Positions 1-64,000 of a stretch of DNA of 64,000 nucleotides are shown here, piece by piece. This stretch comes from Methylobacterium sp. 17Sr1-1. GTDB taxonomy: Bacteria; Pseudomonadota; Alphaproteobacteria; Rhizobiales; Beijerinckiaceae. Both the position numbers and the translations under genes were made by a program. How positions within the stretch are numbered: position 1 is the stretch's first letter; every line of letters starts with the position of its first letter. The notes beneath the pieces were generated by a model. It ran no database searches. It was not told where the DNA came from and saw nothing but the letters and a program-made list of their open reading frames with translations. Location of the stretch: contig NZ_CP029552.1 in the NCBI RefSeq assembly GCF_003173775.1, forward strand, positions 5,343,501 through 5,407,500. Reading direction: 5' to 3'.

Positions 1-617
1 GTCGCGACGTCGAAGGCGGCGCCGACTCCCATGGCGATCGTGCCCGGCAGGTGCGGGGCGTGGGCCGCCATGAACAATTCCTGCTTGGGCGTGCCGAGGC
101 CGACCCAGACGATCTGCGCGCCGGAGGCGCGGATGCGTGCGCGCATCGCCTCTGTCTCTGCGGCGTCGAGCGGGCGGAAGGGCGGCGTCTCGACGCCGGC
201 GACCTGCAGGCCGGGCACCCGGGCGCGCATCGTCGTGGCGAGCAGGTCCGCGACGCCCTTGTCTCCGCCGAGGAAGTAGTGGCGCCAGCCCTGATCCGCG
301 CCGGCCCGGCACAGGGCCTCGACCGCTTCGATCCCCGGCACCTGCCGCACCGGGTCGAGGCCGCGCCAGCGGCCGATCCAGCTCAAGGGGCGGCCGTCGG
401 CGACGACCAGCAGGGCGTCGTGGTGGGCGGCGCGCAAGGCGGCGTCCTTCTGTGCCCGCACCACGCCGTGGGCGTCGCGGAACACCACGAAGGTGCCGGG
501 CTGCGCCGGCCCTTCGGCCAACCTGCGCCGGACCGCCTCGGCGAGCCCCGCCATGTCGGTGGCCGAGACCGGAACGCCGCCGATCGTGAACGAAGGGACG
601 AGGGGATCGTGTGCCAC
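1..617 (-). CDS. WecG/TagA/CpsF-family glycosyltransferase (C-terminus cut by window edge)
   Basis: Family members transfer a sugar, often N-acetylmannosaminuronate or a related residue, onto a lipid-linked polysaccharide intermediate at the cytoplasmic membrane. The reading frame runs off the left edge, so only about 205 residues are visible. Seen: an early region with FRDAHGVVRAQ and ADGRPLSW, a central FLGG motif, and the signatures GTPKQE and GVGAAFD near the cut end. The start is a GTG at 617, five bases after the stop of the upstream glycosyltransferase gene, which suggests translational coupling in one operon. Family is clear; donor and acceptor sugars are unknown. Confidence 0.85.
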   Translation of the reverse strand, partial: MAHDPLVPSFTIGGVPVSATDMAGLAEAVRRRLAEGPAQPGTFVVFRDAHGVVRAQKDAALRAAHHDALLVVADGRPLSWIGRWRGLDPVRQVPGIEAVEALCRAGADQGWRHYFLGGDKGVADLLATTMRARVPGLQVAGVETPPFRPLDAAETEAMRARIRASGAQIVWVGLGTPKQELFMAAHAPHLPGTIAMGVGAAFDVA

Positions 618-622
618 GGTGG

Positions 623-1825
623 TCAGGTTCCCGTTCTGGCGAGGGGTGCGTCCGCCGCTCGCGCGGCGACGGCGTCCCGGTAGATGTCGAGGAGGGCGCG
701 GGTGGTGACGTCCTCGCGCCACTCGCGCTCGTAGACGGCGCGGGCCTCCCGCCCCATGGCGGCGGCCCCCGCGGGGTCGCCCGCGATGCGCGAGAGGGCG
801 CGCGCGAGGTCGGCGGCGTCGCCCGGCTCGGCGAGGAGCCCCGTCGCGCCCTCGGCGATCAGGCCCGCCAGCGCCCCGATGCGAGAGGCGACGACCGGGG
901 TGCCGGTCGCGAAGGCCTCCGCCACCACCATCGGCAGGCCCTCGTACCAGAGCGACGGCACGACGACCGCGGCGGCCCGCGCCATCGCGGCCTGGACCGC
1001 GTCCGGCGGAAGGGCGCCCCTCAGATCGAGACCCGGATGCCCGGCGAGCGCCCCCGCGAGCGGTCCCTCGCCGATCACCGTGACCCGCACGTTCGCCCGG
1101 GCGGCGGCCTCGGCGAGGACGTGAACGCCCTTCTCGGGGCTGAGCCGGCCGACGAAGAGCAGGCCCTGGCGCGGGCCCTCCGCGGGCGGTCCCGGATCGG
1201 GCAGCCCGTTCGGGCGGATGCGGATCTTCTCCTCCGGCAAGCCCGCCGCGGCGAAGCGCCCGCGGGCGAAGGGGGTGAGCGCCACGAACCGGTCGACGTC
1301 CCGCCGCCAGGTCCCGGCCCGGCGGTGGTGGTCGATCATCCGGGCGACCGCGAGCGTGCCGGTCCGCGAGCCGCGGTAGCAGGCGAACCGCACCGCCTGA
1401 TAAGGCGAGCCGGTGACGCAGAGCTCGCACGGCACGCCGTCGCGCATCAGGAAGGCGTTGGCGCAGATCAGGCGGTAATTGTGCAGAGTCTGCACCGTGG
1501 CGCAGCCGGCCGCCCGCGCCGCGGCGTGGATGCCCGGCGAGAGGAGCGGGAAGAAGTTGTGGACGTGGACCACGTCCGGCGCGAAGCGGCGCAGGGCCGC
1601 CATCACCCGGGCGATGCCCTCGGGCGCGTGCGTCGCGGCGATCGCCGCCCGCAGCCGGGCGGGACCGGAGGCGATCGCCTCGTTGTCGAGGAAGACCGCC
1701 TCGACCGCGCAGCCCGCCCGTTCGAGGGCCGCGAGATCGCGGGCCACCGCCGCATCCTCGCCGCCGCGGACCTGGTAGCGGTTATGGGCGAGGAGGACCC
1801 GCAGGGGCCTGTTGCCGGCGCTCAT
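623..1825 (-). CDS. Glycosyltransferase family 4 protein
   Basis: A GT-B fold, family 4 retaining glycosyltransferase of 400 residues, probably acting on an exopolysaccharide or O-antigen intermediate in the cytoplasm. The N-terminal half has the loop RYQVRGGEDAA and VHVHNFFPLLSPG. The C-terminal half has LLFVGRLSPEKGV, VVPSLWYEGLPMVVAEA and GLLAEPGD, the usual nucleotide-sugar binding elements of GT4. The start is the ATG that precedes AGNRPLRVLLAHN; upstream residues are low-complexity and not family-like. The downstream WecG-like gene follows by five bases, so the two probably act in one polysaccharide pathway. Confidence 0.85.
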   Translation of the reverse strand: MSAGNRPLRVLLAHNRYQVRGGEDAAVARDLAALERAGCAVEAVFLDNEAIASGPARLRAAIAATHAPEGIARVMAALRRFAPDVVHVHNFFPLLSPGIHAAARAAGCATVQTLHNYRLICANAFLMRDGVPCELCVTGSPYQAVRFACYRGSRTGTLAVARMIDHHRRAGTWRRDVDRFVALTPFARGRFAAAGLPEEKIRIRPNGLPDPGPPAEGPRQGLLFVGRLSPEKGVHVLAEAAARANVRVTVIGEGPLAGALAGHPGLDLRGALPPDAVQAAMARAAAVVVPSLWYEGLPMVVAEAFATGTPVVASRIGALAGLIAEGATGLLAEPGDAADLARALSRIAGDPAGAAAMGREARAVYEREWREDVTTRALLDIYRDAVAARAADAPLARTGT

Positions 1826-2238
1826 CGCCGGCGCCCGCGCGGGCCGTGACGTCCGTGTCGTCCCGTCCTGATCTCCATCTCTCCCGACCCGCTCCTCCGC
1901 ACCGTCCGGGCACCCCGCCCTTCGCATCGGCGAAGAGATTCGGAGCGACGCACCCGGATGTTCGGGGAGATAACGCGTTATGCGGAAGATGTTCGATTGC
2001 GGGTGACTACCGATCGCGCAGGGTCAAGGCATTTCGACGCCAGTCATGACGGCGGTCCCGGAACGAGATGGAAAATTGTCCTGGAATTCACCAGAAATAG
2101 ATTAGTGAATGGGATTGCGCTGCGATCACAACGACCTACCCGCCCTCGCGCATGGCCGGGCGGGCTCCAGGCCCGGGAGGGACCGCCGGGACCATCCGGA
2201 CGGATGGGCCGCCGGGGTGTGACGCGATGTCCGGCCCC
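1826..2238. other. Intergenic region with AT-richer patch and palindrome
   Basis: About 410 bases with no convincing gene. The stretch from about 1950 to 2115 is clearly richer in A and T than the flanks and contains the perfect 12-base palindrome ATAACGCGTTAT at 1970-1981. It lies upstream of the minus-strand glycosyltransferase pair, so it probably holds their promoter, and possibly an operator. No terminator for the Gfo/Idh gene is evident here because that gene reads away from this side. Confidence 0.4.
1970..1981. promoter_or_regulatory. Perfect 12-bp palindrome, possible operator
   Basis: ATAACGCGTTAT reads the same on both strands and sits about 145 bases upstream of the minus-strand glycosyltransferase start, inside the only AT-rich patch of this region. 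This is consistent with a dimeric repressor site; the binding protein is unknown. Confidence 0.3.
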
Positions 2239-3219
2239 TCAGCGGCCGGCGAGGATGGCCTCGACCACCTCCTGCACCTCCAGCGCCTCCGCCAGGGTAG
2301 CGAGGGCGTGGGGCTCGCCGCGGGTCATCCGCACCACGCCCTCGAGCTGGCGTCGCAGGGCGATCGGGCGGGCGCGCTCGTTCGGGATCGCGTCGGGGGC
2401 GGGCGCGAAGCCGCCGTCCGGTCCCTGGCGCTCGGCGACCGCCCAGTCGCGCAGGCGGATTGTGCCGGCCTCGCCCTCCAGCGTCCAGGTGTTGTGGTCG
2501 TCGAGCGCCGTCTCGCCGACCCGGCCGCGCAAAACCACCGGCACGGCACCGGCCCGGAACGTGGCATCGACCGCCCGCTCCGACCGGCCGGCTTCCGGGA
2601 ACCGGGCCTGCGCCCGCAGCCCGTCCAGGGGCCCGAGCAGGCGGCGGCTGAGGAACAGGAAGTGCGAGACCACCTCGCGGGTGAAGCCGCCCTCCTGCGG
2701 CGCGTCGAGCCAGCCCGCGGCGTCGGCCTGCCATCCCCGCGGCCAGCGCGCGAAGGCGACCTCGATCGTGAGGCGCCGCGGCGTGCCGACCGCGCCCTCG
2801 GCGATCCACTGCGCCAGGGTGGCGACCCCGAGGGAGGAGGCGAACGGGAAGTTCACCGCCCCGCGGGGGCCGGCCGCCGCCACGAAGGCGCGCGCCTCGG
2901 CGAGGTCGACGGCCAGCGGCTTCTCGCAGAACACGCTCCGGCCCTGGGCCAGCGCCGCCCGGGCGTGGCCGAGATGCGAGGCGGGCGGGGAGGCGATGTA
3001 GACGCAGGCGCTCGCCGCTACGACCGCGGCGGCGTCCGGCACCACGGGCAGGGAGGGAAAGCGCGCGGCGATGCGCGCCCGCGCCGCCGGGTCCGGATCC
3101 CACAGGGCCGCGACGCGGACCGGGGCCGGGTCCTGCCCCGCTATGGCGTCGAGCATGCGCTCGCCCATGATGCCGGCGCCGATGATGCCGAGGGCGAGGG
3201 GTTGGTCGGGCTGAGGCAT
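2239..3219 (-). CDS. Gfo/Idh/MocA-family NAD(P)-dependent oxidoreductase
   Basis: A 326-residue soluble dehydrogenase. The N-terminal Rossmann fold is evident from LGIIGAGIMGERML (residues about 9-22), followed by ALWDPDPAARARIA and YIASPPASH. The hallmark EKPLAVDLAEA, holding the catalytic-region lysine of the family, is near residue 100. The C-terminal half resembles the usual alpha/beta substrate domain. Known members oxidise or reduce sugars, inositols and related polyols. The neighbouring glycosyltransferases hint at nucleotide-sugar or sugar metabolism, but the 413-base gap argues against one transcript. Substrate not predictable. Confidence 0.85.
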   Translation of the reverse strand: MPQPDQPLALGIIGAGIMGERMLDAIAGQDPAPVRVAALWDPDPAARARIAARFPSLPVVPDAAAVVAASACVYIASPPASHLGHARAALAQGRSVFCEKPLAVDLAEARAFVAAAGPRGAVNFPFASSLGVATLAQWIAEGAVGTPRRLTIEVAFARWPRGWQADAAGWLDAPQEGGFTREVVSHFLFLSRRLLGPLDGLRAQARFPEAGRSERAVDATFRAGAVPVVLRGRVGETALDDHNTWTLEGEAGTIRLRDWAVAERQGPDGGFAPAPDAIPNERARPIALRRQLEGVVRMTRGEPHALATLAEALEVQEVVEAILAGR

Positions 3220-3442
3220 CGGGGATCCCTGGAGAACGGAAGGCGCCCGTCATAAGGCCGAACAGGCGCCGGGGGAACGCAGGTCGATCGCGACGGGTGG
3301 GGAGCGGTCACGGCGCGGACAACCTCCCGGATCTTGCCGGGATCGATCGCCTTGCGTTGACCACGCGCCCCTGTCGGCATGCCGCTCGCACCCTCCTCCC
3401 GTACGCGGGGAAGAGTGTCCCGCTCCGGGAGAGATCGTTCAC

Positions 3443-3706
3443 ATGTGGCACAGTGCCGTCGGTTTCCTCGCCGTCGCGATCGCGGTCGCGCTGATCGTCC
3501 GCCATTTCGGCGCGCCGCGCGCCGTGATCTACGGCTTCGTCGTCACCGGGCTCGGCGCGTCCGCGGCGACGGTGCTGCTCGCCGACATCAACACCGTCGA
3601 CCCGGGCTCGAGCCGCGCGCCGGCCTTCACCGCGCAGACGCCCCCGGTGCCGGGCCGCGACGCGCGCGACCTGCGCCGCGCCGACGAGTCGCGCGGCTGG
3701 CGCTGA
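3443..3706 (+). CDS. Small membrane protein of unknown function
   Basis: An 87-residue protein not recognised as a named family. It opens with a hydrophobic helix (HSAVGFLAVAIAVALIV), a short basic loop, a second hydrophobic stretch (VIYGFVVTGLGASAATVLLA), then a hydrophilic proline- and arginine-rich tail. Two transmembrane helices are likely, with the tail on one side of the inner membrane. A purine-rich GGGAGAGA lies just upstream of the ATG at suitable distance, supporting real translation. It stands alone between a minus-strand dehydrogenase and a dispersed repeat. Moderately confident that it is a gene; function open. Confidence 0.55.
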   Translation: MWHSAVGFLAVAIAVALIVRHFGAPRAVIYGFVVTGLGASAATVLLADINTVDPGSSRAPAFTAQTPPVPGRDARDLRRADESRGWR

Positions 3707-3747
3707 GAACCTGCTTCGTTGGCTCTACCAGAGCCAGTACCCTCCGG

Positions 3748-3782
3748 GTCGTTCGGGGCCGCGCAGCGGAGCCCGGAATGAC
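3748..3782. repeat. Dispersed palindromic repeat (family R2)
   Basis: An imperfect inverted repeat of the form GTCATTCCGGGCTCCGC / GCGCGGCCCCGGAATGAC, here starting GTCGTTC. Similar copies lie at 6838, 38376, 38481 and 45376. It follows the small membrane protein gene and could form a stem-loop in RNA. Confidence 0.7.
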
Positions 3783-3819
3783 CCGGTAGGTATGGACGCC
3801 GATCAAACGGCGCTCAGAT

Positions 3820-4263
3820 TCAGTTCAGCGCGATCAGCGCGACTCCGGCGATCATCAGCCCGCAGCCGAGGATGCGCCCGGACCCGGCCGGGTGCTGGGC
3901 GAAGCCGACCCAGCCGAAATGGTCGAGCAGCACCGAGGTGACGAGGCCGGCGGTGACCGTGAAGCCCGCGAAGGTGGCGGCCCCGAGCCGCCCGGCGAAG
4001 ACCGTCATCGCCAGCACGTAGGCGCCGCCCATCGCGCCGCCGAGCCAGGCCCACCACGGGGCCTGGGCGAGCCGTCCCGCCCCGGGCCAGCCGAGCCCGA
4101 CGAACGGCGCGGCGGCGAGATAGACCACCGCATTGGCGACCGAGACCGTGAGGGCGACCAGCACCGGCTGGCCGAGCGCCTTGTTGAGCGTCGCGTTCGC
4201 CCCCGCCTGGACGGTGTTGAGGGCGCCGGCGAGGATGGCGATCAGGGCGATGAGGGCTGGCAT
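3820..4263 (-). CDS. YdcZ-like DMT-superfamily membrane protein (DUF606)
   Basis: A 147-residue, very hydrophobic protein matching the YdcZ/DUF606 half-size drug/metabolite transporter family. Five hydrophobic segments are visible. Family-typical features are the N-terminal AGALNTVQAGANATLNKAL, the central WWAWLGGAMGGAYV and the closing GCGLMIAGVALI. Members are presumed integral inner-membrane transporters that work as dimers; the substrate is unknown. The start ATG directly precedes the first hydrophobic helix. It is monocistronic as far as can be seen, with a short tandem repeat between it and the upstream cyclase gene. Confidence 0.8.
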   Translation of the reverse strand: MPALIALIAILAGALNTVQAGANATLNKALGQPVLVALTVSVANAVVYLAAAPFVGLGWPGAGRLAQAPWWAWLGGAMGGAYVLAMTVFAGRLGAATFAGFTVTAGLVTSVLLDHFGWVGFAQHPAGSGRILGCGLMIAGVALIALN

Positions 4264-4314
4264 GGTTGACGGGGCTCCGTGGGAACCTCGTCAACACATC
4301 CGGGCTGCGCCAAG

Positions 4315-4366
4315 TCTCACACTGGGCGATCCTCTCACACTGGGCGATTCTCACGTCGGGCGATCC
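4315..4366. repeat. 18-bp tandem repeat, 2.8 units
   Basis: The unit TCTCACACTGGGCGATCC occurs at 4315 and again at 4333 with one change, followed by a degenerate third unit ending at 4366. It fills most of the short gap between the cyclase/TPR gene and the YdcZ-like gene on the minus strand, so it would lie in the 5' untranslated or promoter region of the latter. Confidence 0.7.
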
Positions 4367-4369
4367 CCG

Positions 4370-6244
4370 TCACCGCTCCGGCAGGCCGGCGCGCCGCAGG
4401 CCGTCGTAGATCCCCTCGCGCTGGGCGAGGAAGGTCGGGTCGGTGGAGGTCAGGCTGCGGTAGCGGGCGATGGTGTAGCCGGGCCGGAGCTCCAGGAACC
4501 GGGCGAGCGCCGCCCGCGCCTCCGCGTCCCGGCCGAGCCGCGCGAAGGCGCAGGCGAGGTAGAGGTGCGGGAAGTCGAAGAGCGGGTTCACCGCCGCGGC
4601 GCGCCGCAAGGCTGCGATCGCCGCCTCGTCCCGGCCGAGATGGAGCTTCGCCAGCCCGTCCCGCGCCAGCCAGGCGCCGAGCAGCGGATCCTTCGGGCTG
4701 AGGCGGATCGCGGCCGCGATGTCGGCCTCCGTTTCCTCCGCCCGGCCGAGGAAGATGTGGATCAGGCCCCGGTAGGCGTGCGCCCGGGCGAAGCTCGGGT
4801 TGAGGGCGAGCACCCGGTCGAAGGCGGCGAGCGCCTCGTCGTAGCGGGCCCGGGCGCGCAGGGTCTCGCCGCGCAGGTAATGCGCGAAGGGATGGGTCGG
4901 ATCGCCCTGGAGCACGGAGGTGACGGCCTGCTCGGCGGTGTCGAGGTCGGCTTGCCGCTCGCTCGTCCAACCGTTCAGCACCCCGTCGACCAGCACCTCG
5001 GCGAGGCCGAGCCGCGCGTGGACGTTGCCCGGGTCGTGGGCGAGCGCGCGCTCGAACAGCGGCTGGGCGCCGGCGTGGTTCTCCCGGGCGAAGGGCCGGT
5101 TGAGCAGGGCCTGGCCGCGCATGACGAGGTCGACCGCGTCCGCCGGGTGGCCGGCGCGCGCTTGCGTCTCGGCCTCCAGCAGGCGGATGCCGAGCGCCCG
5201 CCCGACCTGCGCGACGAGGGTGTCCTGCGCGGCGGCGAGGTCGGCGCGGGCCCCGTCGTAGCGGTCGGCCCACAGGGTGGCGCCGGTCTCGACGTCGGTG
5301 AGCTGCACGGCGAAGCGGACCTGCTCGGCGCTCTGGCGCAGGCTGCCCTGCACCACGTAGCGCACGCCGAGCTCCCGGCCGACGGCACGCGGCTCGACCG
5401 GGCGCCCCCGGTAGGACTGGGCCGTGCCGTGGGCGATGACGAAGGTGCCGGGCGCGCGGGCGAGGTCGGCGGAGAGGTCCTCGGCGAGCTGCTCGGCGAG
5501 GTAGTCCTGCTCCGCGTCGCCGCTCTGGTTGGCGAGCGGCAGGACGACGAGCGACAGCCGCGGCCGCGCCGGCTGCGCGTCCTCCACGCGCTCGACGGCC
5601 GAATGCGGCCAGGCGAGGGCGAGGCCTGCGAGAACCATGGCGGTGACGGCGCCGAGCGCTCCCCGAACGGCCCGGGCCATCCGGGGCGCGCGCGCCTCCG
5701 GCGACGGCACGGCGTAGACCCGGACCGGCCGGGCGATGTTCTTGAGCCGCTGCATGCCGAGATCGACGAAGCGCAGGCCGGGCATGTCGCGCACCTGCCG
5801 GTAGGCGGCGTCCGACAGCCGCAGCGCGCCGGGCTCGGCCGCCGCCTGGAGCCGCGCCGCGATGTTGACGCCGTCGCCGAACAGGTCGCCCTCGTGCACC
5901 ATCACGTCGCCGAGATGGATGCCGATGCGCAGGCGGAACCGCCCGGCATCGCCCTCGGCCTCGGCCAGCGTCCGCTGGATCGCCGCCGCGCAGGCGACCG
6001 CATCCGTCACGGAGGCGAATTCGGCGAGCACGCTGTCCCCGGCAGTGTTGGCGATCCGGCCGCTTCGGGCCGAGATCAGGCGGTCGACGATCCGCCGGGT
6101 GGCCTGGAGCGCCCGCATGGCACCGGCCTCATCGGCATGCATCGCCTTGGAATAGCCGGCGATGTCGGCCGCGAAGATCGCGGCGGACCGGCGTTCCGGA
6201 ACCGGCCACTCCATCGCGGCGGACCGTTGTGTGCGCTCGTTCAT
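4370..6244 (-). CDS. Class III adenylate/guanylate cyclase with TolB/FlgO-like region and TPR repeats
   Basis: A 624-residue multi-domain protein. Residues about 10-180 form a class III nucleotide cyclase catalytic domain: first metal aspartate in FAADIAGYSKAMH, second in NTAGDSVLAEF, and the transition-state pair N and R in GDGVNIAARL, so it looks catalytically intact. A single transmembrane helix follows (GALGAVTAMVLAGLALAWP), then a TolB/FlgO-like region (VVLPLANQSGDAEQDYLAEQ) and several TPR repeats to the C-terminus. The catalytic part faces the cytoplasm and the remainder is probably periplasmic. The start chosen is the ATG before NERTQRSAAMEW, since upstream residues are not domain-like. 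Such proteins are abundant in Rhizobiales; the input signal is unknown. Confidence 0.85.
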   Translation of the reverse strand: MNERTQRSAAMEWPVPERRSAAIFAADIAGYSKAMHADEAGAMRALQATRRIVDRLISARSGRIANTAGDSVLAEFASVTDAVACAAAIQRTLAEAEGDAGRFRLRIGIHLGDVMVHEGDLFGDGVNIAARLQAAAEPGALRLSDAAYRQVRDMPGLRFVDLGMQRLKNIARPVRVYAVPSPEARAPRMARAVRGALGAVTAMVLAGLALAWPHSAVERVEDAQPARPRLSLVVLPLANQSGDAEQDYLAEQLAEDLSADLARAPGTFVIAHGTAQSYRGRPVEPRAVGRELGVRYVVQGSLRQSAEQVRFAVQLTDVETGATLWADRYDGARADLAAAQDTLVAQVGRALGIRLLEAETQARAGHPADAVDLVMRGQALLNRPFARENHAGAQPLFERALAHDPGNVHARLGLAEVLVDGVLNGWTSERQADLDTAEQAVTSVLQGDPTHPFAHYLRGETLRARARYDEALAAFDRVLALNPSFARAHAYRGLIHIFLGRAEETEADIAAAIRLSPKDPLLGAWLARDGLAKLHLGRDEAAIAALRRAAAVNPLFDFPHLYLACAFARLGRDAEARAALARFLELRPGYTIARYRSLTSTDPTFLAQREGIYDGLRRAGLPER

Positions 6245-6956
6245 GACGATCCGTCCGCGCCGGGCGTGCCGGGCGACCGCTCCGCTCGGCCGGACGATAT
6301 CCGGGACGACGACAGGCAAGACGACTCGCCTCGCGAGAAAATATCAATCATTCCGACGATCATCGAAAACGACCTCCATCTTCTTCCCCGAATCGGACTT
6401 CCCCGAATCGGTCTTGCGCGAATCGATCTTGCCCGAACATCCCGGTGATTCCGGGCTCCGGGCCGTCTCGGACAGCATCGGCGATGCGGTTTTGATCGGC
6501 CTCTGCATCGATCCCGGACCTGTTTCAGGTCTCGTGCGAGGCATCAGCTTGACTGTGCCGGTATCATGGCCGGAATTCGGGAATATTGCGTCCCGGTAAC
6601 ATTGCGCGGGCTGGCGCGATGGAGAGGCGGATCTCCGCGTCGCGCGCCGGAGCCTCGACGGGCGGGGGTGGACGGTGCCCGGATGTCCGTCCCGCGCAGA
6701 AAATGCGCGTCCGGTTTCGAGTTGCCGGCCAGTCTTTGCGGGCAACCGGCCGAACGCTTCCCGATATCCTGCTTGCCTCAAGAGCCTGTCTGCTTGGCTG
6801 CGCATGTCGACCCGGGACTAGGTCGGCATCTCTCCGTGTCATCCCGGGGCCGCGACAGCGGAACCCGGGATGACACGGAGGGTTGCAAGTCGCTCCTCCA
6901 ACTCGAACAAGCTCTGGGAAGGCGACAGGGCCGCCCACGATCAGGAGCCGCGCACG
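6245..6956. other. Divergent intergenic region with short repeats
   Basis: About 710 bases between divergent genes with no convincing ORF. It holds a degenerate tandem cluster at about 6390-6437 (units like CCCCGAATCGGACTT and GCGCGAATCGATCTT), a small hairpin GACCTGTTTCAGGTC near 6518-6532, and an R2-type palindrome at 6838-6874. The AT-rich segment near 6335-6365 is a plausible promoter for the cyclase gene. It may contain remnants of lost genes, but none is recognisable. Confidence 0.4.
6838..6874. repeat. Dispersed palindromic repeat (family R2)
   Basis: GTCATCCCGGGGCCGC and GGAACCCGGGATGAC form an imperfect inverted repeat matching the other R2 copies. It ends about 80 bases before the dehalogenase-like gene. 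Confidence 0.7.
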
Positions 6957-7841
6957 ATGCGAGCCGATCCCTTCCTCACCGGTTTCACCCTCCACGACAT
7001 CGACGCCGCGGGCCTGCGCATCCGGGCCTCGGTCGGCGGCAAGGGGCCGCCGGTCCTGCTCCTCCACGGCCACCCGCAGACCCATGCGACCTGGCACGCG
7101 GTCGCGCCGTGCCTCGCCGCGCGCTTTCGCGTCGTGGCGATGGACCTGCGCGGCTACGGCGATTCGGACAAGCCGCCCGGGGGCGCGGATCACGGGGCCT
7201 ACGCCAAGCGCGCCATGGCGGCGGATGCGGTGGCGGTGATGCGGGCGCTCGGGCACGAGCGCTTCGCGGTGGTCGGCCACGACCGGGGCGGGCGCGTCGC
7301 CCATCGGCTCGCCCTCGACCACCGCCAAGCCGTCTCGCACCTCGCGGTGTTCGACATCGCGCCCACCGCCACGATGTATGCGCGGACCGACAAGGCCTTC
7401 GCGACCGCGTATTTCTGGTGGTTCTTCCTGATCCAGCCGGCGCCGCTGCCGGAGCGGCTGATCGGCGCCGACCCGGAATACTTCCTGCGCACCCATCTCG
7501 AGGGCCAGTCGAAGACCCCGGGCTGCCCGCGCCCGGACCTCGTCGCCGAGTACCTCCGGGTCTATCGCGATCCGGCGACCCGTCACGCGATCTGCGAGGA
7601 TTACCGCGCCGCCGCGACGATCGACCTCGCCCACGACGCCGCCGATGCCGAGGCGCGGGTGGAGGCGCCGCTTCTCGCCCTGTGGGGCGCGAAGGGAACC
7701 GTGGGGCGGACCTACGACGTGCTGGAGACCTGGCGCGAGAAGGCGCGCGACGTGCGCGGCCGCGCGCTCGATTGCGGCCACACCCTGCAGGAGGAGCGCC
7801 CGGAGGAGGTGAGCGCGGCGCTCCTCGCCTTCCTCGGCTGA
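6957..7841 (+). CDS. Alpha/beta hydrolase, haloacetate (fluoroacetate) dehalogenase-like
   Basis: A 294-residue cytoplasmic alpha/beta hydrolase. The oxyanion region is LLLHGHPQTHATWH; MDLRGYGDSDKP follows; the nucleophile elbow is VVGHDRGGRVAHRL with aspartate rather than serine, as in haloalkane, haloacetate and epoxide hydrolases. DIAPTATMY and YFWWFFLIQPAPLPERL closely resemble fluoroacetate dehalogenase. A catalytic histidine is in DCGHTLQEERP. The start ATG is preceded by AGGAG. Known members hydrolyse fluoro- or chloroacetate to glycolate; an epoxide substrate is possible. Family firm, substrate inferred. Confidence 0.85.
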   Translation: MRADPFLTGFTLHDIDAAGLRIRASVGGKGPPVLLLHGHPQTHATWHAVAPCLAARFRVVAMDLRGYGDSDKPPGGADHGAYAKRAMAADAVAVMRALGHERFAVVGHDRGGRVAHRLALDHRQAVSHLAVFDIAPTATMYARTDKAFATAYFWWFFLIQPAPLPERLIGADPEYFLRTHLEGQSKTPGCPRPDLVAEYLRVYRDPATRHAICEDYRAAATIDLAHDAADAEARVEAPLLALWGAKGTVGRTYDVLETWREKARDVRGRALDCGHTLQEERPEEVSAALLAFLG

Positions 7842-7845
7842 GGGC

Positions 7846-8409
7846 TCAGGCCTTCGGCTCGCCGTCCTCGGGCGGCGGGGCGTCGGGGGAGGGCGCCTCG
7901 GGATCGGCCGGGGGCGCCGGCGGGACGTGATCCTTGCGCCACTGGGCGAACAGGCTCTGGAGCACCGCGACGGTGTCGCGCACCGCCTTGGCCTCGTCGT
8001 CGACCGAGACGCCCTCGGAGACGGAGTTGCGCGTGGTCAGCACGGCGCGCTCCTCGATCTCGGTCAGGCGCTCGAGGAAATCGGGGCGCGCCGCCAGGAG
8101 GTCGAGGGCGTCGCCCATGGCCGTGGCGAGCGTGGTGGCGAGCAGCCCCGCGGTCGCGACGTCGCCGACCGAGGCCTCGTAGGGCTCCGGCACCTCGTCG
8201 TCCTCGTCCTCCTCGGCGGCGGCCTGCAGGCCCTCGACCAGGGCCTCGACCAGCTCGACCGCGGTGTCCTCCGGCACGGCGAGCCGCAGCGCGACCTCGA
8301 TGTCCTCGCCGCTGAAGCCGGCGGTGCCGAGGGTCACCTGCAGGATGCCCGGCCGGCGCAGGCTGAGCGCCATCAGGGTGTTGGCGTAGATGGTGGGCGC
8401 GTCCGGCAT
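7846..8409 (-). CDS. Hypothetical acidic protein, possible structural role
   Basis: A 187-residue protein I do not recognise. It begins PDAPTIYANTLMALSLRR, continues with an acidic segment (AAEEDEDDEVPEPYEA), an alanine-rich central region with several short hydrophobic stretches, and a proline-rich acidic tail (PPADPEAPSPDAPPPEDGE). No signal peptide, metal motif or known domain is visible. The start ATG has GAGG upstream. It reads convergently with the dehalogenase-like gene, four bases apart, and lies downstream of minE with a structured repeat in between. Codon use looks like that of its neighbours. Confidence 0.6.
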   Translation of the reverse strand: MPDAPTIYANTLMALSLRRPGILQVTLGTAGFSGEDIEVALRLAVPEDTAVELVEALVEGLQAAAEEDEDDEVPEPYEASVGDVATAGLLATTLATAMGDALDLLAARPDFLERLTEIEERAVLTTRNSVSEGVSVDDEAKAVRDTVAVLQSLFAQWRKDHVPPAPPADPEAPSPDAPPPEDGEPKA

Positions 8410-8473
8410 GACCTCGACCTCTTCCGGGCAGGCGCGGGGATCCCGCTGCCTGCCCGGGCTATATCGTGCCCAA

Positions 8474-8577
8474 GAGCATTTTCCGACGAAGTGGATGCCG
8501 GTTCGTCGAAGAAAATGCGGCAAAACCAAAGATCTGGAGCACCATCCGGTCGCAACGCGACCGGATGGTGCTCCGGC
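8474..8577. repeat. Two-hairpin dispersed repeat, family R1 (copy 1)
   Basis: The first inverted repeat is GCATTTTCCGACGAA (8476-8490) against TTCGTCGAAGAAAATGC (8502-8518). A short linker GGCAAAACCAAAGATCT follows. The second is a perfect 17-bp stem, GGAGCACCATCCGGTCG (8536-8552) with CGACCGGATGGTGCTCC (8558-8574) around a five-base loop. It lies between minE and the next minus-strand gene, where it could act as a terminator or processing site. Other copies are at 44658 and 50489. Confidence 0.8.
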
Positions 8578-8604
8578 GCTCGCTGCGACCGCGGGAGGAT
8601 GCGG

Positions 8605-8874
8605 TCACGCGCTGGCGAGCCGGGCGACCTTGTTGTCCGGGAGCTCGATGTCGACGCCGAGGGTCGAGACGGCATCGCCCCGCTCCATCGTCACCTTCAC
8701 CTTCTCCTTGTCGATGGCGACGTGCTTGGCGATCACCGCCAGGATCTCCTCGCGCAACACCGCCACCAGGTCCGAGCGGCCGAAGGCGGTGCGCTCGTGC
8801 GCGAGAAGGATCTGGAGCCGCTCGCGCGCCACCGGCGCGGTGCCGCGCCGCGACAGGAAGCTCAGCAGGTTCAT
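8605..8874 (-). CDS. minE: Cell division topological specificity factor MinE
   Basis: An 89-residue MinE. It stimulates the MinD ATPase and drives pole-to-pole oscillation that keeps Z-rings at mid-cell. Seen: an N-terminal amphipathic membrane-targeting stretch (NLLSFLSRRGT), the MinD-interacting region ARERLQILLAHERTAF, and the C-terminal topological-specificity domain (VTMERGDAVSTLGVDIEL). The start overlaps the minD stop by four bases (ATGA), so translation is coupled. Last gene of minC-minD-minE. Confidence 0.97.
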   Translation of the reverse strand: MNLLSFLSRRGTAPVARERLQILLAHERTAFGRSDLVAVLREEILAVIAKHVAIDKEKVKVTMERGDAVSTLGVDIELPDNKVARLASA

Positions 8875-9686
8875 GCCGCCCTCCGGGTGAACAGCTTGCC
8901 GAGGAGCGAGCGCTTCTCGGACGGGACGGTCATCGCCACGGTCTCGCCCTTGAGCCGCCGCACCGCGTCGGCATAGGCGCGGGCCGGGGCGCTCTGGGGC
9001 GCGTTCAGCGTCACCGGGCTGCCGAGGTTCGAGGCCTTGAGAACCTCCTCGCTCTCCGGGATCACGGCGAGCAGCGGGATCGACAGGATCTCCAGCACGT
9101 CGTCGATCTTCAGCATCTCGCCGCGCTCGGCCCGGTTGGGGTCGTAGCGGGTGAGGATCAGGTGCTTCTCCAGCCGCTCGCCCTTCTCGGCCCGCTCGGT
9201 CTTGGAATCGAGCAGCCCGATGATCCGGTCCGAATCGCGCACCGAGGAGACCTCGGGATTGGTGACGACGACCGCGATGTCGGCGTGGCGCATCGCCAGC
9301 GTCGCGCCGCGCTCGATGCCGGCCGGGCTGTCGCAGATCACCCAGTCGAACTTTTCGCGCAGCTCGCCGATCACCCGGGCGACGCCCTCGTCGGTGAGCG
9401 CGTCCTTGTCGCGGGTCTGCGAGGCGGGGAGCAGCGACAGGGTGTCGAGGCGCTTGTCGCGGATCAGCGCCTGGGGAAGCTTGGCGTCGCCCTGGACGAC
9501 GTTGATCAGGTCGTAGACCACCCGGCGCTCGGCGCCCATGATGAGGTCGAGGTTGCGCAGGCCGACGTCGAAATCGACCACGCAGACTTTCTGTCCGGTC
9601 CGGGCCAGGGCCGCGCCCAGGGCCGCCGTCGTGGTGGTCTTGCCCACCCCTCCCTTGCCGGATGTCACCACGATGACTTTGGCCAT
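8871..9686 (-). CDS. minD: Septum site-determining ATPase MinD
   Basis: A 271-residue deviant Walker-type ATPase. ATP-bound MinD dimers bind the inner membrane, recruit MinC and are released by MinE. The signature KGGVGKTTTTAALGAAL is at residues about 11-27; VCVVDFDVGLRNLDL and CDSPAGIERGA are the switch regions; the C-terminus ends in a basic amphipathic helix (SLLGKLFTRRA), the membrane-targeting sequence. Length and motifs match the family. It lies between minC and minE on one strand. Confidence 0.97.
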   Translation of the reverse strand: MAKVIVVTSGKGGVGKTTTTAALGAALARTGQKVCVVDFDVGLRNLDLIMGAERRVVYDLINVVQGDAKLPQALIRDKRLDTLSLLPASQTRDKDALTDEGVARVIGELREKFDWVICDSPAGIERGATLAMRHADIAVVVTNPEVSSVRDSDRIIGLLDSKTERAEKGERLEKHLILTRYDPNRAERGEMLKIDDVLEILSIPLLAVIPESEEVLKASNLGSPVTLNAPQSAPARAYADAVRRLKGETVAMTVPSEKRSLLGKLFTRRAA

Positions 9687-9813
9687 TGGTCCCCCTTAAC
9701 CTTGCGATGCGAAGTCGCGGCCGGCGCGGCCGCTGCGTGTGTTTTCTTGAGTTTCGCCCCGTCCGCGGATCGTTGCCGCGGGGCCCCCGGAGCGGTGACG
9801 AAGAACGGTACCT

Positions 9814-10518
9814 TTAGTCGAGGGCGGCGGTGCGCATCGCGTCGCCGTCGAGCCAGACCTGGACGGCGCGGCCGCGCAAGGACGGGTCGATGTCGTCGGC
9901 GATGCGGTAGAGGCCGTCGATCGCGAGCAGCTCGGGCTCGAACTTGCGGCAGAAGATGCGGGCGCCCGGCGAGCCGGCGGCCCCCGCGATGGCGCGGCCC
10001 CGCAGCGCCCCGTAGATGTGGATCGAGCCGCCGGCGATGATCTCGGCGCCCGAGGCCACCGAGCCCATCACGGTCACGTCGCCCTCGGGGAAGAGGATCG
10101 CCTGGCCGGAGCGCACCGGGCTCTCCAGCATCAGCGACTTCGCGCCCGTCACCCGCTCGACCGGGGCGGCGGCCGGGGCCTCGCCGGGCATCGCCACCTC
10201 GCCGGAGGGCCGGCCGCCGTTGAGCGGCGGCGGCATCCCGGGCCCGAGCGAGCCGGCCCCGGCGCCCTCGATCCCCATGATGGGGATCTCGCGCTCGTTG
10301 AGGGCGACCACCAAGTCGTGAAGCGCGTCCCGGCTCGGCGCCAGGGCCGTCACGTCGAGGATCACGGCGCGGCCGGCGAAGAACGCCGGAGAGCGCTTGG
10401 CAAGGGCGTCGAGGTCGGCGAGCCAATCCTCGATCGGCGCCTCTGGGGCTAACACGACCGCCAGGAACGAGCGGCCACGGAAGCGGATCGGCGGGCGGGT
10501 TTGGGTCTGGCTGGTCAC
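9814..10518 (-). CDS. minC: Septum formation inhibitor MinC
   Basis: A 234-residue FtsZ-polymerisation inhibitor, brought to the membrane by MinD. The N-terminal domain (about 1-100) contains FRGRSFLAVVLAPEAPIED. The C-terminal beta-helix domain starts near LMLESPVRSGQAI and includes GDVTVMGSVASGAEIIAGG and HIYGALRGRAIAG, the repeated-turn pattern of MinC. A glycine- and proline-rich linker joins the two. The gap of 127 bases to minD is longer than in many operons. A CtrA-like box lies about 45 bases upstream of the start. Confidence 0.95.
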   Translation of the reverse strand: MTSQTQTRPPIRFRGRSFLAVVLAPEAPIEDWLADLDALAKRSPAFFAGRAVILDVTALAPSRDALHDLVVALNEREIPIMGIEGAGAGSLGPGMPPPLNGGRPSGEVAMPGEAPAAAPVERVTGAKSLMLESPVRSGQAILFPEGDVTVMGSVASGAEIIAGGSIHIYGALRGRAIAGAAGSPGARIFCRKFEPELLAIDGLYRIADDIDPSLRGRAVQVWLDGDAMRTAALD

Positions 10519-10560
10519 GTCTTTACGACTCGTTACCAGCCCATCAGGCGCGCTCGATGG

Positions 10561-10575
10561 TTAGCGAATGGTTAA
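10561..10575 (-). promoter_or_regulatory. Candidate CtrA-binding site upstream of minC
   Basis: Read on the minus strand the site is TTAACCATTCGCTAAC, that is TTAA, seven bases, CTAA. This is one base from the alphaproteobacterial CtrA consensus TTAA-N7-TTAA. It lies 43 bases upstream of the minC start codon in a short gap, so it overlaps the likely promoter. CtrA is the cell-cycle master regulator of this class; control of minC here is inferred from the site only. Confidence 0.5.
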
Positions 10576-10592
10576 CGGCCGTAACGAAGTGT

Positions 10593-11405
10593 TCACCTTT
10601 GCGAAGACGCCGCGGCGAGCGTGGCTTCGATGTGGCGCGCGAAGCCCGGATCGAGCCCGAGCCGCCGGGCGAGATGATCGAGATACGCCCGTTCCTGCGC
10701 CGTATCGACGGTGACCGCCATCAGGGAGGCGGCGTAGATCTCGCTCGCCTGCTCGGGGCTCCGGGCGAGGCGCGCCACCGCCTCGACGTCGACGGGCGCG
10801 CGCAGGGCGTCCATCAGGAAGGCCTTGTCGTCGGCATCCAGGGCATGGCGGTCCATCTCGCCGAAAATGCGGCCCTGCTCGTCCGGATCGATGTGGCCGT
10901 CGGCCTTGGCGGCGGTGATCATCGCGATCAGGAGGGCGCGGGCCCGGTCCTGCTCGTCGGCCGGGGAGGACGGCGCGAAGCGCGTGCCGCCGAGCATCCG
11001 CGCCGCCTCGTCGGCGGAGGGGATGAAGCCGGTAGGCCGAGGCGGGGCGGATCCGCGCTGGGCCTGGTTCGGCTGGCCCTGGTTCGCCTGCCAGCTCTGG
11101 TAGGCCTGGTAGGCGAGGGTGCCGATCAACGCGAGGCCGCCGAGCCGGCCGGTGGAGCCCATCCCTGCGCCCGGCGCGCCGAAGCCCGAGCCGAACCCAC
11201 TTTGGCCGCGGCGCCCGCCGAGGACGAGTGAGGCGAGGCCGCCGAGGATCGCCGCCTTGCCGCCTCCACCGCCGAGGGAGCGGGCGACCTGCTCGAGGGG
11301 AGAGGGCGCGTGGCCGTGGGGCGCTTGACTGGGATACCCGCCGGAATATCCGCCTCTCGGCCCGCCGCCGAGGAACTGGTCGAGCAGGCGCTTGGCGTCG
11401 AACAT
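10593..11405 (-). CDS. TerB-like / DUF533 protein
   Basis: A 270-residue protein. It starts FDAKRLLDQFLGGG, has a glycine-rich low-complexity segment with GGGGKAAILGGLASLVLGG and a small hydrophobic stretch (LGGLALIGTLAYQAYQSW), then a helical C-terminal domain (ALLIAMITAAKADGHIDPD, followed by acidic EFGEMDRH-like helices) that matches the TerB-like tellurite-resistance/DUF533 fold. The start chosen follows a longer open stretch without family character. Members are of uncertain function, often membrane-associated. It is upstream of minC on the same strand, but the CtrA-like box in the gap suggests minC has its own promoter. Confidence 0.75.
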   Translation of the reverse strand: MFDAKRLLDQFLGGGPRGGYSGGYPSQAPHGHAPSPLEQVARSLGGGGGKAAILGGLASLVLGGRRGQSGFGSGFGAPGAGMGSTGRLGGLALIGTLAYQAYQSWQANQGQPNQAQRGSAPPRPTGFIPSADEAARMLGGTRFAPSSPADEQDRARALLIAMITAAKADGHIDPDEQGRIFGEMDRHALDADDKAFLMDALRAPVDVEAVARLARSPEQASEIYAASLMAVTVDTAQERAYLDHLARRLGLDPGFARHIEATLAAASSQR

Positions 11406-11519
11406 CGGGGCTCCCTCCGGCACGAGCCGACGAGATGGGGCGCCGGATCGCTCCCGCAAGGGCAAAGGCGGCGGGGCGGACGATGTGCGGAGCTGAACAG
11501 GGAAAGCTGAAGAGCGCAG

Positions 11520-11725
11520 GTTTCTCCTCTCCCCGCGGGCGGGGAGAGGCCTGAGCTCCGAAGGGGCTCAGAGAGCCCGAAGGGCGGGGGTGAGGGGGTA
11601 TTTCCGGAGGAGTCTCACGCGTCGAGACCCCCTCACCCTCGCTTCGGCTTCGCCTGCGCTCACTTCATCGACGACAAGGTCGATGAAGTCCTCTCCCCGC
11701 CCGCGGGGAGAGGGGAAACCCGCGT
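11520..11725. repeat. Long dispersed palindromic repeat (family R4)
   Basis: A mosaic of nested inverted repeats: CTCTCCCCGCGGGCGGGGAG at 11527 against CTCTCCCCGCCCGCGGGGAG at 11691, an inner pair GGGTGAGGGGGT / ACCCCCTCACCCT, and CTTCATCGAC / GTCGATGAAG. It fills the gap between the TerB-like gene and the peptide transporter operon. A shorter, degenerate relative is at about 20936-21020. Such repeats are scattered through many alphaproteobacterial genomes. Confidence 0.7.
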
Positions 11726-11784
11726 TACTTCTTTCCTTGGGCAGCCCTCCGCCATGCCGGACATCGAGCGGGCAGCGCCGGGCC

Positions 11785-13638
11785 TCACGCCACCGCCGCC
11801 ATGCCGCCCGCCGGCGCCTCCCATTCCGGTCCCCAGACCTGCACCACGTGCCCGGGCGAGACCTCGCGGTAGAGCCGCTCGGGCGGCACGTAGTCGACCG
11901 GGCGGATCGGGCTCTTGATCTCGTCGCTGCGCACCGCGTGGAGCTGGCGCCGGCGACCGGGATCGGGGACCGGCACGGCGGCGATCAGCTTCTTCGTATA
12001 GGGGTGCTGGGGGGCGCCGAAGATCGCCGCGCGGGGGCCGATCTCGACGATCTCGCCGAGATACATCACGGCGACCCGGTGGCTCACCCGCTCCACCACC
12101 GCCATGTCGTGCGAGATGAACAGGTAGGCGAGGCCGAGCGAGGCCTGCAGGTCGAGCATCAGGTTCACCACCTGCGCCTTCACCGAAACGTCGAGGGCCG
12201 AGACCGATTCGTCGGCCACGATCAGCCGCGGCTCCAGCGCCAGCGTGCGGGCGATGCAGATGCGCTGGCGCTGGCCGCCGGAGAATTCGTGCGGGAAGCG
12301 ACTCGCCATCTCGGGCTTCAGCCCGACCCGGCGCAGGAGGTCGGCGGCGCGCTCGCGGGCCTGAGCCCGGGAGCAGAGGCGGTTGATCAGCAGCGGCTCG
12401 GCGATCGCCGCCCCCACGCTCATGCGTGGATCGAGGCTGGCGAAGGGATCCTGGAAGATCATCTGCATCCGCCGGCGGCAGGCGCGGAGCGCGGCGGGCG
12501 AGAGGCCGAGCACGTCCTCGCCGTCGAGGAGCACCGACCCGGCGACCGGCTCGATCAGCCGCAGCACCGAGCGGCCGGTGGTCGACTTGCCGCAGCCCGA
12601 TTCGCCGACGAGAGCCAGGGTCTCGCCCTCGCGCACCGCGAAGGAGACGTTCTCGACCGCGTGGACCCGGCCGCGCACCCGCGAGAGCAGGCCGCCGCGG
12701 ATGTCGAAGCGGGTGGTGAGGCCCTTCACCTCCAGCACCGGGCGCGCGCCCTCGCGCACCGTGTCGGGCAGCGGCACGGCCGCTTCCGGCTCGCCGGTGG
12801 CGCGGTCGACGATCGGGAAGCGGGCCGGGTGCGGCTGCCCCTTCATCGCCCCCAGGGTCGGCACGGCGGCGAGCAGCGCGCGGCTGTAGGGGTGGGCCGG
12901 GCGGCGAAAGATCTGCTCGGTGGCCCCCATCTCGACGGCGCGCCCGTCGACCATCACCACGGTCCGGTCGGCGATCTCGGCCACCACCCCCATGTCGTGG
13001 GTGATGAACAGGACCGACATGCCCTCCTCCTCCTGGAGGAGCTTGATCAGGTCGAGGATCTGGGCCTGGATCGTGACGTCGAGGGCCGTCGTCGGCTCGT
13101 CGGCGATGAGGAGCTTCGGCCGACAGGCGAGCGCCATCGCGATCATCACCCGCTGGCGCATGCCGCCGGAGAAGCGGTGCGGGTAATCGTGCACCCGCGA
13201 GGCGGCGGCCGGGATCCGCACCTTGTCGAACAGCCGCACCGTCTCGGCCTCGGCCTCGGCGCGCGACAGGCCGCGGTGGAGCCGCAGGGCCTCGCCGATC
13301 TGGAAGCCGACGGTGAGCACCGGGTTGAGGCTCGTCATCGGCTCCTGGAAGATCATCGCGACGTCGTCGCCGCGGATGCGCCGCATCTCGGCGTCGGGCA
13401 GGCGCAGGAGGTCGCGGCCCTCGAGCAGCACCCGGCCGCCGGTGCGGGTCGCGTCGCGGGGCGTGAGCCGCATGATCGAGAGCGCGGTCACGCTCTTGCC
13501 CGACCCGGATTCGCCGACCAGCGCGACCGTCTCCTTGGGGCCGATCTCGAACGAGACGCCGTGCACCACCGGGCGCCAGGCCTGCTCGGAGCGGAACGCG
13601 ACGGTGAGGTCCTGGACCGAGAGGATCGGGGTGGTCAT
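11785..13638 (-). CDS. Peptide ABC transporter ATPase, two fused nucleotide-binding domains
   Basis: A 617-residue double ATPase of the DppD-DppF/GsiA type that powers uptake of oligopeptides or related compounds. Domain 1: Walker [14 protein letters not shown], signature [13 protein letters not shown], Walker [13 protein letters not shown]. Domain 2: Walker [14 protein letters not shown], signature [13 protein letters not shown], Walker [13 protein letters not shown]. Each domain ends with an oligopeptide-transporter C-terminal extension ([34 protein letters not shown]). Of three possible starts, the ATG at 13638 has GAGG nine bases upstream. It is the last gene of a four-gene operon. Confidence 0.93.
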
Positions 13639-13649
13639 GGGTGTCATCC

Positions 13650-14579
13650 TCACAGCACCCGCCGCGGGTCGAGGGCGTCGCGCAGGCCGTCGCCGATGAA
13701 GTTGATCGACAGGACGGTCAGGAAGATCGCGGCGCCCGGGAACAGCGCCCAGTGCGGCGCCACGTCGAGATGGTCCTTGGCGTCGTAGAGGAGCCGGCCC
13801 CAGGTCGGGATGTCGGGCGGGAAGCCGAGGCCTAAGAACGACAGGGTCGATTCGGCGATGATCGCGGACGACACCTCGATCGTCGCCGCGACGATCACCG
13901 GACCCAGCGCATTCGGCAGGATGTGACGGGTGACGAGGTGCCAGGCGGTCGCGCCCTGCGAGCGCGCCGCCTCCACGAACTCCTTCTCGCGGAGCGACAG
14001 GAACTGCGCCCGCACCAGCCGCGCCACCGGCATCCAGCGCAGGCCCCCGATGACCGCGACGATCATCACGAACACGCCGCCCTCGACCCCGAAGAGCTGC
14101 TTCAGCTGGTCACGGAACAGGTAGATGATCAGCAGCAGGAGCGGCAGCTGCGGCAGCGACAGGAAGAGGTCGGTCAGCCACATCAGCACCGGATCGAGGA
14201 AGCGGCGCGACATGCCGGCGAGGGCGCCGACCAGCACGCCGACGAAGGTCGCCACCACCATCGCGGCGAAGCCGACGGCGAGCGAGATCCGCCCGCCATA
14301 GATCATCCGCGCCAGGAGATCCTGGCCGAGGTCGTCGGTGCCGAGCGGATGGGCCCAGGACGGGCCCTGGAGCGTCGCCGCGAAGTCGATCTCGTCGATC
14401 GCCACCGGCCAGACCCAGCCGCCGACGAGGACCGCGAGCACGAGCAGGCCCAGCACCCCGACGCTGACGACCGCGAGGCGGTGGCGGCGGAAGCGCCGCC
14501 AGGTGTCCCGCCCCGAGACCGCCGGGGCCGGCACGGGGGCCGCCTCAGCGGTAGGAGATGCGAGGGTCGAGCCAGCCAT
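13650..14579 (-). CDS. Peptide ABC transporter permease, DppC type
   Basis: A 309-residue inner-membrane permease. A cytoplasmic N-terminus with [20 protein letters not shown] leads into the first helix; a long periplasmic loop contains [20 protein letters not shown], the DppC/OppC hallmark; the EAA-type coupling loop is [20 protein letters not shown]. About six transmembrane segments are visible. The gene start lies 35 bases inside the upstream DppB gene, so the two are tightly coupled. It forms the channel with the DppB protein. Confidence 0.93.
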
Positions 14580-15504
14580 AGAGGAGGTCCGCGACGAGGT
14601 TGAACAGGACGACGAGGCAGGCGAACACGAAGGTGACGGCCATCACCACCGGCGTGTCGTTGGCGAGCATCGCGTTGATGAGGAGCGAGCCGATCCCGGG
14701 GATGCGAAAAATCTGCTCGGTGACGATGGCGCCGCCGAACACCGCCGGGATCTGGAGCGCCACGAGCGTCACGACCGGGATCAGCGCGTTGCGGGCGATG
14801 TGGCGGACCGTGACGGTGCCGTCCGACAGGCCCTTGGCCCGGGCGGTGGTGACGTAGTCGAGGCGCGCCACGTCGAGCACCGAGGCGCGGACGTAGCGGG
14901 TGTAGGAGGCGGCCTGGAAGAAGCCCAGCACGCAGACCGGCATGATCGCCTGCCGGACGTGCTCCCAGGCCCAGCGCCAGCCCGTCGCCGAAATGTCGGC
15001 CTGGTAGACGAAGGGCAGCCAGTCGAGGGTGAGGCTGAACAGCAGGATGAACAGCAGGCCGGTGAAGAAGGTCGGCAGCGAGAAGCCGACGAAGGCCAGC
15101 GTGTTCGCCACCTGGTCGAAGACCGAGTAGGGCCGGATCGCCGCCAGGATGCCGACCGGCACGGCGATCAGCAACGCCAGCACCTGCGACGAGCCGACCA
15201 CGAAGAGCGTGGTCGGCAGGCGCTGCAGGATCAGCTCGTCGACATTGACGCGGCTGGCGAAGGAGAAGCCCCAGTCGCCCTGGAGCATCGCCGTCAGCCA
15301 GTGCAGGTAGCGCACCAGGATCGGGTCATCGAGGCCGAACTTCAGCCGCAGCGCCTCGCGCACCTCGGGCGGCACGTTGGGATTGGTGGCAAGCTCGCCG
15401 AAGGGGTCGCCCGGCGCCAGCGCCAGCACGGTGAACAGGATGAGGCTGATCCCGAGCAGGCTCGGGATCGCGATGAGGAGGCGGCGGAGGAGATAGGCTC
15501 CCAT
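14545..15504 (-). CDS. Peptide ABC transporter permease, DppB type
   Basis: A 319-residue inner-membrane permease. It opens YLLRRLLIAIPSLLGISLIL, typical of DppB/OppB, followed by the periplasmic region with FGLDDPILVRYLHWL and DWGFSFASR. The coupling loop is YVTTARAKGLSDGTVTVRH, and the last helix pair ends [12 protein letters not shown]. It lies ten bases after the binding-protein gene. Together with the DppC-type protein it forms the translocation pathway. Confidence 0.93.
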   Translation of the reverse strand: MGAYLLRRLLIAIPSLLGISLILFTVLALAPGDPFGELATNPNVPPEVREALRLKFGLDDPILVRYLHWLTAMLQGDWGFSFASRVNVDELILQRLPTTLFVVGSSQVLALLIAVPVGILAAIRPYSVFDQVANTLAFVGFSLPTFFTGLLFILLFSLTLDWLPFVYQADISATGWRWAWEHVRQAIMPVCVLGFFQAASYTRYVRASVLDVARLDYVTTARAKGLSDGTVTVRHIARNALIPVVTLVALQIPAVFGGAIVTEQIFRIPGIGSLLINAMLANDTPVVMAVTFVFACLVVLFNLVADLLYGWLDPRISYR

Positions 15505-15514
15505 CGGGTGATCG

Positions 15515-17323
15515 TTACGCCTGCTTGTACCACTCGGCCAGGAAGGCCAGCGAGTTGTCCCAGCCGCTCGCGGGCGCCTCGAGCTTGCCGTTGATCGCCG
15601 AGACCTGGGCGCGGTGGAGCAGCGGCAGGACGTAGTCGGCCACCACCAGGTCGTTCATCTTGACGAACAGGGCGGCGCGCTTGACGAGGTCGAGCTCGCC
15701 CTGCGCCTGCCGGTAGGCGGCATCGACCTCCGGGTTCTGCATCCGGCAGATGTTGCGGCCCTGCCACTTGTTGGCCTTGGTGGCGGCCTCCCACGACACG
15801 TATTGCAGCGCGAACACCGCCGGGTCGGCCTGGGTCATGTTCCAGGTATACATCTCCATGTCGGAGTAGAAATGCGGATAGGTATCCGGGTTCGCCACGT
15901 CGGAGGAGAAGAACACCGAGCCGGGCACCGACTTCAGCTCCATGTCGATGCCGGCCTTCTGGGCGGCCTGCTTGATGATCGCCTGGGTCTTCTGGCGCGG
16001 CGCGTTGATCGAGGTCTGGAAGACGAATTTCAGCTTCTTGCCGTCCTTGGCGCGGATGCCGTCGCTGCCCTTCTTCCAGCCAGCGTCTTCGAGGATCTGG
16101 GCCGCCTTGTCGGGCTCGAAGGCGAAGGAGGTGTTCTTCGAGACGAAGGGGGCCGGGCCGTTGAAGACGTTGGCGGTGGCCCGCCCCGTGCGGCCGTAGA
16201 TGAATTGCTGGATCGCCGCCCGGTTGACGAGCAGGTTCATCGCCTTGCGCACCGCCGGATCCGAGAAGGCCGGATGCTTCGTCTTCAGCGAGGCGCGCTC
16301 GCCGTCGACCTCGACGTTCGGGTCGGTGGCGTTCAGCAGCAGGAATTCGAGGTTGCCGCCGTAATCCATCTTGACCCGGCCCTTGCCCTCGGCCTCGAGC
16401 CGCTTGAGGATCTCGTCCTCGACCTGCATGTTCCAGGCGTAGTCGTACTCGCCGGTCTGCAGCACCGCGCGGGCGGCCGAGACCGCGTCGCCGCCGCCCT
16501 TCATCTCGATCGAGTCGAAGAACGGCCGGTTCGGCACGTGGTAGTCGGGGTTGCGCACGCCGCGCAGGATGTCGCCGGGGCGGAACTCGCTGAACTTGTA
16601 GGGCCCGGTGCCGACCGGCGCGAGGTTGGCCGGCGCGTCGCGGGACTTGTCGCCGGCATAATCCGCGAAGACGTGCTTGGGGATGATCATCCCGGCGCTC
16701 GACACGAAGGCGTCGGCCCAGAACGGCGTTGGCTCCTTGAACGTCAGCTTCACCGTCAGATCGTCGACCTTCGCGACCTTGACGTTGGTGTAGCTGCCGC
16801 CGGTGACGGCGGCGGTGGCCGGGTTGGCGGCGTATTCCGCCGTGAACACCACGTCGTCGGCGGTGAAGGGCTTGCCGTCGTGCCACTTCACGCCGGGCTT
16901 GAGCTTCCAGGTCACCGAGAGGCCGTCCGCCGCGACGCCGCCATTCTCCTTCGAGGGGATCTCGGCCGCCAGGATCGGGAAGAGGTTGCCGTCGGCGTCC
17001 CAGGCCGCCAGCGGCTCGTAGAAGATGCGCGAGCCCTCCTGGTCCTTGGTGCCGATGGCGAAGTGCGGGTTGATCAGGGTCGCGGCCTGCCAGAACAAGA
17101 GCTTGAGCGGCCCGCCGCCGCCGGCCTTCGCCGGCTTGTAGGCGTCGCGCAGGGGGTTCGCCGCGAAGGCGACGCCGCTCTGGGCCAGCATCATCCCGGC
17201 CATCGGGGCGGAGAGGCCGAGCGCCAGCATCCGGCGCACGAAGCTGCGCCGCGACAGGCTCCCGTCCTTCACCTCGCCGATCAGGGTGCGCAGGTCATGC
17301 TCGGTTACGCCACGCTCGGTCAT
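15515..17323 (-). CDS. Peptide ABC transporter substrate-binding protein (family 5), Tat-exported
   Basis: A 602-residue periplasmic binding protein of the SBP_bac_5 family. The N-terminus carries a twin-arginine signal, SRRSFVRRMLALGLS, then a hydrophobic stretch ending near SGVAFAANPL, so export in folded form is likely. The mature part shows the family pattern: FEPLAAWDADGNLFPILAAE, WKLKPGVKWHDGKPFTADDV and the long central lobe. The ATG used has an AAGGGTG ribosome site. First gene of the operon; a divergent amidohydrolase starts 214 bases away, suggesting coupled uptake and hydrolysis. Ligand unknown. Confidence 0.92.
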   Translation of the reverse strand: MTERGVTEHDLRTLIGEVKDGSLSRRSFVRRMLALGLSAPMAGMMLAQSGVAFAANPLRDAYKPAKAGGGGPLKLLFWQAATLINPHFAIGTKDQEGSRIFYEPLAAWDADGNLFPILAAEIPSKENGGVAADGLSVTWKLKPGVKWHDGKPFTADDVVFTAEYAANPATAAVTGGSYTNVKVAKVDDLTVKLTFKEPTPFWADAFVSSAGMIIPKHVFADYAGDKSRDAPANLAPVGTGPYKFSEFRPGDILRGVRNPDYHVPNRPFFDSIEMKGGGDAVSAARAVLQTGEYDYAWNMQVEDEILKRLEAEGKGRVKMDYGGNLEFLLLNATDPNVEVDGERASLKTKHPAFSDPAVRKAMNLLVNRAAIQQFIYGRTGRATANVFNGPAPFVSKNTSFAFEPDKAAQILEDAGWKKGSDGIRAKDGKKLKFVFQTSINAPRQKTQAIIKQAAQKAGIDMELKSVPGSVFFSSDVANPDTYPHFYSDMEMYTWNMTQADPAVFALQYVSWEAATKANKWQGRNICRMQNPEVDAAYRQAQGELDLVKRAALFVKMNDLVVADYVLPLLHRAQVSAINGKLEAPASGWDNSLAFLAEWYKQA

Positions 17324-17462
17324 GGACAAACACCCTTCTGGCTGGCCTCTGGCGGCCGGCAGCATCGCGCCCGCGGTCCCGGACCGCAAGCCGCCGTGGA
17401 ATACTCTCCCAGCCATTCGCAATTCGCGCGCCACGTCCGCTCCCGCCGCGCTTGAGCCGGCA

Positions 17463-17480
17463 AGCCTCCTGCATGAGGCT
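17463..17480. promoter_or_regulatory. Inverted repeat in the divergent promoter region
   Basis: AGCCTC-CTGCAT-GAGGCT, an 18-base interrupted palindrome, sits between the divergent peptide-transporter operon and the M20 amidohydrolase gene, 57 bases before the latter start. It could be a shared operator or an RNA stem-loop. No regulator gene is adjacent. Confidence 0.35.
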
Positions 17481-17537
17481 CGCCCGCAAGGCGGCCCGCC
17501 GGAGGGCCGCGCGGCTCAGGAATTCCGGGAGGACCCC

Positions 17538-18956
17538 ATGGACAACCGCAACGCCGTCTGGCGCCAGGTCGACGCCCACAAGGACCGGCTGATCGCCCTC
17601 TCCGACGAGGTCTGGGGCACGCCGGAGGTCTGCTACACGGAGGAGCGCTCGGCCGCGGCCCATGCCGCCGAGCTGCGCCACCAGGGCTTTCGCGTCACGG
17701 AGGGTGCGGCCGGCATCCCGACCGCGGTGATCGGCGAGGCCGGGGAGGGCGGCCCGGTCATCGCGTTCCTCGGCGAGTACGACGCGCTTCCGGGCCTGAG
17801 CCAGGAGGCGGGCGTCGCGGCGCATACTCCCATCGAGCAGGGCGGCCACGGCCACGGCTGCGGGCACAACCTGCTCGGCTCGGCGGCATTGCTCGCCGCG
17901 ACCGCGATGAAGGACTGGCTCGCCGAGACCGGGTTGCCGGGGCGCGTGCGCTACTATGGCTGCCCGGCGGAGGAAGGCGGCGCCGCCAAGGCCTTCATGG
18001 TGCGCGAGGGCCTGTTCAAGGATGCCGACGCCGCCGTGACCTGGCATCCGTCGAGCTTCTGGGAGGTCTCGCCGCCGCTCTCGCTCGCCAACACCCGGGC
18101 CGATTTCGTGTTCACCGGCCGCGCCTCGCACGCGGCCGCCGCGCCGCATCTCGGGCGCTCGGCCCTCGACGCGGTCGAGCTGATGAATGTCGGCGTCAAC
18201 TACATGCGCGAGCACATGCCGAGCGACGCGCGGGTGCATTACGCGCTCCTCGACACCGGTGGCATCGCCCCCAACGTCGTCCAGGCCCATGCCCGGGTGC
18301 GCTACTCGATCCGCGCCCGCGACCTGCCGGGCATGCGCGACCTGGTGAACCGCGTGCGCAAGATCGCCGAGGGCGCGGCGCTCATGACCGAGACCACGAT
18401 GGAGATGCGCATCGTCAGCGCGGTCTCGAACCTCGTCGGCAACACGCCGCTGGAGGAGGCCCTGCACGGGGTGATGGAGGATCTCGGCACGCCCCATTTC
18501 GACGAGGCCGACCGCGCCTTCGCGCGCGAGATCCAGGGCACGCTGACACCGCAGGACATCGCGGCGATCTACCATACCATCGGGCTGCCGGTGACCGACG
18601 CGCCGCTCGCCGACTTCCTCGTGCCGCTCGACGCCCGCCGCAACCCGGCGATCGGCTCGACCGATGTCGGCGACGTGAGCTGGGTGGTGCCGACGGTCCA
18701 GGCCCACGCCCCGACGGTGGCGATCGGCACGCCGTTCCACACCTGGCAGGTGGTGGCGCAGGGCAAGACCCCGGCGGCCCACAAGGCGATGGTGCAGGTG
18801 GCCAAAGCCATGGCGGCGCTCGGCGCCCGGCTCGCGACCGATGCGGCGTTGCGCGAGGCCGCCAAGGCGGACCTGAAGGCCCGCACGGGTCCGGAGGGCT
18901 ACGTCTCGCCGCTGCCGGCGGAGGTGCAGCCGCCGCTGACCATGTCGGTGGGGTGA
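17538..18956 (+). CDS. M20-family amidohydrolase (AbgB-like)
   Basis: A 472-residue metallo-amidohydrolase resembling AbgB (p-aminobenzoyl-glutamate hydrolase subunit B) and other M20 peptidases. Metal-binding features: GHGHGCGHNLLGSAALLA, with histidines and cysteine, then CPAEEGGAAKAFMV with the glutamate pair, and WHPSSFWEVSPP. The dimerisation lid follows (ADFVFTGRASHAAAAPH). Near the end, PAIGSTDVGDVSWVVPT and GTPFHTWQVVAQGKTP are typical. The ATG has GGGAGG eight bases upstream. The divergent peptide ABC operon suggests it cleaves an imported amide, an inference from position. Confidence 0.88.
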   Translation: MDNRNAVWRQVDAHKDRLIALSDEVWGTPEVCYTEERSAAAHAAELRHQGFRVTEGAAGIPTAVIGEAGEGGPVIAFLGEYDALPGLSQEAGVAAHTPIEQGGHGHGCGHNLLGSAALLAATAMKDWLAETGLPGRVRYYGCPAEEGGAAKAFMVREGLFKDADAAVTWHPSSFWEVSPPLSLANTRADFVFTGRASHAAAAPHLGRSALDAVELMNVGVNYMREHMPSDARVHYALLDTGGIAPNVVQAHARVRYSIRARDLPGMRDLVNRVRKIAEGAALMTETTMEMRIVSAVSNLVGNTPLEEALHGVMEDLGTPHFDEADRAFAREIQGTLTPQDIAAIYHTIGLPVTDAPLADFLVPLDARRNPAIGSTDVGDVSWVVPTVQAHAPTVAIGTPFHTWQVVAQGKTPAAHKAMVQVAKAMAALGARLATDAALREAAKADLKARTGPEGYVSPLPAEVQPPLTMSVG

Positions 18957-19028
18957 GGGGCCGGCTCGCCGGGCCGCGCCGGCTGGGCTAGGGATTGTGG
19001 CGAATCCTTCCTCAAGTCCGGATATCCC

Positions 19029-19385
19029 ATGGACGAGACCCAGCCGCCGGCCCCGATCGCCATCGACGACTTCCTGAAGCTCGACGTGCGGGTCGGCACC
19101 ATCGTCGAGGCGGCGCCGATCCCGCAGGCGCGCCGCCCGGCCTACCGGCTCGTCATCGATCTCGGCGAGGCGCTCGGCCTGAAAAAGTCCTCCGCCCAGG
19201 TGACCGTGCATTACACGCCCGAGGCGCTGATCGGCCGGCAGGTGCTCTGCGTCGTCAACCTGCCCCCGCGCCAGGTCGGCCCGGTGCGCTCCGAGGTCCT
19301 GACCCTCGGGGTACCGGACGAAGAGGGCGCCGTCGTGCTGATCGCGCCCGAGCGGCCGGTGCCGAATGGCGGGCGGCTGTACTGA
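19029..19385 (+). CDS. csaA: CsaA-type tRNA-binding-domain protein
   Basis: A 118-residue single-domain protein of the EMAP/Trbp111 OB-fold class: [20 protein letters not shown] near the start, [20 protein letters not shown] in the middle, and [20 protein letters not shown], the structural core of CsaA. Known members bind tRNA or act as export-related chaperones; the cellular role is not settled. Length is close to the usual 110 residues. The gene is followed after 23 bases by ureG, so cotranscription is plausible. Confidence 0.9.
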
Positions 19386-19408
19386 TTCTCACGGAGATCG
19401 AACACACC

Positions 19409-20019
<611 letters not shown>

Positions 20020-20020
<1 letters not shown>

Positions 20021-20802
20021 TGCTCCTCGACCTGCTGCACTGGCTCGTCCAGCCGGCCTCGCCGGCGGCGCGGCGCCTCGGCTATGCCGGCGACAGCGTG
20101 CGGCTCGCCTCGCGCTCGCGGCGTTGCCGGGCCGCCTGGGCGCCGCACCTGGCGGCGGCGAAGGACGCGGTGCGGGCGGCGATGGACAACCTTCCCCGGC
20201 GCGACACCGCCGTGGTGCTGGGCTCCGGCCTCCTCGACGACGTGCCGATCGATAGCCTCGCCGGCGCGTTCCGGCGGGTGGTGCTGGTCGATGCGGTGCA
20301 TCCCTGGCGGGGGCGCCTCCGGGCGCGCGGCCACCCCAACGTCGCGCGCCTCGTCCACGACCTGAGCGGCACGCAGGACCTGCTGCTCGGCCGCGGCGAG
20401 GGGTTCGGGCCGGTTCTGCCGCCGGTCTGCCGCGAGGCCGACCTCGTGGTCTCGGCCAACCTCCTGTCGCAGCTGCCGATCCTGCCGGTGGCGCGGCTCG
20501 AGGCGGCGGGCCGTCTCGGGCCCTGGACCGACCCGGAGGCCTTCGGCGCCCGCATCGTGGCGGCCCATCTCGACGCCCTGGCGGGGCTCCCGGCCCGCGT
20601 CTGCCTCGTCGCCGACCGCGACGAGACCGAGGAGGACCGGGACGGGCGGGTCCTGGAGCGGATCGATCTCCTCTACGGCGTCGATCCGGGGCCGGCGCCG
20701 CGCGAATGGGAGTGGGTCCTGGCGCCGTTCGGCGAGGTGGCGCGGGACCGGCGCCTGGTGCACCGCGTCGCGGCCTGGCCGGAGTGGCGGCGGGGGGCAT
20801 GA
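20020..20802 (+). CDS. Unrecognised protein with Rossmann-like, methyltransferase-like core
   Basis: A 260-residue protein without a family I can name. The start is a GTG sharing its G with the ureG stop (TAGTG), so translation is coupled. Residues about 65-110 read DTAVVLGSGLLDDVPIDSL then VVLVDAVHPWRGRLRARG, resembling a SAM-binding motif I and acidic strand-2 end. Later, CREADLVVSANLLSQLPILP resembles a motif IV region. It could be a class I methyltransferase-like fold with altered residues. The close link to ureG suggests, but does not prove, a role connected to nickel or urease maturation. Confidence 0.65.
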
Positions 20803-20829
20803 CATGGGGGCATGACATGGGGGCATGAC
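20793..20829. repeat. 13-bp tandem repeat, about 2.8 units
   Basis: The unit GGGGGCATGACAT is repeated across the end of the preceding coding region; the first copy supplies its stop codon. The remaining copies lie in the gap before the MFS gene. Confidence 0.7.
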
Positions 20830-21030
20830 GGCGCGCGGCGAAGGCGGCTTCGCGCCAGGCAAGGAGGCGTCTACGGTCCGACTTCTGAATTTTGCGAGCA
20901 GCGCAGGCTTCTCCTCCGGAAAGGCCTGTCGCTTCACACACCGGATCGCGCGCATCGCCTCTCCCTGCGGGCGGGGGAGGAGAAGCCAGCGTCTCGATGG
21001 CGAACGCGTGACGGGGGAGGGGAAACGACG

Positions 21031-22257
21031 ATGACCCGCGACAGCAGCCTCGCGGCTCCGGCCGAGGTGCCGGCGGAGGCCTATTGGCGGCGCAACCTCG
21101 CGGTCTGCGTGTTCGGCTCCTTCACCACCATCGTGGCGATGACGCTGCTGCTGCCGTTCCTGCCGCTCTACGTCGAGGAGCTCGGCGTCAAGGACCAGGC
21201 GGCGATCGTCCAGTGGTCCGGCGTCGCCTTCGGGGCGACCTTCTTCAGCGCCGCCCTGGTGGCGCCGCTCTGGGGACGCCTCGCCGACCTCTACGGCCGC
21301 AAGCTGATGCTGATCCGGGCGAGCCTCGGCATGGCGGTGGCGATGTCGCTGATCGGGCTCGCCGGCAACGTCTGGCAGCTCGTGGGCCTGCGGCTGCTCG
21401 CGGGGCTGCTCGGCGGCTACGCCTCGGGCTCGACGGTGCTGATCGCGACGCAGACGCCGAAGGACCGCTCGGCCTGGGCGCTCGGGACGCTGGCCTCGGG
21501 CATCATGGCGGGCAACCTCGTCGGGCCGCTCGTCGGCGGGGTGCTGCCGCCGGTCATCGGCATCCGCGCCACCTTCTTCGCCGCGGGCGGGGTGATCTTC
21601 CTCGCCTTCCTGGCGACGCTGTTCCTGATCCGCGAGGAGCCGCGCCCGCCGAAATCCGCCCGGGGCGGCGGCGGCTTCGCCAGCATCCCGGACAAGGGCC
21701 CGGCGCTCGCCATGCTGGCGACCGGGATGCTCCTGATGCTGGCCGTGATGTCGGTCGAACCGATCATCACCGTCTACGTCGCCGAGCTCACCCCCGATCC
21801 CGCCCGGGTCACCCTGGTCGCGGGGCTCGCGATGTCGGCGACCGCCTTGGGGAGCATCCTGTCGGCGCCGCGGCTCGGACGCCTCGCCGACCGGATCGGC
21901 CCCTGGACCGTCATCACCGCGAGCCTGACCGCCTCGGCGGTGCTCCTCGTGCCCCAGGCCCTGGTGACGAGCGAGTGGCAGCTCGTCGCCCTGCGCTTCC
22001 TCATGGGCCTGGCGCTCGGCGGCCTCCTGCCCTGCATCGCCAGCGTGATCCGCCACTCGGTGCCCGACCGGGTGGCCGGGACGATGCTGGGCTATTCCAC
22101 CTCGTCGCAATATGTCGGGCAGGTGGTGGGGCCGCTGCTCGGCGGCTTCGTCGGCGGGCATATCGGCATGCGGGCGGTCTTCCTCGGCACGGCGGTCCTG
22201 ATGGCGCTGGGCGCCGCCGGCACCGCCCTGGCGCGACCGAAGGGGATACGGGCGTGA
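21031..22257 (+). CDS. MFS transporter (multidrug efflux type)
   Basis: A 408-residue major-facilitator protein with about twelve hydrophobic helices in the inner membrane. The motif A copy after helix 2 is WGRLADLYGRKLMLI, and the corresponding second-half motif is RLGRLADRIGPWTV. LLAGLLGGYASGSTVLIATQ resembles the motif C region of drug/proton antiporters. The N-terminus is a short cytoplasmic segment. The ATG follows a strong purine run (GGGGGAGGGG). The next gene overlaps by four bases (GTGA). Substrate is unknown. Confidence 0.88.
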   Translation: MTRDSSLAAPAEVPAEAYWRRNLAVCVFGSFTTIVAMTLLLPFLPLYVEELGVKDQAAIVQWSGVAFGATFFSAALVAPLWGRLADLYGRKLMLIRASLGMAVAMSLIGLAGNVWQLVGLRLLAGLLGGYASGSTVLIATQTPKDRSAWALGTLASGIMAGNLVGPLVGGVLPPVIGIRATFFAAGGVIFLAFLATLFLIREEPRPPKSARGGGGFASIPDKGPALAMLATGMLLMLAVMSVEPIITVYVAELTPDPARVTLVAGLAMSATALGSILSAPRLGRLADRIGPWTVITASLTASAVLLVPQALVTSEWQLVALRFLMGLALGGLLPCIASVIRHSVPDRVAGTMLGYSTSSQYVGQVVGPLLGGFVGGHIGMRAVFLGTAVLMALGAAGTALARPKGIRA

Positions 22258-23114
22258 GCGACACCGGTTTCGTGCGGCGGACGATCGACATCGGCGACCC
22301 GTCCGGGGGGCACCTCGCGGCGCTCGAATTCGGGCCGGCCGACCGGCCCCTCGACGCGCTCCTCCTGCACGCCAACGGCTTCAACGCCCGCACCTATCGC
22401 AGCCTGCTGGCGCCGCTCGCCGACCGGCGGATCCTCGCCTACGACCATCGCGGCCACGGCCGCACCACCCTGCCGGCGGAGCCCGCCGGGCGAAGCGACT
22501 GGCAGGACGTCACCGACGACCTCGTCGCCCTCATGGACCGGCTCTTGGACCGGCTCTTGGACCGGCTCGATGCGCCGCCCCTGGTGCTGATCGGCCACTC
22601 GATGGGCGGGACCGTCTCGCTGCTCGCCGCCGCCGCGCGGCCGGAACGGGTGCGCCGCCTCGTGCTCCTCGATCCGGTGATCCCGCCGCCGGAACGCCGC
22701 GGCGAGGGCCATCCCGAGATCGCCGAAAGGGCGCTGAAGCGACGCAGCGACTTCCCGTCCCGGGAGGAGGCGCTCGCCGCCTATCGCGGACGCGGGGCGT
22801 TCCGCACCTGGCCGGAGGCGCCGCTCGCCGATTACGTCGCGGACGGCTTCCGGAGTTGTCCGGGCGGCGTGACGCTGGCCTGCCCGGGGGCCTGGGAAGC
22901 GTCGAACTACATGGCCCAAGGGCACGATTCCTGGGGGGCGCTCGCCCGCCTGTCCTGCCCGGCCGAGATCCTGCGGGCCGAGACCGGCAGCACCTGCGCG
23001 CTCGCCGAGAGCCGCGGACCGGTCGCGGTCGAGACGCTGCCGGGCACCACCCATTTCCTTCCCTTCGAGGCCCCGGAGCGGGTCCGGGCCGCGATCCGGC
23101 GGGCGCTCGCCTGA
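22254..23114 (+). CDS. Alpha/beta hydrolase
   Basis: A 286-residue hydrolase. ALLLHANGFNARTYRSLL is the oxyanion region, YDHRGHGRTTLP follows, and the nucleophile elbow is LIGHSMGGTVSLL with a serine. Aspartate and histidine candidates lie in LDPVIPPPE and TTHFLPFE. Start is a GTG overlapping the MFS stop. An in-frame 12-base triplication at 22535-22570 encodes DRLLDRLLDRLD in the helix before the nucleophile strand, lengthening it by two turns. Coupling with the exporter hints at a shared substrate; the reaction is unknown. Confidence 0.85.
   Translation: MSDTGFVRRTIDIGDPSGGHLAALEFGPADRPLDALLLHANGFNARTYRSLLAPLADRRILAYDHRGHGRTTLPAEPAGRSDWQDVTDDLVALMDRLLDRLLDRLDAPPLVLIGHSMGGTVSLLAAAARPERVRRLVLLDPVIPPPERRGEGHPEIAERALKRRSDFPSREEALAAYRGRGAFRTWPEAPLADYVADGFRSCPGGVTLACPGAWEASNYMAQGHDSWGALARLSCPAEILRAETGSTCALAESRGPVAVETLPGTTHFLPFEAPERVRAAIRRALA
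22535..22570 (+). repeat. In-frame 12-bp tandem triplication inside the hydrolase gene
   Basis: GGACCGGCTCTT occurs at 22535 and 22547 exactly and at 22559 with the last two bases changed. It encodes a leucine/arginine/aspartate repeat, compatible with an alpha helix and likely to vary in copy number. Confidence 0.8.
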
Positions 23115-23282
23115 CCCGAAAGGGGGAAGTGCGGCTTACGCCTTTCGGGGGAGGGTAGGGGCCCCGACCGCCCCCATCGCGCAGATAGCTCCCGACTGCC
23201 CCAACGGCCCAATGTCGGCCGCGAGGAGACGGCGCGGCTCTCCCCCGTGGAGACCCGCCCGCTCACGCCGGAGGGGCGCGTC

Positions 23283-24797
23283 ATGAAATTCTGGCTCGGC
23301 CTGGCAGGATGCCTGGCGCTGGGGGTGCTCGGCGCGATGCTGACGATCGAGGGAGGCGCGCCGCCGGCGGAGCCGGTCCCGGCGGCGCGCCCACCCGCCG
23401 CCCAGGCCTGGACCGACGTCTCCGACGCCGACCGGGCCGGCGTGCCGCGCCAGATGCAGGCGCGCGTCATCCTGGCCCGGCAAGGGGGCGGCCAAGCGAA
23501 CGGCCAAGGGAGCGGTCAAGCGGCAGAGCCGGTCCGCCCGACGGGCGACCAGGCCGGCGATCCGGCGAGTCCGCCGCGTGATCCCGCCCGCACGACATCC
23601 AAGACACCCGAGCCCGTACGGGCCGTTGCGGACACGCAGGCCCTCGACGAGGTCCGGCGGCGGGCCGAGGGGCGGGTGCGGCAGGCGGAGGCCGAGGCGG
23701 ACACGGCCCGGCGGCGCCTGGAGCAGGAGGAGGCGCGCGCCAACGCCCTGTCCGACGCCGCGATGACCGCCCGCCGCGACCTGATCGCCGCGAGGGCCGA
23801 GGTCGAGGAATTGCGGACGCGGGCGGCACAGGCGCACGCGCCGGACGGCGCGACGGCGCAGGCCGCGACCGCCGCCGAGGAGACCCGCCGGGCCGCGGAG
23901 GAGATCGCGGAGGAGCGCCGGCAGGCGCTCGCGGAGGAGCGAGCGCGGTCCGAGCAGCTGGCGGTGGCCCTCGCCGAGGCGCGCCGGCGCGTCGCCGTGC
24001 TGGAGACCGCGGCCGAGGCCGCGCAGGTCGCCCACCAGGCGCAGGCCCAGGCCGCCTCGCGGGAGCGGGCGATGATGCGGGCGGGCCTGCGCCGCCTCGC
24101 CGTCGCGCTGCGCGCCGCCCAGGTCGCCCAGTCCGAGGCGGTCGCCCGCGAGGCGCAGACCGCCGGCGCCCGCGACCGGGCCGAGCAGGGTCGGCTCGCC
24201 GCCGAGCGGGTCGCCGCCGAGACCCGCGGGCGTCTCGACCGCCTGAAGGCCGGCCGCGACCGCGGGGACGAGGCCAGCCTCCCGGTCTCCAGGGCCGCGA
24301 AGGCGCACCAGCCCGCGCCGGTGCTCCAGGCCCGCCCCGGCCCGGCAGTGCCGGCAGCGCCGTCGACCGTGCTGGTGCCGGCAGGCGCCGCCGAGACGCT
24401 CGACGAGGCGCGCCTGCTGGCGCGGGTCGCGGTCCTGCTCGGGCGCGGCGACATCAGCGGGGCGCGGCTCTTCCTCACCCTCGGCGTGCGCAGCGGCAGC
24501 GCGAAGGCGACGGCGCTCCTCGCCGAGACCTACGACCCCGACAGGCTCGCCGCCCTGCAGGTCCGCGGCCTGCGCGGCGATCCCGAGAAGGCGAGCGCCC
24601 TGTACCGCCAGGCGCAAGGGAGCCAGGGCCCGATCGATGTGAGCCCGGCGAACCGGGACGTCGCGAGCCGGGATCCCGCGGAGACGCCGGCCGGTCCCAC
24701 GCATCGCGGACAGCCGGGCTGGATCAACCCGGTCCGCCAGGCCGGCCTGCCGGCCCCCTTCGTGCCCTCGCTCGCCGCCCCCTGGGGCGGCGAGTGA
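23283..24797 (+). CDS. Coiled-coil protein with Sel1/TPR-like C-terminal segment
   Basis: A 504-residue protein not matching a named family. A membrane anchor or signal-like segment is at the start (KFWLGLAGCLALGVLGAML). A proline/glutamine-rich linker follows, then roughly residues 120-340 are a charged alanine/arginine/glutamate coiled coil (EEARANALSDAAMTARRDL; EERRQALAEERARSEQLAVA). A helical segment at about 390-450 (RLLARVAVLLGRGDISGARL; EKASALYRQAQ) looks like one or two Sel1/TPR repeats. Probably inner-membrane anchored with its bulk in the periplasm. A strong terminator separates it from the TAXI gene. Function unknown. Confidence 0.7.
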   Translation: MKFWLGLAGCLALGVLGAMLTIEGGAPPAEPVPAARPPAAQAWTDVSDADRAGVPRQMQARVILARQGGGQANGQGSGQAAEPVRPTGDQAGDPASPPRDPARTTSKTPEPVRAVADTQALDEVRRRAEGRVRQAEAEADTARRRLEQEEARANALSDAAMTARRDLIAARAEVEELRTRAAQAHAPDGATAQAATAAEETRRAAEEIAEERRQALAEERARSEQLAVALAEARRRVAVLETAAEAAQVAHQAQAQAASRERAMMRAGLRRLAVALRAAQVAQSEAVAREAQTAGARDRAEQGRLAAERVAAETRGRLDRLKAGRDRGDEASLPVSRAAKAHQPAPVLQARPGPAVPAAPSTVLVPAGAAETLDEARLLARVAVLLGRGDISGARLFLTLGVRSGSAKATALLAETYDPDRLAALQVRGLRGDPEKASALYRQAQGSQGPIDVSPANRDVASRDPAETPAGPTHRGQPGWINPVRQAGLPAPFVPSLAAPWGGE

Positions 24798-24802
24798 TCC
24801 GC

Positions 24803-24850
24803 ACCCTGAGCAGGACCGCCTGGTGCAGTCCTGCTCAGGGTCTTGTTTTT
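24803..24850 (+). terminator. Strong intrinsic terminator
   Basis: A perfect 14-bp stem, ACCCTGAGCAGGAC (24803-24816) with GTCCTGCTCAGGGT (24828-24841), is followed by CTTGTTTTT. It begins five bases after the stop of the coiled-coil protein gene and should end its transcript. Confidence 0.9.
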
Positions 24851-24914
24851 GCATCAATTCAGCGCCGAACCGGCGACCACTTCGGCGAATGATGCTGGGA
24901 CGGGGAGAGATTGC

Positions 24915-26105
24915 ATGACCCGCCGCGCCGCGCTCTGGCTCGCCCTCCTGCTGCCCTGGACCGGCCCCGAGGCCGGCGCGCAACCCGCCGATCCCCCGCC
25001 CGTCGCGGCCCCGGCGCCGGCCCGGCCGGCCCGGACCATGCCCCCGAAGCCGCGGTCGCCGGCCTCCGCCCCGCGGGAGAGCGCCGAGGACGTGGCGCTC
25101 GGCAGCCACCTCAACGCCAACACGGTGGCGGTGATCTCGGGCACGCCGGGCGGCACCTATTTCCGCATGGCGAGCGACCTCGCCTTCGTGCTCGACGGCG
25201 TCAAGGACCTGCGGGTCCTGCCGGTGATGGGCAAGGGCGCCGGACAGAACGCCTACGACCTGCGCTACCTGCGGGGGATCGACATCGCCTTCGTGCGCAC
25301 CGATTCCCTCGACCAGCTGCGCAAGGACAAGCGGGTCGGCAACGCCCAGTCGCACATCGCCTACATCGCCCGGCTGTTCAACGACGAGCTGCACGTGGTG
25401 GCCGCGCGGGAGATCACCGACATCCGCCAGCTCGCCGGCCGGAAGGTGAGCTTCGACGTGCGCGGGAGCGGCACCGACGCGTCCGGCCGGGCGATGTTCG
25501 CGGGCCTGAGCCTGGACGTCGACGCGGTCAACGTCGACCAGCCGACGGCGCTCGGCATGCTGGAGCGGGGCGAGATCGCCGCCGTGGTCTCGGTGGCGGC
25601 CAAGCCCGTGGCGGTGCTGGCCGAGTTCCAGGGCGGCGACCGCTTCCACCTGCTCGACGTGCCCTTCGCGGGCGGCGTCGCCGAGAGCTACATGCCGGCG
25701 GAGCTGACCCACGCCGATTATCCGCGCCTCGCGCCGGAGGGGAACGCCGTGCGCACGCTGGCGGTCGGCTCCATCCTGGCGGCCTATAACTGGCCGAAGG
25801 GCAGCGAGCGCTACAACCGCATCGCGCGTTTCGTCGACGCCTTCTTCAGCCAGTACGACAGCTTCCTCAAGGCGCCCCGGCACCCGAAATGGCGCGAGGT
25901 GAACCTCACCGCCGAAGTCGCCGACTGGCCCCGCTTCCCCGCGGCCAGGGACTGGCTGGAGAACCGCATCGCCCCGGCCCCGCGGGTCGCGGCGGCGCCC
26001 GGCGAGGTGGCGCAGTTCCTAGGCCAGCGCCGGGGCGCGGGCGAGGTCGACCGCGACCAGCTGTACCAGGAGTTCCTGAAGTGGCGGGACGGGCGGGGGC
26101 GGTGA
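24915..26105 (+). CDS. TAXI-family periplasmic solute-binding protein
   Basis: A 396-residue exported protein of the TRAP-transporter TAXI class. A signal peptide (RRAALWLALLLPWTGPEAGA) is followed by a proline-rich linker, then VAVISGTPGGTYFRMASDLA, the TAXI N-terminal strand and phosphate-like loop. Further features: VMGKGAGQNAYDLRYL and DIAFVRTDSLDQL. No TRAP permease gene is adjacent, so it may be a sensor or an orphan binding protein. The ATG has GGGAGAGA upstream. Family call good; ligand unknown. Confidence 0.8.
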   Translation: MTRRAALWLALLLPWTGPEAGAQPADPPPVAAPAPARPARTMPPKPRSPASAPRESAEDVALGSHLNANTVAVISGTPGGTYFRMASDLAFVLDGVKDLRVLPVMGKGAGQNAYDLRYLRGIDIAFVRTDSLDQLRKDKRVGNAQSHIAYIARLFNDELHVVAAREITDIRQLAGRKVSFDVRGSGTDASGRAMFAGLSLDVDAVNVDQPTALGMLERGEIAAVVSVAAKPVAVLAEFQGGDRFHLLDVPFAGGVAESYMPAELTHADYPRLAPEGNAVRTLAVGSILAAYNWPKGSERYNRIARFVDAFFSQYDSFLKAPRHPKWREVNLTAEVADWPRFPAARDWLENRIAPAPRVAAAPGEVAQFLGQRRGAGEVDRDQLYQEFLKWRDGRGR

Positions 26106-26134
26106 GGGGAGCCCCCACCGGACCCTTCGAAAAG

Positions 26135-26276
26135 TCCCATCCGCCACCTCATCCTGAGGTGCCGGCCGATCAAAGATCGGTTGGCCTCGACGCAGGCCTC
26201 CAGATGTCTTGGCGCTCTCTGGAGGCTTCCTTCGAGGCTCGCTTCGCTCACACCTCAGGATGAGGTCGCGGATGGG
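26135..26276. repeat. Long dispersed palindromic repeat (family R3, copy 1)
   Basis: The ends are CACCTCATCCTGAGGTG (about 26145-26161) and CACCTCAGGATGAGGT (26250-26265), inverted relative to each other, with internal motifs GGCCTCGACG and CCTTCGAGGCT. A second copy with the same architecture is at 55982-56122. It fills the gap between convergent genes. Confidence 0.8.
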
Positions 26277-26347
26277 AGAGAAGATCGGCCGGCGCGGCAC
26301 CGCTCAAGTCCGGCGGAATTCCGATAGAGGCCTGAACGACGACGGCT

Positions 26348-26367
26348 CCGGCCCCTCGCGGGGCCGG
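26348..26367 (-). terminator. Stem-loop after the liv-type operon
   Basis: CCGGCCCC and GGGGCCGG form a perfect 8-bp stem around TCGC, extendable with mismatches, about 30 bases beyond the livM stop on the minus strand. There is no clear U-tract, so it is a possible rather than certain terminator. Confidence 0.45.
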
Positions 26368-26395
26368 CGCCGCCTTCATGCCAACCCGGATACAG

Positions 26396-27385
26396 CTAGA
26401 GCGGCCGCTTCAGCGTCCGCGCCACGAGCCCGAGAATTCCCTCGCGGAACACCAGCACGCAGATCACGAACACGAAGCCCTGGATGATCGTCACCCAGGC
26501 GCCGAACTGGGCCAGGTAGTTCTCCATCGCGATGATGACGAAGGAGCCGAGAATCGGGCCGAACACCGTGCCCATGCCGCCGACGAGCGTCATCAGCACC
26601 ACCTCGCCCGACATCGACCAGTGCACGTCGGTCAGCGAGGCGAGCTGGAACACGATCGCCTTGGTCGAGCCGGCAAGGCCCGCCAGCGTGGTCGAGAGCA
26701 CGAACACCGCGAGCTTGTACTGGTTGGCGCGGTAACCGAGCGAGATCGCGCGGGGCTCGTTGTCGCGGATCGCCTTCAGCACCTGGCCGAACGGCGAGTG
26801 GATGATGCGGTAGATCAGCAGCAGCCCGAGGAAGAAAATCACCGCGACGAGCGCGTAGAGCACCCGGTCGTCGGCGAGGCTGATGACCCCGAACAGGTGG
26901 CCGCGCGGCACGGCCTGGATGCCGTCCTCGCCGCCGGTGAACTTCGCCTGCAGCGAGAAGAAGAACACCATCTGGGCGAGCGCCAGGGTGATCATCGAGA
27001 AGTAGATGCCCTGGCGCCGGATGGCGAGCGCCCCGAAGACGAGGCCCAGCAGCGCCGCCATGAGGGTACCGCCGAGGATCGCGAGCTCCGGGGTGAGGCC
27101 CCAGACCTTGGCGGTGTAGGCGGTGACGTAGCTCGCCATGCCGAAATAGGCGGCGTGGCCGAAGGAGAGCAGGCCGCCGTATCCGAGGAGCAGGTTGAAG
27201 GCCAGCGCGAACAGCGCGAAGCACAAAACCTTCATCAGGAAGACGGGATACAGGATGAAGGGCAGCACCGCGAGCAGGATCGCGATGATGACGAAGACGA
27301 GGCGGTGGAACGCCTTGGCGTCCCGGCCCTCGGGCAGGGCGGTGGCGATCGGGGTGGCGTCGGTGGACGCCGCGGCGGAGGACAT
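26396..27385 (-). CDS. livM: Branched-chain amino-acid-type ABC permease LivM
   Basis: A 329-residue inner-membrane permease. Family features include LGYGGLLSFGHAAYFGMASY, the LivM signature, FGALAIRRQGIYFSMITLAL and the coupling region SPFGQVLKAIRDNEPRAISL. A highly conserved GEVVLMTLVGGMGTVFGPIL is near the C-terminus. Ten or so hydrophobic segments are visible. It pairs with LivH and is the last gene of a six-gene operon. Family members move branched-chain amino acids, urea, short amides or aromatic acids. Confidence 0.93.
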   Translation of the reverse strand: MSSAAASTDATPIATALPEGRDAKAFHRLVFVIIAILLAVLPFILYPVFLMKVLCFALFALAFNLLLGYGGLLSFGHAAYFGMASYVTAYTAKVWGLTPELAILGGTLMAALLGLVFGALAIRRQGIYFSMITLALAQMVFFFSLQAKFTGGEDGIQAVPRGHLFGVISLADDRVLYALVAVIFFLGLLLIYRIIHSPFGQVLKAIRDNEPRAISLGYRANQYKLAVFVLSTTLAGLAGSTKAIVFQLASLTDVHWSMSGEVVLMTLVGGMGTVFGPILGSFVIIAMENYLAQFGAWVTIIQGFVFVICVLVFREGILGLVARTLKRPL

Positions 27386-27410
27386 CGTTGCGTTCCTTCA
27401 GGCGAGGCGG

Positions 27411-28298
27411 TCAGGCGGTGCGGCCGAACAGGCCGGCGGGCTTCACCAGCAGCACCAGCACCATGATGACGAAGATCACGGTCGAGGAGGCTTCCGGGTA
27501 GAACACCTTGGTCAGGCCCTCGATCAGCCCGAGGGTGAAGCCGGTGACGATCGAGCCGAGGATCGACCCCATGCCGCCGATCACCACGACCGCGAACACC
27601 ACGATGATGATGTCGGCGCCCATGTTCGGGTTCACCGAGTAGACCGGGGCGGCGAGCACGCCCGCGAAGGCGGCGAGCGCGACGCCGAAGCCGTAGGTCA
27701 GGGTCAGCAGCAGCGGCACGTTCACCCCGAAGGCCTGGACCAGGGTCGGGTTCTCGGTGGCGGCCCGCAGGTACGCGCCGAGCTTGGTCTTCTCGATCAC
27801 GAGCCAGGTGGCGATGCAGACGACGAGCGAGGCGACGACGACCCAGCCGCGGTAGTTCGGCAGGAACATGAAGGGCAGGCGCTGGCCGCCCGACAATTCG
27901 GAGGGGATCGCGTAGGGCAGGCCCGACACGCCGTACTCGTTGCGGAACAGGCCCTGGATGATCAGCGCCAGGCCGAAGGTCAGGAGCAGGCCGTAGAGGT
28001 GATCGAGCTTGTAGAGCCGCGAGATCAGGAGCCGCTCCAGGATCACCCCGAAGATGCCGACCACGATCGGCGCCAGCAGCAGCGCCCACCAGTAGCCGAG
28101 GCCGGCGTAGTTCAGCAGCATCCAGGCGACGAAGGCGCCCATCATGTACTGCGCGCCGTGGGTGAAGTTGATGATGTTCAACAGCCCGAAGATGATCGCC
28201 AGCCCGAGCGACAGGATGGCGTAGAACGAGCCGTTGATGAGGCCGAGCAGGAGCTGGCCGAAGAGCGCCTGCATGGGGACGCCGAGGATCGTGGGCAT
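27411..28298 (-). CDS. livH: Branched-chain amino-acid-type ABC permease LivH
   Basis: A 295-residue inner-membrane permease. Starts PTILGVPMQALFGQLLLGLI, with GSFYAILSLGLAIIFGLLNI and INFTHGAQYMMGAFVAW, both LivH hallmarks. KTKLGAYLRAATENPTLVQA is the coupling loop, and AVVVIGGMGSILGSIVTGF lies near the end. The ATG follows the binding-protein gene by 80 bases. LivM follows after 25 bases. It forms the channel with LivM and is driven by LivG/LivF. Confidence 0.93.
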   Translation of the reverse strand: MPTILGVPMQALFGQLLLGLINGSFYAILSLGLAIIFGLLNIINFTHGAQYMMGAFVAWMLLNYAGLGYWWALLLAPIVVGIFGVILERLLISRLYKLDHLYGLLLTFGLALIIQGLFRNEYGVSGLPYAIPSELSGGQRLPFMFLPNYRGWVVVASLVVCIATWLVIEKTKLGAYLRAATENPTLVQAFGVNVPLLLTLTYGFGVALAAFAGVLAAPVYSVNPNMGADIIIVVFAVVVIGGMGSILGSIVTGFTLGLIEGLTKVFYPEASSTVIFVIMVLVLLVKPAGLFGRTA

Positions 28299-28378
28299 GG
28301 GGTCTGGCGACTCACGTGGGGACCGGGCCGGGTTTGGGGAGGCCGGCGGCGCCCTCGCGCCTCCGGCCCAAACTTGAG

Positions 28379-29584
28379 CTAGCTCTTGTTCACCAGCGGG
28401 CAGTTGCCCTGGTTGAGCGGGCGGAACGCCTCGTTGCCGGGGATCGTCGCCAGCGTCTTGTAGAGGTCCCAGGGACCCTTCGACTCGGCCGGCTTCTTGA
28501 CCTCGAACAGGTACATGTCGTGGATCTTGCGGCCGTCGGGCCGGATGGTGCCCTTGCCGAAGAGCGGATCCTCGGTCGGGATCTCCTTCATCTTCGCCAC
28601 GACCTTGCCCCCGTCGGAGGCCGATTTCAGCGCCTCGACCGCCTTGAGGTAGTGGAGCACGCTGGCATAGACGCCGGCCTGCACCGCGGTCGGCTTCTTG
28701 CCGCCGGCCTGCTTGGCGAAGCGGTCGGAGAAGGTGCGGGTGCCGTCGTTGAGGTCCCAGTAGAACGGCTCGGTCAGGACCAGGCCCTGCGCGGTCTTCG
28801 TCGTCAGGGCGTGGATGTCCGAGGAGAAGATCAGCAGGCCGGCGATCGCCTGGCCGCCCTCGGTGATGCCGAACTCCGCCGCCTGCTTGATGGCGTTGAT
28901 GGTGTCGCCGCCGGCATTCGCCAGCCCGATCACCTTGGCGCCCGAGCCTTGAGCCTGGAGCAGGAAGGACGAGAAGTCGGCGGTCGGGAACGGGGTCTTG
29001 ACCGCGCCGATCACCTTGCCGCCGTTCTTGGTCACGACCTCGGTGGTGTCGCGCTGCAAGGCTTGGCCGAAGGCGTAGTCGGCGGTGAGGAAGAACCAGG
29101 TGGTGCCGCCGCGCTTGACCATGGCGCCGCCGGTGCCGTTGCCGAGCGCCACCGTGTCGTAGGTCCAGTGCACGGTGTTGGGCGAGCATTGCGGCCCGGT
29201 CAGGTCGGCGGTGCCGGCGCCCGAATTGACGAAGGCCTTGTTCTTCTCGCGGGTGACCTGGTTGATGGCGAGCGCCACCGACGAGGTCGGCACGTCGAAG
29301 ATCGCATCGACGCCGTCGCGGTCGTACCATTGCCGGGCGATCGAGGCGCCGACATCCGGCTTGTTCTGGTGGTCGGCGGCGACGATCTCGACCTTCAGGC
29401 CCTTCTCGGCGGCCTTGAAGTCTTCCACCGCCATCCGGGCGGCGGCGACGGAGCCCTCGCCCGAGATGTCGGCGTAGACGCCCGAGCGGTCGTTCAGCAC
29501 GCCGATCTTCACCGGCGTCTGCGCCAGCGCCTGGACACTGGCTGCGGCGCAGAGCGCGCTGGCGAGCAACAACCGTTTCAGCAT
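28379..29584 (-). CDS. LivK-type periplasmic binding protein, paralogue 2
   Basis: A 401-residue class I periplasmic binding protein. Signal peptide KRLLLASALCAAASVQALAQ, then TPVKIGVLNDRSGVYADIS, the ligand-binding core of this subfamily, and KAVIGLANAGGD-like and FSSDIHALTTKTAQGLVLTE stretches. The ATG used has GGGAGG ten bases upstream; an apparent longer frame starts without family character. It is a close paralogue of the protein encoded just upstream, agreeing over most of its length but with different flank and loop residues. Ligand unknown; the pair may broaden specificity. Confidence 0.92.
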   Translation of the reverse strand: MLKRLLLASALCAAASVQALAQTPVKIGVLNDRSGVYADISGEGSVAAARMAVEDFKAAEKGLKVEIVAADHQNKPDVGASIARQWYDRDGVDAIFDVPTSSVALAINQVTREKNKAFVNSGAGTADLTGPQCSPNTVHWTYDTVALGNGTGGAMVKRGGTTWFFLTADYAFGQALQRDTTEVVTKNGGKVIGAVKTPFPTADFSSFLLQAQGSGAKVIGLANAGGDTINAIKQAAEFGITEGGQAIAGLLIFSSDIHALTTKTAQGLVLTEPFYWDLNDGTRTFSDRFAKQAGGKKPTAVQAGVYASVLHYLKAVEALKSASDGGKVVAKMKEIPTEDPLFGKGTIRPDGRKIHDMYLFEVKKPAESKGPWDLYKTLATIPGNEAFRPLNQGNCPLVNKS

Positions 29585-29782
29585 CAAACATCCTCCCTGA
29601 TGACACCGCCCGCACGCGGCGGCGAAGCGACTTTCGGCTGTCCGGGCGGGCTTGGCGTCGCTCAAGGAGCGCCGCACCCGCTTCTCGTGCGGGGCCTTGC
29701 CGGCCCCCTTTCCGACGAACCCGCGGGGCGCGGTTCCGTCCGTTCCCGCATCATGGTCGCGGCCGGGGCCGACGACCGCGCT

Positions 29783-31015
29783 TCAGGGCCTCGTCCCCTC
29801 CGCCTGCGCCGCCTTGACGACGAGCGGACAGCCGCCCTGGTCGAGGGGCCGGAACGCCTCGTTGCCGGGAATCGTCGCGAGCACCCGGTAGAGGTCCCAC
29901 TCGCCCTTCGATTCGGCCGGCTTCTTGACCTCGAACAGGTACATGTCGTGGATCTTGCGGCCGTCGGGCCGGATGGTGCCCTTGCCGAAGAGCGGATCTT
30001 CGGTCGGGATCTCCTTCATCTTCGCCACGACCCGGCGACCGTCGTCGCGCGACCGCAGGGCCGACACGGCCTTGAGATAGTGCAGCACGCCGGCATAGAC
30101 CCCGGCCTGGGCGGCGGTGGGCTTGCGGCCGCCGAACCGGCGGGCGAACCGGTCGGAGAAGGCGCGGGTAGCGTCGTTGAGGTCCCAGTAGAACGGCTCG
30201 GTCAGGACCAGGCCCTGGGCCACCTTCGGGGTGAGGGAGTGGATGTCGGAGGAGAAGATCAAGAGGCCGGCCAGCGCCTGGCCGCCCTCCGTCACCTTCA
30301 GCCGCGCCGCCTCGCGCACCGCCCCGATCGTGTCGCCGCCGGCATTCGCCAGCCCGATCACCTTGGCGCCGGACGCCTGCGCCTGGCGCAAGGCGGGCGC
30401 GAAGTCCGAGGCCGGGAACGGCGTCTTGACGCTGCCCAGCACCGTGCCGCCGTTGCGCAGGATCAACGCCGTGGTGTCGCGCTGCACCGCCTCGCCGAAG
30501 GCGTAGTCGGCGGTGACGAAGAACCAGGTGGTGCCGCCGCGCTTGACCATGGCGCCGCCGGTGCCGTTCGCGAGCGCCACGGTGTCGAAGGTCCAGTGCA
30601 CGGTGTTGGGCGAGCAGTCCGGCCCGGTGAGGTCGGCGGTGCCGGCGCCGGAATCGACGAAGACCTTGTTCCTCTCGCGGGTGACCTGGTGGACGGCGAG
30701 CGCCACCGAGGAGGTCGGCACGTCGAAGATCGCGTCCACCCCCTCCCGGTCGTACCAGACGCGGGCGAGCGCCGCCCCCACGGCTGGCTTGTTCTGGTGG
30801 TCGCCGGCCACGATCTCCACCGCGAGATCGTGGCCGAGCGGGCGGAAATCCTCCACCGCCATGCGGGCGGCGACGACCGAGCCCTCGCCCGAGATGTCGG
30901 CGTAGACGCCCGAGCGGTCGTTCAGCACGCCGATCTTCACCGGCGTTCCGGCCATGGCTGCCACGCTCGAGGCGAGGCCCGCCAGGAGGGCCGCGAGGAG
31001 GACCCGCACCCGCAT
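29783..31015 (-). CDS. LivK-type periplasmic binding protein, paralogue 1
   Basis: A 410-residue class I binding protein. Signal peptide RVRVLLAALLAGLASSVAAMA, then the same TPVKIGVLNDRSGVYADIS as the adjacent paralogue. A conserved YDREGVDAIFDVPTSSVALA and the terminal YRVLATIPGNEAFRPLDQ also match. The ATG at 31015 overlaps the livF stop (TGATG), so translation is coupled; a GTG three bases earlier is possible. The two paralogues probably feed one LivHMGF transporter. The 198-base gap to the second copy has no clear terminator. Confidence 0.92.
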   Translation of the reverse strand: MRVRVLLAALLAGLASSVAAMAGTPVKIGVLNDRSGVYADISGEGSVVAARMAVEDFRPLGHDLAVEIVAGDHQNKPAVGAALARVWYDREGVDAIFDVPTSSVALAVHQVTRERNKVFVDSGAGTADLTGPDCSPNTVHWTFDTVALANGTGGAMVKRGGTTWFFVTADYAFGEAVQRDTTALILRNGGTVLGSVKTPFPASDFAPALRQAQASGAKVIGLANAGGDTIGAVREAARLKVTEGGQALAGLLIFSSDIHSLTPKVAQGLVLTEPFYWDLNDATRAFSDRFARRFGGRKPTAAQAGVYAGVLHYLKAVSALRSRDDGRRVVAKMKEIPTEDPLFGKGTIRPDGRKIHDMYLFEVKKPAESKGEWDLYRVLATIPGNEAFRPLDQGGCPLVVKAAQAEGTRP

Positions 31016-31761
31016 CACACGCCGAGATAGGTGTGCAGCTTGTCGATGTTGGCGTCGAGTTCGGCGTTCGGGATCATGTCGATCACCCGGCCCTGCTCGA
31101 CCACGAAGTGCCGGTCGGCCACGGTCTGGGCGAAGCGGAAGTTCTGCTCCACCAGGACGATCGTGTAGCCCTCGGTCTTCAGCCGGGCGATGGTGCGGCC
31201 GATCTGCTGCACGATGACCGGGGCGAGGCCCTCGGTCGGCTCGTCGAGCAGGATCAGCTTGGCGCCGGTGCGCAGGATGCGGCCGATGGCGAGCATCTGC
31301 TGCTCGCCGCCCGAGAGCTTGGTGCCCTGGCTGCCCGAGCGCTCCTTGAGGTTCGGGAACAGGGTGTAGATCTGCTCCACCGTCATCCCGCCGGGCTTCA
31401 CCCGCGGTGGCAGCATCAGGTTCTCGTAGACCGACAGGCTCGAGAAGATGCCGCGCTCCTCCGGCACGTAGCCGAGGCCGAGCTTGGCGATGTTGCGCGA
31501 GGCCATGCCGATGGTCTCGGTGCCGTCGTAGCGGATCGAGCCTTTCCGCTTGCCCAGGATGCCGATGATGGCGCGGAGCGTCGTGGTCTTGCCGGCGCCG
31601 TTGCGGCCGAGCAGCGTCACCACCTCGCCGGGCTTCACGTCGAAGCTGATGCCGTGCAGCACGTGGCTCTCGCCGTACCAGCCCTCGAGCCCCTGGATCG
31701 CCAGGAGGGGGGCGGCGCCCGCGCCCGCCGCGACCGGCTTCGTCATCACCGCCTCAGCCAT
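31015..31761 (-). CDS. livF: Branched-chain amino-acid-type ABC ATPase LivF
   Basis: A 248-residue cytoplasmic ATPase. Walker A LGRNGAGKTTTLRAIIG, Q-loop and GYVPEERGIFSSLSVYENL, signature KLSGGEQQMLAIGRIL, Walker B LILLDEPTEGLAPV, and the closing VVEQGRVIDMIPN. The preferred ATG (31761) overlaps the livG stop by eight bases; a start 24 bases further upstream is also open. It pairs with LivG to power LivHM. Confidence 0.93.
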   Translation of the reverse strand: MAEAVMTKPVAAGAGAAPLLAIQGLEGWYGESHVLHGISFDVKPGEVVTLLGRNGAGKTTTLRAIIGILGKRKGSIRYDGTETIGMASRNIAKLGLGYVPEERGIFSSLSVYENLMLPPRVKPGGMTVEQIYTLFPNLKERSGSQGTKLSGGEQQMLAIGRILRTGAKLILLDEPTEGLAPVIVQQIGRTIARLKTEGYTIVLVEQNFRFAQTVADRHFVVEQGRVIDMIPNAELDANIDKLHTYLGV

Positions 31762-32560
31762 GACCGGCTCCGATATAGGCCTCAACCACGCGGGGATCCT
31801 TCGACACGGTGGCGTAATCGCCCTCCGCCAGCACCTGGCCGCGCGCCAGCACGGTGATGCGGTCGGAGAGCGAGGCGACGACCGAGAGGTTGTGCTCGAC
31901 CATCAGGATGGTGCGGTTCTTCGAGACCCGGCGGATCAGCGCCGCGGTCCGGTCGACGTCCTCATGACCCATGCCGGCCATCGGCTCGTCGAGGAGCAGC
32001 ATCTCGGGTTCGAGGGCGAGCGTCGTGGCGATCTCCAGCGCCCGCTTGCGGCCGTAGGAGAGCTCCACCGCCGGAATGTCGGCGAAATCGGAGAGGCCGA
32101 CCGCCTCGACCAGCTGCAGCGCCTCCTGGTTGAGCGCCCGCAGCACGGTCTCGGAGCGCCAGAAGTCGAAGGAGTCGCCGCGCTTGCGCCGCTGCAGCGC
32201 GATGCGGACGTTCTCCTTGACCGTCAGGTGCGGGAAGACCGCCGAGATCTGGAACGAGCGCACCAGGCCGAGCCGCGCCACGTCCGCCGGCTTCATGCCG
32301 GTGATGTCGCGGCCGTTGTAGCGGATCGAGCCCGCCGACGGCGTCAGGAACTTCGTCAGCAGGTTGAAGCAGGTGGTCTTGCCGGCGCCGTTCGGGCCGA
32401 TCAGCGCATGGATGGTGCCGCGCGTCACTTCGAGCGTCACGCCGTTCACGGCGCGAAAGCCCTTGAACTCCTTGGTCAGCCCTTCGGTGGACAGGACGAT
32501 GTCCTGGCCTTTGGCACCGGCGCGGGGCCGCTCCTCAACGTGGGTGGTCGGTTGGGCCAT
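31754..32560 (-). CDS. livG: Branched-chain amino-acid-type ABC ATPase LivG
   Basis: A 268-residue ATPase. Walker A IGPNGAGKTTCFNLLTKFL, LVRSFQISAVFPHLTVKEN typical of LivG, the signature ELSYGRKRALEIATTLALE, Walker B MLLLDEPMAGMGHEDVDR, and the LivG C-terminal end GQVLAEGDYATVSKDPRV. First gene of the operon livG-livF-two binding proteins-livH-livM, an order with ATPases first. An interrupted palindrome lies about 35 bases upstream of the start. Confidence 0.93.
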   Translation of the reverse strand: MAQPTTHVEERPRAGAKGQDIVLSTEGLTKEFKGFRAVNGVTLEVTRGTIHALIGPNGAGKTTCFNLLTKFLTPSAGSIRYNGRDITGMKPADVARLGLVRSFQISAVFPHLTVKENVRIALQRRKRGDSFDFWRSETVLRALNQEALQLVEAVGLSDFADIPAVELSYGRKRALEIATTLALEPEMLLLDEPMAGMGHEDVDRTAALIRRVSKNRTILMVEHNLSVVASLSDRITVLARGQVLAEGDYATVSKDPRVVEAYIGAGHG

Positions 32561-32592
32561 GTCGGCGCGTCACCCCTGCGTTTCCTCACTCG

Positions 32593-32616
32593 CGCTTATG
32601 CGCGTATCGCATAGCG
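32593..32616. promoter_or_regulatory. Operator-like palindrome upstream of livG
   Basis: TATGCG-CGTAT-CGCATA at 32597-32613 is a perfect 6-bp interrupted inverted repeat; extended to CGCTTATGCG / CGCATAGCG it is nearly perfect over 24 bases. It sits 33-56 bases upstream of the livG start, where the promoter of the operon must lie. Consistent with a dimeric regulator binding site; identity of the regulator unknown. Confidence 0.45.
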
Positions 32617-32683
32617 AAACAGCATGCCGCCGATGGAGTGTCAACGGGTTCGAGCCGCCCCCGCAAGGGGTGAACCGGGCTTG

Positions 32684-33778
32684 TCAGACCTTATTCACGG
32701 CCGGTTCCGGCTTGGGCGCCGGTTCGAGCAGCGCCCGCGCCGCCCGGGTGAGGGGTCGCTCGACGATGCGGTGCAGCAAGAGCGCGGCGAGGCCGGCGAG
32801 GACCAGCATCAGGACCGTCAGCGGGCCCGGCCCGAGCGGGGCCGCGAGGCCGGCGGCTTCGGCGACCACGCGCACGCCCCGTACGACGAAGGGATGAGCG
32901 AGATAGAGGGCGTAGGACGCGTCTCCCAGGAGGACGAACGGGCGCAAGCCGGCGCCGGCCGTCCCCGCCGGCCCGAGAGCCGCGGCCGCGACCAGTAACG
33001 CGGCCGGCCCGCCCCAGGCGAGGCAGCGGGGCAGGGCGGGCGCCTCGCCGGCCAGCGCCAGGACGGCGAGGCCGGCGATCGCCAGCGCGAGGCGCACGGG
33101 ACCCGGCAGGCGCCAGCCCTCCTGGCGCGCGAGGGCGAGCGCCGCCCCGCAGGCGAATTCGAGCACGATCGGGTCGCTCCAGAAGGCCGGTGCCACCGGC
33201 AGCGGCCCTGCCGCCTGCCCCAAGACGACGAGGCCGGCGAGGAGCGCGAGCACGGCGAGGACAGACCGCCGCGGCCCCAAGGGCAACGTGAGGGCGAAGA
33301 GTACGTAGAACGCCATCTCGTAGTTGAGCGTCCAGCCGAGGGAGTAGAGCGGCTGCACCGCCCCGTCGGCCCGGGCCATCGGCCAGAACAGGTACGAGGC
33401 GGCGAGGGCGGCCGGCCCCTCGGCGCCGGCGCCGAGGAGGCCCGGCCGGAGCAAGGCGAGGCCGAGGTAGAGCGTGGTGGCGAGCCAGTAGAGCGGCACC
33501 ACCCGGGCGATTCGGTGGGCGAGAAAAGTCCTCCGCGCGTCGGCCCGCCCGTGCAGGGGGGACGCCGCGTGCACGATGATGAAGCCGGAGATGACGAAGA
33601 ACACGTCGACCCCCGCCGGCCAGGGCAGCCAGGCCGCCGGCGCGTAAGGGATGCCCGCCCGGGCCGCGACGCCCGCGACCTCGAACTGCGCGTGGCCGGC
33701 CGCGACCATCAGGGCGGCGAGCGCCCGCAAGATCTGGATCAGCGGCAGCGAGGTGGGGCGTGTCACGGGAGGCCGCAT
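32684..33778 (-). CDS. Acyltransferase family 3 (OafA/YrhL-like) membrane protein
   Basis: A 364-residue integral membrane O-acyltransferase. SLPLIQILRALAALMVAAGH holds the R and H of the conserved RAxAxxxVxxxH-like motif; FFVISGFIIVHA and FLAHRIARVVPLYWLATTL are further family markers. About ten hydrophobic helices are visible. Such proteins acetylate or otherwise acylate surface polysaccharides, Nod factors or antibiotics on the periplasmic side. The gene stands alone between the liv operon and a DUF4142 gene. Substrate unknown. Confidence 0.87.
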   Translation of the reverse strand: MRPPVTRPTSLPLIQILRALAALMVAAGHAQFEVAGVAARAGIPYAPAAWLPWPAGVDVFFVISGFIIVHAASPLHGRADARRTFLAHRIARVVPLYWLATTLYLGLALLRPGLLGAGAEGPAALAASYLFWPMARADGAVQPLYSLGWTLNYEMAFYVLFALTLPLGPRRSVLAVLALLAGLVVLGQAAGPLPVAPAFWSDPIVLEFACGAALALARQEGWRLPGPVRLALAIAGLAVLALAGEAPALPRCLAWGGPAALLVAAAALGPAGTAGAGLRPFVLLGDASYALYLAHPFVVRGVRVVAEAAGLAAPLGPGPLTVLMLVLAGLAALLLHRIVERPLTRAARALLEPAPKPEPAVNKV

Positions 33779-34036
33779 CGCGTCCGCCCCGGACCGTCCG
33801 GGGCATGGAGGCGCTTCATACCGGAGGCGGCCGCCTCACGGCCAGGGGCGGGCGCCTCGAATGATGACGCAGCGGCGGGAACAATGTCCGCGAAAGCTCG
33901 TTGTCCAGCCCGAAAGCGTCCTGCCAAGAATGCATTCTATCGAGAATGATCTGGCCAAGGCGAGCTGCATAGACGGCTCGATGTTCGGCCGACGACCGAA
34001 CGTGATGCTCAAGAACAGAATTCCAGGAGATCAGAC

Positions 34037-34750
34037 ATGAAGAAGCTCGTTGCCCTGACCGGCCTCGCCGTTGCTCTCGCGACCCCCGCCTTCGCGCAGG
34101 TCGGTGGCTTCAACGGGTTCCGCTCGATGGCGCTGATGTCGAACGCGTTCGAGGTCAAGTCGAGCCAGATCGCCCTCGACAAGTCGCGCAACCCGCGCAT
34201 CCGCGAGTACGCCCGCGAGATGATCCGCGACCACCGCGCCGCCAACGTCGCCCTGCTCGGCGGCCGTGAGAACGTGGCTCGCGGCAACGGCGACGGCATC
34301 GGCGGCCTGGTCGAGGCGCCCTTCGCCATCGCGGGCGGGGCGGTCGGCGCGGCCACCGGTGCGGCGGCCGGCGTGGTCGGTGGCACCCTCCAGGGCGGCC
34401 CGGTCGGCGGCCTCCAGGGCCTCGGCACCGGCGCGGCTCGCGGCGCCCAGGTCGGCGCCAACGCGGTCGATTTCGACGGCGACGTGACCACCACGGCGGC
34501 CACCGGTGCGATCCCGCTCGGCCCGCAGCAGCAGGCGATGCTCGCCGAACTCGCCGAGACCCCGGCCGGCCCGGCCTTCGACCGCACCTACGCCCGCATG
34601 CAGGTGCAGGCCCACGGCATGACCGTCGCCAGCTACCAGGCCTACGCGCAGTCGGGCCCGAACCCGGCCCTGCGCTCCTACGTCCAGCAGGCCCTGCCGG
34701 TGATGCAGCATCACCTTGCGATGGCCCAGCGCCTGCCGGGCGCCCGCTGA
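34037..34750 (+). CDS. Secreted DUF4142 protein with glycine-rich insert
   Basis: A 237-residue exported protein. Signal peptide KKLVALTGLAVALATPAFA, cleaved before QVGG. The DUF4142 ferritin-like helical pattern is evident in SNAFEVKSSQIALDKSRNPR and IREYAREMIRDHRAANVALL, then in the C-terminal helices (FDRTYARMQVQAHGMTVASY; YVQQALPVMQHHLAMAQRL). Between them is a glycine-rich insert (GGAVGAATGAAAGVVGGTLQ) that could be a hydrophobic loop. AGGAGAT precedes the ATG. Family members are common in Rhizobiales; function unknown, possibly stress or envelope related. Confidence 0.85.
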   Translation: MKKLVALTGLAVALATPAFAQVGGFNGFRSMALMSNAFEVKSSQIALDKSRNPRIREYAREMIRDHRAANVALLGGRENVARGNGDGIGGLVEAPFAIAGGAVGAATGAAAGVVGGTLQGGPVGGLQGLGTGAARGAQVGANAVDFDGDVTTTAATGAIPLGPQQQAMLAELAETPAGPAFDRTYARMQVQAHGMTVASYQAYAQSGPNPALRSYVQQALPVMQHHLAMAQRLPGAR

Positions 34751-34778
34751 GCGTCGCGACCTAATGGTGTGACGGAGC

Positions 34779-34809
34779 GGCGGGCCGGAAAGCCCGCCGT
34801 TTCCGTTTG
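34779..34809 (+). terminator. Intrinsic terminator of the DUF4142 gene
   Basis: GGCGGGC (34779-34785) and GCCCGCC (34792-34798) form a perfect stem, extendable outward with ACGGA / TTCCGT, and are followed by GTTTCCGTTT. It lies about 30 bases after the stop codon. Confidence 0.8.
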
Positions 34810-34883
34810 GGCAGCGGCGCCGCCGGGGAAAGATCGATTGGCGTCGATTGATCGGGCGGCTCGTTGACCTTATGTTCAAAGGC

Positions 34884-35157
34884 GAGAGCCCGCGGATGGC
34901 GGTCCGCGAGCCCTCTTGTCAGTTAGACCTGCTCGCTACATGAGCCCAATCGTGATGGTCAGAGACCATCCGGTCGGGCTTTTCGCGATGGTGATGGTGA
35001 GCATCGGGAAGCCGATCACATCCTTCACCTCCTTCCCGGCCGTGCCTGCTCGACCCTTGCGGGTCTCGACGGCGGCCGGCGAGATCCGCCGCAAGCCCCG
35101 AGCGCCGCAGGGCCTTCGCAGCCGGGAAGGCATCGCCTGACGCAAGGAAACTAGCGC
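34884..35157 (-). ncRNA. Structured RNA unit A with embedded small ORF
   Basis: Read on the minus strand: a conserved GCGCTAG-TTCCTT start, a leader with closing helix P1 CCTTCCCGGC (35130-35121) with GCCGGGAAGG (35040-35031), 80 nt apart, enclosing three hairpins: P2 (GGCCCT/GGGGCT), P3 (GCGGCGG/CCGCCGT) and P4 (GACCC-GCAA-GGGTC, a GNRA tetraloop). The 3' strand of P1 includes the first four bases of the Shine-Dalgarno sequence. A 27-codon ORF and a 13-bp terminal hairpin (34884-34915) follow. All G-U pairs favour this strand. Unit B repeats the arrangement with compensatory changes. Whether it is a riboswitch, thermosensor or bifunctional sRNA is not known. Confidence 0.65.
34936..35019 (-). 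CDS. 27-residue small protein, copy A
   Basis: GTG start at 35019 preceded by AAGGAGGTGA (35034-35025), fully complementary to the 3' end of 16S rRNA, at good spacing. The peptide reads IGFPMLTITIAKSP then TGWSLTITIGLM: moderately hydrophobic, with LTITI repeated twice around a KSPTGW turn, suggesting a beta hairpin. It is identical in copy B; one synonymous base differs in 84. In copy A the frame stays open further upstream, but copy B has an in-frame stop eleven codons before the GTG, so the short form is the one shared. Could be a leader peptide rather than a product. Confidence 0.5.
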   Translation of the reverse strand: MIGFPMLTITIAKSPTGWSLTITIGLM

Positions 35158-35337
35158 TGGTCGGGCCGCTGTCTTCGCCGGAACTTCGCCGTTCCATGTG
35201 GGCGAACCCGGATTGTTGCGTCGTGCCGTTCCGAAGGGCATAGCGTCATTCGTCTATACCGCCACGCACGAGATCCATTCGCGAAAATCAGCTGGCACTG
35301 ATTGATCGGCGAGGCCGATGGCCCTACCTTCGACAGT

Positions 35338-35610
35338 GAGGGCCCGCGGGTGGTGTCCGCGAGCCCTCTGTCAGGCGATCCTAGTCGCTACATGAGCCCG
35401 ATCGTGATGGTCAGAGACCATCCGGTCGGGCTTTTCGCGATGGTGATGGTGAGCATCGGGAAGCCGATCACATCCTTCACCTCCTTCCCAGCCGTGCCTG
35501 CTCAGCCCTTGCGGGTTTCGACGGTGGCCGGCGATGTCCACCGTAAACCCCACGCGCCACGGGGTTCTCGCAGCCGGGAAGGTGTCTCCTGACGTTAAGG
35601 AACCTAGCGC
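35338..35610 (-). ncRNA. Structured RNA unit B with embedded small ORF
   Basis: A second copy of the unit, about 452 bases upstream on the same strand. P1 is CCTTCCCGGC (35582-35573) with GCTGGGAAGG (35492-35483), one G-U; the enclosed 80 nt have no indel relative to A and differ at 16 positions, of which only one disrupts a proposed pair. Double compensatory changes occur in P2, P3 and P4. The terminal hairpin GAGGGCTCGCGG / CCGCGGGCCCTC is at 35338-35368. It starts about 75 bases after the modC stop and could be read from that operon. Confidence 0.65.
35388..35471 (-). CDS. 27-residue small protein, copy B
   Basis: The same peptide as copy A, starting with GTG at 35471 after AAGGAGGTGA (35486-35477). 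An in-frame TGA at 35504-35502 limits the possible upstream extension, supporting the short ORF. The coding part is almost invariant between copies while the leader differs at one position in five, so either selection or gene conversion holds the coding part at the nucleotide level. Confidence 0.5.
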   Translation of the reverse strand: MIGFPMLTITIAKSPTGWSLTITIGLM

Positions 35611-35685
35611 CGGTTGGACCGCTTGTCTCCATCCGATCCGGCCGTTTTCGAACCTCGGCGCGCTGCCGACGCTCGCAGCTCCAAC

Positions 35686-36789
35686 TCAAATCTCCACTGC
35701 CCCGATCGTCTCCTCGTCGAACGCCACGCTCTTGACGATCGCCACCACCGGCAGGCCCGGCGCCAGGGCGAGCTCGTGGACGGCGAGCCGCGTCACCTCG
35801 GCGACCAGGCTCGCGGCGCCGCAGGCGATCTCGACCCGGGCATGGGGCCCGTCGCCCGGCGTCACGGCGGTGACGGTGCCGGACAGCACGTTGCGGGCGC
35901 TCAGGGAGCGCGGCGCCTCGCGCGCCACCAGCACGTCGCGGGCCCGCACCCGCACCCGCACGCCGGCCCCCACCGGCAGGCCGAGGCGCGGCACCGTCAG
36001 CCGGCCGGGCGGGCCGTCGAGGCGGGTGAGGCCGAAGACGTCGTCGTGGGCGGCAACCCGGAGGTGCAGGAGCGCGCCGGTCTCGCCGCCCGGGAAGAGG
36101 GCGCCCCGGCGCAGGACCTCGGCGGCGGGGCCGCAGGCCGCGACCCTGCCCTGATCGAGCACCACCACCGTGTCGGCGAGGCGCGCGACCTCGGCGACCG
36201 CATGGCTGACATAGACGATCGGCACCCGCGCCTCGTCGCGCAGGCGCGCCACGTAGGGCAGGATCTCGGCCTTGCGCGCCTCGTCGAGGGCCGAGAGCGG
36301 CTCGTCCATCAGGAGGAGCCGCGGGCGCGCCAGCAGCGCCCGGCCGATCGCCACCCGCTGGCGCTCCCCGCCCGACAGCCCGGCCGGCCGCCGGTCGAGC
36401 AGGGGGGCGATGCCCAGGAGATCGGCCACCGCCTCCAGGCTCGGGTCCTCCGCTGGACCTCTGCCGCCGGAGCGGTCGCGGGAGAACCAGCGCCCGAACA
36501 GCAGGTTCTGGCGCACGCTCAGATGCGGCAGGAGCCGCGCCTCCTGGAACACGTAGCCGATCCGGCGCCGGTGCACGGGCACCCGCACGCCGCGATCCGT
36601 GTCGAGGAGGGTGACGCCGTCGACCACCACCCGCCCGCGATCGGGCCGCACGAGCCCGGCGATCACGTCGACGAGGGTCGACTTGCCGGAGCCGGAGCGG
36701 CCGAACAGGGCCGTGACCCGCCCCTCGGCGGTGAAGGCCGCGTCGAGGGCGAAGGCGCCGCGGACGTGCCGGACCGCGACCTCGATCAT
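35686..36789 (-). CDS. modC: Molybdate ABC transporter ATPase ModC
   Basis: A 367-residue ATPase of the molybdate importer. Walker A FGRSGSGKSTLVDVIAG, Q-loop GYVFQEARLLPHL, signature GLSGGERQRVAIGRALLA, Walker B RLLLMDEPLSALDEA. The C-terminal Mop-type molybdate-binding domain follows (SARNVLSGTVTAVTPGDGPH; LAPGLPVVAIVKSVAFD). Length fits ModC. It follows modB by 13 bases. The start codon region is duplicated: ATGATCGAGGTC occurs twice 15 bases apart, the first copy hitting a TGA. Confidence 0.93.
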   Translation of the reverse strand: MIEVAVRHVRGAFALDAAFTAEGRVTALFGRSGSGKSTLVDVIAGLVRPDRGRVVVDGVTLLDTDRGVRVPVHRRRIGYVFQEARLLPHLSVRQNLLFGRWFSRDRSGGRGPAEDPSLEAVADLLGIAPLLDRRPAGLSGGERQRVAIGRALLARPRLLLMDEPLSALDEARKAEILPYVARLRDEARVPIVYVSHAVAEVARLADTVVVLDQGRVAACGPAAEVLRRGALFPGGETGALLHLRVAAHDDVFGLTRLDGPPGRLTVPRLGLPVGAGVRVRVRARDVLVAREAPRSLSARNVLSGTVTAVTPGDGPHARVEIACGAASLVAEVTRLAVHELALAPGLPVVAIVKSVAFDEETIGAVEI

Positions 36790-36802
36790 GCCGAGACCTC
36801 GA

Positions 36803-37489
36803 TCATGCGCCCAGCCGCCGCCGCGCCCGCCGGGCCAGCCCCTCCGAGGCGAGGAGGGCCGCCATCGACAGGGCGACCGAGACCAGGGTGAGGCGCAGCG
36901 CCCCGGCCTCGCCCCCCGGCACCTGGGTCAGGGTGTAGATCGCGGAGGGAAGGGTCTGGGTCTCGCCCGGGATGTTCGACACGAAGGTGATGGTGGCGCC
37001 GAACTCCCCCATCGCCTTGGCGAAGGCGAGCACCGCGCCGGCCAGGATCCCCGGCAGGGCGAGCGGCAGCGTGACGACGAGGAACACCGAAGCGGGCGAG
37101 GCCCCGAGGGTCCCGGCGGCCTGTTCGAGCTTGCGATCGACCGCCTCGAGGGAGAGCCGCATCGCCCGTACCATCAGCGGGAAGCCCATCACCGCGCAGG
37201 CGAGCGCCGCCCCGGTCCAGCGGAACGAGAACACGATGCCGACCTCGGCCAAGGCCGCCCCGAACCAGCCGCGGCGCCCGAAGGCGAGGAGCAGCAGGTA
37301 GCCGGTCACCACCGGCGGCAGGATCAGCGGCAGGTGGACCAGCCCGTCGAGGAAGGCCCGGCCACGGAACTCCCGGCGGGCGAGGAGGTAGGCGACGGCG
37401 AGGCCCGGGGCCAGGCTCGCCAGCGTCGCCACGCTCGCCACCAGCAGGCTGAGCCGAAGCGCGCTCCACTCGTCGGGGGTGAGGAACAG
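36803..37489 (-). CDS. modB: Molybdate ABC transporter permease ModB with non-canonical start
   Basis: A permease of about 228 residues. FLTPDEWSALRLSLLVASVA is the usual ModB N-terminus, followed by VHLPLILPPVVTGYLLLLAF, the EAA-like loop LEQAAGTLGASPASVFLVVT and GEFGATITFVSNIPGETQTL. No ATG, GTG or TTG exists in frame near the expected start; the frame is open well upstream but without family character. The likeliest start is a CTG at 37489, eight bases after GGGAAG. A frameshift or deletion that removed the original start is the alternative, since an ATG lies just upstream in another frame. modA is not present. Confidence 0.8.
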   Translation of the reverse strand: MFLTPDEWSALRLSLLVASVATLASLAPGLAVAYLLARREFRGRAFLDGLVHLPLILPPVVTGYLLLLAFGRRGWFGAALAEVGIVFSFRWTGAALACAVMGFPLMVRAMRLSLEAVDRKLEQAAGTLGASPASVFLVVTLPLALPGILAGAVLAFAKAMGEFGATITFVSNIPGETQTLPSAIYTLTQVPGGEAGALRLTLVSVALSMAALLASEGLARRARRRLGA

Positions 37490-37648
37490 GATGGAGGCTT
37501 CCCGAGGATCCGATCCCGCACCATGGCGGATCGGCGCCCGGAGTCCAGGCCCTGCACGGCAACGCTGGGTTTCAGGCCGTTCGATTGATCCGCGCCCGGA
37601 TCTGGGGCCCTGTGGCCCACGGCTCCACGCCGCTGCCCGGAGGCCCGG

Positions 37649-38326
37649 ATGATCACGTTCTACTTCAACGGCTCGCCCAACCCGACCAAGGTCGCGCTCT
37701 TCCTGGAAGAGGCGGAGCTCGCTTACGAGCCGGTGGCGGTCGATACCCGCAAGGGCGAGCAGTTCGCGCCCGAGTTCCTGAAGCTCAACCCGAACGGCAA
37801 GGTGCCGGCGATCGTCGACGACGGCACGGTGGTGTTCGACTCGAACGCGATCCTGCTCTACCTCGCCGAGAAGACCGGCCGCTTCCTGGCCCCGCCCGCC
37901 GAGCGCGGCGCGCTCCTGTCCTGGCTGATGTTCGTGGCGACCGGGATCGGGCCGTTCTCGGGCCAGGCGGTGCATTTCCGCCATTTCGCCCCCGAGCCGG
38001 TGGCCTACGCGAACGACCGCTACCAGTACGAGGTGAAGCGCCATTACGGCGTGCTCGACGGTCACCTCGCCGGGCGCGAGTGGATGGTGGGCGACGCCTA
38101 CGGCATCGTCGACATGGCGGTCTGGGGCTGGTCCCGGATGCTGCCCTTCGTGCTGGGGGAGGGCGCCTTCGCGGCGTTCCCGAACGTGAAGCGCCACCAT
38201 GACGCGATCGCCGCGCGTCCCGCCGCCGCCAAGGCCATCGCCCTGAAGGACCGCTTCACCTTCAAGGCCGAGCTGGATGCCGAGGCGCGCGGGCACATGT
38301 TCAAGCACCTGACGCCGGCGGCCTGA
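37649..38326 (+). CDS. Glutathione S-transferase
   Basis: A 225-residue cytosolic GST. N-terminal thioredoxin-like domain: ITFYFNGSPNPTKVALFLEE, GKVPAIVDDGTVVFDSNAIL with the conserved cis-proline and the SNAI glutathione-binding serine. The helical C-terminal domain includes VLDGHLAGREWMVGDAYGIV with the conserved aspartate. Length fits. It is divergent from modB with 160 bases between. Substrate unknown. Confidence 0.92.
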   Translation: MITFYFNGSPNPTKVALFLEEAELAYEPVAVDTRKGEQFAPEFLKLNPNGKVPAIVDDGTVVFDSNAILLYLAEKTGRFLAPPAERGALLSWLMFVATGIGPFSGQAVHFRHFAPEPVAYANDRYQYEVKRHYGVLDGHLAGREWMVGDAYGIVDMAVWGWSRMLPFVLGEGAFAAFPNVKRHHDAIAARPAAAKAIALKDRFTFKAELDAEARGHMFKHLTPAA

Positions 38327-38375
38327 GAGTCGGCGGTATCAAGAGAAAATTCCACACCGGTCTCCACCGCACAGG

Positions 38376-38411
38376 GTCATCCCGGGGCGAGCCTTGGCGA
38401 GAGCCCGGGAT
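38376..38411. repeat. Dispersed palindromic repeat (R2-related)
   Basis: GTCATCCCGGGGCGAGCC and GAGAGCCCGGGATCC form an imperfect inverted repeat in the gap before the aldolase gene. A second R2 copy follows at 38481. Confidence 0.6.
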
Positions 38412-38480
38412 CCAGAAGCGCTGAGTGTGCAGGAAGGGGCGGGACGAGGCCGCTCTCTTCGGAGGCACCTGAGTTTCCGG

Positions 38481-38513
38481 ATTCCGGGCTCCGCTGCGCG
38501 GCCCCGGAATGAC
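38481..38513. repeat. Dispersed palindromic repeat (family R2)
   Basis: ATTCCGGGCTCCGCTGCGCG continuing GCCCCGGAATGAC is a near-perfect inverted repeat, 42 bases before the aldolase start. The same core occurs at 45376 and, on the other strand, at 3748. Confidence 0.75.
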
Positions 38514-38554
38514 CCGGAGGGTGTGAAATCGGTCGAGAGAGGGGAGAACACGCC

Positions 38555-39319
38555 ATGAGATCCTTCGACAACCCGTTCAAGCGCGGCCTCGCCGAGGGAC
38601 GCCGCCAGGCCGGCCTGTGGATGACCACCGGCTCGCCCGGCATCACCGAGCTCGCCGCCGGCGCCGGCTTCGCCTGGATGCTGATCGACATGGAGCACTC
38701 GCCCAACGACCTGATCCAGGTCGTCGACCATCTGCGGGCGGCCGAGGGTGGCACCGCCGAGCCGGTGGTGCGGGTGCCGTGGAACGAGCCGGTCATCGTC
38801 AAGCGCCTGCTCGACCAGGGCGCCCGCTCGCTGATGTTCCCGTTCGTGCAGAGCGCCGAGGAGGCGCGCCGGGCGGTCGCCGCGACGCGCTACCCGCCGC
38901 ACGGCATCCGGGGCTTCGCCGGCACCTCCCGGGCCACCGGCTACGGGTTGCGGCCCGATTACCACGCCCGCTCGGGCGACGAGGTCTGCGTCGTGGTGCA
39001 GGTCGAGACCAAGGAAGCGCTGGAGGCCGCCGGCGAGATCGCCGCGGTCGAGGGCGTCGACGGCGTGTTCATCGGCCCCAACGATCTGGCCGCCAGCATG
39101 GGCCATCTCGGACAGCCCAACGCGGCCCCGGTCCGCGCGGCGATCGCCGCCGCCCTGCCGCGGATCCGCGGGGCCGGCAAGGCCGCGGGCCTGCTCAACT
39201 TCAACGAGGCCGGCGCCAGGGCCGATTTCGAGGCCGGATTCGGCTTCGTGGCGGTGGCCGGAGACGCGCACCTCCTCGCCCGCGAGACGCAGCGGGTCGC
39301 GAAGCTCTTCGATACCTGA
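38555..39319 (+). CDS. HpcH/HpaI-family aldolase
   Basis: A 254-residue class II aldolase. GLWMTTGSPGITELAAGAGF, WMLIDMEHSPNDL with the metal-binding acidic residues, RSLMFPFVQSAEEARRAVA, RYPPHGIRGFAGTSRATGYG and DGVFIGPNDLAASMGHLG are family signatures. Members cleave 4-hydroxy-2-oxo acids, for example in 4-hydroxyphenylacetate or rhamnonate degradation, giving pyruvate and an aldehyde. An esterase gene follows after 23 bases and is probably cotranscribed. Precise substrate unknown. Confidence 0.9.
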   Translation: MRSFDNPFKRGLAEGRRQAGLWMTTGSPGITELAAGAGFAWMLIDMEHSPNDLIQVVDHLRAAEGGTAEPVVRVPWNEPVIVKRLLDQGARSLMFPFVQSAEEARRAVAATRYPPHGIRGFAGTSRATGYGLRPDYHARSGDEVCVVVQVETKEALEAAGEIAAVEGVDGVFIGPNDLAASMGHLGQPNAAPVRAAIAAALPRIRGAGKAAGLLNFNEAGARADFEAGFGFVAVAGDAHLLARETQRVAKLFDT

Positions 39320-39342
39320 AACCCCGCTCCGGAGACGAGCCG

Positions 39343-39957
39343 ATGACCGCCCTGTCGTTCCAGCACCGCTTCGAGCCCGCCACGGATTCAGGCGCGGTGC
39401 CGCTCCTGCTCCTGCACGGCACCGGGGGCGACGAGGACGACCTCCTGCCCCTCGGCCGGGCGCTGTTGCCCGGGGCGGCCCTGCTGTCGCCCCGGGGCCA
39501 GGTGCTGGAGGGCGGCGCGCCGCGCTTCTTCCGCCGCCTCGCCGAGGGCGTGTTCGACGAGGCGGACGTGGTGCGCCGGGCCGGCGACCTCGCCGGCTTC
39601 GTCACGGCGGCGCGGGCGGAATACGGCCTCGCGGCGCCGCTCGCCGTCGGCTTCTCGAACGGCGCCAACATCGCCGCCGCCGTGATGTTGCTGCATCCGG
39701 GCGTGCTCGCCGGCGCCGTGCTGCTGCGGGCGATGGTGCCGCTCTCTACTCCGCCGGCCGGGCGCCTGACGGGGGAACCGGTGCTGATCCTGTCGGGCCG
39801 GATGGATCCGATCGTGCCCGCCGACAACGCCGCGCGCCTCGCCGCGATGCTGAAGGAGGCGGGTGCTGCCGTCACCCACGAGGTGCTGCCCGCCAGCCAC
39901 GGCCTGTCGCAGGCGGACCTCGTGCGGGCGAAGACCTGGCTGACCGGAAGACCTTAG
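39343..39957 (+). CDS. Phospholipase/carboxylesterase-type alpha/beta hydrolase
   Basis: A 204-residue serine hydrolase of the YpfH/carboxylesterase type. LLLLHGTGGDEDDLLPLGRA is the oxyanion region, VGFSNGANIAAAVMLL the nucleophile elbow (GFSNG), LILSGRMDPIVP holds the acid, and PASHGLSQ the histidine. The ATG has GGAGACG upstream. It follows the aldolase gene closely and is closed by a strong terminator. Substrate unknown. Confidence 0.88.
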   Translation: MTALSFQHRFEPATDSGAVPLLLLHGTGGDEDDLLPLGRALLPGAALLSPRGQVLEGGAPRFFRRLAEGVFDEADVVRRAGDLAGFVTAARAEYGLAAPLAVGFSNGANIAAAVMLLHPGVLAGAVLLRAMVPLSTPPAGRLTGEPVLILSGRMDPIVPADNAARLAAMLKEAGAAVTHEVLPASHGLSQADLVRAKTWLTGRP

Positions 39958-40020
39958 CTCACCGGGCGGCCGTGACGCGTCCCTGAGCGCCGATTCACCC
40001 GCAGACGGACGCACGTCAGC

Positions 40021-40057
40021 GACCGGCGGACCTGCTCCGCCGGTCGTTCAAGTTTTT
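40021..40057 (+). terminator. Strong intrinsic terminator
   Basis: A perfect 10-bp stem, GACCGGCGGA (40021-40030) with TCCGCCGGTC (40036-40045), followed by GTTCAAGTTTTTT. It closes the aldolase-esterase unit and separates it from the convergent bamE. Confidence 0.9.
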
Positions 40058-40093
40058 TGGAATTCCGGGAGGCGGGGCGCGCCCCGCGACCCC

Positions 40094-40558
40094 TTACCGC
40101 GCGTTGCCGAACGGCTCGAACTTGGTCAGGCCGCGCATCAGCTGACCGAGGAAGGCCTGCTCGCCGCCGCTGGTCGGCGTGGTGCGGGAGATGAAGTCGA
40201 ACACCTTGCCGTCCTGCTCGCCGTAGAGCGCGACGCGCTCGACCTTGAAGCCGGCGTTGAAGTACACCGCCAGGACTCGCTGGTCCTTCGGGCGCTCGCC
40301 GATGAACATCACCGGGCGCTGGGTGTTCTGGCTGATGTAGTACCAGGACTTGTTGCCGACCGTGGAGACGGTGGTCGGCGTGCCGAGGAGCTGGAGCACC
40401 TGCTCGGCGCTGGCGCCGGGCCGCACCTGGGCGACGGCGGCATCGTCGATGATGTAGCCGTGCCGGAACTCTTCGCCGATCACGCAGCCCGCGGCCGACA
40501 GACCGATCAGGCCGGCCGCGGCGAGGCGGAGGAGCGACGGTGTGAAGCGGCGCGGCAT
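40094..40558 (-). CDS. bamE: Outer-membrane assembly lipoprotein BamE
   Basis: A 154-residue lipoprotein of the SmpA/OmlA family. Signal peptide ends in the lipobox LSAAGC; FRHGYIIDDAAVAQVRPGAS, EQVLQLLGTPTTVSTVGNKS and WYYISQNTQRPVMF are typical of the alphaproteobacterial BamE domain. It is attached to the inner leaflet of the outer membrane and helps the BamA complex fold outer-membrane proteins. The start used directly precedes the signal peptide. It diverges from the bc1 chaperone gene, an arrangement common in Rhizobiales. Confidence 0.92.
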   Translation of the reverse strand: MPRRFTPSLLRLAAAGLIGLSAAGCVIGEEFRHGYIIDDAAVAQVRPGASAEQVLQLLGTPTTVSTVGNKSWYYISQNTQRPVMFIGERPKDQRVLAVYFNAGFKVERVALYGEQDGKVFDFISRTTPTSGGEQAFLGQLMRGLTKFEPFGNAR

Positions 40559-40755
40559 CGAGACCTCGGGAAACAGGTGCGGGACAGTGTGTCGGCCGGC
40601 CGGATGGCAGCCTTGCGCGAGAAGCGACCGCTGCCGTACCCCGGGGTTGTGGCGTTGGCAAGGCACGGCCAAGGTTGGCGCCGCCGATGTTCGACGATGG
40701 ATGCGAGTGAGGCCCCGCCGGCGCGGGGCGATGGCGGAAGGCGAGACACCTCACG

Positions 40756-41307
40756 ATGATGCGAAACCCCTTCCGCCGCGAGGATGCCCGCCGGCGTGCC
40801 ATCGAGGCGTTGCACGTGCGGATCAATGCCGGGGCCCGGGTGCCGGCGCTCTACCTCGATCTCGGCGTGCCCGACACGGTGGAGGGCCGGTTCGAGGCCC
40901 TGTGCCTGCACGTCGTGCTGGTGCTGCGCCACCTGCGCCGCCTGCCGGCCCCGGCGGCGGACATCGCCCAGGACCTCGTCAACTCGGTCTTCGCGCAGCT
41001 CGATTCGTCCCTGCGCGAGCTCGGCGTCGGCGACATGGGCGTCTCGAAGCGGATGAAGAAGCTGGCCCAGGCCTTCTACGGCCGCGCGAGCGCCTACGAT
41101 GCCGCCCTCGATGCCGGCGACCGCGGCGCGCTCGCGGCGGCGCTCGCCCGCAACGTGCTGGCGCGCGAGGAGCCGGAGGCAGCACGGGGGCTCGCCGCGT
41201 ACGTGGCGGCGGCCGATGCGGGGCTGGCCGCGACCGACCTCGACGCCCTGATGGCGACGGGCCCGGTCCTGCCCGATCCGGCGGGCTTCGCCGCAGGCCC
41301 GGCCTGA
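40756..41307 (+). CDS. Ubiquinol-cytochrome c chaperone (CBP3-like)
   Basis: A 183-residue protein of the ubiquinol_cyt_C_chap family, needed for assembly of the cytochrome bc1 complex. Seen: the family-typical VPALYLDLGVPDTVEGRFEA, VVLVLRHLRRL, DLVNSVFAQLDSSLRELGVG, MGVSKRMKKLAQAFYGR and AYDAALD. Two adjacent ATG codons are possible starts. It heads a block with the DUF177 gene, plsX, fabH and ihfA, conserved in Rhizobiales. Confidence 0.9.
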   Translation: MMRNPFRREDARRRAIEALHVRINAGARVPALYLDLGVPDTVEGRFEALCLHVVLVLRHLRRLPAPAADIAQDLVNSVFAQLDSSLRELGVGDMGVSKRMKKLAQAFYGRASAYDAALDAGDRGALAAALARNVLAREEPEAARGLAAYVAAADAGLAATDLDALMATGPVLPDPAGFAAGPA

Positions 41308-41483
41308 CGGCTCCCGCTCCGGAGAAGCCCGTCGCCCCGGGGCGGCTCTTGCACCAGGACGGCTCTTGCACCGGAGCGGGCCGCGACGCATCTCCAGGCG
41401 ACGAGCGTCTGACCGCCTGCCGCGCGAGCGCCCCTCAGGCTGCCGCGCCCGTCCCAACCCCAGGATCCGAGAAGGAGCCCTTG

Positions 41484-41990
41484 ATGACCCCCGACAGCGT
41501 CGGCCCGTTCTCCCGCCCGATCCTGGTCGAACGCACCCTGAAGACCGGTCAGCCCGTCACCGTCGAGGCGAACGAGGAGGAGCGCGCGGCTTTGGCCCGC
41601 GATTTCGGCCTGCCGGGGATCGCGCGGCTCACCGGCACCTTCCGGCTCTCGGGCTCGCTGCACCGGCTCCAGGTCACCGGCACCGTCGAGGCGGCCGTCA
41701 CGCAGACCTGCGTCGTCACGCTGGAGCCGTTCGACGGTAGCGTGAGCGAGGAGGTCGACGTCGATTTCGCCGCCCAGGACGCCTTCGCGGGTACGCCGGC
41801 GGAGGATGCCGACATCCCCGACCCGATCGTCAACGGCCGCATCGACCTCGGCAGCCTGGCCGCCGAGTTCCTGGCGCTCGGCCTCGATCCCTATCCGCGA
41901 AAACCCGGCGTCGCCTTCGAGGCACCGGCGGCCGAAGAGGAAGAGACGCCCTTTGCCGCGCTGCAAGGCTTGAAGGGCAAGGACGACTGA
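41484..41990 (+). CDS. YceD-family DUF177 protein
   Basis: A 168-residue protein of the YceD/DUF177 family. [20 protein letters not shown] and [20 protein letters not shown] are the domain core; one cysteine is in TQTCV, rather than the multiple cysteines of some members. [20 protein letters not shown] follows, then an acidic tail. YceD homologues are linked to 23S rRNA accumulation. GAAGGAGC precedes the ATG. Here plsX follows directly and no rpmF lies between, as in other Alphaproteobacteria. Confidence 0.88.
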
Positions 41991-42126
41991 CGACGCCCGG
42001 AAGCCGTCGCAGCGAAAAGAGTTCAGAATTCGTTTGCGGCTTGGGCCCGGGTCGCTATTTTCCGCCGCGCCGCGGACCCCTCGTTCGCGCGCCCCCGGCG
42101 GATCCGAGAGGCTGTTCGACACCCCC

Positions 42127-43161
42127 ATGTCCCAGAGAGTGCGCATCTCGCTCGACGCGATGGGCGGCGATCACGGCCCCTCGACGGTCGTGCCCGGTGC
42201 GGGGCTCGCCCGCGAGCGCCACCCCGAGACGACCTTCCTGATGTTCGGCGACGAGGCGGTGCTCACTCCCCTGGTCGCGGCCGAGCCGCGCCTGAAGGGA
42301 GCGGTCGAGATCCGCCACACCACCGTGGCGGTCGCCATGGACGAGAAGCCGAGCCAGGCGGTGCGCTCGGGCCGCGGCAAGTCGTCGATGTGGAAGGCGA
42401 TCCAGGCCGTGCGCGACGGCGAGGCCGATGCCGCGGTGTCGGCGGGCAATACCGGCGCGCTGATGGCGATGTCGAAGATCTGCCTCAAGACGATGTCGCA
42501 CATCGAGCGCCCGGCCATCGCCTGCCTGTGGCCGACGGTGCGCGGCGAGAGCGTGGTGCTCGATGTCGGCGCCACCATCGGCACCGATGCCAACCACCTC
42601 GTCGACATGGCGGTGATGGGCGCCGCGATGGCCCGCATCGTGTTCGACCTCGACCGGCCGACGGTGGGGCTCCTCAACGTCGGTACCGAGGAGATGAAGG
42701 GCAACGAGGCGGTCAAGGAAGCCGCGCGCATGCTGCGCGAGGGCGACCTGGCGGGGCTCGCCTATCACGGCTTCGTCGAGGGCACCGATCTCGGCCGCGG
42801 CACCGTCGACGTGGTGGTGACGGAGGGCTTCACCGGCAACATCGCGCTCAAGACCGCCGAGGGAACCGCCAAGCAGATCGCCGCGTACCTCAAAGGGGCG
42901 ATGGGCCGGACCCTGATGGCGAAGATCGGCTACCTGTTCGCCCGCGGCGCCTTCCGGGCCCTGCGCGAGAAGATGAACCCGAGCCGGGCCAATGGCGGCG
43001 TGTTCCTCGGCCTCGAGGGCATCGTCATCAAGAGCCACGGCGCCGCCGACGCCGAGGGCTTCGCCGCGGCGATCGACCTCGCCTACGACATGGCCCGCCA
43101 CGACCTGATGCGGACGATCCGGGAGCGCCTCGACGCGACCCCGGCGCAGGCCTCGGCGTGA
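42127..43161 (+). CDS. plsX: Phosphate acyltransferase PlsX
   Basis: A 344-residue enzyme making acyl-phosphate from acyl-ACP for phospholipid synthesis. Starts [20 protein letters not shown], the PlsX signature; [20 protein letters not shown] and [19 protein letters not shown] follow, then [19 protein letters not shown]. Peripheral inner-membrane protein. fabH follows after 30 bases, and both act in early lipid synthesis. Confidence 0.96.
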
Positions 43162-43191
43162 AGACCGCCTCGGCATAAGGGAGGACGCATC

Positions 43192-44169
43192 ATGACCCGC
43201 CTTCGCTCGGTGGTGCGGGGCTGCGGCTCCTACCTGCCGCGGACCATCGTCACCAACGACGACCTCGCCGCCCGGGTCGAGACCTCGGACGACTGGATCA
43301 TCCAGCGCACCGGCATCCGCCAGCGCCACATCTCCGAGCCCGACGAGACCACCTCGGTGCTCGGCATCAAGGCGGCCGAGGCCGCCTTGCGCGACGCCGA
43401 CATCGACCCTGCCTCGATCGACCTCGTGATCTGCGCCACCTCGACGCCGGACCACACCTTCCCGTCGACCGCGACGCAGATCCAGGCCGGGCTCGGCATC
43501 CAGACGGGGGCCGCCTTCGACCTCCAGGCGGTTTGCGCCGGCTTCGTCTACGCGGTCGCCACCGCCGACAAGTTCCTGACCACCGGTGCGGCCACCCGCG
43601 CCCTCGTCGTCGGCGCCGAGACCTTTTCACGGTTGCTCGACTGGGAGGACCGCACCACCTGCGTGCTGTTCGGCGACGGCGCCGGCGCCCTGGTGCTGGA
43701 AGCTCAACCCGGCGAGGGCCATTCGGGCGACCGCGGCGTGCTGACGAGTCAGCTCCGGGCCGACGGCCGCCACCGGGAAAAACTCTACGTCGACGGCGGC
43801 CCGGGCTCGACCGGCACGACCGGCAAGCTGCGCATGGTCGGCAAGGAGGTGTTTCGGTTCGCCGTCGGCTCGGTCACCGACGTGATCGCGCAGGCCTTCG
43901 AGGCGACCGGCACCACCGCCGACGACCTCGACTGGTTCGTGCCGCACCAGGCCAACCGCCGCATCATCGAGGCCTCGGCCGACAAGCTCGGCATCGCCCG
44001 CGAGAAGGTGGTGCTCACCGTCGACCGCCACGGCAACACCTCGGCCGCCTCGATCCCGCTGGCGCTCGACGCGGCCTGCCGCGACGGCCGGATCAAGCGC
44101 GGCGACCTCGTGATGATCGAGGCGATCGGCGGCGGCTTCACCTGGGGCAGCGCGCTGATCCGCTGGTAG
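43192..44169 (+). CDS. fabH: Beta-ketoacyl-ACP synthase III FabH
   Basis: A 325-residue condensing enzyme that starts fatty-acid synthesis from acetyl-CoA and malonyl-ACP. The catalytic cysteine is in [15 protein letters not shown]; the histidine and asparagine are in [14 protein letters not shown] and [35 protein letters not shown] and GIRQRHI are typical N-terminal features. It is preceded by plsX and followed by ihfA. Confidence 0.97.
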
Positions 44170-44314
44170 GTTCTCCGGCGCGAACGGCCGAGTGAGGCCG
44201 GCAAACTATCCGGGAAGCCGCCCGGTGCCCGGTTGACCCGGCGCGCATCGCCGATTAGCGTGCGCAATCATAGACATACGTTGTTCGTGAATCAGCCGCC
44301 GGGGGAGCAGCACG

Positions 44315-44632
44315 ATGGCAGGCAAGACGGTCACGCGGGCCGATCTGAGCGAGGCCGTCTACCAGCGGGTCGGCCTGTCGCGGACGGAATCCGCCGCCCT
44401 GGTGGAGACCGTGCTGTCGGAGATCTGCGGCTGCCTCTCCTCCGGCGAGACCGTGAAGCTGTCCTCGTTCGGCTCCTTCGTGGTGCGCGACAAGGGCAAG
44501 CGGGTCGGCCGCAACCCGAAGACCGGCGTCGAGGTCGCGATCGAGCCGCGCCGGGTGATGGTGTTCAAGCCCTCGAACGTCCTCAAGGCCCGGATCAACG
44601 GCGAGGCCGCCCCGGACGACGACGACAGTTGA
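44315..44632 (+). CDS. ihfA: Integration host factor alpha subunit
   Basis: A 105-residue DNA-bending protein of the HU/IHF family. [20 protein letters not shown] at the N-terminus, [20 protein letters not shown] and [20 protein letters not shown] with the DNA-intercalating proline, then [11 protein letters not shown]. It acts with IhfB in nucleoid structure, recombination and promoter control. The position fabH-ihfA-merR matches other Rhizobiales. Confidence 0.95.
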
Positions 44633-44657
44633 GCCTGCCCGGGCGCCGCACGGGCTA

Positions 44658-44758
44658 GAGCATTTTCCGACGACGTGGACACCGGTTCGTCGTAGAAAAT
44701 GCGGCAAAATCAAAGACCCAGAGCACTTCACGAGCGCAATGCAATCGTGAAGTGCTCT
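44658..44758. repeat. Two-hairpin dispersed repeat, family R1 (copy 2)
   Basis: First stem GCATTTTCCGACGACG (44660-44675) against CGTCGTAGAAAATGC (ending 44702), linker GGCAAAATCAAAGACCC, then a second perfect 14-bp stem AGAGCACTTCACGA (44720-44733) with TCGTGAAGTGCTCT (44745-44758). The second stem differs in sequence from that of copy 1 but shares the GAGCAC start and full self-complementarity. Between ihfA and merR. Confidence 0.8.
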
Positions 44759-44775
44759 CACGCAGGATCGGGCCG

Positions 44776-45297
44776 ATGACCGGGATGCCGATCGAGGACG
44801 AGGATTTTCCGGAGTCCGGCGGAGCCGACACCCCGGGCCGCGCCCTTCTGCCCGAGAAAGAACCCGGCGCCTTCCGCACCATCAGCGAGGTCGCCCAGGA
44901 CCTCGACCTGCCCCAGCACGTGCTGCGCTTCTGGGAGACGCGCTTCACCCAGGTGCGACCGCTCAAGCGCGGCGGCAACCGGCGCTACTACCGCCCCGAC
45001 GACGTCGATCTCCTGCGCGGCATCCGCCGCCTGCTCTACGGCCAGGGCTACACGATCCGCGGCGCCCAGCGGGTGCTGCGCGAGCGCGGCATGCGCTTCG
45101 TTCAGGCGGTCGGCCGCGGCGAGCAGGTCGCCCCCGCCTTCGTCGAATCCGACCACGAGCCGGAGCCGGAGACCGCCCCGCCGCCTCTCGGGCGGGCGGA
45201 CCGGGCGAGCCTCACCGCGGTGCTGGACGAGTTGCGGGCGTGCCGGCGGTCGTTGGCCGGGTTGCGGATGGCGGACGAGGATTGTGCACGCGAGTGA
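44776..45297 (+). CDS. MerR-family transcriptional regulator
   Basis: A 173-residue regulator. After an acidic N-terminal extension, [20 protein letters not shown] is the MerR winged-helix start, followed by [20 protein letters not shown] and [20 protein letters not shown]. The C-terminal part is short and has no recognisable effector-binding domain. The ATG at 44776 avoids the repeat that overlaps a longer possible frame. Genes of this kind regularly follow ihfA in Alphaproteobacteria; targets are unknown. Confidence 0.88.
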
Positions 45298-45375
45298 CGG
45301 CAGCGTCGGTCACGCCAAGGCATCGTCATCCGCAAGACCTCCGCCGATTTGCTTGCCGGAGATCACGCCCTTCTG

Positions 45376-45411
45376 GTCATTCCGGGCTCCGCTTCGCGGC
45401 CCCGGAATGAC
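45376..45411. repeat. Dispersed palindromic repeat (family R2)
   Basis: GTCATTCCGGGCTCCGC and GCGGCCCCGGAATGAC form a near-perfect inverted repeat around a TTC loop, between merR and the next plus-strand gene. No tRNA gene is found in this gap. Confidence 0.8.
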
Positions 45412-45537
45412 CAGGAGGATGTCGGATGCGTGGGTGCAACGATCGCCCTCGACGCCGCATCGCTCCGCACCTCGTTCCACCGACATGATTTTCCGTCCTG
45501 TTTCAGAACCGAACGCGCGGGCCCGCGTTACGCGCAC

Positions 45538-45990
45538 ATGGCCGAGCCCCGCCGCCACGTTTCTCCCACGACCGAGCTGATCGCCCGGCTGATGCGCGTC
45601 GTGCGCACCTGCCCGGAGGCGACCGCCGACGTGCTCGAACTGGTGCTGCTGGTGAGCCAGATCGAGGCGATTCCCGTCGTCGACCGCGACTACCGCGACG
45701 CGAAGCGGGTGATCGCGCGGCTGCGCCAGCCGCTCTGGGACATGACGCCCGATCAGCGCAAGGTGCTGGCCTGCGCCGCCGACACGATTCGCGACGCCTG
45801 CCGCCTGCGCGAGAGCGACATCCCGGCCGACCCGATCGGCGATGCCGGCGAGCGGGCGCGGATCGAGCGCGGGCTCGCCTCGGCCCTTGCGGGCGAGTTC
45901 ACGCCGGCCCAGATCGCCCGGGTGACCGGCGCGACCCTGGCGGTGCTGCAGGCCGCGACCGGCGACGCGCCTGGGGAGGGGACGGCATGA
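45538..45990 (+). CDS. Unknown protein upstream of a coupled small membrane ORF
   Basis: A 150-residue helical protein I do not recognise. It contains SPTTELIARLMRVVRTCPEA, DVLELVLLVSQIEAIPVVDR, DAKRVIARLRQPLWDM and DQRKVLACAADTIRDACRLR: amphipathic helices, with no membrane segment or motif. Two closely spaced cysteines (ACAADTIRDAC) are notable. Its stop overlaps the ATG of a 34-residue membrane ORF (ATGA), so the two are likely made together. Confidence 0.6.
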   Translation: MAEPRRHVSPTTELIARLMRVVRTCPEATADVLELVLLVSQIEAIPVVDRDYRDAKRVIARLRQPLWDMTPDQRKVLACAADTIRDACRLRESDIPADPIGDAGERARIERGLASALAGEFTPAQIARVTGATLAVLQAATGDAPGEGTA

Positions 45991-46091
45991 TCGGCGACTA
46001 TCCGGTCGAGGGCAGGGGCTACTGGATCTGGCTCGGCGGCGTGGCCCTGCTCGGGCTGTTCAACCTGTTCGTGATGCTGGTCCTGCATTAG
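45987..46091 (+). CDS. 34-residue single-pass membrane protein
   Basis: ATG overlaps the upstream stop by four bases. The peptide begins IGDYPVEGRGYWIW and continues as one hydrophobic helix (LGGVALLGLFNLFVMLVLH) to the stop TAG. Such small membrane proteins often regulate a larger partner or a membrane complex; the partner here may be the coupled upstream protein. Too short to place in a family by eye. Confidence 0.55.
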   Translation: MIGDYPVEGRGYWIWLGGVALLGLFNLFVMLVLH

Positions 46092-46186
46092 GCGGTTTCC
46101 TCGACGGAACCCGCGTCCCGGCCCTCGACGGCGCCGGGACCGCTCCCCACATGCGGCCGGCATCCCCTCGGAGAGCTTAGAGCCAC

Positions 46187-46675
46187 ATGACCAGCCCCTT
46201 CCGTCCGACCCTGGCGCTCGCCGTCCTGATGGCCGCCGGGCCCGTGCTGGCCGCAGGCCCCGCCCTGGCGCAGGCCGCCAAGGTGCGCGAGCACTCCGTC
46301 GCCTCCGGCAAGCAGGTCCGGCTCGTGATGGTGCCGAACCTGAAGAAGGATTGCTCGCTCGGGCCGCAGCCCGAACTGAAGGTGACGGGTGCGCCGAAGA
46401 ACGGCGCCACGATCCAGCGCGCCGGCAAGGTGAAGACGCCGGCCACCTATCGCTGCCCGAACGTCGAGGCCAACGTCCAGGCTCTGTTCTACGAGAGCAA
46501 GGCCGGCTTCACCGGCAGCGACGAGGTCACCGTCGAGATCAAGGGCACCGACGGCGCCGTCAGCACCCAGACCATCAAGCTCACGGTCGGGGCCGCCGGC
46601 ACCAAGGAAGGCCCGAAGGACGGGGCCAAGGACGGGGCCAAGGACGGCGCGAAGAAGGATTCCGTCGACCTCTGA
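46187..46675 (+). CDS. Secreted protein with Ig-like core and GAKD tail repeats
   Basis: A 162-residue exported protein. Signal peptide RPTLALAVLMAAGPVLAAG, cleaved near ALAQA. The mature part (VRLVMVPNLKKDCSLGPQPE; PATYRCPNVEANVQALFYES; TGSDEVTVEIKGTDGAVSTQ) has two cysteines and a beta-strand pattern like a small Ig or cadherin-like domain. The C-terminus is a lysine-rich GAKD tandem repeat. Probably periplasmic; function unknown. Confidence 0.65.
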   Translation: MTSPFRPTLALAVLMAAGPVLAAGPALAQAAKVREHSVASGKQVRLVMVPNLKKDCSLGPQPELKVTGAPKNGATIQRAGKVKTPATYRCPNVEANVQALFYESKAGFTGSDEVTVEIKGTDGAVSTQTIKLTVGAAGTKEGPKDGAKDGAKDGAKKDSVDL

Positions 46676-47044
46676 TCGCCGGCCAGCTCCGCACTCAGTG
46701 TGTGAGACCCTGGTAGAGGGCGAAACGAAGCGGGAACGCCGACCTCGCGGCCGGCGTTCTTTACTTAGTCCCGCGGGGCTGCCGACGGCACTCCGGGGGG
46801 TGTGGAAAAACCGGAACAGGCGTGTCCTTTACGGCACAGGGCCGGTGGGTCACCGGCTTTCGTATTGGCGGATCTGAGACTTTCCCGGCCACCGCGGCAC
46901 GCGCCTTGCCCGCAACCGGCCTGCATACAGGCTCCTGGCCGCCTCCGCACCCCTCCTTCCGTCGCCGCGCTGCGACAAACATGGGGATATCGATTGCATC
47001 CGAGGCGGGACAGGATGATCCTGGCGATGTCGTGAGGGTCCGGA
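46676..47044. other. Intergenic region upstream of prkA
   Basis: About 370 bases: a terminator at 46734, then a second perfect hairpin GCCGGTG-GGT-CACCGGC at 46841-46857 followed by TTTC. The remainder should include the prkA promoter and leader, with no further gene visible. Confidence 0.5.
46734..46766 (+). terminator. Intrinsic terminator
   Basis: GAACGCCG (46734-46741) and CGGCGTTC (46752-46759) form a perfect 8-bp stem followed by TTTACTTA. It lies about 60 bases after the secreted-protein gene. Confidence 0.75.
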
Positions 47045-48997
47045 ATGCCAATGCCGTCAGCGAGCGACCTCTTTCAAACTTTCGCGCGCAGCTACGAGTC
47101 CCGTCGGGACGCGGAGCTGTCCCTGTCCGAATATCTCGAAGCCTGCCGTGACAATCCCCTGATGTACGCGAGTGCGCCGGAGCGCATTCTCGACGCGATC
47201 GGGAAGCCGGAGTTCATCGATACGGCGCGGGATCCGCGTCTGGGCCGGATCTTCATGAACCGGACCATCCGTACCTACCCCGCCTTCTCCGAGTTCTACG
47301 GCATGGAGGAGACGATCGAGCGCATCGTCTCGTTCTTCCGCCATGCCGCGCAGGGTCTCGAGGAGCGCAAGCAGATCCTCTACCTGCTGGGTCCCGTGGG
47401 CGGCGGCAAGTCGTCCCTGGCCGAGCGGCTCAAGGCCCTGATGGAGGTGCACCCGATCTACGTGCTCAAGGCCGGCAACGAGATGAGCCCAGTCTTCGAG
47501 AGCCCGCTGGTGCTGTTCGACCCCGAGACGATGGGGGCGATGATCGAGGAGCGCTACGGCGTGCCGCGGCGGCGCCTCACCGGCCTGATGAGCCCGTGGT
47601 GCCTCAAGCGCCTCGACGAGTTCGGCGGCGACATCTCGAAGTTCAGGGTCGTCAAGGTCAACCCGTCGCGCCTGCGCCAGATCGGTATCGCCAAGACCGA
47701 GCCTGGCGACGAGAACAACCAGGACATCTCGTCCCTGGTCGGCAAGGTCGACATCCGCAAGCTCGAGACCCTGAGCCAGGCCGATCCCGACGCCTATTCC
47801 TACTCGGGCGGCCTCAACCGGGCGAACCAGGGCATCCTCGAATTCGTCGAGATGTTCAAGGCGCCGATCAAGATGCTGCACCCCCTGCTCACCGCGACGC
47901 AGGAGGGCAACTACGTCGGCACCGAGAATATCGGGGCGATTCCCTTCACCGGGATCATCCTCGCCCACTCGAACGAGGCCGAGTGGCAGAGCTTCAAGAC
48001 CAACAAGAACAACGAAGCCTTCATCGACCGCATCTACGTCATCAAGGTGCCGTACTGCCTGCGGGTGACCGAGGAGCAGCGGATCTACGAGAAGCTGGTC
48101 TCCGGCTCCGAGCTCGCCACCGCCCGCTGCGCCCCCGGCACGCTGGAGATGCTGGCCCGGTTCTCGGTGCTCTCGCGCCTGCGCGAGCACGCGAACTCGA
48201 ACGTCTTCTCCAAGATGCGGGTCTATGACGGCGAGTCCCTGCGCGAGGTCGACCCCCGCGCCCGCTCGATGCAGGAGTACAAGGACACCGCCGGCGTCGA
48301 CGAGGGCATGGACGGGATCTCGACCCGCTTCGCCTTCAAGGTGATGGCCGCCACCTTCAACCACGACACCACCGAGGTCTCGGCCGACCCGGTGCACCTG
48401 ATGTACGTCCTCGAGCAGTCGCTGCGCCGCGAGCAGCTGCCGCCCGAGACCGAGAAGCGCTACCTGGAATTCATCAAGGGCGAGCTGGCACCGCGCTACG
48501 CGGAGTTCATCGGCCACGAGATCCAGAAGGCCTACCTCGAATCGTACCACGATTACGGCCAGAACCTGTTCGACCGCTACATCGACTATGCGGATGCCTG
48601 GATCGAGGACCAGGACTTCAAGGATCCGGAGACCGGGCAGCTGCTGAACCGCGAGCTCCTGAACCAGGAACTCACCAAGATCGAGAAGCCGGCGGGCATC
48701 GCCAACCCGAAGGATTTTCGCAACGAGGTGGTGAAGTTCGCCCTGCGCTCGCGGGCCCAGCACGGCGGGCGCAACCCGTCCTGGACCTCCTACGAGAAGA
48801 TCCGCGAGGTGATCGAGCGGCGGATGTTCAGCCAGGTCGAGGAGCTTCTGCCGGTGATCTCCTTCGGCTCGAAGAAGGACAGCGAGACCGAGAAGAAGCA
48901 CGGCGAGTTCGTCGAGCGGATGAAGGACCGCGGCTATACCGAGCGGCAGGTCCGCCGCCTGGTCGAGTGGTACATGCGCGTCAAGCAAGCTGGCTAA
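47045..48997 (+). CDS. prkA: PrkA-type serine protein kinase / AAA ATPase
   Basis: A 650-residue PrkA protein. Walker A is LLGPVGGGKSSLAERLKAL; PAFSEFYGMEETIERIVSFF, DEGMDGISTRFAFKVMAATF and the C-terminal region with QVRRLVEWYMRVKQ are typical. PrkA proteins are AAA-type proteins reported as kinases or as Lon-like proteases in Bacilli, and as stress-signalling kinases (YeaG) in Enterobacteria. The start used is the first of two nearby ATGs (ATGCCAATG). It heads the conserved cluster with the YeaH-like and SpoVR genes. Confidence 0.94.
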   Translation: MPMPSASDLFQTFARSYESRRDAELSLSEYLEACRDNPLMYASAPERILDAIGKPEFIDTARDPRLGRIFMNRTIRTYPAFSEFYGMEETIERIVSFFRHAAQGLEERKQILYLLGPVGGGKSSLAERLKALMEVHPIYVLKAGNEMSPVFESPLVLFDPETMGAMIEERYGVPRRRLTGLMSPWCLKRLDEFGGDISKFRVVKVNPSRLRQIGIAKTEPGDENNQDISSLVGKVDIRKLETLSQADPDAYSYSGGLNRANQGILEFVEMFKAPIKMLHPLLTATQEGNYVGTENIGAIPFTGIILAHSNEAEWQSFKTNKNNEAFIDRIYVIKVPYCLRVTEEQRIYEKLVSGSELATARCAPGTLEMLARFSVLSRLREHANSNVFSKMRVYDGESLREVDPRARSMQEYKDTAGVDEGMDGISTRFAFKVMAATFNHDTTEVSADPVHLMYVLEQSLRREQLPPETEKRYLEFIKGELAPRYAEFIGHEIQKAYLESYHDYGQNLFDRYIDYADAWIEDQDFKDPETGQLLNRELLNQELTKIEKPAGIANPKDFRNEVVKFALRSRAQHGGRNPSWTSYEKIREVIERRMFSQVEELLPVISFGSKKDSETEKKHGEFVERMKDRGYTERQVRRLVEWYMRVKQAG

Positions 48998-49125
48998 GAC
49001 TGAGGCAACCCATCGCGGCCCGCGAGGAGAAGTGCCCCGCGGGCCGTCCGGCCTCCCCCGGGTGGAGCGGTGGCGGGGGATGGCCCCGATACGGTATGGT
49101 GGCGTGATCGGAGAGCGCGAAGCGG

Positions 49126-50442
49126 ATGCACATCATCGATCGACGCCTCAATCCCGGCGGCAAGAGCCTGGCGAACCGGCAGCGCTTCCTGCGCCGGGTC
49201 CGGGACGTGGCCCAGCGCGCCGTGCGCGAGGCGGCCCGGGAGAAGGACATCAAGGACCTCGGGAAGGACGGCAACGTCACCGTTCCAGTCGACGGCGTGC
49301 GCGAGCCGAAATTCACCCGCAATCCCTCGACCGGGATGCAGGACCACATCCTGCCCGGCAACAAGACCTATATCGAGGGTGACCTGATCGAGCGCCCGCC
49401 GGGGGGCGGCGGGGGAGGCGGCGGCAGCGGCGAGGGCAGCGACGGCGGGGCGGACGGCGAGGACACGTTCCGCTTCGTCCTCACCCGCGAGGAGTTCCTG
49501 GAACTCTTCCTCGAAGACCTCGAACTGCCCGACCTCGCCAAGCGCCGCCTCGCGGTGGTCGAGACCGCGACCCTGCGCCGGGCCGGCTACACGGTGTCCG
49601 GCTCGCCCGCCAACCTCGCGCTCGGGCGCACCCTGCGGAACTCGCTGTCGCGGCGCATCGCCCTCAAGCGGCCGAAGGCCGCCGAGATGGAGGTTCTGGA
49701 GGAGGAGATCCGGGCGCTGGAGGAGAGCCAGCCCGACGCGGTGATCCTCGACGAGCTGAAGGCGGAACTGGAGCGCCTGCGCACCCGCTCGCAGCGCATT
49801 CCCTACGTCGACCCAATCGACCTGCGCTACCGGCGCTTCGAGCCCTATCCGCGCCCCGTCGCCCAGGCGGTGATGTTCTGCCTGATGGACGTCTCGGGCT
49901 CGATGACCGAGCACATGAAGGACCTCGCCAAGAGGTTCTACATCCTGCTGCACATCTTCCTGACGAGGCGCTACAAGCACGTCGAGATCGTCTTCATCCG
50001 CCACACCGACCACGCCAAGGAGGTCGACGAGGAGACGTTCTTCGGCTCGCGCGAGACCGGCGGCACGCTGGTCTCCTCGGCCCTGGTCGAGATGAAGCGG
50101 ATCATCGCCGAGCGCTACAATCCCGAGGACTGGAACATCTACGCGGCGCAGGCCTCGGACGGCGACAACGTGTCGAGCGACGGCCCCACCTCGCAGGATC
50201 TGCTGCGCTCCGCGATCCTGCCGGCCTGCCAGTACTTCGCCTATCTCGAGGTCGGCGACGAGGGCGGTCCGCGGGCGGGCTTCGTCGAGCACCGCACCAC
50301 CCTGTGGCGCACCTACGAGCCGGTCTCCAAGGCCAACTCGGTGCTGGCGATGCGCAAGGTCAACCACCGCCGCGACATCTATCCGGTCTTCCGCGAGCTG
50401 TTCGCCCGCAACAAGGCCGGGCAGGACGCCGCGTCGCCGTGA
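49126..50442 (+). CDS. YeaH/YhbH-family (DUF444) protein
   Basis: A 438-residue protein of the YeaH family. HIIDRRLNPGGKSLANRQRF is the usual start, IPYVDPIDLRYRRFEPYPRP follows, and the von Willebrand A-like domain has a MIDAS-type FCLMDVSGSMTEHMKDLAKR. A glycine-rich insert (GGGGGGGGSGEGSDGGADGE) at about 92-111 links the two parts. Works with PrkA in stress adaptation in Enterobacteria; here the gene follows prkA by 128 bases. Confidence 0.93.
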   Translation: MHIIDRRLNPGGKSLANRQRFLRRVRDVAQRAVREAAREKDIKDLGKDGNVTVPVDGVREPKFTRNPSTGMQDHILPGNKTYIEGDLIERPPGGGGGGGGSGEGSDGGADGEDTFRFVLTREEFLELFLEDLELPDLAKRRLAVVETATLRRAGYTVSGSPANLALGRTLRNSLSRRIALKRPKAAEMEVLEEEIRALEESQPDAVILDELKAELERLRTRSQRIPYVDPIDLRYRRFEPYPRPVAQAVMFCLMDVSGSMTEHMKDLAKRFYILLHIFLTRRYKHVEIVFIRHTDHAKEVDEETFFGSRETGGTLVSSALVEMKRIIAERYNPEDWNIYAAQASDGDNVSSDGPTSQDLLRSAILPACQYFAYLEVGDEGGPRAGFVEHRTTLWRTYEPVSKANSVLAMRKVNHRRDIYPVFRELFARNKAGQDAASP

Positions 50443-50488
50443 CGGGCCCGCGGCTCCGTCGGAGCCGCGGGTCCGACGTTCAGGGTTC

Positions 50489-50568
50489 GCATCCCGCCGG
50501 GGGATGCTCTCGAGTCAGTTTAGCCGCATTTTCTTCGACGAACCGGTACCCACTTCGTCGGAAAATGC
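50489..50568. repeat. Two-hairpin dispersed repeat, family R1 (copy 3, reverse orientation)
   Basis: On the minus strand: GCATTTTCCGACGAA and TTCGTCGAAGAAAATGC form the conserved stem (50526-50568), linker GGCTAAACTGACTCGA, then GAGCATCCC and GGGATGC form the variable stem (50489-50509). It lies between the YeaH-like gene and spoVR in an otherwise co-directional cluster. Confidence 0.75.
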
Positions 50569-50597
50569 TCCAGAGGTTCCGGGAGGTCCGAAGCCCG

Positions 50598-52178
50598 ATG
50601 AGTTCCGCCACCTTCGGCGCACGGCCCGCCGGCCCGGCCGTGATCGTCAAGAACACCCCGCTCTTCACCGGCAACGACTGGGACTTCGACACCATCCGGC
50701 GCATCCACGACGCCTGCGAGGCGATCGCCGGGCCGGAGCTGGGCCTGAGCTGGTACCCGAACCAGATCGAGATCATCACCGCCGAGCAGATGCTCGACGC
50801 CTACGCGTCGATCGGCATGCCGCTGTTCTACAAGCACTGGTCGTTCGGCAAGCACTTCGCCCAGCACGAGGCCGGCTACCGCCGCGGCCTGATGGGGCTG
50901 GCCTACGAGATCGTCATCAATTCCGACCCGTGCATCTCCTACATCATGGAGGAGAACACGGCGACGATGCAGACGCTGGTCATCGCCCACGCCGCCTTCG
51001 GCCACAACCACTTCTTCAAGAACAACTATCTCTTCCGCCAGTGGACCGACGCGGAAGGCATCCTCGACTACCTGGACTTCGCCAAGACCTTCATCACCCG
51101 CTGCGAGGAGCGCTACGGCCACAACGCCGTCGAGTCGGTGCTCGACGCCGCCCACGCGCTGATGAACCAGGGCGTCCACCGCTATCCGCGCAAGAAGCGC
51201 CCCGACCTCTCCTCCGAGCAGCGCCGCGAGCGCGAGCGCCAGGAGCACCAGGAGAGGATGTACAACGACCTGTGGCGCACCCTGCCGGCCAAGACCCAGG
51301 CCGGCAAGCCCGACCCGCAGGCCGAGCGCCGCCGGGCGCTGCTGGAACTGCCGCAGGAGAACATCCTCTACTTCCTGGAGAAGGCGGCGCCGCGGCTCCA
51401 GCCCTGGCAGCGCGAGATCCTGCGCATCGTCCGCCACGTCGCGCAGTACTTCTACCCGCAGCGCCAGACCAAGGTGATGAACGAGGGCTGCGCCACCTAC
51501 AACCACTACCGGATCATGACCCGGCTGTCGGAGACCGGGCAGATCGACGAGGCGGCCTACCTCGAATTCCTGCAATCGCACACCAACGTGATCCGGCAGC
51601 CGACCTACGACGACCGGCATTACGGCGGGCACAACCCCTACGCCATCGGCTTCGCGATGATGACGGACATCGCCCGAATCTGCACCGAGCCGACCGAGGA
51701 GGATCGGGCCTGGTTCCCCGACATCGCCGGCAGCGGCGATCCGATGGGCGTGCTGCGCGACGTCTGGGCCAATTATCGCGACGAGAGCTTCATCGCGCAG
51801 TTCCTCAGCCCGAAGCTGATGCGCCAGCTGCGGCTGTTCCACGTCACCGACGATCCGGACAAGCCCGAACTGCGGGTCGAGGCGATCCACGACGAGCGCG
51901 GGTATCGGAAGTTGCGTCGAGCCTTCGCCCGGCAATACGACGTCGCCTGGCTCGATCCCGACATCGAGGTGGTTGACGTCGACCTCGAGGGCGACCGCAA
52001 GCTGATCCTGCACCACAAGGTGCTCAATCGCGTCCTGCTCAACAAGGATGACGCGATGCGGGTGCTCCAGCACCTCGCCGACCTGTGGGGCTACGACGTC
52101 CTGATGAAGGAGGTCGACACCACGACCGGCGCCGTGCTCAAGGAGCACACCGCCAGCGCGCGGCCGACCTTCTTCTGA
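50598..52178 (+). CDS. SpoVR-family protein
   Basis: A 526-residue SpoVR/YcgB protein. WYPNQIEIITAEQMLDAYAS, GMPLFYKHWSFGKHFAQHEA and CISYIMEENTATMQTLVIAH, then RQTKVMNEGCATYNHYRIMT are family signatures with conserved histidines. In Bacillus it acts in spore cortex formation; in non-sporulating Proteobacteria it is part of the prkA-yeaH-spoVR stress cluster. The ATG is the first after a R1 repeat and fits the family N-terminus. No sporulation is implied. Confidence 0.93.
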   Translation: MSSATFGARPAGPAVIVKNTPLFTGNDWDFDTIRRIHDACEAIAGPELGLSWYPNQIEIITAEQMLDAYASIGMPLFYKHWSFGKHFAQHEAGYRRGLMGLAYEIVINSDPCISYIMEENTATMQTLVIAHAAFGHNHFFKNNYLFRQWTDAEGILDYLDFAKTFITRCEERYGHNAVESVLDAAHALMNQGVHRYPRKKRPDLSSEQRRERERQEHQERMYNDLWRTLPAKTQAGKPDPQAERRRALLELPQENILYFLEKAAPRLQPWQREILRIVRHVAQYFYPQRQTKVMNEGCATYNHYRIMTRLSETGQIDEAAYLEFLQSHTNVIRQPTYDDRHYGGHNPYAIGFAMMTDIARICTEPTEEDRAWFPDIAGSGDPMGVLRDVWANYRDESFIAQFLSPKLMRQLRLFHVTDDPDKPELRVEAIHDERGYRKLRRAFARQYDVAWLDPDIEVVDVDLEGDRKLILHHKVLNRVLLNKDDAMRVLQHLADLWGYDVLMKEVDTTTGAVLKEHTASARPTFF

Positions 52179-52191
52179 TCATCTCTCCCGA

Positions 52192-52542
52192 TCAACTCGC
52201 CCGGGCCTGCTCGCGCACGGTCCGGGCCGCCTCGGCGCCGTAGCGGGCGATCAGCCCGGGCAGTTCGTCGGCCTCCGCCCCGGCGCCTCCGGCGGCGAGG
52301 TCGGCGCGCAGCCGCTCGACCAGGGCCTCGTCCGCGGTGCGGCCGGGGCCGGGTGGAACCGAGCCCGCCTCGACCAGGCGGCTCTTGTAGGCCTCGGCCT
52401 CGCGGCCGCCGAGATTCAGGCGTTCGCACATCCAGGCGCCGAGCATCTTGTTGCGCCGGGCGAGAGCGAGGAAGCGCAGCTCCTCGTCGAGGGCGAACAG
52501 CGCCTCGGCGGCCCGCTCCCGCTCCTCGAACATCGTGGTCAT
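52192..52542 (-). CDS. F1F0-ATPase zeta inhibitor (DUF1476)
   Basis: A 116-residue helical protein of the DUF1476 family, the alphaproteobacterial zeta subunit that inhibits ATP hydrolysis by the F1 motor. Seen: TMFEERERAAEALFALDEEL with the N-terminal inhibitory region, FLALARRNKMLGAWMCERLN and EAYKSRLVEAG. The chosen ATG starts TTMFEERE; an open frame upstream has no family character. Convergent with spoVR, 13 bases apart. Confidence 0.9.
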   Translation of the reverse strand: MTTMFEERERAAEALFALDEELRFLALARRNKMLGAWMCERLNLGGREAEAYKSRLVEAGSVPPGPGRTADEALVERLRADLAAGGAGAEADELPGLIARYGAEAARTVREQARAS

Positions 52543-52708
52543 GGCGTCGTCTCCCTCGGATCCACGCCCCCGACTATGACAATGGCGACGATCGGTTCCC
52601 GGAACCAGGGCCCGTCGCAAGGCCGTGATCTTGGCCGTGATCTTGGCCGGAACGAAGCGGGCCGCCCGCGAGTTGCCGGGGTATATCGGTACCCCACGGG
52701 AGCATCTC

Positions 52709-53200
52709 ATGGCCGACGACAAGAACCTTCGGGCGCTCTTCCTGCACCAGCTGAAGGACACCTACTTCGCCGAGAACGCGATCCTGAAGGCGCTGCCGAA
52801 GATGGCGAAGGCCGCCCGCTCGGAGGAGCTGCGCGGCGCGTTCGGCGTGCATGTCGAGGAGACGCGCGAGCAGGTGAAGCGCCTCGACCAGGTGTTTCGG
52901 AGCATCGGCGAGAAGCCCGAGGGCGTCACCTGCCAGGCGATCCAGGGCATCATCGCGGAGGGCGAGGAGGTGATGCAGGAATTCTCCGGCAGCGAGGCCC
53001 TCGATGCCGGTCTGATCGCCGCCGCGCAGGCGGTGGAGCATTACGAGATCACCCGCTACGGCACCCTGCTGGCCTGGGCCAAGCAGCTCGGCTTCGGCGA
53101 GGCCGAGGGCCTGATCAAGGAGACCCTGGTCGAGGAGGAGAACACCGACGAGCTCCTGTCGGAGCTCGCGGAGGAGGCCGTCAACCCGGCCGCCGCGTAA
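52709..53200 (+). CDS. DUF892 ferritin-like protein (YciE/YciF type)
   Basis: A 163-residue four-helix protein of the YciF/DUF892 family. NLRALFLHQLKDTYFAENAI, GAFGVHVEETREQVKRLDQV and GLIAAAQAVEHYEITRYGTL carry glutamate and histidine residues for a di-iron-like site. Members are stress-induced. The ATG fits the family start. A glyoxalase-type gene follows after 44 bases. Confidence 0.9.
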   Translation: MADDKNLRALFLHQLKDTYFAENAILKALPKMAKAARSEELRGAFGVHVEETREQVKRLDQVFRSIGEKPEGVTCQAIQGIIAEGEEVMQEFSGSEALDAGLIAAAQAVEHYEITRYGTLLAWAKQLGFGEAEGLIKETLVEEENTDELLSELAEEAVNPAAA

Positions 53201-53244
53201 CCACCGGGACCGCCCGCGCGTTCATCCGGTCGGGAGGTGGCGCC

Positions 53245-53658
53245 ATGCCGGAGATCGCCGGGATCCTCGAGACGGTCCTCTACGTCGACGACCTCGCGCG
53301 GGCGGCCGCGTTCTGGGGCGGGCCGATCGGCCTGCCCTGTCTCCACGAGGACCATCGGATGCGGGCCTACGACGTCGCCGGGCGCGGCGTCCTGCTGCTG
53401 TTTCCCCGCGGCGGCTCGCTGCACCCGATCCCCACGCCCGGCGGCACCATCCCGCCCCATGACGGCTCGGGCCCGCTGCACCTCGCGCTCTCGATCCCGG
53501 CCAGTGCGCTCGAGGACTGGGAGCGGCACCTGACCGCGCACGGCATCCCGATCGAGGGACGCACGACCTGGCCGCGCGGCGGCGTCAGCCTGTATTTCCG
53601 CGATCCGGACGGGCACCTGGTGGAGCTGGCGACGCCGGGATTGTGGAAGGGGTACTAA
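53245..53658 (+). CDS. Glyoxalase/VOC-family protein
   Basis: A 137-residue vicinal-oxygen-chelate protein. ILETVLYVDDLARAAAFWGG opens the fold; HLALSIPASALEDWERHL and SLYFRDPDGHLVELATPGLW are the second half with the C-terminal glutamate. Members include lactoylglutathione lyase-like enzymes, dioxygenases and fosfomycin-resistance proteins; which applies is not clear. GGGAGGTGG precedes the ATG. Confidence 0.87.
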   Translation: MPEIAGILETVLYVDDLARAAAFWGGPIGLPCLHEDHRMRAYDVAGRGVLLLFPRGGSLHPIPTPGGTIPPHDGSGPLHLALSIPASALEDWERHLTAHGIPIEGRTTWPRGGVSLYFRDPDGHLVELATPGLWKGY

Positions 53659-53689
53659 TGATTTAATTCCTATCCGTCTCCGGGACGAC

Positions 53690-53790
53690 TGGAGCGTCAG
53701 CGGAAGGAGATCAGGGATCCAGAGCCGCTTCGCGGCACTTCCTCCACTGGATCCCGGATCTCCTTCCACTTCGTTGCAGTCGTTCGGGAA
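53690..53790. repeat. Long dispersed inverted repeat (R2-related)
   Basis: GGAGATCAGGGATCCA (53706-53721) and TGGATCCCGGATCTCC (53748-53763) form the inner inverted repeat; outer GACGACTGGAG and a degenerate partner near TGCAGTCGTTC extend it. Related in its GGGATCCA motif to the repeat at 38376. Confidence 0.65.
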
Positions 53791-53818
53791 AGGGAGAGGT
53801 GAGCGAGAGGTCGGCGCG

Positions 53819-54808
53819 TCACGCCGTCCAATGCTGCCCGTCATACGCGAACCGGTCCGGCTGGCAGGCCAGCGCCGAGAGGCCGGCGAGAGCCGGGTCG
53901 GCGATGGTGATGACGCAGGTCGGGATCTGCTTCATGCGGTCGGAGAAGGGCGGCTTGTACTCGAAGGCCTGCCGGAACTCGCCCTCGTTGAGCAGGTCGA
54001 GGATCCGGGGCACGATGCCACCGCCGATATAGACCCCGCCGGTCGCCAGGAAGGTGAGGGCGAGGTCGCCGCAGACGCGCCCGAGCAGCCTGGAAAAAAC
54101 CCGGAGCGTCCGCTCAGCCGCCGGATCCTCGCCCGACATCCCGCGCTCGGTGATGTCCTTCGCGTCCCGCTCGCCGCCGCCGAGACCCGCATGGAGCCGG
54201 GACAGGCCGGGGCCGGAGAGCAGGGATTCGACGGTGATCCGCCCCTCGATCCGCGCGAGGCGCGGCCAGAATTCGAAGTCCTCCGCGTCGCTCGGCCCGA
54301 GATCGACGTGTCCGGCCTCGGTCGACACGATGGCGAGCTGCTTGCCGTAGGGCACGAGGCCGGCGGCCCCGAAGCCGGTGCCGGGGCCGAGCACCAGGCG
54401 CGCGCCGCCGTCCGGACAGAGAGTCGGGCCGATCTGCTCGAGGATCGAGCGGTCGCGCCCGGCCGGGTCGAGGGCGGCGGCGCCGGCCGCCACCGGCACG
54501 TAGTCGTTGACGATCCGGCAGCTGGCGAGGCCGAAATCGCGGCCGATCCGCTCGCCCTCGATCACCCAATGGGCGTTGGTGAGGTGGACCGCCGGTCCGT
54601 CGACCCGGGCGGCCACCGCCAGGATGGCGGAACGGGGCGGGGCGACCGTGCTCTGCGCCAGGGCAGCGCGGATCGCCGCGCTCGGATCGGGATAGGCGGC
54701 GGTCTTCTCGTGGGCGAGCACGACGGGCTCGGCCCCCGGCTTCTCCTGCACGGCGAAGCGCGCGTTGGTGCCACCGATGTCGCCGAACAGGACCGGGAAC
54801 TCGAACAT
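53819..54808 (-). CDS. glk: Glucokinase
   Basis: A 329-residue ROK-unrelated, Glk-type glucokinase. FPVLFGDIGGTNARFAVQEK is the phosphate loop, ARVDGPAVHLTNAHWVIEGE and SCRIVNDYVPVAAGAAAL the substrate region, ARLVLGPGTGFGAAGLV the second phosphate loop, VSTEAGHVDLGP the metal region, and VYIGGGIVPRI the adenosine region. It makes glucose 6-phosphate. The start ATG precedes FEFPVLFG. Not in an obvious operon. Confidence 0.95.
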   Translation of the reverse strand: MFEFPVLFGDIGGTNARFAVQEKPGAEPVVLAHEKTAAYPDPSAAIRAALAQSTVAPPRSAILAVAARVDGPAVHLTNAHWVIEGERIGRDFGLASCRIVNDYVPVAAGAAALDPAGRDRSILEQIGPTLCPDGGARLVLGPGTGFGAAGLVPYGKQLAIVSTEAGHVDLGPSDAEDFEFWPRLARIEGRITVESLLSGPGLSRLHAGLGGGERDAKDITERGMSGEDPAAERTLRVFSRLLGRVCGDLALTFLATGGVYIGGGIVPRILDLLNEGEFRQAFEYKPPFSDRMKQIPTCVITIADPALAGLSALACQPDRFAYDGQHWTA

Positions 54809-54959
54809 GGCCGCCGCCTCGCCTCCGGAGCACTCACACTCCCCGGTTATAGCGCCGCAGCGGCCCCGGTCGACGGGTTGAGTGTCTCCCACACCACTCC
54901 CGATCGCGTCGCTTCTCGCGCGAGCGATGCCGGCGCGTCGGGAGTTGTGTGAGGTGCAC

Positions 54960-55910
54960 TTACTCTCCTTCCATCCGGCCGACCTGCTTCATCGCCTGCT
55001 TGAGGGCGAGCAGGCGGCGGTCGCGATCGCGAAAGAGCTCGGCCGGATCGCGTCCGCCCCAGTCGAAGAAGCCCTTGCCGGCCATCACGCCGGTGCGCCC
55101 CTGGGCCACCAGGTCGTCGATCGCCTCCGAGCGGGTGCGGGCCGGCGGCGGGCTGTAGCTCGCATTGGCGAGCGCGTGCCGCAGCAGCTCGATGCCGGTG
55201 AAATCCGCCTTGGCGAGGTGGCCGAGGATCGGGATGCGCAGCGCCAGGCCGTGGATGATCGCGTCGTCGATCTCGCGCGCCGAGGCCACGCCCTCGTCGA
55301 GCAGGTGGTAGACCTCGGCCGAGATCGCCGACTGGATCCGGTTGGCGACGTAGCCCGGGATGAAGCGCTTGAGCACGATCGGCACCTGGCCGAGGCCGAG
55401 GACGAGCTGGCGCGCCTCCTCGATCACCGCCGGATCGGTGTGGGGGCCCGGCACCACGTCGACGAGGTCGACGATGTAGGGCGGGGTGTACCAGTGCATC
55501 ACCAGGGCGCGCGCCTGACGGGCGTCCGGGATCAGCGGGAAGACGTCGAGGTAGCTGGTGTTGCTGGCGATCCGCGTCTCGGGATCGCAGAGCCGGTCGA
55601 GCTCGGCGAACAGCGCGCGCTTCGCCTCCGGGTTCTCGGTGATCGCCTCGATGACGAGGTGTGCCCCCGCGACGGTGGCGCCGAGGTCGGGTTCGAGGCG
55701 GATGGCGTCCGCCGCCCGCTCCGGCGTCCAGTCGGCCGAGACGGCGCCGGCCTCGCGCAGGGTGTCGAGGGCGGAGGCGATCAGGCCCGGCACCCGCTCC
55801 AGGGTCTCGGGGCGGCTGTCGGTCAGCCGCACCCGGTGCCCGCCCAGCGCCAGGACCAGGGCGATGCCATGCCCCATCAGCCCGGCCCCGATGACCGCGA
55901 TCTCGCTCAT
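54960..55910 (-). CDS. 3-hydroxyacyl-CoA dehydrogenase-type NAD-binding protein
   Basis: A 316-residue dehydrogenase. N-terminal NAD fold: SEIAVIGAGLMGHGIALVLA, then DLGATVAGAHLVIEAITENP and RIASNTSYLDVFPLIPDARQ. The catalytic histidine lies in ALVMHWYTPPYIVDLVDVVP, and the C-terminal domain has FIPGYVANRIQSAISAEVYH. Family members oxidise 3-hydroxyacyl-CoAs, L-carnitine or L-gulonate. With a YTPP rather than FNPP context it may act on a small hydroxy acid. Start ATG follows an AGGA-type site. Confidence 0.87.
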   Translation of the reverse strand: MSEIAVIGAGLMGHGIALVLALGGHRVRLTDSRPETLERVPGLIASALDTLREAGAVSADWTPERAADAIRLEPDLGATVAGAHLVIEAITENPEAKRALFAELDRLCDPETRIASNTSYLDVFPLIPDARQARALVMHWYTPPYIVDLVDVVPGPHTDPAVIEEARQLVLGLGQVPIVLKRFIPGYVANRIQSAISAEVYHLLDEGVASAREIDDAIIHGLALRIPILGHLAKADFTGIELLRHALANASYSPPPARTRSEAIDDLVAQGRTGVMAGKGFFDWGGRDPAELFRDRDRRLLALKQAMKQVGRMEGE

Positions 55911-55981
55911 GATCGTCCTCCCATGTTGGTTCGTTGTGATCGTTCCGGGACAGCTTGGATCGACGATGCTCCGCATCACCG

Positions 55982-56122
55982 TCCCACCCGCGACCTCATC
56001 CTGAGGTGCCGCGTGGCGGCCTCGACGGAGGGCTCCAGAAATCTCCGAGATTCCCGGAGGCCTCCTTCGAGGCTCCGCGATCGTCGATCGCTCCACACCT
56101 CAGGATGAGGCCGTGGGTGGGA
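55982..56122. repeat. Long dispersed palindromic repeat (family R3, copy 2)
   Basis: GACCTCATCCTGAGGTG and CACCTCAGGATGAGGC define the inverted ends, with internal GGCCTCGACGGAGGGCTCC and CCTCCTTCGAGGCT. Outer flanks TCCCACCCGCG and GTGGGTGGGA are also complementary. Matches 26135-26276 in layout. Confidence 0.8.
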
Positions 56123-56248
56123 GAAACACGGCGGTGCGGCTCACACATCCCACCACGGCCGCGGCCGTGCGACGCCCCGCTCCCGCCACCATCCCGCCGC
56201 ACGGGCACGAAGAAGCCGTACGGTCATCCGGCCCTCACAGGGCCCCGC

Positions 56249-57277
56249 TCAGACGGTCGCGATCGGCGTCGTCGGCGAGCCGACCGCGCCGGGCAGCCGC
56301 AGGGGCGGCGCGGTGAGGAGGAAGCGGTAACGGCCATGTGCCCGCAGCCAGGCGGCGAGCGGGGTGAGGTGCCACAGCTCGCCGAGATTGACCCCGAGGC
56401 GGAACAGGCAGTGCTCGTGGAGCGGCAGCGTGGCGCAGCACCCCTCCGCCGGCAGCGCCGGATGGACCTCGACGGCGTAATTGTCGGCGATGAGGGCGAC
56501 CAATCCCGAATCGGTGATCCAGTTGAGGAGCTTGCGGTCGCGCCCGTCGAGCCCGGCGCAGAGGTCGTGGACCACGGCCGGATCGGGATTGCGGTTCATG
56601 CCGAGCAGCCGCTCGGCGAAGCCGGTATGCAGGCAGACCATGTCGCCGGGCTCGACCGTGACGCCGTCCGCGTCGAGGATGCGGCGCAACCCGTCGTATC
56701 CCAAAGCCACCCGCGCGTCGCCGACATGGGCGTGGAGGTCGATCATCACGCCGCGGCCCTGCATGCCGCGCTCGGCCAGCCGCTCGATGCCGAGCGCCTG
56801 GGCGCGGGAGGGGGCTCCCGCTTCTTCCGGCGTCGCCGGCCCGGTGATGTCGGAGCCGGCGCGGAAGCCGTTGTAGTAGACCGGACGCGGGGTGCCGTCG
56901 CCCTCGACGTCGAACAGCGAGCCGACATGGGCGAGGCTGTCCCATTGCGTCGAGTATTGCAGGTGGAGCACCGCGAGGTCGTCGCTGATCACGTCGGTGG
57001 CGTCGGGCACCTCCTCGCAGACGGGGAAGTTCATGTTCGGCCGGCCGCTCGCCCGCACCGTCGGGCGGATCTGCGGCGGGTGGCGGCGCGGGTTGAGGAC
57101 GTTGCCGCCCGGATAATCGAGGGGCAGGCTGAGGCAGAAGGTCAGGCCCTCCCGCACCTCGGCCGCGCCCTGGCGCACCTTCTCGGAGGTCAGCAGATTG
57201 AGCCGGCCGAGCTCGTCGTCGGGGCCGAAATCGCCCCAGGTCGAGCCCTCCGGGCGGCGGCGCCAGCGGAGTGTCAT
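56249..57277 (-). CDS. Cyclase-family protein with altered metal-binding motif
   Basis: A 342-residue protein of the cyclase / kynurenine formamidase-like family. The usual HxGTHxDxxxH metal motif appears here as QYSTQWDSLAHVG: aspartate and last histidine stay, two histidines are replaced by glutamine. RGVMIDLHAHVG and DMVCLHTGFAERLLGMNRNP follow, then NWITDSGLVALIADNYAVEV. The variant is shared by a recognisable long subfamily, so this is probably not decay. It is downstream of the hydroxyacyl-CoA dehydrogenase region on the opposite transcription unit; the reaction is unknown. Confidence 0.82.
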   Translation of the reverse strand: MTLRWRRRPEGSTWGDFGPDDELGRLNLLTSEKVRQGAAEVREGLTFCLSLPLDYPGGNVLNPRRHPPQIRPTVRASGRPNMNFPVCEEVPDATDVISDDLAVLHLQYSTQWDSLAHVGSLFDVEGDGTPRPVYYNGFRAGSDITGPATPEEAGAPSRAQALGIERLAERGMQGRGVMIDLHAHVGDARVALGYDGLRRILDADGVTVEPGDMVCLHTGFAERLLGMNRNPDPAVVHDLCAGLDGRDRKLLNWITDSGLVALIADNYAVEVHPALPAEGCCATLPLHEHCLFRLGVNLGELWHLTPLAAWLRAHGRYRFLLTAPPLRLPGAVGSPTTPIATV

Positions 57278-57637
57278 GTGCGTGGCCCTCGCGACTGGCG
57301 CCGGCACCGGGCCTGGGCGGTCGTGACGGGGGCCCCGGGCACCATGCCGCCGAGATCCTCCGCCGCATTGCGGGCCGCCGCGGCGCGACCGGGCCCGTTC
57401 GGATTGCCCCCGGGCGCCCGCTGCGCGCAGGCCGCCCCCTGCCGAGCCACGCTCGGCGCCACGACGGCCGGAGCCGCCGCCAGATGCGTTGTCCTCACCC
57501 GGTCCGTCCTTCGTTCGAAGACGTTCGTTCGTGCGGTACGCCGTCGAGGGCGCCCGGGCGCATGGTCCGGACAAGGGGACCCGGTTGTCAACCGTCGCCC
57601 ATGCGGGCCGGCGCTGAAAAACCGGTATGGCCGCGCG
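57278..57637. other. Intergenic region without recognisable gene
   Basis: About 360 bases between two minus-strand genes. Frames are open on both strands but compositionally look like chance GC-rich frames. A short near-palindrome ACGTTCGTTCGTGCGGTACG lies around 57522. Nothing else is supported. Confidence 0.4.
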
Positions 57638-58324
57638 TCAGGCCGCCGGCCCGGCCCCCTCCGCCGCACCGAGCCAGGGCTGGGCGTTCACCATGCCGAC
57701 GCGCCAGCCCGTCCCGTCCGGGCCGGCGTAATGGTCGAGCCGGGTGAGCGAGCAGTTCTCGATCGCGAAGGCGAGGCCGCCCTGGGGCGACAGGTTCAGC
57801 GCCTGCGCGATCGCGGCCCGGATCGTGCCGCCATGGGCCACCGCCACGATGTCGCGGCCGCTATGCTCGGCGGTGAGCTCGTCGACCGCCGCCGTCACCC
57901 GCGCGTACAGCTCCGAGAAGCTCTCGCCGCCCGGCGGGCGCTCCTCGGCGGGGGCGAACCAGTAGCTCGCGGCGTCGGGCTGGCGCTCGGCGAAGAAGCG
58001 CGCCCGGTCCCGGCCCTGCCACTCGCCGAGATTCTGCTCGGCGAGGGCCGGCAGGGCGGTGAGGCGCGGCACCCGACCGTCCACCGTGAAGTCGCCCGCC
58101 TGCCACAGGGCCTCGGCGGTCTGGCGGGTGCGGCCGAGATGGCTCGCGACCCACACCGCGCCACGGGGCAGCACCGGGGCGAGGCCGGAGAAGACGTGCG
58201 CGTCGCCGCAATCGCACGCGATGTCCTGGCCGCCGTAGATGCGGCCGCCATCGCCCCGCACGGGGGCGTGACGCACCCACCACCAGCGGGTGCGGACGAA
58301 GGAGGAGGGGGGCGAAGCGCTCAT
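57638..58324 (-). CDS. Histidine phosphatase family protein
   Basis: A 228-residue phosphatase of the phosphoglycerate-mutase-like superfamily. The catalytic motif is WWWVRHAPVRGDG; WVASHLGRTRQTAEAL holds the second arginine, NLGEWQGRDRARFFAE the acidic residue, and VAVAHGGTIRAAIAQAL the second histidine. The RHAP variant is seen in CobC-like and related phosphatases. The start used is the ATG before SASPPSS. Substrate unknown. Confidence 0.88.
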   Translation of the reverse strand: MSASPPSSFVRTRWWWVRHAPVRGDGGRIYGGQDIACDCGDAHVFSGLAPVLPRGAVWVASHLGRTRQTAEALWQAGDFTVDGRVPRLTALPALAEQNLGEWQGRDRARFFAERQPDAASYWFAPAEERPPGGESFSELYARVTAAVDELTAEHSGRDIVAVAHGGTIRAAIAQALNLSPQGGLAFAIENCSLTRLDHYAGPDGTGWRVGMVNAQPWLGAAEGAGPAA

Positions 58325-58512
58325 GGATTCTCTTTGCATCGCGCCGCGGCCGCGAGAGGCCGGGGCGTTCGGCGCATGAAAGGGGGCTGCCTTGCGGGGT
58401 CACCCTGCCTGGCCGGACGACGCCGTCCGGCCCTGCGGCGGGAGCATAGCGCGAATTGCCAGGCCGGCGAACTCTCCGCATAGGTGCGGCACGCGAGGAC
58501 CGGAGCGGATCG

Positions 58513-58914
58513 ATGGACGAGGCGGATACCAGCTTGATCTACGGGGCGGACATCCCGTTCGCCCGGCTCTGCGGCATCGAGGCGCTGGAGATCGTCGAGG
58601 GGCGCACCCGCCTGCGCCTCGCGCTGGGGCCGCAGCACGGCAACAACCTCGGCATCGCCCATGGCGGCATCCTCTGCACGCTGCTCGACATCGCCATGGG
58701 CACGGTAGCCCGGCTCACCGCCGGCCGGCCGGTCGTGACCCTCGACATGCAGACCCGCTTCCTCTCGCCCGGCCACGGCGTGCTCCTGGCGGAAGGCCGG
58801 GTGGCGCGGGCCGGGCAGTCGATCCTGTTCTGCGACGCCGAGATCCGCGACGAGGCCGGGCGGGTGGTGGCGACCTCGACCGGCGTGTTCAAGCCGGTCG
58901 GCGCCAAGGGGTAG
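58513..58914 (+). CDS. PaaI-family hotdog thioesterase
   Basis: A 133-residue hotdog-fold protein. ARLCGIEALEIVEGRTRLRL, QHGNNLGIAHGGILCTLLDI with the catalytic-helix HGG motif, and VTLDMQTRFLSPGHGVLLAE are typical of PaaI/YdiI acyl-CoA thioesterases. Divergent from the phosphatase gene. Substrate is probably an acyl- or aryl-CoA; exact one unknown. Confidence 0.9.
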   Translation: MDEADTSLIYGADIPFARLCGIEALEIVEGRTRLRLALGPQHGNNLGIAHGGILCTLLDIAMGTVARLTAGRPVVTLDMQTRFLSPGHGVLLAEGRVARAGQSILFCDAEIRDEAGRVVATSTGVFKPVGAKG

Positions 58915-59045
58915 GGGGCCGACAGGGTAGAGGACCGGGACAGGATCTCGAGGGCCGGGCCATGTTTCGGGCCCGTTGCGGGTTCCCGTCGCGGCTCCGG
59001 GGGCCATCTTGTCGGAACGAGCCCCGCCCGCCGAAAAAGGCCCCG

Positions 59046-60497
59046 ATGACCTCTCCTTCCGCCACCCGCGCCGCGCCCGGCGGCGTGATCGAGACGGACG
59101 TCTCGGCCCGGCTCGACCGGCTGCCCTGGGGCCGGTTCCACACCCTCGTGGTGCTGGCGCTCGGCATCACCTGGGTGCTCGACGGGCTGGAGGTGACGCT
59201 GGCCGGGGCACTCGCCGGCGCCCTCAAGGCGAGCCCGACGCTGCACTTCTCCAACGCCGAGATCGGGCTCGCGACCTCGAGCTACCTCGCCGGCGCAGTG
59301 CTCGGGGCGGTCGGCTTCGGCTGGCTCACCGACCGGCTCGGGCGCAAAAAGCTCTTCTTCATCACCCTGGCGGTGTACCTGGCGGCCACCGCCGCCACCG
59401 GCCTGTCCTGGAACCTGTGGAGCTTCTGCCTCTTCCGCTTCCTCACCGGGGCCGGCATCGGCGGCGAGTACACGGCGATCAACTCGACGATCCAGGAGCT
59501 GATCCCGGCCCGGGCCCGGGGCTGGACCGACCTCGTCATCAACGGTAGCTTCTGGCTCGGCGCGGTGCTGGGCGCCGGCACCTCGCTGGTCGTGCTCGAT
59601 CCCGCCCTGTTCGGGCCCGACATCGGCTGGCGCGTCGCCTTCGGGCTCGGCGCCTTCCTCGGCCTCGTCATCCTGTTCCTGCGGACCTGGATCCCCGAGA
59701 GCCCGCGCTGGCTGATGACCCACGGGCGGCACGAGGAGGCCGAGGCGCTGGTCGCCGGGATCGAGGCGCGCTTCCGCGCCGAGGGCCACTCCTTGAGCGA
59801 CGGCCCGTTCCCGAAGGCGCGCCTGCGCCAGCGCAGCCACACCCCGCTCGCCGAGGTGTTTTCGGCCCTCAAGACCTACCGGCAGCGGGCATGGGTCGGC
59901 CTCGCGCTGATGTCGGCCCAGGCCTTCTTCTACAACGCGATCTTCTTCACCTACGCGCTGATCCTGATCGACTTCTACCGCGTGCCGGCGGACGGCGTCG
60001 GCTGGTACATCCTGCCCTTCGCCGCCGGCAATTTCTTCGGGCCGGTGCTGCTCGGGCGGCTGTTCGACACCGTCGGCCGCAAGCCGATGATCGCCTTCAC
60101 CTACGGGATGTCCGGGGTGCTGCTGGCCCTGAGCGGGTGGGCGTTCCAGCAGGAGATCGTCACCGCCACGACCCTGACCCTGTGCTGGATGGCGGTGTTC
60201 TTCTTCGCCTCGGCGGCGGCGAGCTCGGCCTACCTGACGGTGAGCGAGGTCTTCCCGCTCGAGATCCGGGCGCTCGCCATCGCGCTGTTCTACGCCGTCG
60301 GCACGTCGGTCGGGGCGGTGGGGCCGGCCCTGTTCGGGGTGCTGATCGAGGGCCATTCCCGCAACGCCATCCTCGGCGGGTACCTGCTGGCCTCCGTGCT
60401 GATGATCGCCGCCGGCGTGGTGGCGGGGATCTGGGGGGTGGCGGCGGAGCGGAAGTCGCTGGAGGACGTGGCGAAGCCGCTGGCGGCGGAGGAGTGA
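59046..60497 (+). CDS. MFS transporter, sugar/metabolite symporter type
   Basis: A 483-residue inner-membrane transporter. Motif A is GWLTDRLGRKKLFFITLAVY; RFLTGAGIGGEYTAINSTIQ and RTWIPESPRWLMTHGRHEEA (PESPRWL) mark the sugar-porter/aromatic-acid-porter branch; the second-half motif A is LGRLFDTVGRKPMIAFTYG. Twelve helices with a central cytoplasmic loop of about 60 residues. The N-terminal GITWVLDGLEVTLAGALAGA resembles transporters of organic acids. Substrate unknown. Confidence 0.9.
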   Translation: MTSPSATRAAPGGVIETDVSARLDRLPWGRFHTLVVLALGITWVLDGLEVTLAGALAGALKASPTLHFSNAEIGLATSSYLAGAVLGAVGFGWLTDRLGRKKLFFITLAVYLAATAATGLSWNLWSFCLFRFLTGAGIGGEYTAINSTIQELIPARARGWTDLVINGSFWLGAVLGAGTSLVVLDPALFGPDIGWRVAFGLGAFLGLVILFLRTWIPESPRWLMTHGRHEEAEALVAGIEARFRAEGHSLSDGPFPKARLRQRSHTPLAEVFSALKTYRQRAWVGLALMSAQAFFYNAIFFTYALILIDFYRVPADGVGWYILPFAAGNFFGPVLLGRLFDTVGRKPMIAFTYGMSGVLLALSGWAFQQEIVTATTLTLCWMAVFFFASAAASSAYLTVSEVFPLEIRALAIALFYAVGTSVGAVGPALFGVLIEGHSRNAILGGYLLASVLMIAAGVVAGIWGVAAERKSLEDVAKPLAAEE

Positions 60498-60521
60498 TGC
60501 ACCGGTCGAACCGCGTCCGCG

Positions 60522-60830
60522 TCAGCGAGCGGTACTGGTATCGAACCGGAGACGGTAGGCCGTTGGCGACAGGCCGACCGCTCGCCCGAAATGCTTTCGC
60601 AGGTTGACCGCCTCACCGAACCCGGAGGCCCGGGCTACCGCGTCGATCGACAGGGTGGTTTCTTCCAAGAGGCCGCGCGCGTGTCGGACCCGCTCGGCGA
60701 TCAGCCAGGCCCCCGGCGACAGGCCTGTCGCCGACCGCACATGGCGATGCAGTCCCGTCACGCTGACGCCGGCCTCTTCCGCCATGCGCTCGATCGACCA
60801 ATCCTCGGAGAGCCGCAGCCGAACGCTGTA
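60522..60830 (-). pseudogene. AraC/GlxA-type regulator, C-terminal fragment
   Basis: Only the two helix-turn-helix units of an AraC-family regulator remain: DWSIERMAEEAGVSVTGLHR, then SATGLSPGAWLIAERVRHAR and SIDAVARASGFGEAVNLRKH, ending GLSPTAYRLRF. Full regulators of this kind have about 300 residues; the N-terminal ligand or DJ-1-like domain is missing. The frame breaks from homology near 60830, where a truncated GST begins on the other strand. Reading the fragment as a functional HTH-only protein is possible but less likely. Confidence 0.7.
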
Positions 60831-60832
60831 AG

Positions 60833-61138
60833 AGCGTCCGGATCGTCTACGAGCAGAACCTCCGCCCCGCCGAGGAGCAGCACCAACCCTGGCTGGATCG
60901 CGTCGAGCGGCAACTGCTGGCGGCTTACGACCTTCTGGAGGCTGAGTTCGCCGGGGTGACTGACGGCTGGAGCTTCGGCGAACGTCCGATGCAGGCCGAT
61001 ATCACGGCGGCCGTCACCTGGCGGTTCACGCGACATGTGCTGCCCGACACGATCACGACCGGTCGGTACCCCCGCCTCGATGATCTCTCTCGACGGGCCG
61101 AAGCCTTATCGGAATTTGTCGCCTGCCCGATCCCGTGA
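60833..61138 (+). pseudogene. Glutathione S-transferase, C-terminal fragment
   Basis: About 100 codons of a GST helical domain remain: RIVYEQNLRPAEEQHQPWLD, ERQLLAAYDLLEAEF, then SFGERPMQADITAAVTWRFT and the stop TGA at 61136. The thioredoxin-like domain is missing and there is no start codon with a ribosome site near the junction. Back-to-back with the AraC fragment: a single deletion across a divergent gene pair would explain both. Confidence 0.7.
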
Positions 61139-61187
61139 CGGCGGTCTGGACGGATGCTTCAGGATCGTCCCAGGGATCTCCGGAGCG

Positions 61188-62261
61188 TCACCGCAACAAC
61201 CCCTGCGTCTCCTCCCAGATCCCCTCGACCACCTCGCCCGCCGGCACCGCCCGCGCCAGACCCGCGGCCTGCCCGGCCCAGGCCTGCATGCGGGAAAGAT
61301 CGCCCTCCTTGACCGCCGCCTCGCGCATCGCCTGCGTCAGGCCGCGCTGGACCGGGTAGGGGGCGGGGACCGGCGCGTCCGGCGCTGCGGCGGCAGCCAC
61401 GTAGTCCGTGGCGAGGCTGCGGCCGGTGCGACCGCTGAAGGCGCGGGTGAGGCGGGTCTCCTCCGGGCGCGCCCGCCCGAGACCGTCGGCCCAGGCCGAC
61501 GGGATCCCGGCCTCGGGGCAGCGCAGGAAGCCGGTACCGATCTGCACGGCGCTGGCCCCGAGGAGCAGTGCCGCGGCGGCCCCACGGGCCTCGGCGATGC
61601 CGCCGGTGGCGACGACCGGAACGCTCACCGCGTCGACGACCGCCGGCAGCAGCGCCATCAGGCCGACCGCCTGGGCCTCGGCCTGATCGGCCCGGAACGC
61701 GCCGCGATGGCCGCCGGCCTCGGCGCCCTGCACCACCACGGCATCGGCCCCGGCAGCCTCGGCCGCCAGCGCCTCCGCCACCGTCGTGGCGGTGGCCCAC
61801 CAGGCGATGCCGCGCTCCTTGAGGCGGGCGACGAAGGCCGGCGGGTAGAGTCCCATGATCGAGGAGACGACGCGCGGCCGGGCCGCGATCAGCGCCTCGC
61901 ACTGGGCGGTGAAGTCGGGCGGTGCCGCATCGCCGGCCTCCGGCGGCACCGCCGGCCCGAAGCGGCCGAGGAAGGCGCGCAAGCGCGCCTCGTGATCTGG
62001 GTCACGCGCGGGGGCGGGATCGGGGATCCAGAGGTTGATCTGGAAGGGTCCCGCCTCCCGCACCGCGTCGGCCCAGGCCAGGATCGCCGCCGGCTGCATG
62101 AGCAGGGCGCCGCAGGCCCCGAGCCCGCCGGCCCGCATCACGGCGAGCGAGAGCGCCGGCGGGCAGGCCCCGGCCATCGGGGCGAGGAGCAGCGGCCGGC
62201 GCAACCCGTAGAGGGCCGCGAAGGCCTCGGCGCGGGCGAGGGCGGGGTGGTGGGCGGACAT
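61188..62261 (-). CDS. Nitronate monooxygenase (2-nitropropane dioxygenase family)
   Basis: A 357-residue FMN-dependent TIM-barrel enzyme. LLLAPMAGACPPALSLAVMR is the N-terminal barrel strand, ADAVVVQGAEAGGHRGAF and VPVVATGGIAEARGAAAALL are the flavin-phosphate region, and GASAVQIGTGFLRCPEAG is near the end. Members oxidise alkyl nitronates such as propionate-3-nitronate, or reduce enoyl substrates. The start is the ATG before SAHHPALARAEAF. Divergent from the helicase gene. Confidence 0.9.
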   Translation of the reverse strand: MSAHHPALARAEAFAALYGLRRPLLLAPMAGACPPALSLAVMRAGGLGACGALLMQPAAILAWADAVREAGPFQINLWIPDPAPARDPDHEARLRAFLGRFGPAVPPEAGDAAPPDFTAQCEALIAARPRVVSSIMGLYPPAFVARLKERGIAWWATATTVAEALAAEAAGADAVVVQGAEAGGHRGAFRADQAEAQAVGLMALLPAVVDAVSVPVVATGGIAEARGAAAALLLGASAVQIGTGFLRCPEAGIPSAWADGLGRARPEETRLTRAFSGRTGRSLATDYVAAAAAPDAPVPAPYPVQRGLTQAMREAAVKEGDLSRMQAWAGQAAGLARAVPAGEVVEGIWEETQGLLR

Positions 62262-62615
62262 GAGGGCGGCTCCAGCCGAAGTACTCTCCGGGGTATCAAT
62301 CATCGGGCCCGGGCGGAGGGCAAGCGCCCGCCGCACGGGTGCTGCGTGCACGACGCAGCGTCCGCCGATTGACTTCGCACCCGCACAACGCCATATGGCG
62401 GATTGCAGCGTCAGCGGCCGATCGTGGTCCGCTCGAGAGGGCTGCGTGACGGATTTCGCCGCGGCACCTGCGCGGCAGGCCCGGCCCTCTCTTAATCGCT
62501 GATCCCTTCGGATCGCTCCATCACGCGGGCGGTCTCCCGACATAGGATCGCGATGAGGGCTGCGCATGGCGCGTGCCTTGCGGCGATCCCGCTGCCAAAT
62601 TCCAAGAAGACTCCC
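62262..62615. other. Divergent intergenic region upstream of the helicase
   Basis: About 350 bases between the nitronate monooxygenase and helicase genes, holding their promoters. No repeat family or gene is recognised. If the helicase starts at the upstream ATG (62553), the last 63 bases are coding. Confidence 0.4.
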
Positions 62616-64000
62616 TTGACCCAGTTCACCGATTTCGGCCTCGCGGCGCCGCTCCTGAAGGCGCTCGCCCAGGCCGGCTACGTCACGCCGACCCCGATCC
62701 AGGCGCAGGCGATCCCGCCGGCCATGCAGGGCAAGGACCTGTGCGGCATCGCCCAGACCGGCACCGGCAAGACCGCCTCCTTCGCGCTGCCGATCCTGCA
62801 CCGCCTCGCCACCGAGGGCGCGGCCAAGCCCGCGCCGCGCCGCAGCTGCCGCGTGCTGGTGCTCGCCCCGACCCGCGAGCTCGCCAGCCAGATCGCCGAC
62901 AGCTTCAAGGAATACGGCCAGTTCCTGAAGCTCACCACCACGGTGGTGTTCGGCGGCGTCACCATCGGCCGCCAGGAGCGGGCGCTCGCCAACGGCGTCG
63001 ACGTGCTGGTCGCCACCCCGGGCCGTCTCCTCGACCTGATCGACCGCCGCTCGCTCACCCTCGACGGCGTCGAGTACCTGGTCCTCGACGAGGCCGACCA
63101 GATGCTCGACCTCGGCTTCATCCACGCCCTCAAGCGCATCGTGAAGCTGCTGCCGGCCCAGCGCCAGAGCCTGTTCTTCTCGGCCACCATGCCGAAGAAC
63201 ATCGCCGGCCTGGCCGACCAGTACCTGAAGAACCCGGTCCAGGTGGCGGTGACCCCGGTCGCCACCACCGCCGAGCGGGTCGACCAGAAGGTCGTCTTCG
63301 TGCCGACCGGCTCGAAGCAGTCGCTGCTCGCCACGATCCTGCGCGACGAGACGATCGACCGCGTGCTGGTCTTCACCCGCACCAAGCACGGTGCCGACCG
63401 CGTGGTGCGCGGCCTGGAGCGCGACGGCATCGGCTCGGCGGCGATCCACGGCAACAAGTCGCAGCCGCAGCGCGAGCGGGCGCTCGCCGCCTTCCGGGCC
63501 GGCACCTGCCGGGTGCTGGTCGCGACCGACATCGCCGCCCGCGGCATCGACGTCGACGGCGTCTCGCACGTCGTCAACTTCGACCTGCCGAACGTGCCGG
63601 AGGCCTATGTCCACCGCATCGGCCGCACCGCGCGCGCCGGCAAGGACGGCCTCGCGATCTCGTTCTGCAACGACGAGGAGAAGGCCTACCTGCGCGACAT
63701 CGAGCGCCTGACCCGCCAGAAGGTGCCGGTGATGGCGATCCCCGAGGGCTTCGTGCCCCCGAGCCGCGAGGAGGCCGCCCAGGCCGTGGCCGAGGCCGAG
63801 CGCGACCGGCGCCAGCCCGGCCCGCGCGGCCAGCGTCCCGGCGGCGGCCGCCAGGGCCAGCAGCCCGGCCAGCGCCAGGGCCGTCCCGGCGGTGGCCAGG
63901 GCCAGCCGCGCCACGGCGCCGGCCGGCCGCAGGAGCACCGCGAGCCGCGGGCTCATGACGGCCGCGGCGGCCAGGACGCCCGCGGCGGGCACGAGGGCCG
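62616..64000 (+). CDS. DEAD-box RNA helicase (3' end cut by window edge)
   Basis: A DEAD-box ATP-dependent RNA helicase, RhlE/CsdA-like. Q-motif FTDFGLAAPLLKALAQAGYV, motif I AQTGTGKTASFALPIL, Ia PTRELASQIA, II VLDEADQMLDLGF, III FSATMP, VI HRIGRTARAGKDG are all present. The C-terminus is a glycine/arginine/glutamine-rich RNA-binding tail still open at the window edge. The start chosen is a TTG directly before TQFTDFG; an in-frame ATG lies 63 bases upstream (62553). Probably acts in ribosome assembly or cold adaptation. Confidence 0.9.
   Translation, partial: MTQFTDFGLAAPLLKALAQAGYVTPTPIQAQAIPPAMQGKDLCGIAQTGTGKTASFALPILHRLATEGAAKPAPRRSCRVLVLAPTRELASQIADSFKEYGQFLKLTTTVVFGGVTIGRQERALANGVDVLVATPGRLLDLIDRRSLTLDGVEYLVLDEADQMLDLGFIHALKRIVKLLPAQRQSLFFSATMPKNIAGLADQYLKNPVQVAVTPVATTAERVDQKVVFVPTGSKQSLLATILRDETIDRVLVFTRTKHGADRVVRGLERDGIGSAAIHGNKSQPQRERALAAFRAGTCRVLVATDIAARGIDVDGVSHVVNFDLPNVPEAYVHRIGRTARAGKDGLAISFCNDEEKAYLRDIERLTRQKVPVMAIPEGFVPPSREEAAQAVAEAERDRRQPGPRGQRPGGGRQGQQPGQRQGRPGGGQGQPRHGAGRPQEHREPRAHDGRGGQDARGGHEG

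Follow-up and report, generated by a model that had tools for sequence, protein, structure and literature searches.

What is the object that lies twice in tandem on the minus strand of the Methylobacterium DNA analyzed here, a stretch of 64,000 nt (hereafter, the window)? The original prediction, made from the sequence itself, described two structured leaders, each preceding a small open reading frame (ORF), and interpreted them as a cis-acting regulatory RNA or a bifunctional sRNA. The structured minus-strand leader that overlaps the Shine-Dalgarno (SD) sequence of a small ORF is well founded, but the complete unit fits a pair of RNAs, an mRNA and an antisense RNA, instead. Three features that had been missed, namely a (predicted) plus-strand antisense RNA, pairing between the ends of the mRNA and a conserved peptide, shift the reading to the layout of a type I toxin-antitoxin system. 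The earlier observation is thus real, yet covers half of the object, the minus-strand mRNA, and leaves its plus-strand counterpart unseen.

The host genome of the window is a single contig of 6.54 Mb. Units A and B are flanked on one side by the end of a molybdate-transporter-like ABC operon on the minus strand, in which we take the ORF at 35686–36789 (minus) to be modC-like from its sequence, and on the other by a convergent plus-strand ORF (34037–34750). As originally described, they are minus-strand copies spaced by 452 bp, and alignment of the two reproduces the 16 differences, with no indel, across the 80 nt of the leader that are enclosed by a closing helix; the ORFs differ at 1 of 81 bases, synonymously. 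A DNA search revealed a third copy within this genome. A short ORF followed by a hairpin could, in principle, be a leader peptide with an attenuator for a downstream gene, but this explanation is hardly tenable given that the gene downstream of the window copies is convergent and that units of this family occupy 19 different genomic sites (see below).

The closing helix is found in each copy, around the predicted 80 nt. In copy A, its 5′ strand, which is anti-SD (CCTTCCCGGC, 35573–35582, minus strand, as for all leader elements), pairs with a 3′ strand (GCTGGGAAGG, 35483–35492) that runs directly into the SD (AAGGAGGTGA; strand and SD together span 35477–35492), in agreement with the overlap noted from the start; in copy B, 35121–35130 pairs with 35031–35040 within a structured leader that spans 35031–35130, and continues into the same SD, AAGGAGGTGA (35025–35034). 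The three hairpins of the original prediction fared unequally. Hairpins H1 (35547–35565 in copy A), in which 6 of 6 pairs are changed on both sides among homologues, and H2 (35521–35544) covary, whereas the third, GCAA-loop hairpin is retained in the lineage to which the window copies belong and missing from most homologues in an alignment of 24 sequences.

Because the energies at which the individual copies fold are only weakly exceptional (z of −1.74 and −2.76), the case for the leader structure rests on the comparison of homologues. Across 24 leaders (23 distinct), the closing helix and the two hairpins are paired in 89.5% of the alignment cells, compared to 81.2% in shuffled alignments, and 17 of the 24 pairs are changed on both sides, compared to 9.6 in column shuffles, none of 500 of which was as good. 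Thus, the covariation first seen between two copies stands above background once more homologues are aligned. A leader covariance model (R1, built from 24 sequences) extended the comparison to 51 leaders, with 95.2% of the cells paired, double changes in 23 of 24 pairs and 165 double-changed cells against 42 in shuffles, although an alignment built on such a model is biased towards structure; from this alignment, RNAalifold, unaided, predicted 24 pairs, 22 of them with a double change. Moreover, the H2 loop (GCCGR; GCCGG at 35528–35532 in copy A) can pair with YAGGC in the linker after H2 (CAGGC at 35496–35500). Among the 51 leaders, 80% of the cells form this pairing, compared to at most 50% when the strands are slid; double-changed cells number 22 (7.2 in shuffles), and at the fourth position 38 of the 51 have a G-A mismatch. 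The leader is thus probably pseudoknotted. Methylobacterium-1 RNA (RF01712), which had been left open as an identity, shares with the present element the genus name only, judging from the part of its description available (PMC2864571); cmscan of the window did not match it, so this identity is not supported. With E allowed up to 10, scanning the region against Rfam yielded chance matches only, the best being istR (15.6 bits, E of 2.2).

The ORF that follows the SD has a GTG start, 27 codons and a TAG stop in copy A (MIGFPMLTITIAKSPTGWSLTITIGLM, 35388–35471, minus), and copy B encodes the identical 27 residues with one synonymous base difference (34936–35019, minus). Among homologues, the start codon (GTG, ATG or TTG) falls on one alignment column, mostly 5–7 nt past an SD of the type GGRGGTGA; all 43 ORFs classed as intact are open in frame, and the gaps between ORFs are whole codons. 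In 19 diverged representatives (units less than 85% identical to one another), 46% of the replacements are conservative in the ORF frame compared to 8–22% in the other five frames, and codon position 2 is the least variable. The pN/pS ratio is 0.55 for pairs with less than 20% divergence and 0.66 for the representatives, moderate values that are expected if the antisense RNA also constrains third positions. Taken together, these patterns support selection on the peptide reading frame. The peptides follow the pattern [MV][IN]G.P..TITV.K..[TS]GW..TIT[IL].L, in which the alternation of polar and apolar residues suggests a beta-hairpin. The hydrophobic moment at 170 degrees exceeds that at 100 degrees in seven of nine peptide segments, equals it in one and is lower in one, which points the same way in most of them. 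The peptide, amphipathic and beta-like in appearance, has no obvious alpha-helical membrane span. Searches of profile libraries with 28 members gave best E values of 0.2 in Pfam and 0.095 in PHROGs and nothing in NCBIfam or PDB. Pfam and NCBIfam contain the Hok family, and no Hok-family match was among the results for these peptides.

The mRNA itself is predicted to begin at a weak promoter, GAGACA-17-TAGGTT in copy A (35601–35629, minus, score 5.6) and AAGACA-16-TAGTTT in copy B (35148–35175, minus, score 6.6), and its first bases can pair with the stretch between the stop codon and a 3′ hairpin. In copy A, GTCAGG (35588–35593) faces CCTGAC (35370–35375), and in copy B, GTCAG (35137–35141) faces CTGAC (34918–34922), all on the minus strand. 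The two strands coevolve: among the 19 representatives, the mean pairing energy is −12.0 kcal/mol with a unit's own partner compared to −7.9 with permuted partners, and none of 20,000 permutations was as good. The hairpin at the 3′ end (35338–35368 in copy A, 34884–34915 in copy B) contains, over the units compared, 56 G-U cells against 8 A-C cells when read on the mRNA strand, and the leader helices 49 against 28, with 22 of the A-C cells in the closing helix, which was poorly aligned by MAFFT; these are counts of sequences, not of independent events. Such wobble-pair bias makes it possible to read the strand on which each helix is used, and assigns the leader and the 3′ hairpin to the mRNA.

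Folding of 20 full-length mRNAs left the SD region 1–35% unpaired, with the end pairing present in 18 and absent in 2. Covariation and folding thus support the view that the SD is held in a helix in the mRNAs of the units, the exceptions being two viral loci (L128 and L129) that lack an SD-hiding closing helix. When the 3′ end is deleted in silico, the unpaired fraction of the SD stays at or below 32% in the Methylobacterium branch and rises clearly in L104, L091 and L097 only; hence, we do not claim 3′ processing alone as the switch. In one unit (L101, genome G054), an additional palindromic segment of about 100 nt, which resembles an inserted small repeat, separates the SD helix from the start of the ORF.

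On the plus strand, each window unit displays a sigma70-like promoter 7 nt beyond the 3′ hairpin: TTGATC-17-TACCTT in copy A (35302–35330, score 9.1) and TTGATC-17-TATGTT in copy B (34848–34876, score 12.2). Scores are from an E. coli sigma70 matrix, and all promoters and terminators discussed here are predictions. Transcription from these promoters would yield antisense RNAs of about 100 nt (35338–35438 and 34884–34986, plus strand), with the complement of the mRNA 3′ hairpin as their 5′ hairpin, ending at an intrinsic terminator inside the ORF (35394–35438, hairpin and TTTT, in copy A; 34942–34986 in copy B). A hairpin on the antisense strand inside the ORF is present in 43 of 43 intact units (folds read by eye), and in 40 of them the antisense strand is the more stable one over this stretch. 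At least three consecutive T follow it in 34; the other nine, counted by eye, speak against a terminator. Pairs of the in-ORF hairpin change on both sides between subfamilies, and its 25 G-U cells against 4 A-C cells assign it to the antisense strand. A single 40-base stretch would thus encode both the terminator of one RNA and the protein of another.

The antisense promoter scores 11.4 on average in the 19 diverged units, compared to 4.3 (sd 3.0) in shuffled sequence; of 43 units, 36 have a spacer of 17 and 38 a −10 element that ends 5–9 nt before the hairpin. In 37 of the 43 intact units, a promoter scoring at least 7 occurs at the usual place (−10 end 3–12 nt from the hairpin), in four (L051, L057, L059 and L088) a strong one (13.1–15.7) is shifted to 21–24 nt, and in two it is weak (L074, 4.7; L068, 4.8). 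The sequence evidence thus supports an antisense RNA gene, with its own promoter and terminator, that overlaps the peptide mRNA. The mRNA promoter is weaker (7.2 compared to 4.2 in shuffles) and less well conserved, which bears on the interpretation of the leader as a ligand-sensing riboswitch, or of the transcript as a dual-function sRNA, with an incidental antisense promoter. A compact pseudoknotted leader with invariant unpaired bases would fit that interpretation; nevertheless, we consider it quite improbable, not only because the supposedly incidental promoter is the better conserved one, but also because the leader occurs in the genus solely beside the peptide or its remains (51 matches read) and is replaced in other members of the family.

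How far does this arrangement extend? A pattern search returned 17 loci, every one in Methylobacterium or Methylorubrum, and a DNA search copies in 38 of 99 genomes at E of 0.001, many of them short chance matches. The covariance-model search of relatives that the original prediction had called for found, within the genus, 51 matches in 36 of 111 genomes, with covariation maintained. In the family sample, 15 of 397 genomes matched, 12 of them in the genus and the other three rejected, and in the order sample 4 of 397, two of them rejected; the non-genus matches (L062, L063, L064, L072 and L073, 28–36 bits) were dropped, as they have no such ORF. Together with a weaker locus (L013), the 51 matches make 52 units, of which 43 have an intact ORF, as judged by script and inspection, and 9 a broken or extended one. 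By flank homology, the 52 units occupy 19 distinct genomic sites, two of which hold 10 and 8 units.

Dispersal over 19 sites, together with inverted repeats near both ends, might suggest a miniature mobile element, the terminal repeats and palindromes of which mimic RNA structure at the DNA level. This explanation is scarcely credible: the end repeats vary between units yet remain complementary, G-U pairs in the helices are distributed in a strand-specific manner, and selection acts on the reading frame. Among eight damaged units that could be placed by the antisense model, a promoter scoring at least 7 is retained in two, which lost only the stop codon (L067) or suffered a one-base frameshift (L083); the other six score 6.8 (L098), 4.7 (L094), 3.4, −2.8, −3.1 and −4.3, and the ninth damaged unit (L103) has no match to the antisense model. 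Conversely, in L190 the ORF is intact, with the leader and the usual antisense promoter lost. Loss of the promoter along with damage to the ORF suggests mutual dependence of the two, short of proof.

Search of plasmid and phage records with the window unit returned nothing at the limits set, and a relative's unit matched one copy on a plasmid of M. oryzae (117 kb), located past dnaE where no genes are listed. Furthermore, five IMG/VR viral contigs (L127–L131) carry units or the peptide-antisense core; 20 of the 25 matches to a relaxed pattern in viral contigs had no related peptide and were rejected. Two of these contigs (L127 and L131) also encode proteins that look, by eye, DNA-polymerase-III-alpha-like and RecA-like. 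In viral L128 and L129 and in chromosomal L189, a different leader accompanies the retained peptide and antisense signals.

An antisense-RNA model (R2, built from 36 sequences) matched 45 of the 111 genus genomes, several of the 26–29-bit matches being likely due to chance. Beyond the genus, it identified one convincing unit (L196, 39.5 bits) in a low-GC genome (G136) from another genus of the family. Its promoter lies 6 nt from the hairpin, with a score of 17.9 that is inflated because a GC-rich background was used, and its terminator is GCTTTTTTAT. Among the other non-genus R2 matches, at 25–29 bits, those inspected (L186/L197, L187 and L188) were rejected. A peptide profile (A4) added a weak match in genome G216 (E of 9e-4 per genome, 199 genomes searched). 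G136, which is part of the profile, and G216 were the only ones to stand out in the family sample; matches L205, L206 and L207 were rejected on inspection, and the non-genus matches in the class sample (289 genomes) all had E of 0.01 or worse. The peptide match that links the two branches is weak by itself; on inspection, the G216 unit displays an SD, a peptide, an in-ORF antisense terminator, a 3′ hairpin and a candidate promoter, TTGGAA-17-TATATT, 10 nt from the hairpin.

Starting from the G216 match, 14 of 48 genomes of Microvirga, the genus of G216, matched at E of 0.05. Of 16 regions fetched, 15 are units and one (L266) is a chance match; a script found the antisense promoter in 14 of 16 Microvirga units, including L204, the hairpin being mis-called in L254 and L255, and found no start codon in L255. 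Three second-branch units (L253–L255) lie within 3 kb on contig 17 of G216 (approximately 62.7–66 kb). Against plasmid records, a Microvirga query matched 40 and an S. fredii query 44, the latter from Sinorhizobium (18), Roseibium (7), Labrenzia (5), Rhizobium (4), Agrobacterium (4), Microvirga (2) and, with one each, Ensifer, Pseudorhizobium, Ochrobactrum and Ancylobacter. Coverage of the query reaches 80% or more in 16 of the 44 records, and 37 of the 44 rows list no annotated feature under the match, in a gene table that is incomplete by its own account. Seven of ten plasmid loci from other genera passed the ORF filter, all seven with an antisense −10 element at 41–44 nt from the stop codon; on reading, L273 and L278 are variant ORFs and L274 a shortened one.

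Alignment of 22 units of this second branch shows that three kinds of pairing hold, those of the leader helices, of the hairpin inside the ORF and of the SD with the 3′ end of the mRNA: 92.9% of the cells are paired, and 53 are double-changed against 16.8 in shuffles, none of 500 of which was as good. Here the 3′ end of the mRNA would pair directly with the SD; four of the six pairs are invariant and two vary, one of which covaries (C-G in 9, U-A in 6, A-U in 1 and unpaired in 6 of the 22). Strong covariation marks the leaders of L252–L278, which have in common an AAGCAGC stretch that precedes a GCGC hairpin and a GAT.GGC loop. Seven second-branch loci had no match in Rfam, and five second-branch peptides none in Pfam or NCBIfam. 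Accordingly, the leader is not the invariant part of the family: it is another one, or missing, in L128/L129, L189, L196 and the Microvirga and plasmid branch.

The neighbors of the plasmid units include genes for 151-aa DUF3846 proteins, ParB-like and DUF932 proteins and methyltransferases; in L268, L272, L273 and L276, the 151-aa DUF3846 protein is encoded upstream, on the same strand as the unit. A psiB label beside two plasmid units was not confirmed, the proteins matching Pfam DUF3846, which was found in four of seven scanned neighbor proteins, the four being those picked as psiB-labelled or as their counterpart. Toxin-antitoxin, methyltransferase and SOS-inhibitor genes are common or enriched in the leading regions of plasmids, according to the part of PMC11541004 available. 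An identity of the plasmid copies with the repABC incompatibility RNA was set aside because the listed neighbor genes at the inspected units of S. fredii, S. meliloti and Roseibium aggregatum are not repC, the Microvirga record having no gene entries at that place; repA lies approximately 2.6 kb from the unit in L273, and repC approximately 0.55 kb away in L275.

Thus, as judged from sequence evolution, the window contains two copies of a real, conserved peptide module of two predicted RNAs with the layout of a type I toxin-antitoxin system, and the family is new as far as the searches reach: none of the scanned members matched a family in Rfam, Pfam or NCBIfam. This evolutionary record supports the layout, the coding and the assignment of strands, and transcription, toxicity and antisense action would follow from them by analogy. 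We consider it likely that each unit is a type I toxin-antitoxin module, a candidacy supported also by the tandem and multicopy arrangement, the occurrence on plasmids and viral contigs, and the same layout with different sequence in other genera. Under the proposed mechanism, a short mRNA would encode the conserved peptide of 27–30 residues; folding of its leader would place the SD in a helix and its ends would pair, so that the full-length mRNA would be present at a low level, stable and untranslated until it is opened by processing or by a signal. The antisense RNA, about 100 nt long and transcribed from the opposite-strand promoter to the intrinsic terminator across the 3′ hairpin and the latter half of the ORF, would be more abundant and pair with the mRNA, perhaps starting at the complementary hairpin loops, leading to degradation. 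Should the antisense RNA be exhausted, through plasmid loss or a drop in transcription, the peptide would be made and harm the cell, perhaps at the membrane.

The same two-RNA layout could also serve a harmless regulatory or structural small protein, the dose of which is lowered by the antisense RNA. The amphipathic, beta-like peptide without a classic helix agrees with this alternative, as does the maintenance of the same chromosomal sites across species (the sites with 10 and 8 of the 52 units), which would fit a useful gene. We nonetheless regard it as unlikely, given that the layered repression, the tandem and decaying copies and the presence on plasmids and viral contigs fit a toxin better, and so does a candidate antisense promoter in all 43 intact leader-bearing units, weak and shifted ones included. 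If the toxin-antitoxin interpretation is correct, plant-associated bacteria with many large plasmids possess addiction or stress modules of the hok/sok kind that were overlooked because the genes are merely 27–30 codons long. A broader proposal, which we put forward tentatively and as possible rather than probable, is that a type I superfamily has gone unnoticed across the Hyphomicrobiales, on chromosomes, plasmids and phage-like contigs, with a beta-hairpin peptide as a new type of toxin, a pseudoknotted leader switch that is exchanged between branches around a constant peptide and antisense core, and a role in plasmid maintenance or establishment. If the toxin-antitoxin interpretation holds, the family would also provide a defined set of loci and a natural series of differing RNA leaders around a constant toxin-antisense core.

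We found no report of this family in the literature on type I toxin-antitoxin systems (Methylobacterium, Alphaproteobacteria, Rhizobiales/Sinorhizobium), Methylobacterium small RNAs, novel type I loci and psiB or leading regions, a search in which subscription papers were largely outside the scope. Comparison with known systems, as presented in the parts of the cited sources that were available, reveals several parallels. As in hok/sok, an mRNA that is folded shut (in hok, until its 3′ end is cut) would face an antisense RNA, and copies exist on plasmids and chromosomes; unlike Sok, which pairs with the 5′ leader and the upstream ORF mok, the antisense RNA predicted here covers the 3′ half (PMC4147584). 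The tandem chromosomal repeats, each with a toxin mRNA and an antisense RNA, recall ldr/rdl (PMC4147584), although LdrD is alpha-helical (PMC8309996). The membrane type I toxins reviewed in that source are alpha-helical in general, and the present peptide, which looks otherwise, would be of a type outside them. In the aapA/IsoA system of Helicobacter pylori, a 30-residue peptide is combined with an 80-nt antisense RNA opposite the ORF and with 5′-3′ pairing of the mRNA, and an untranslatable primary transcript is considered a major hallmark of type I loci (PMC6733600). The present units differ from aapA/IsoA in their bacterial class, in the large covarying pseudoknotted leader, in the antisense terminator inside the ORF and in the beta-like appearance of a peptide that is set beside AapA by description only. 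They resemble it in peptide length, in an antisense RNA encoded across from the ORF under its own (predicted) promoter, in an SD-hiding structure, in the presence of several chromosomal copies (PMC6733600) and in the long-distance pairing of the 5′ and 3′ ends, to which the coevolution of the paired sequences points in the present family.
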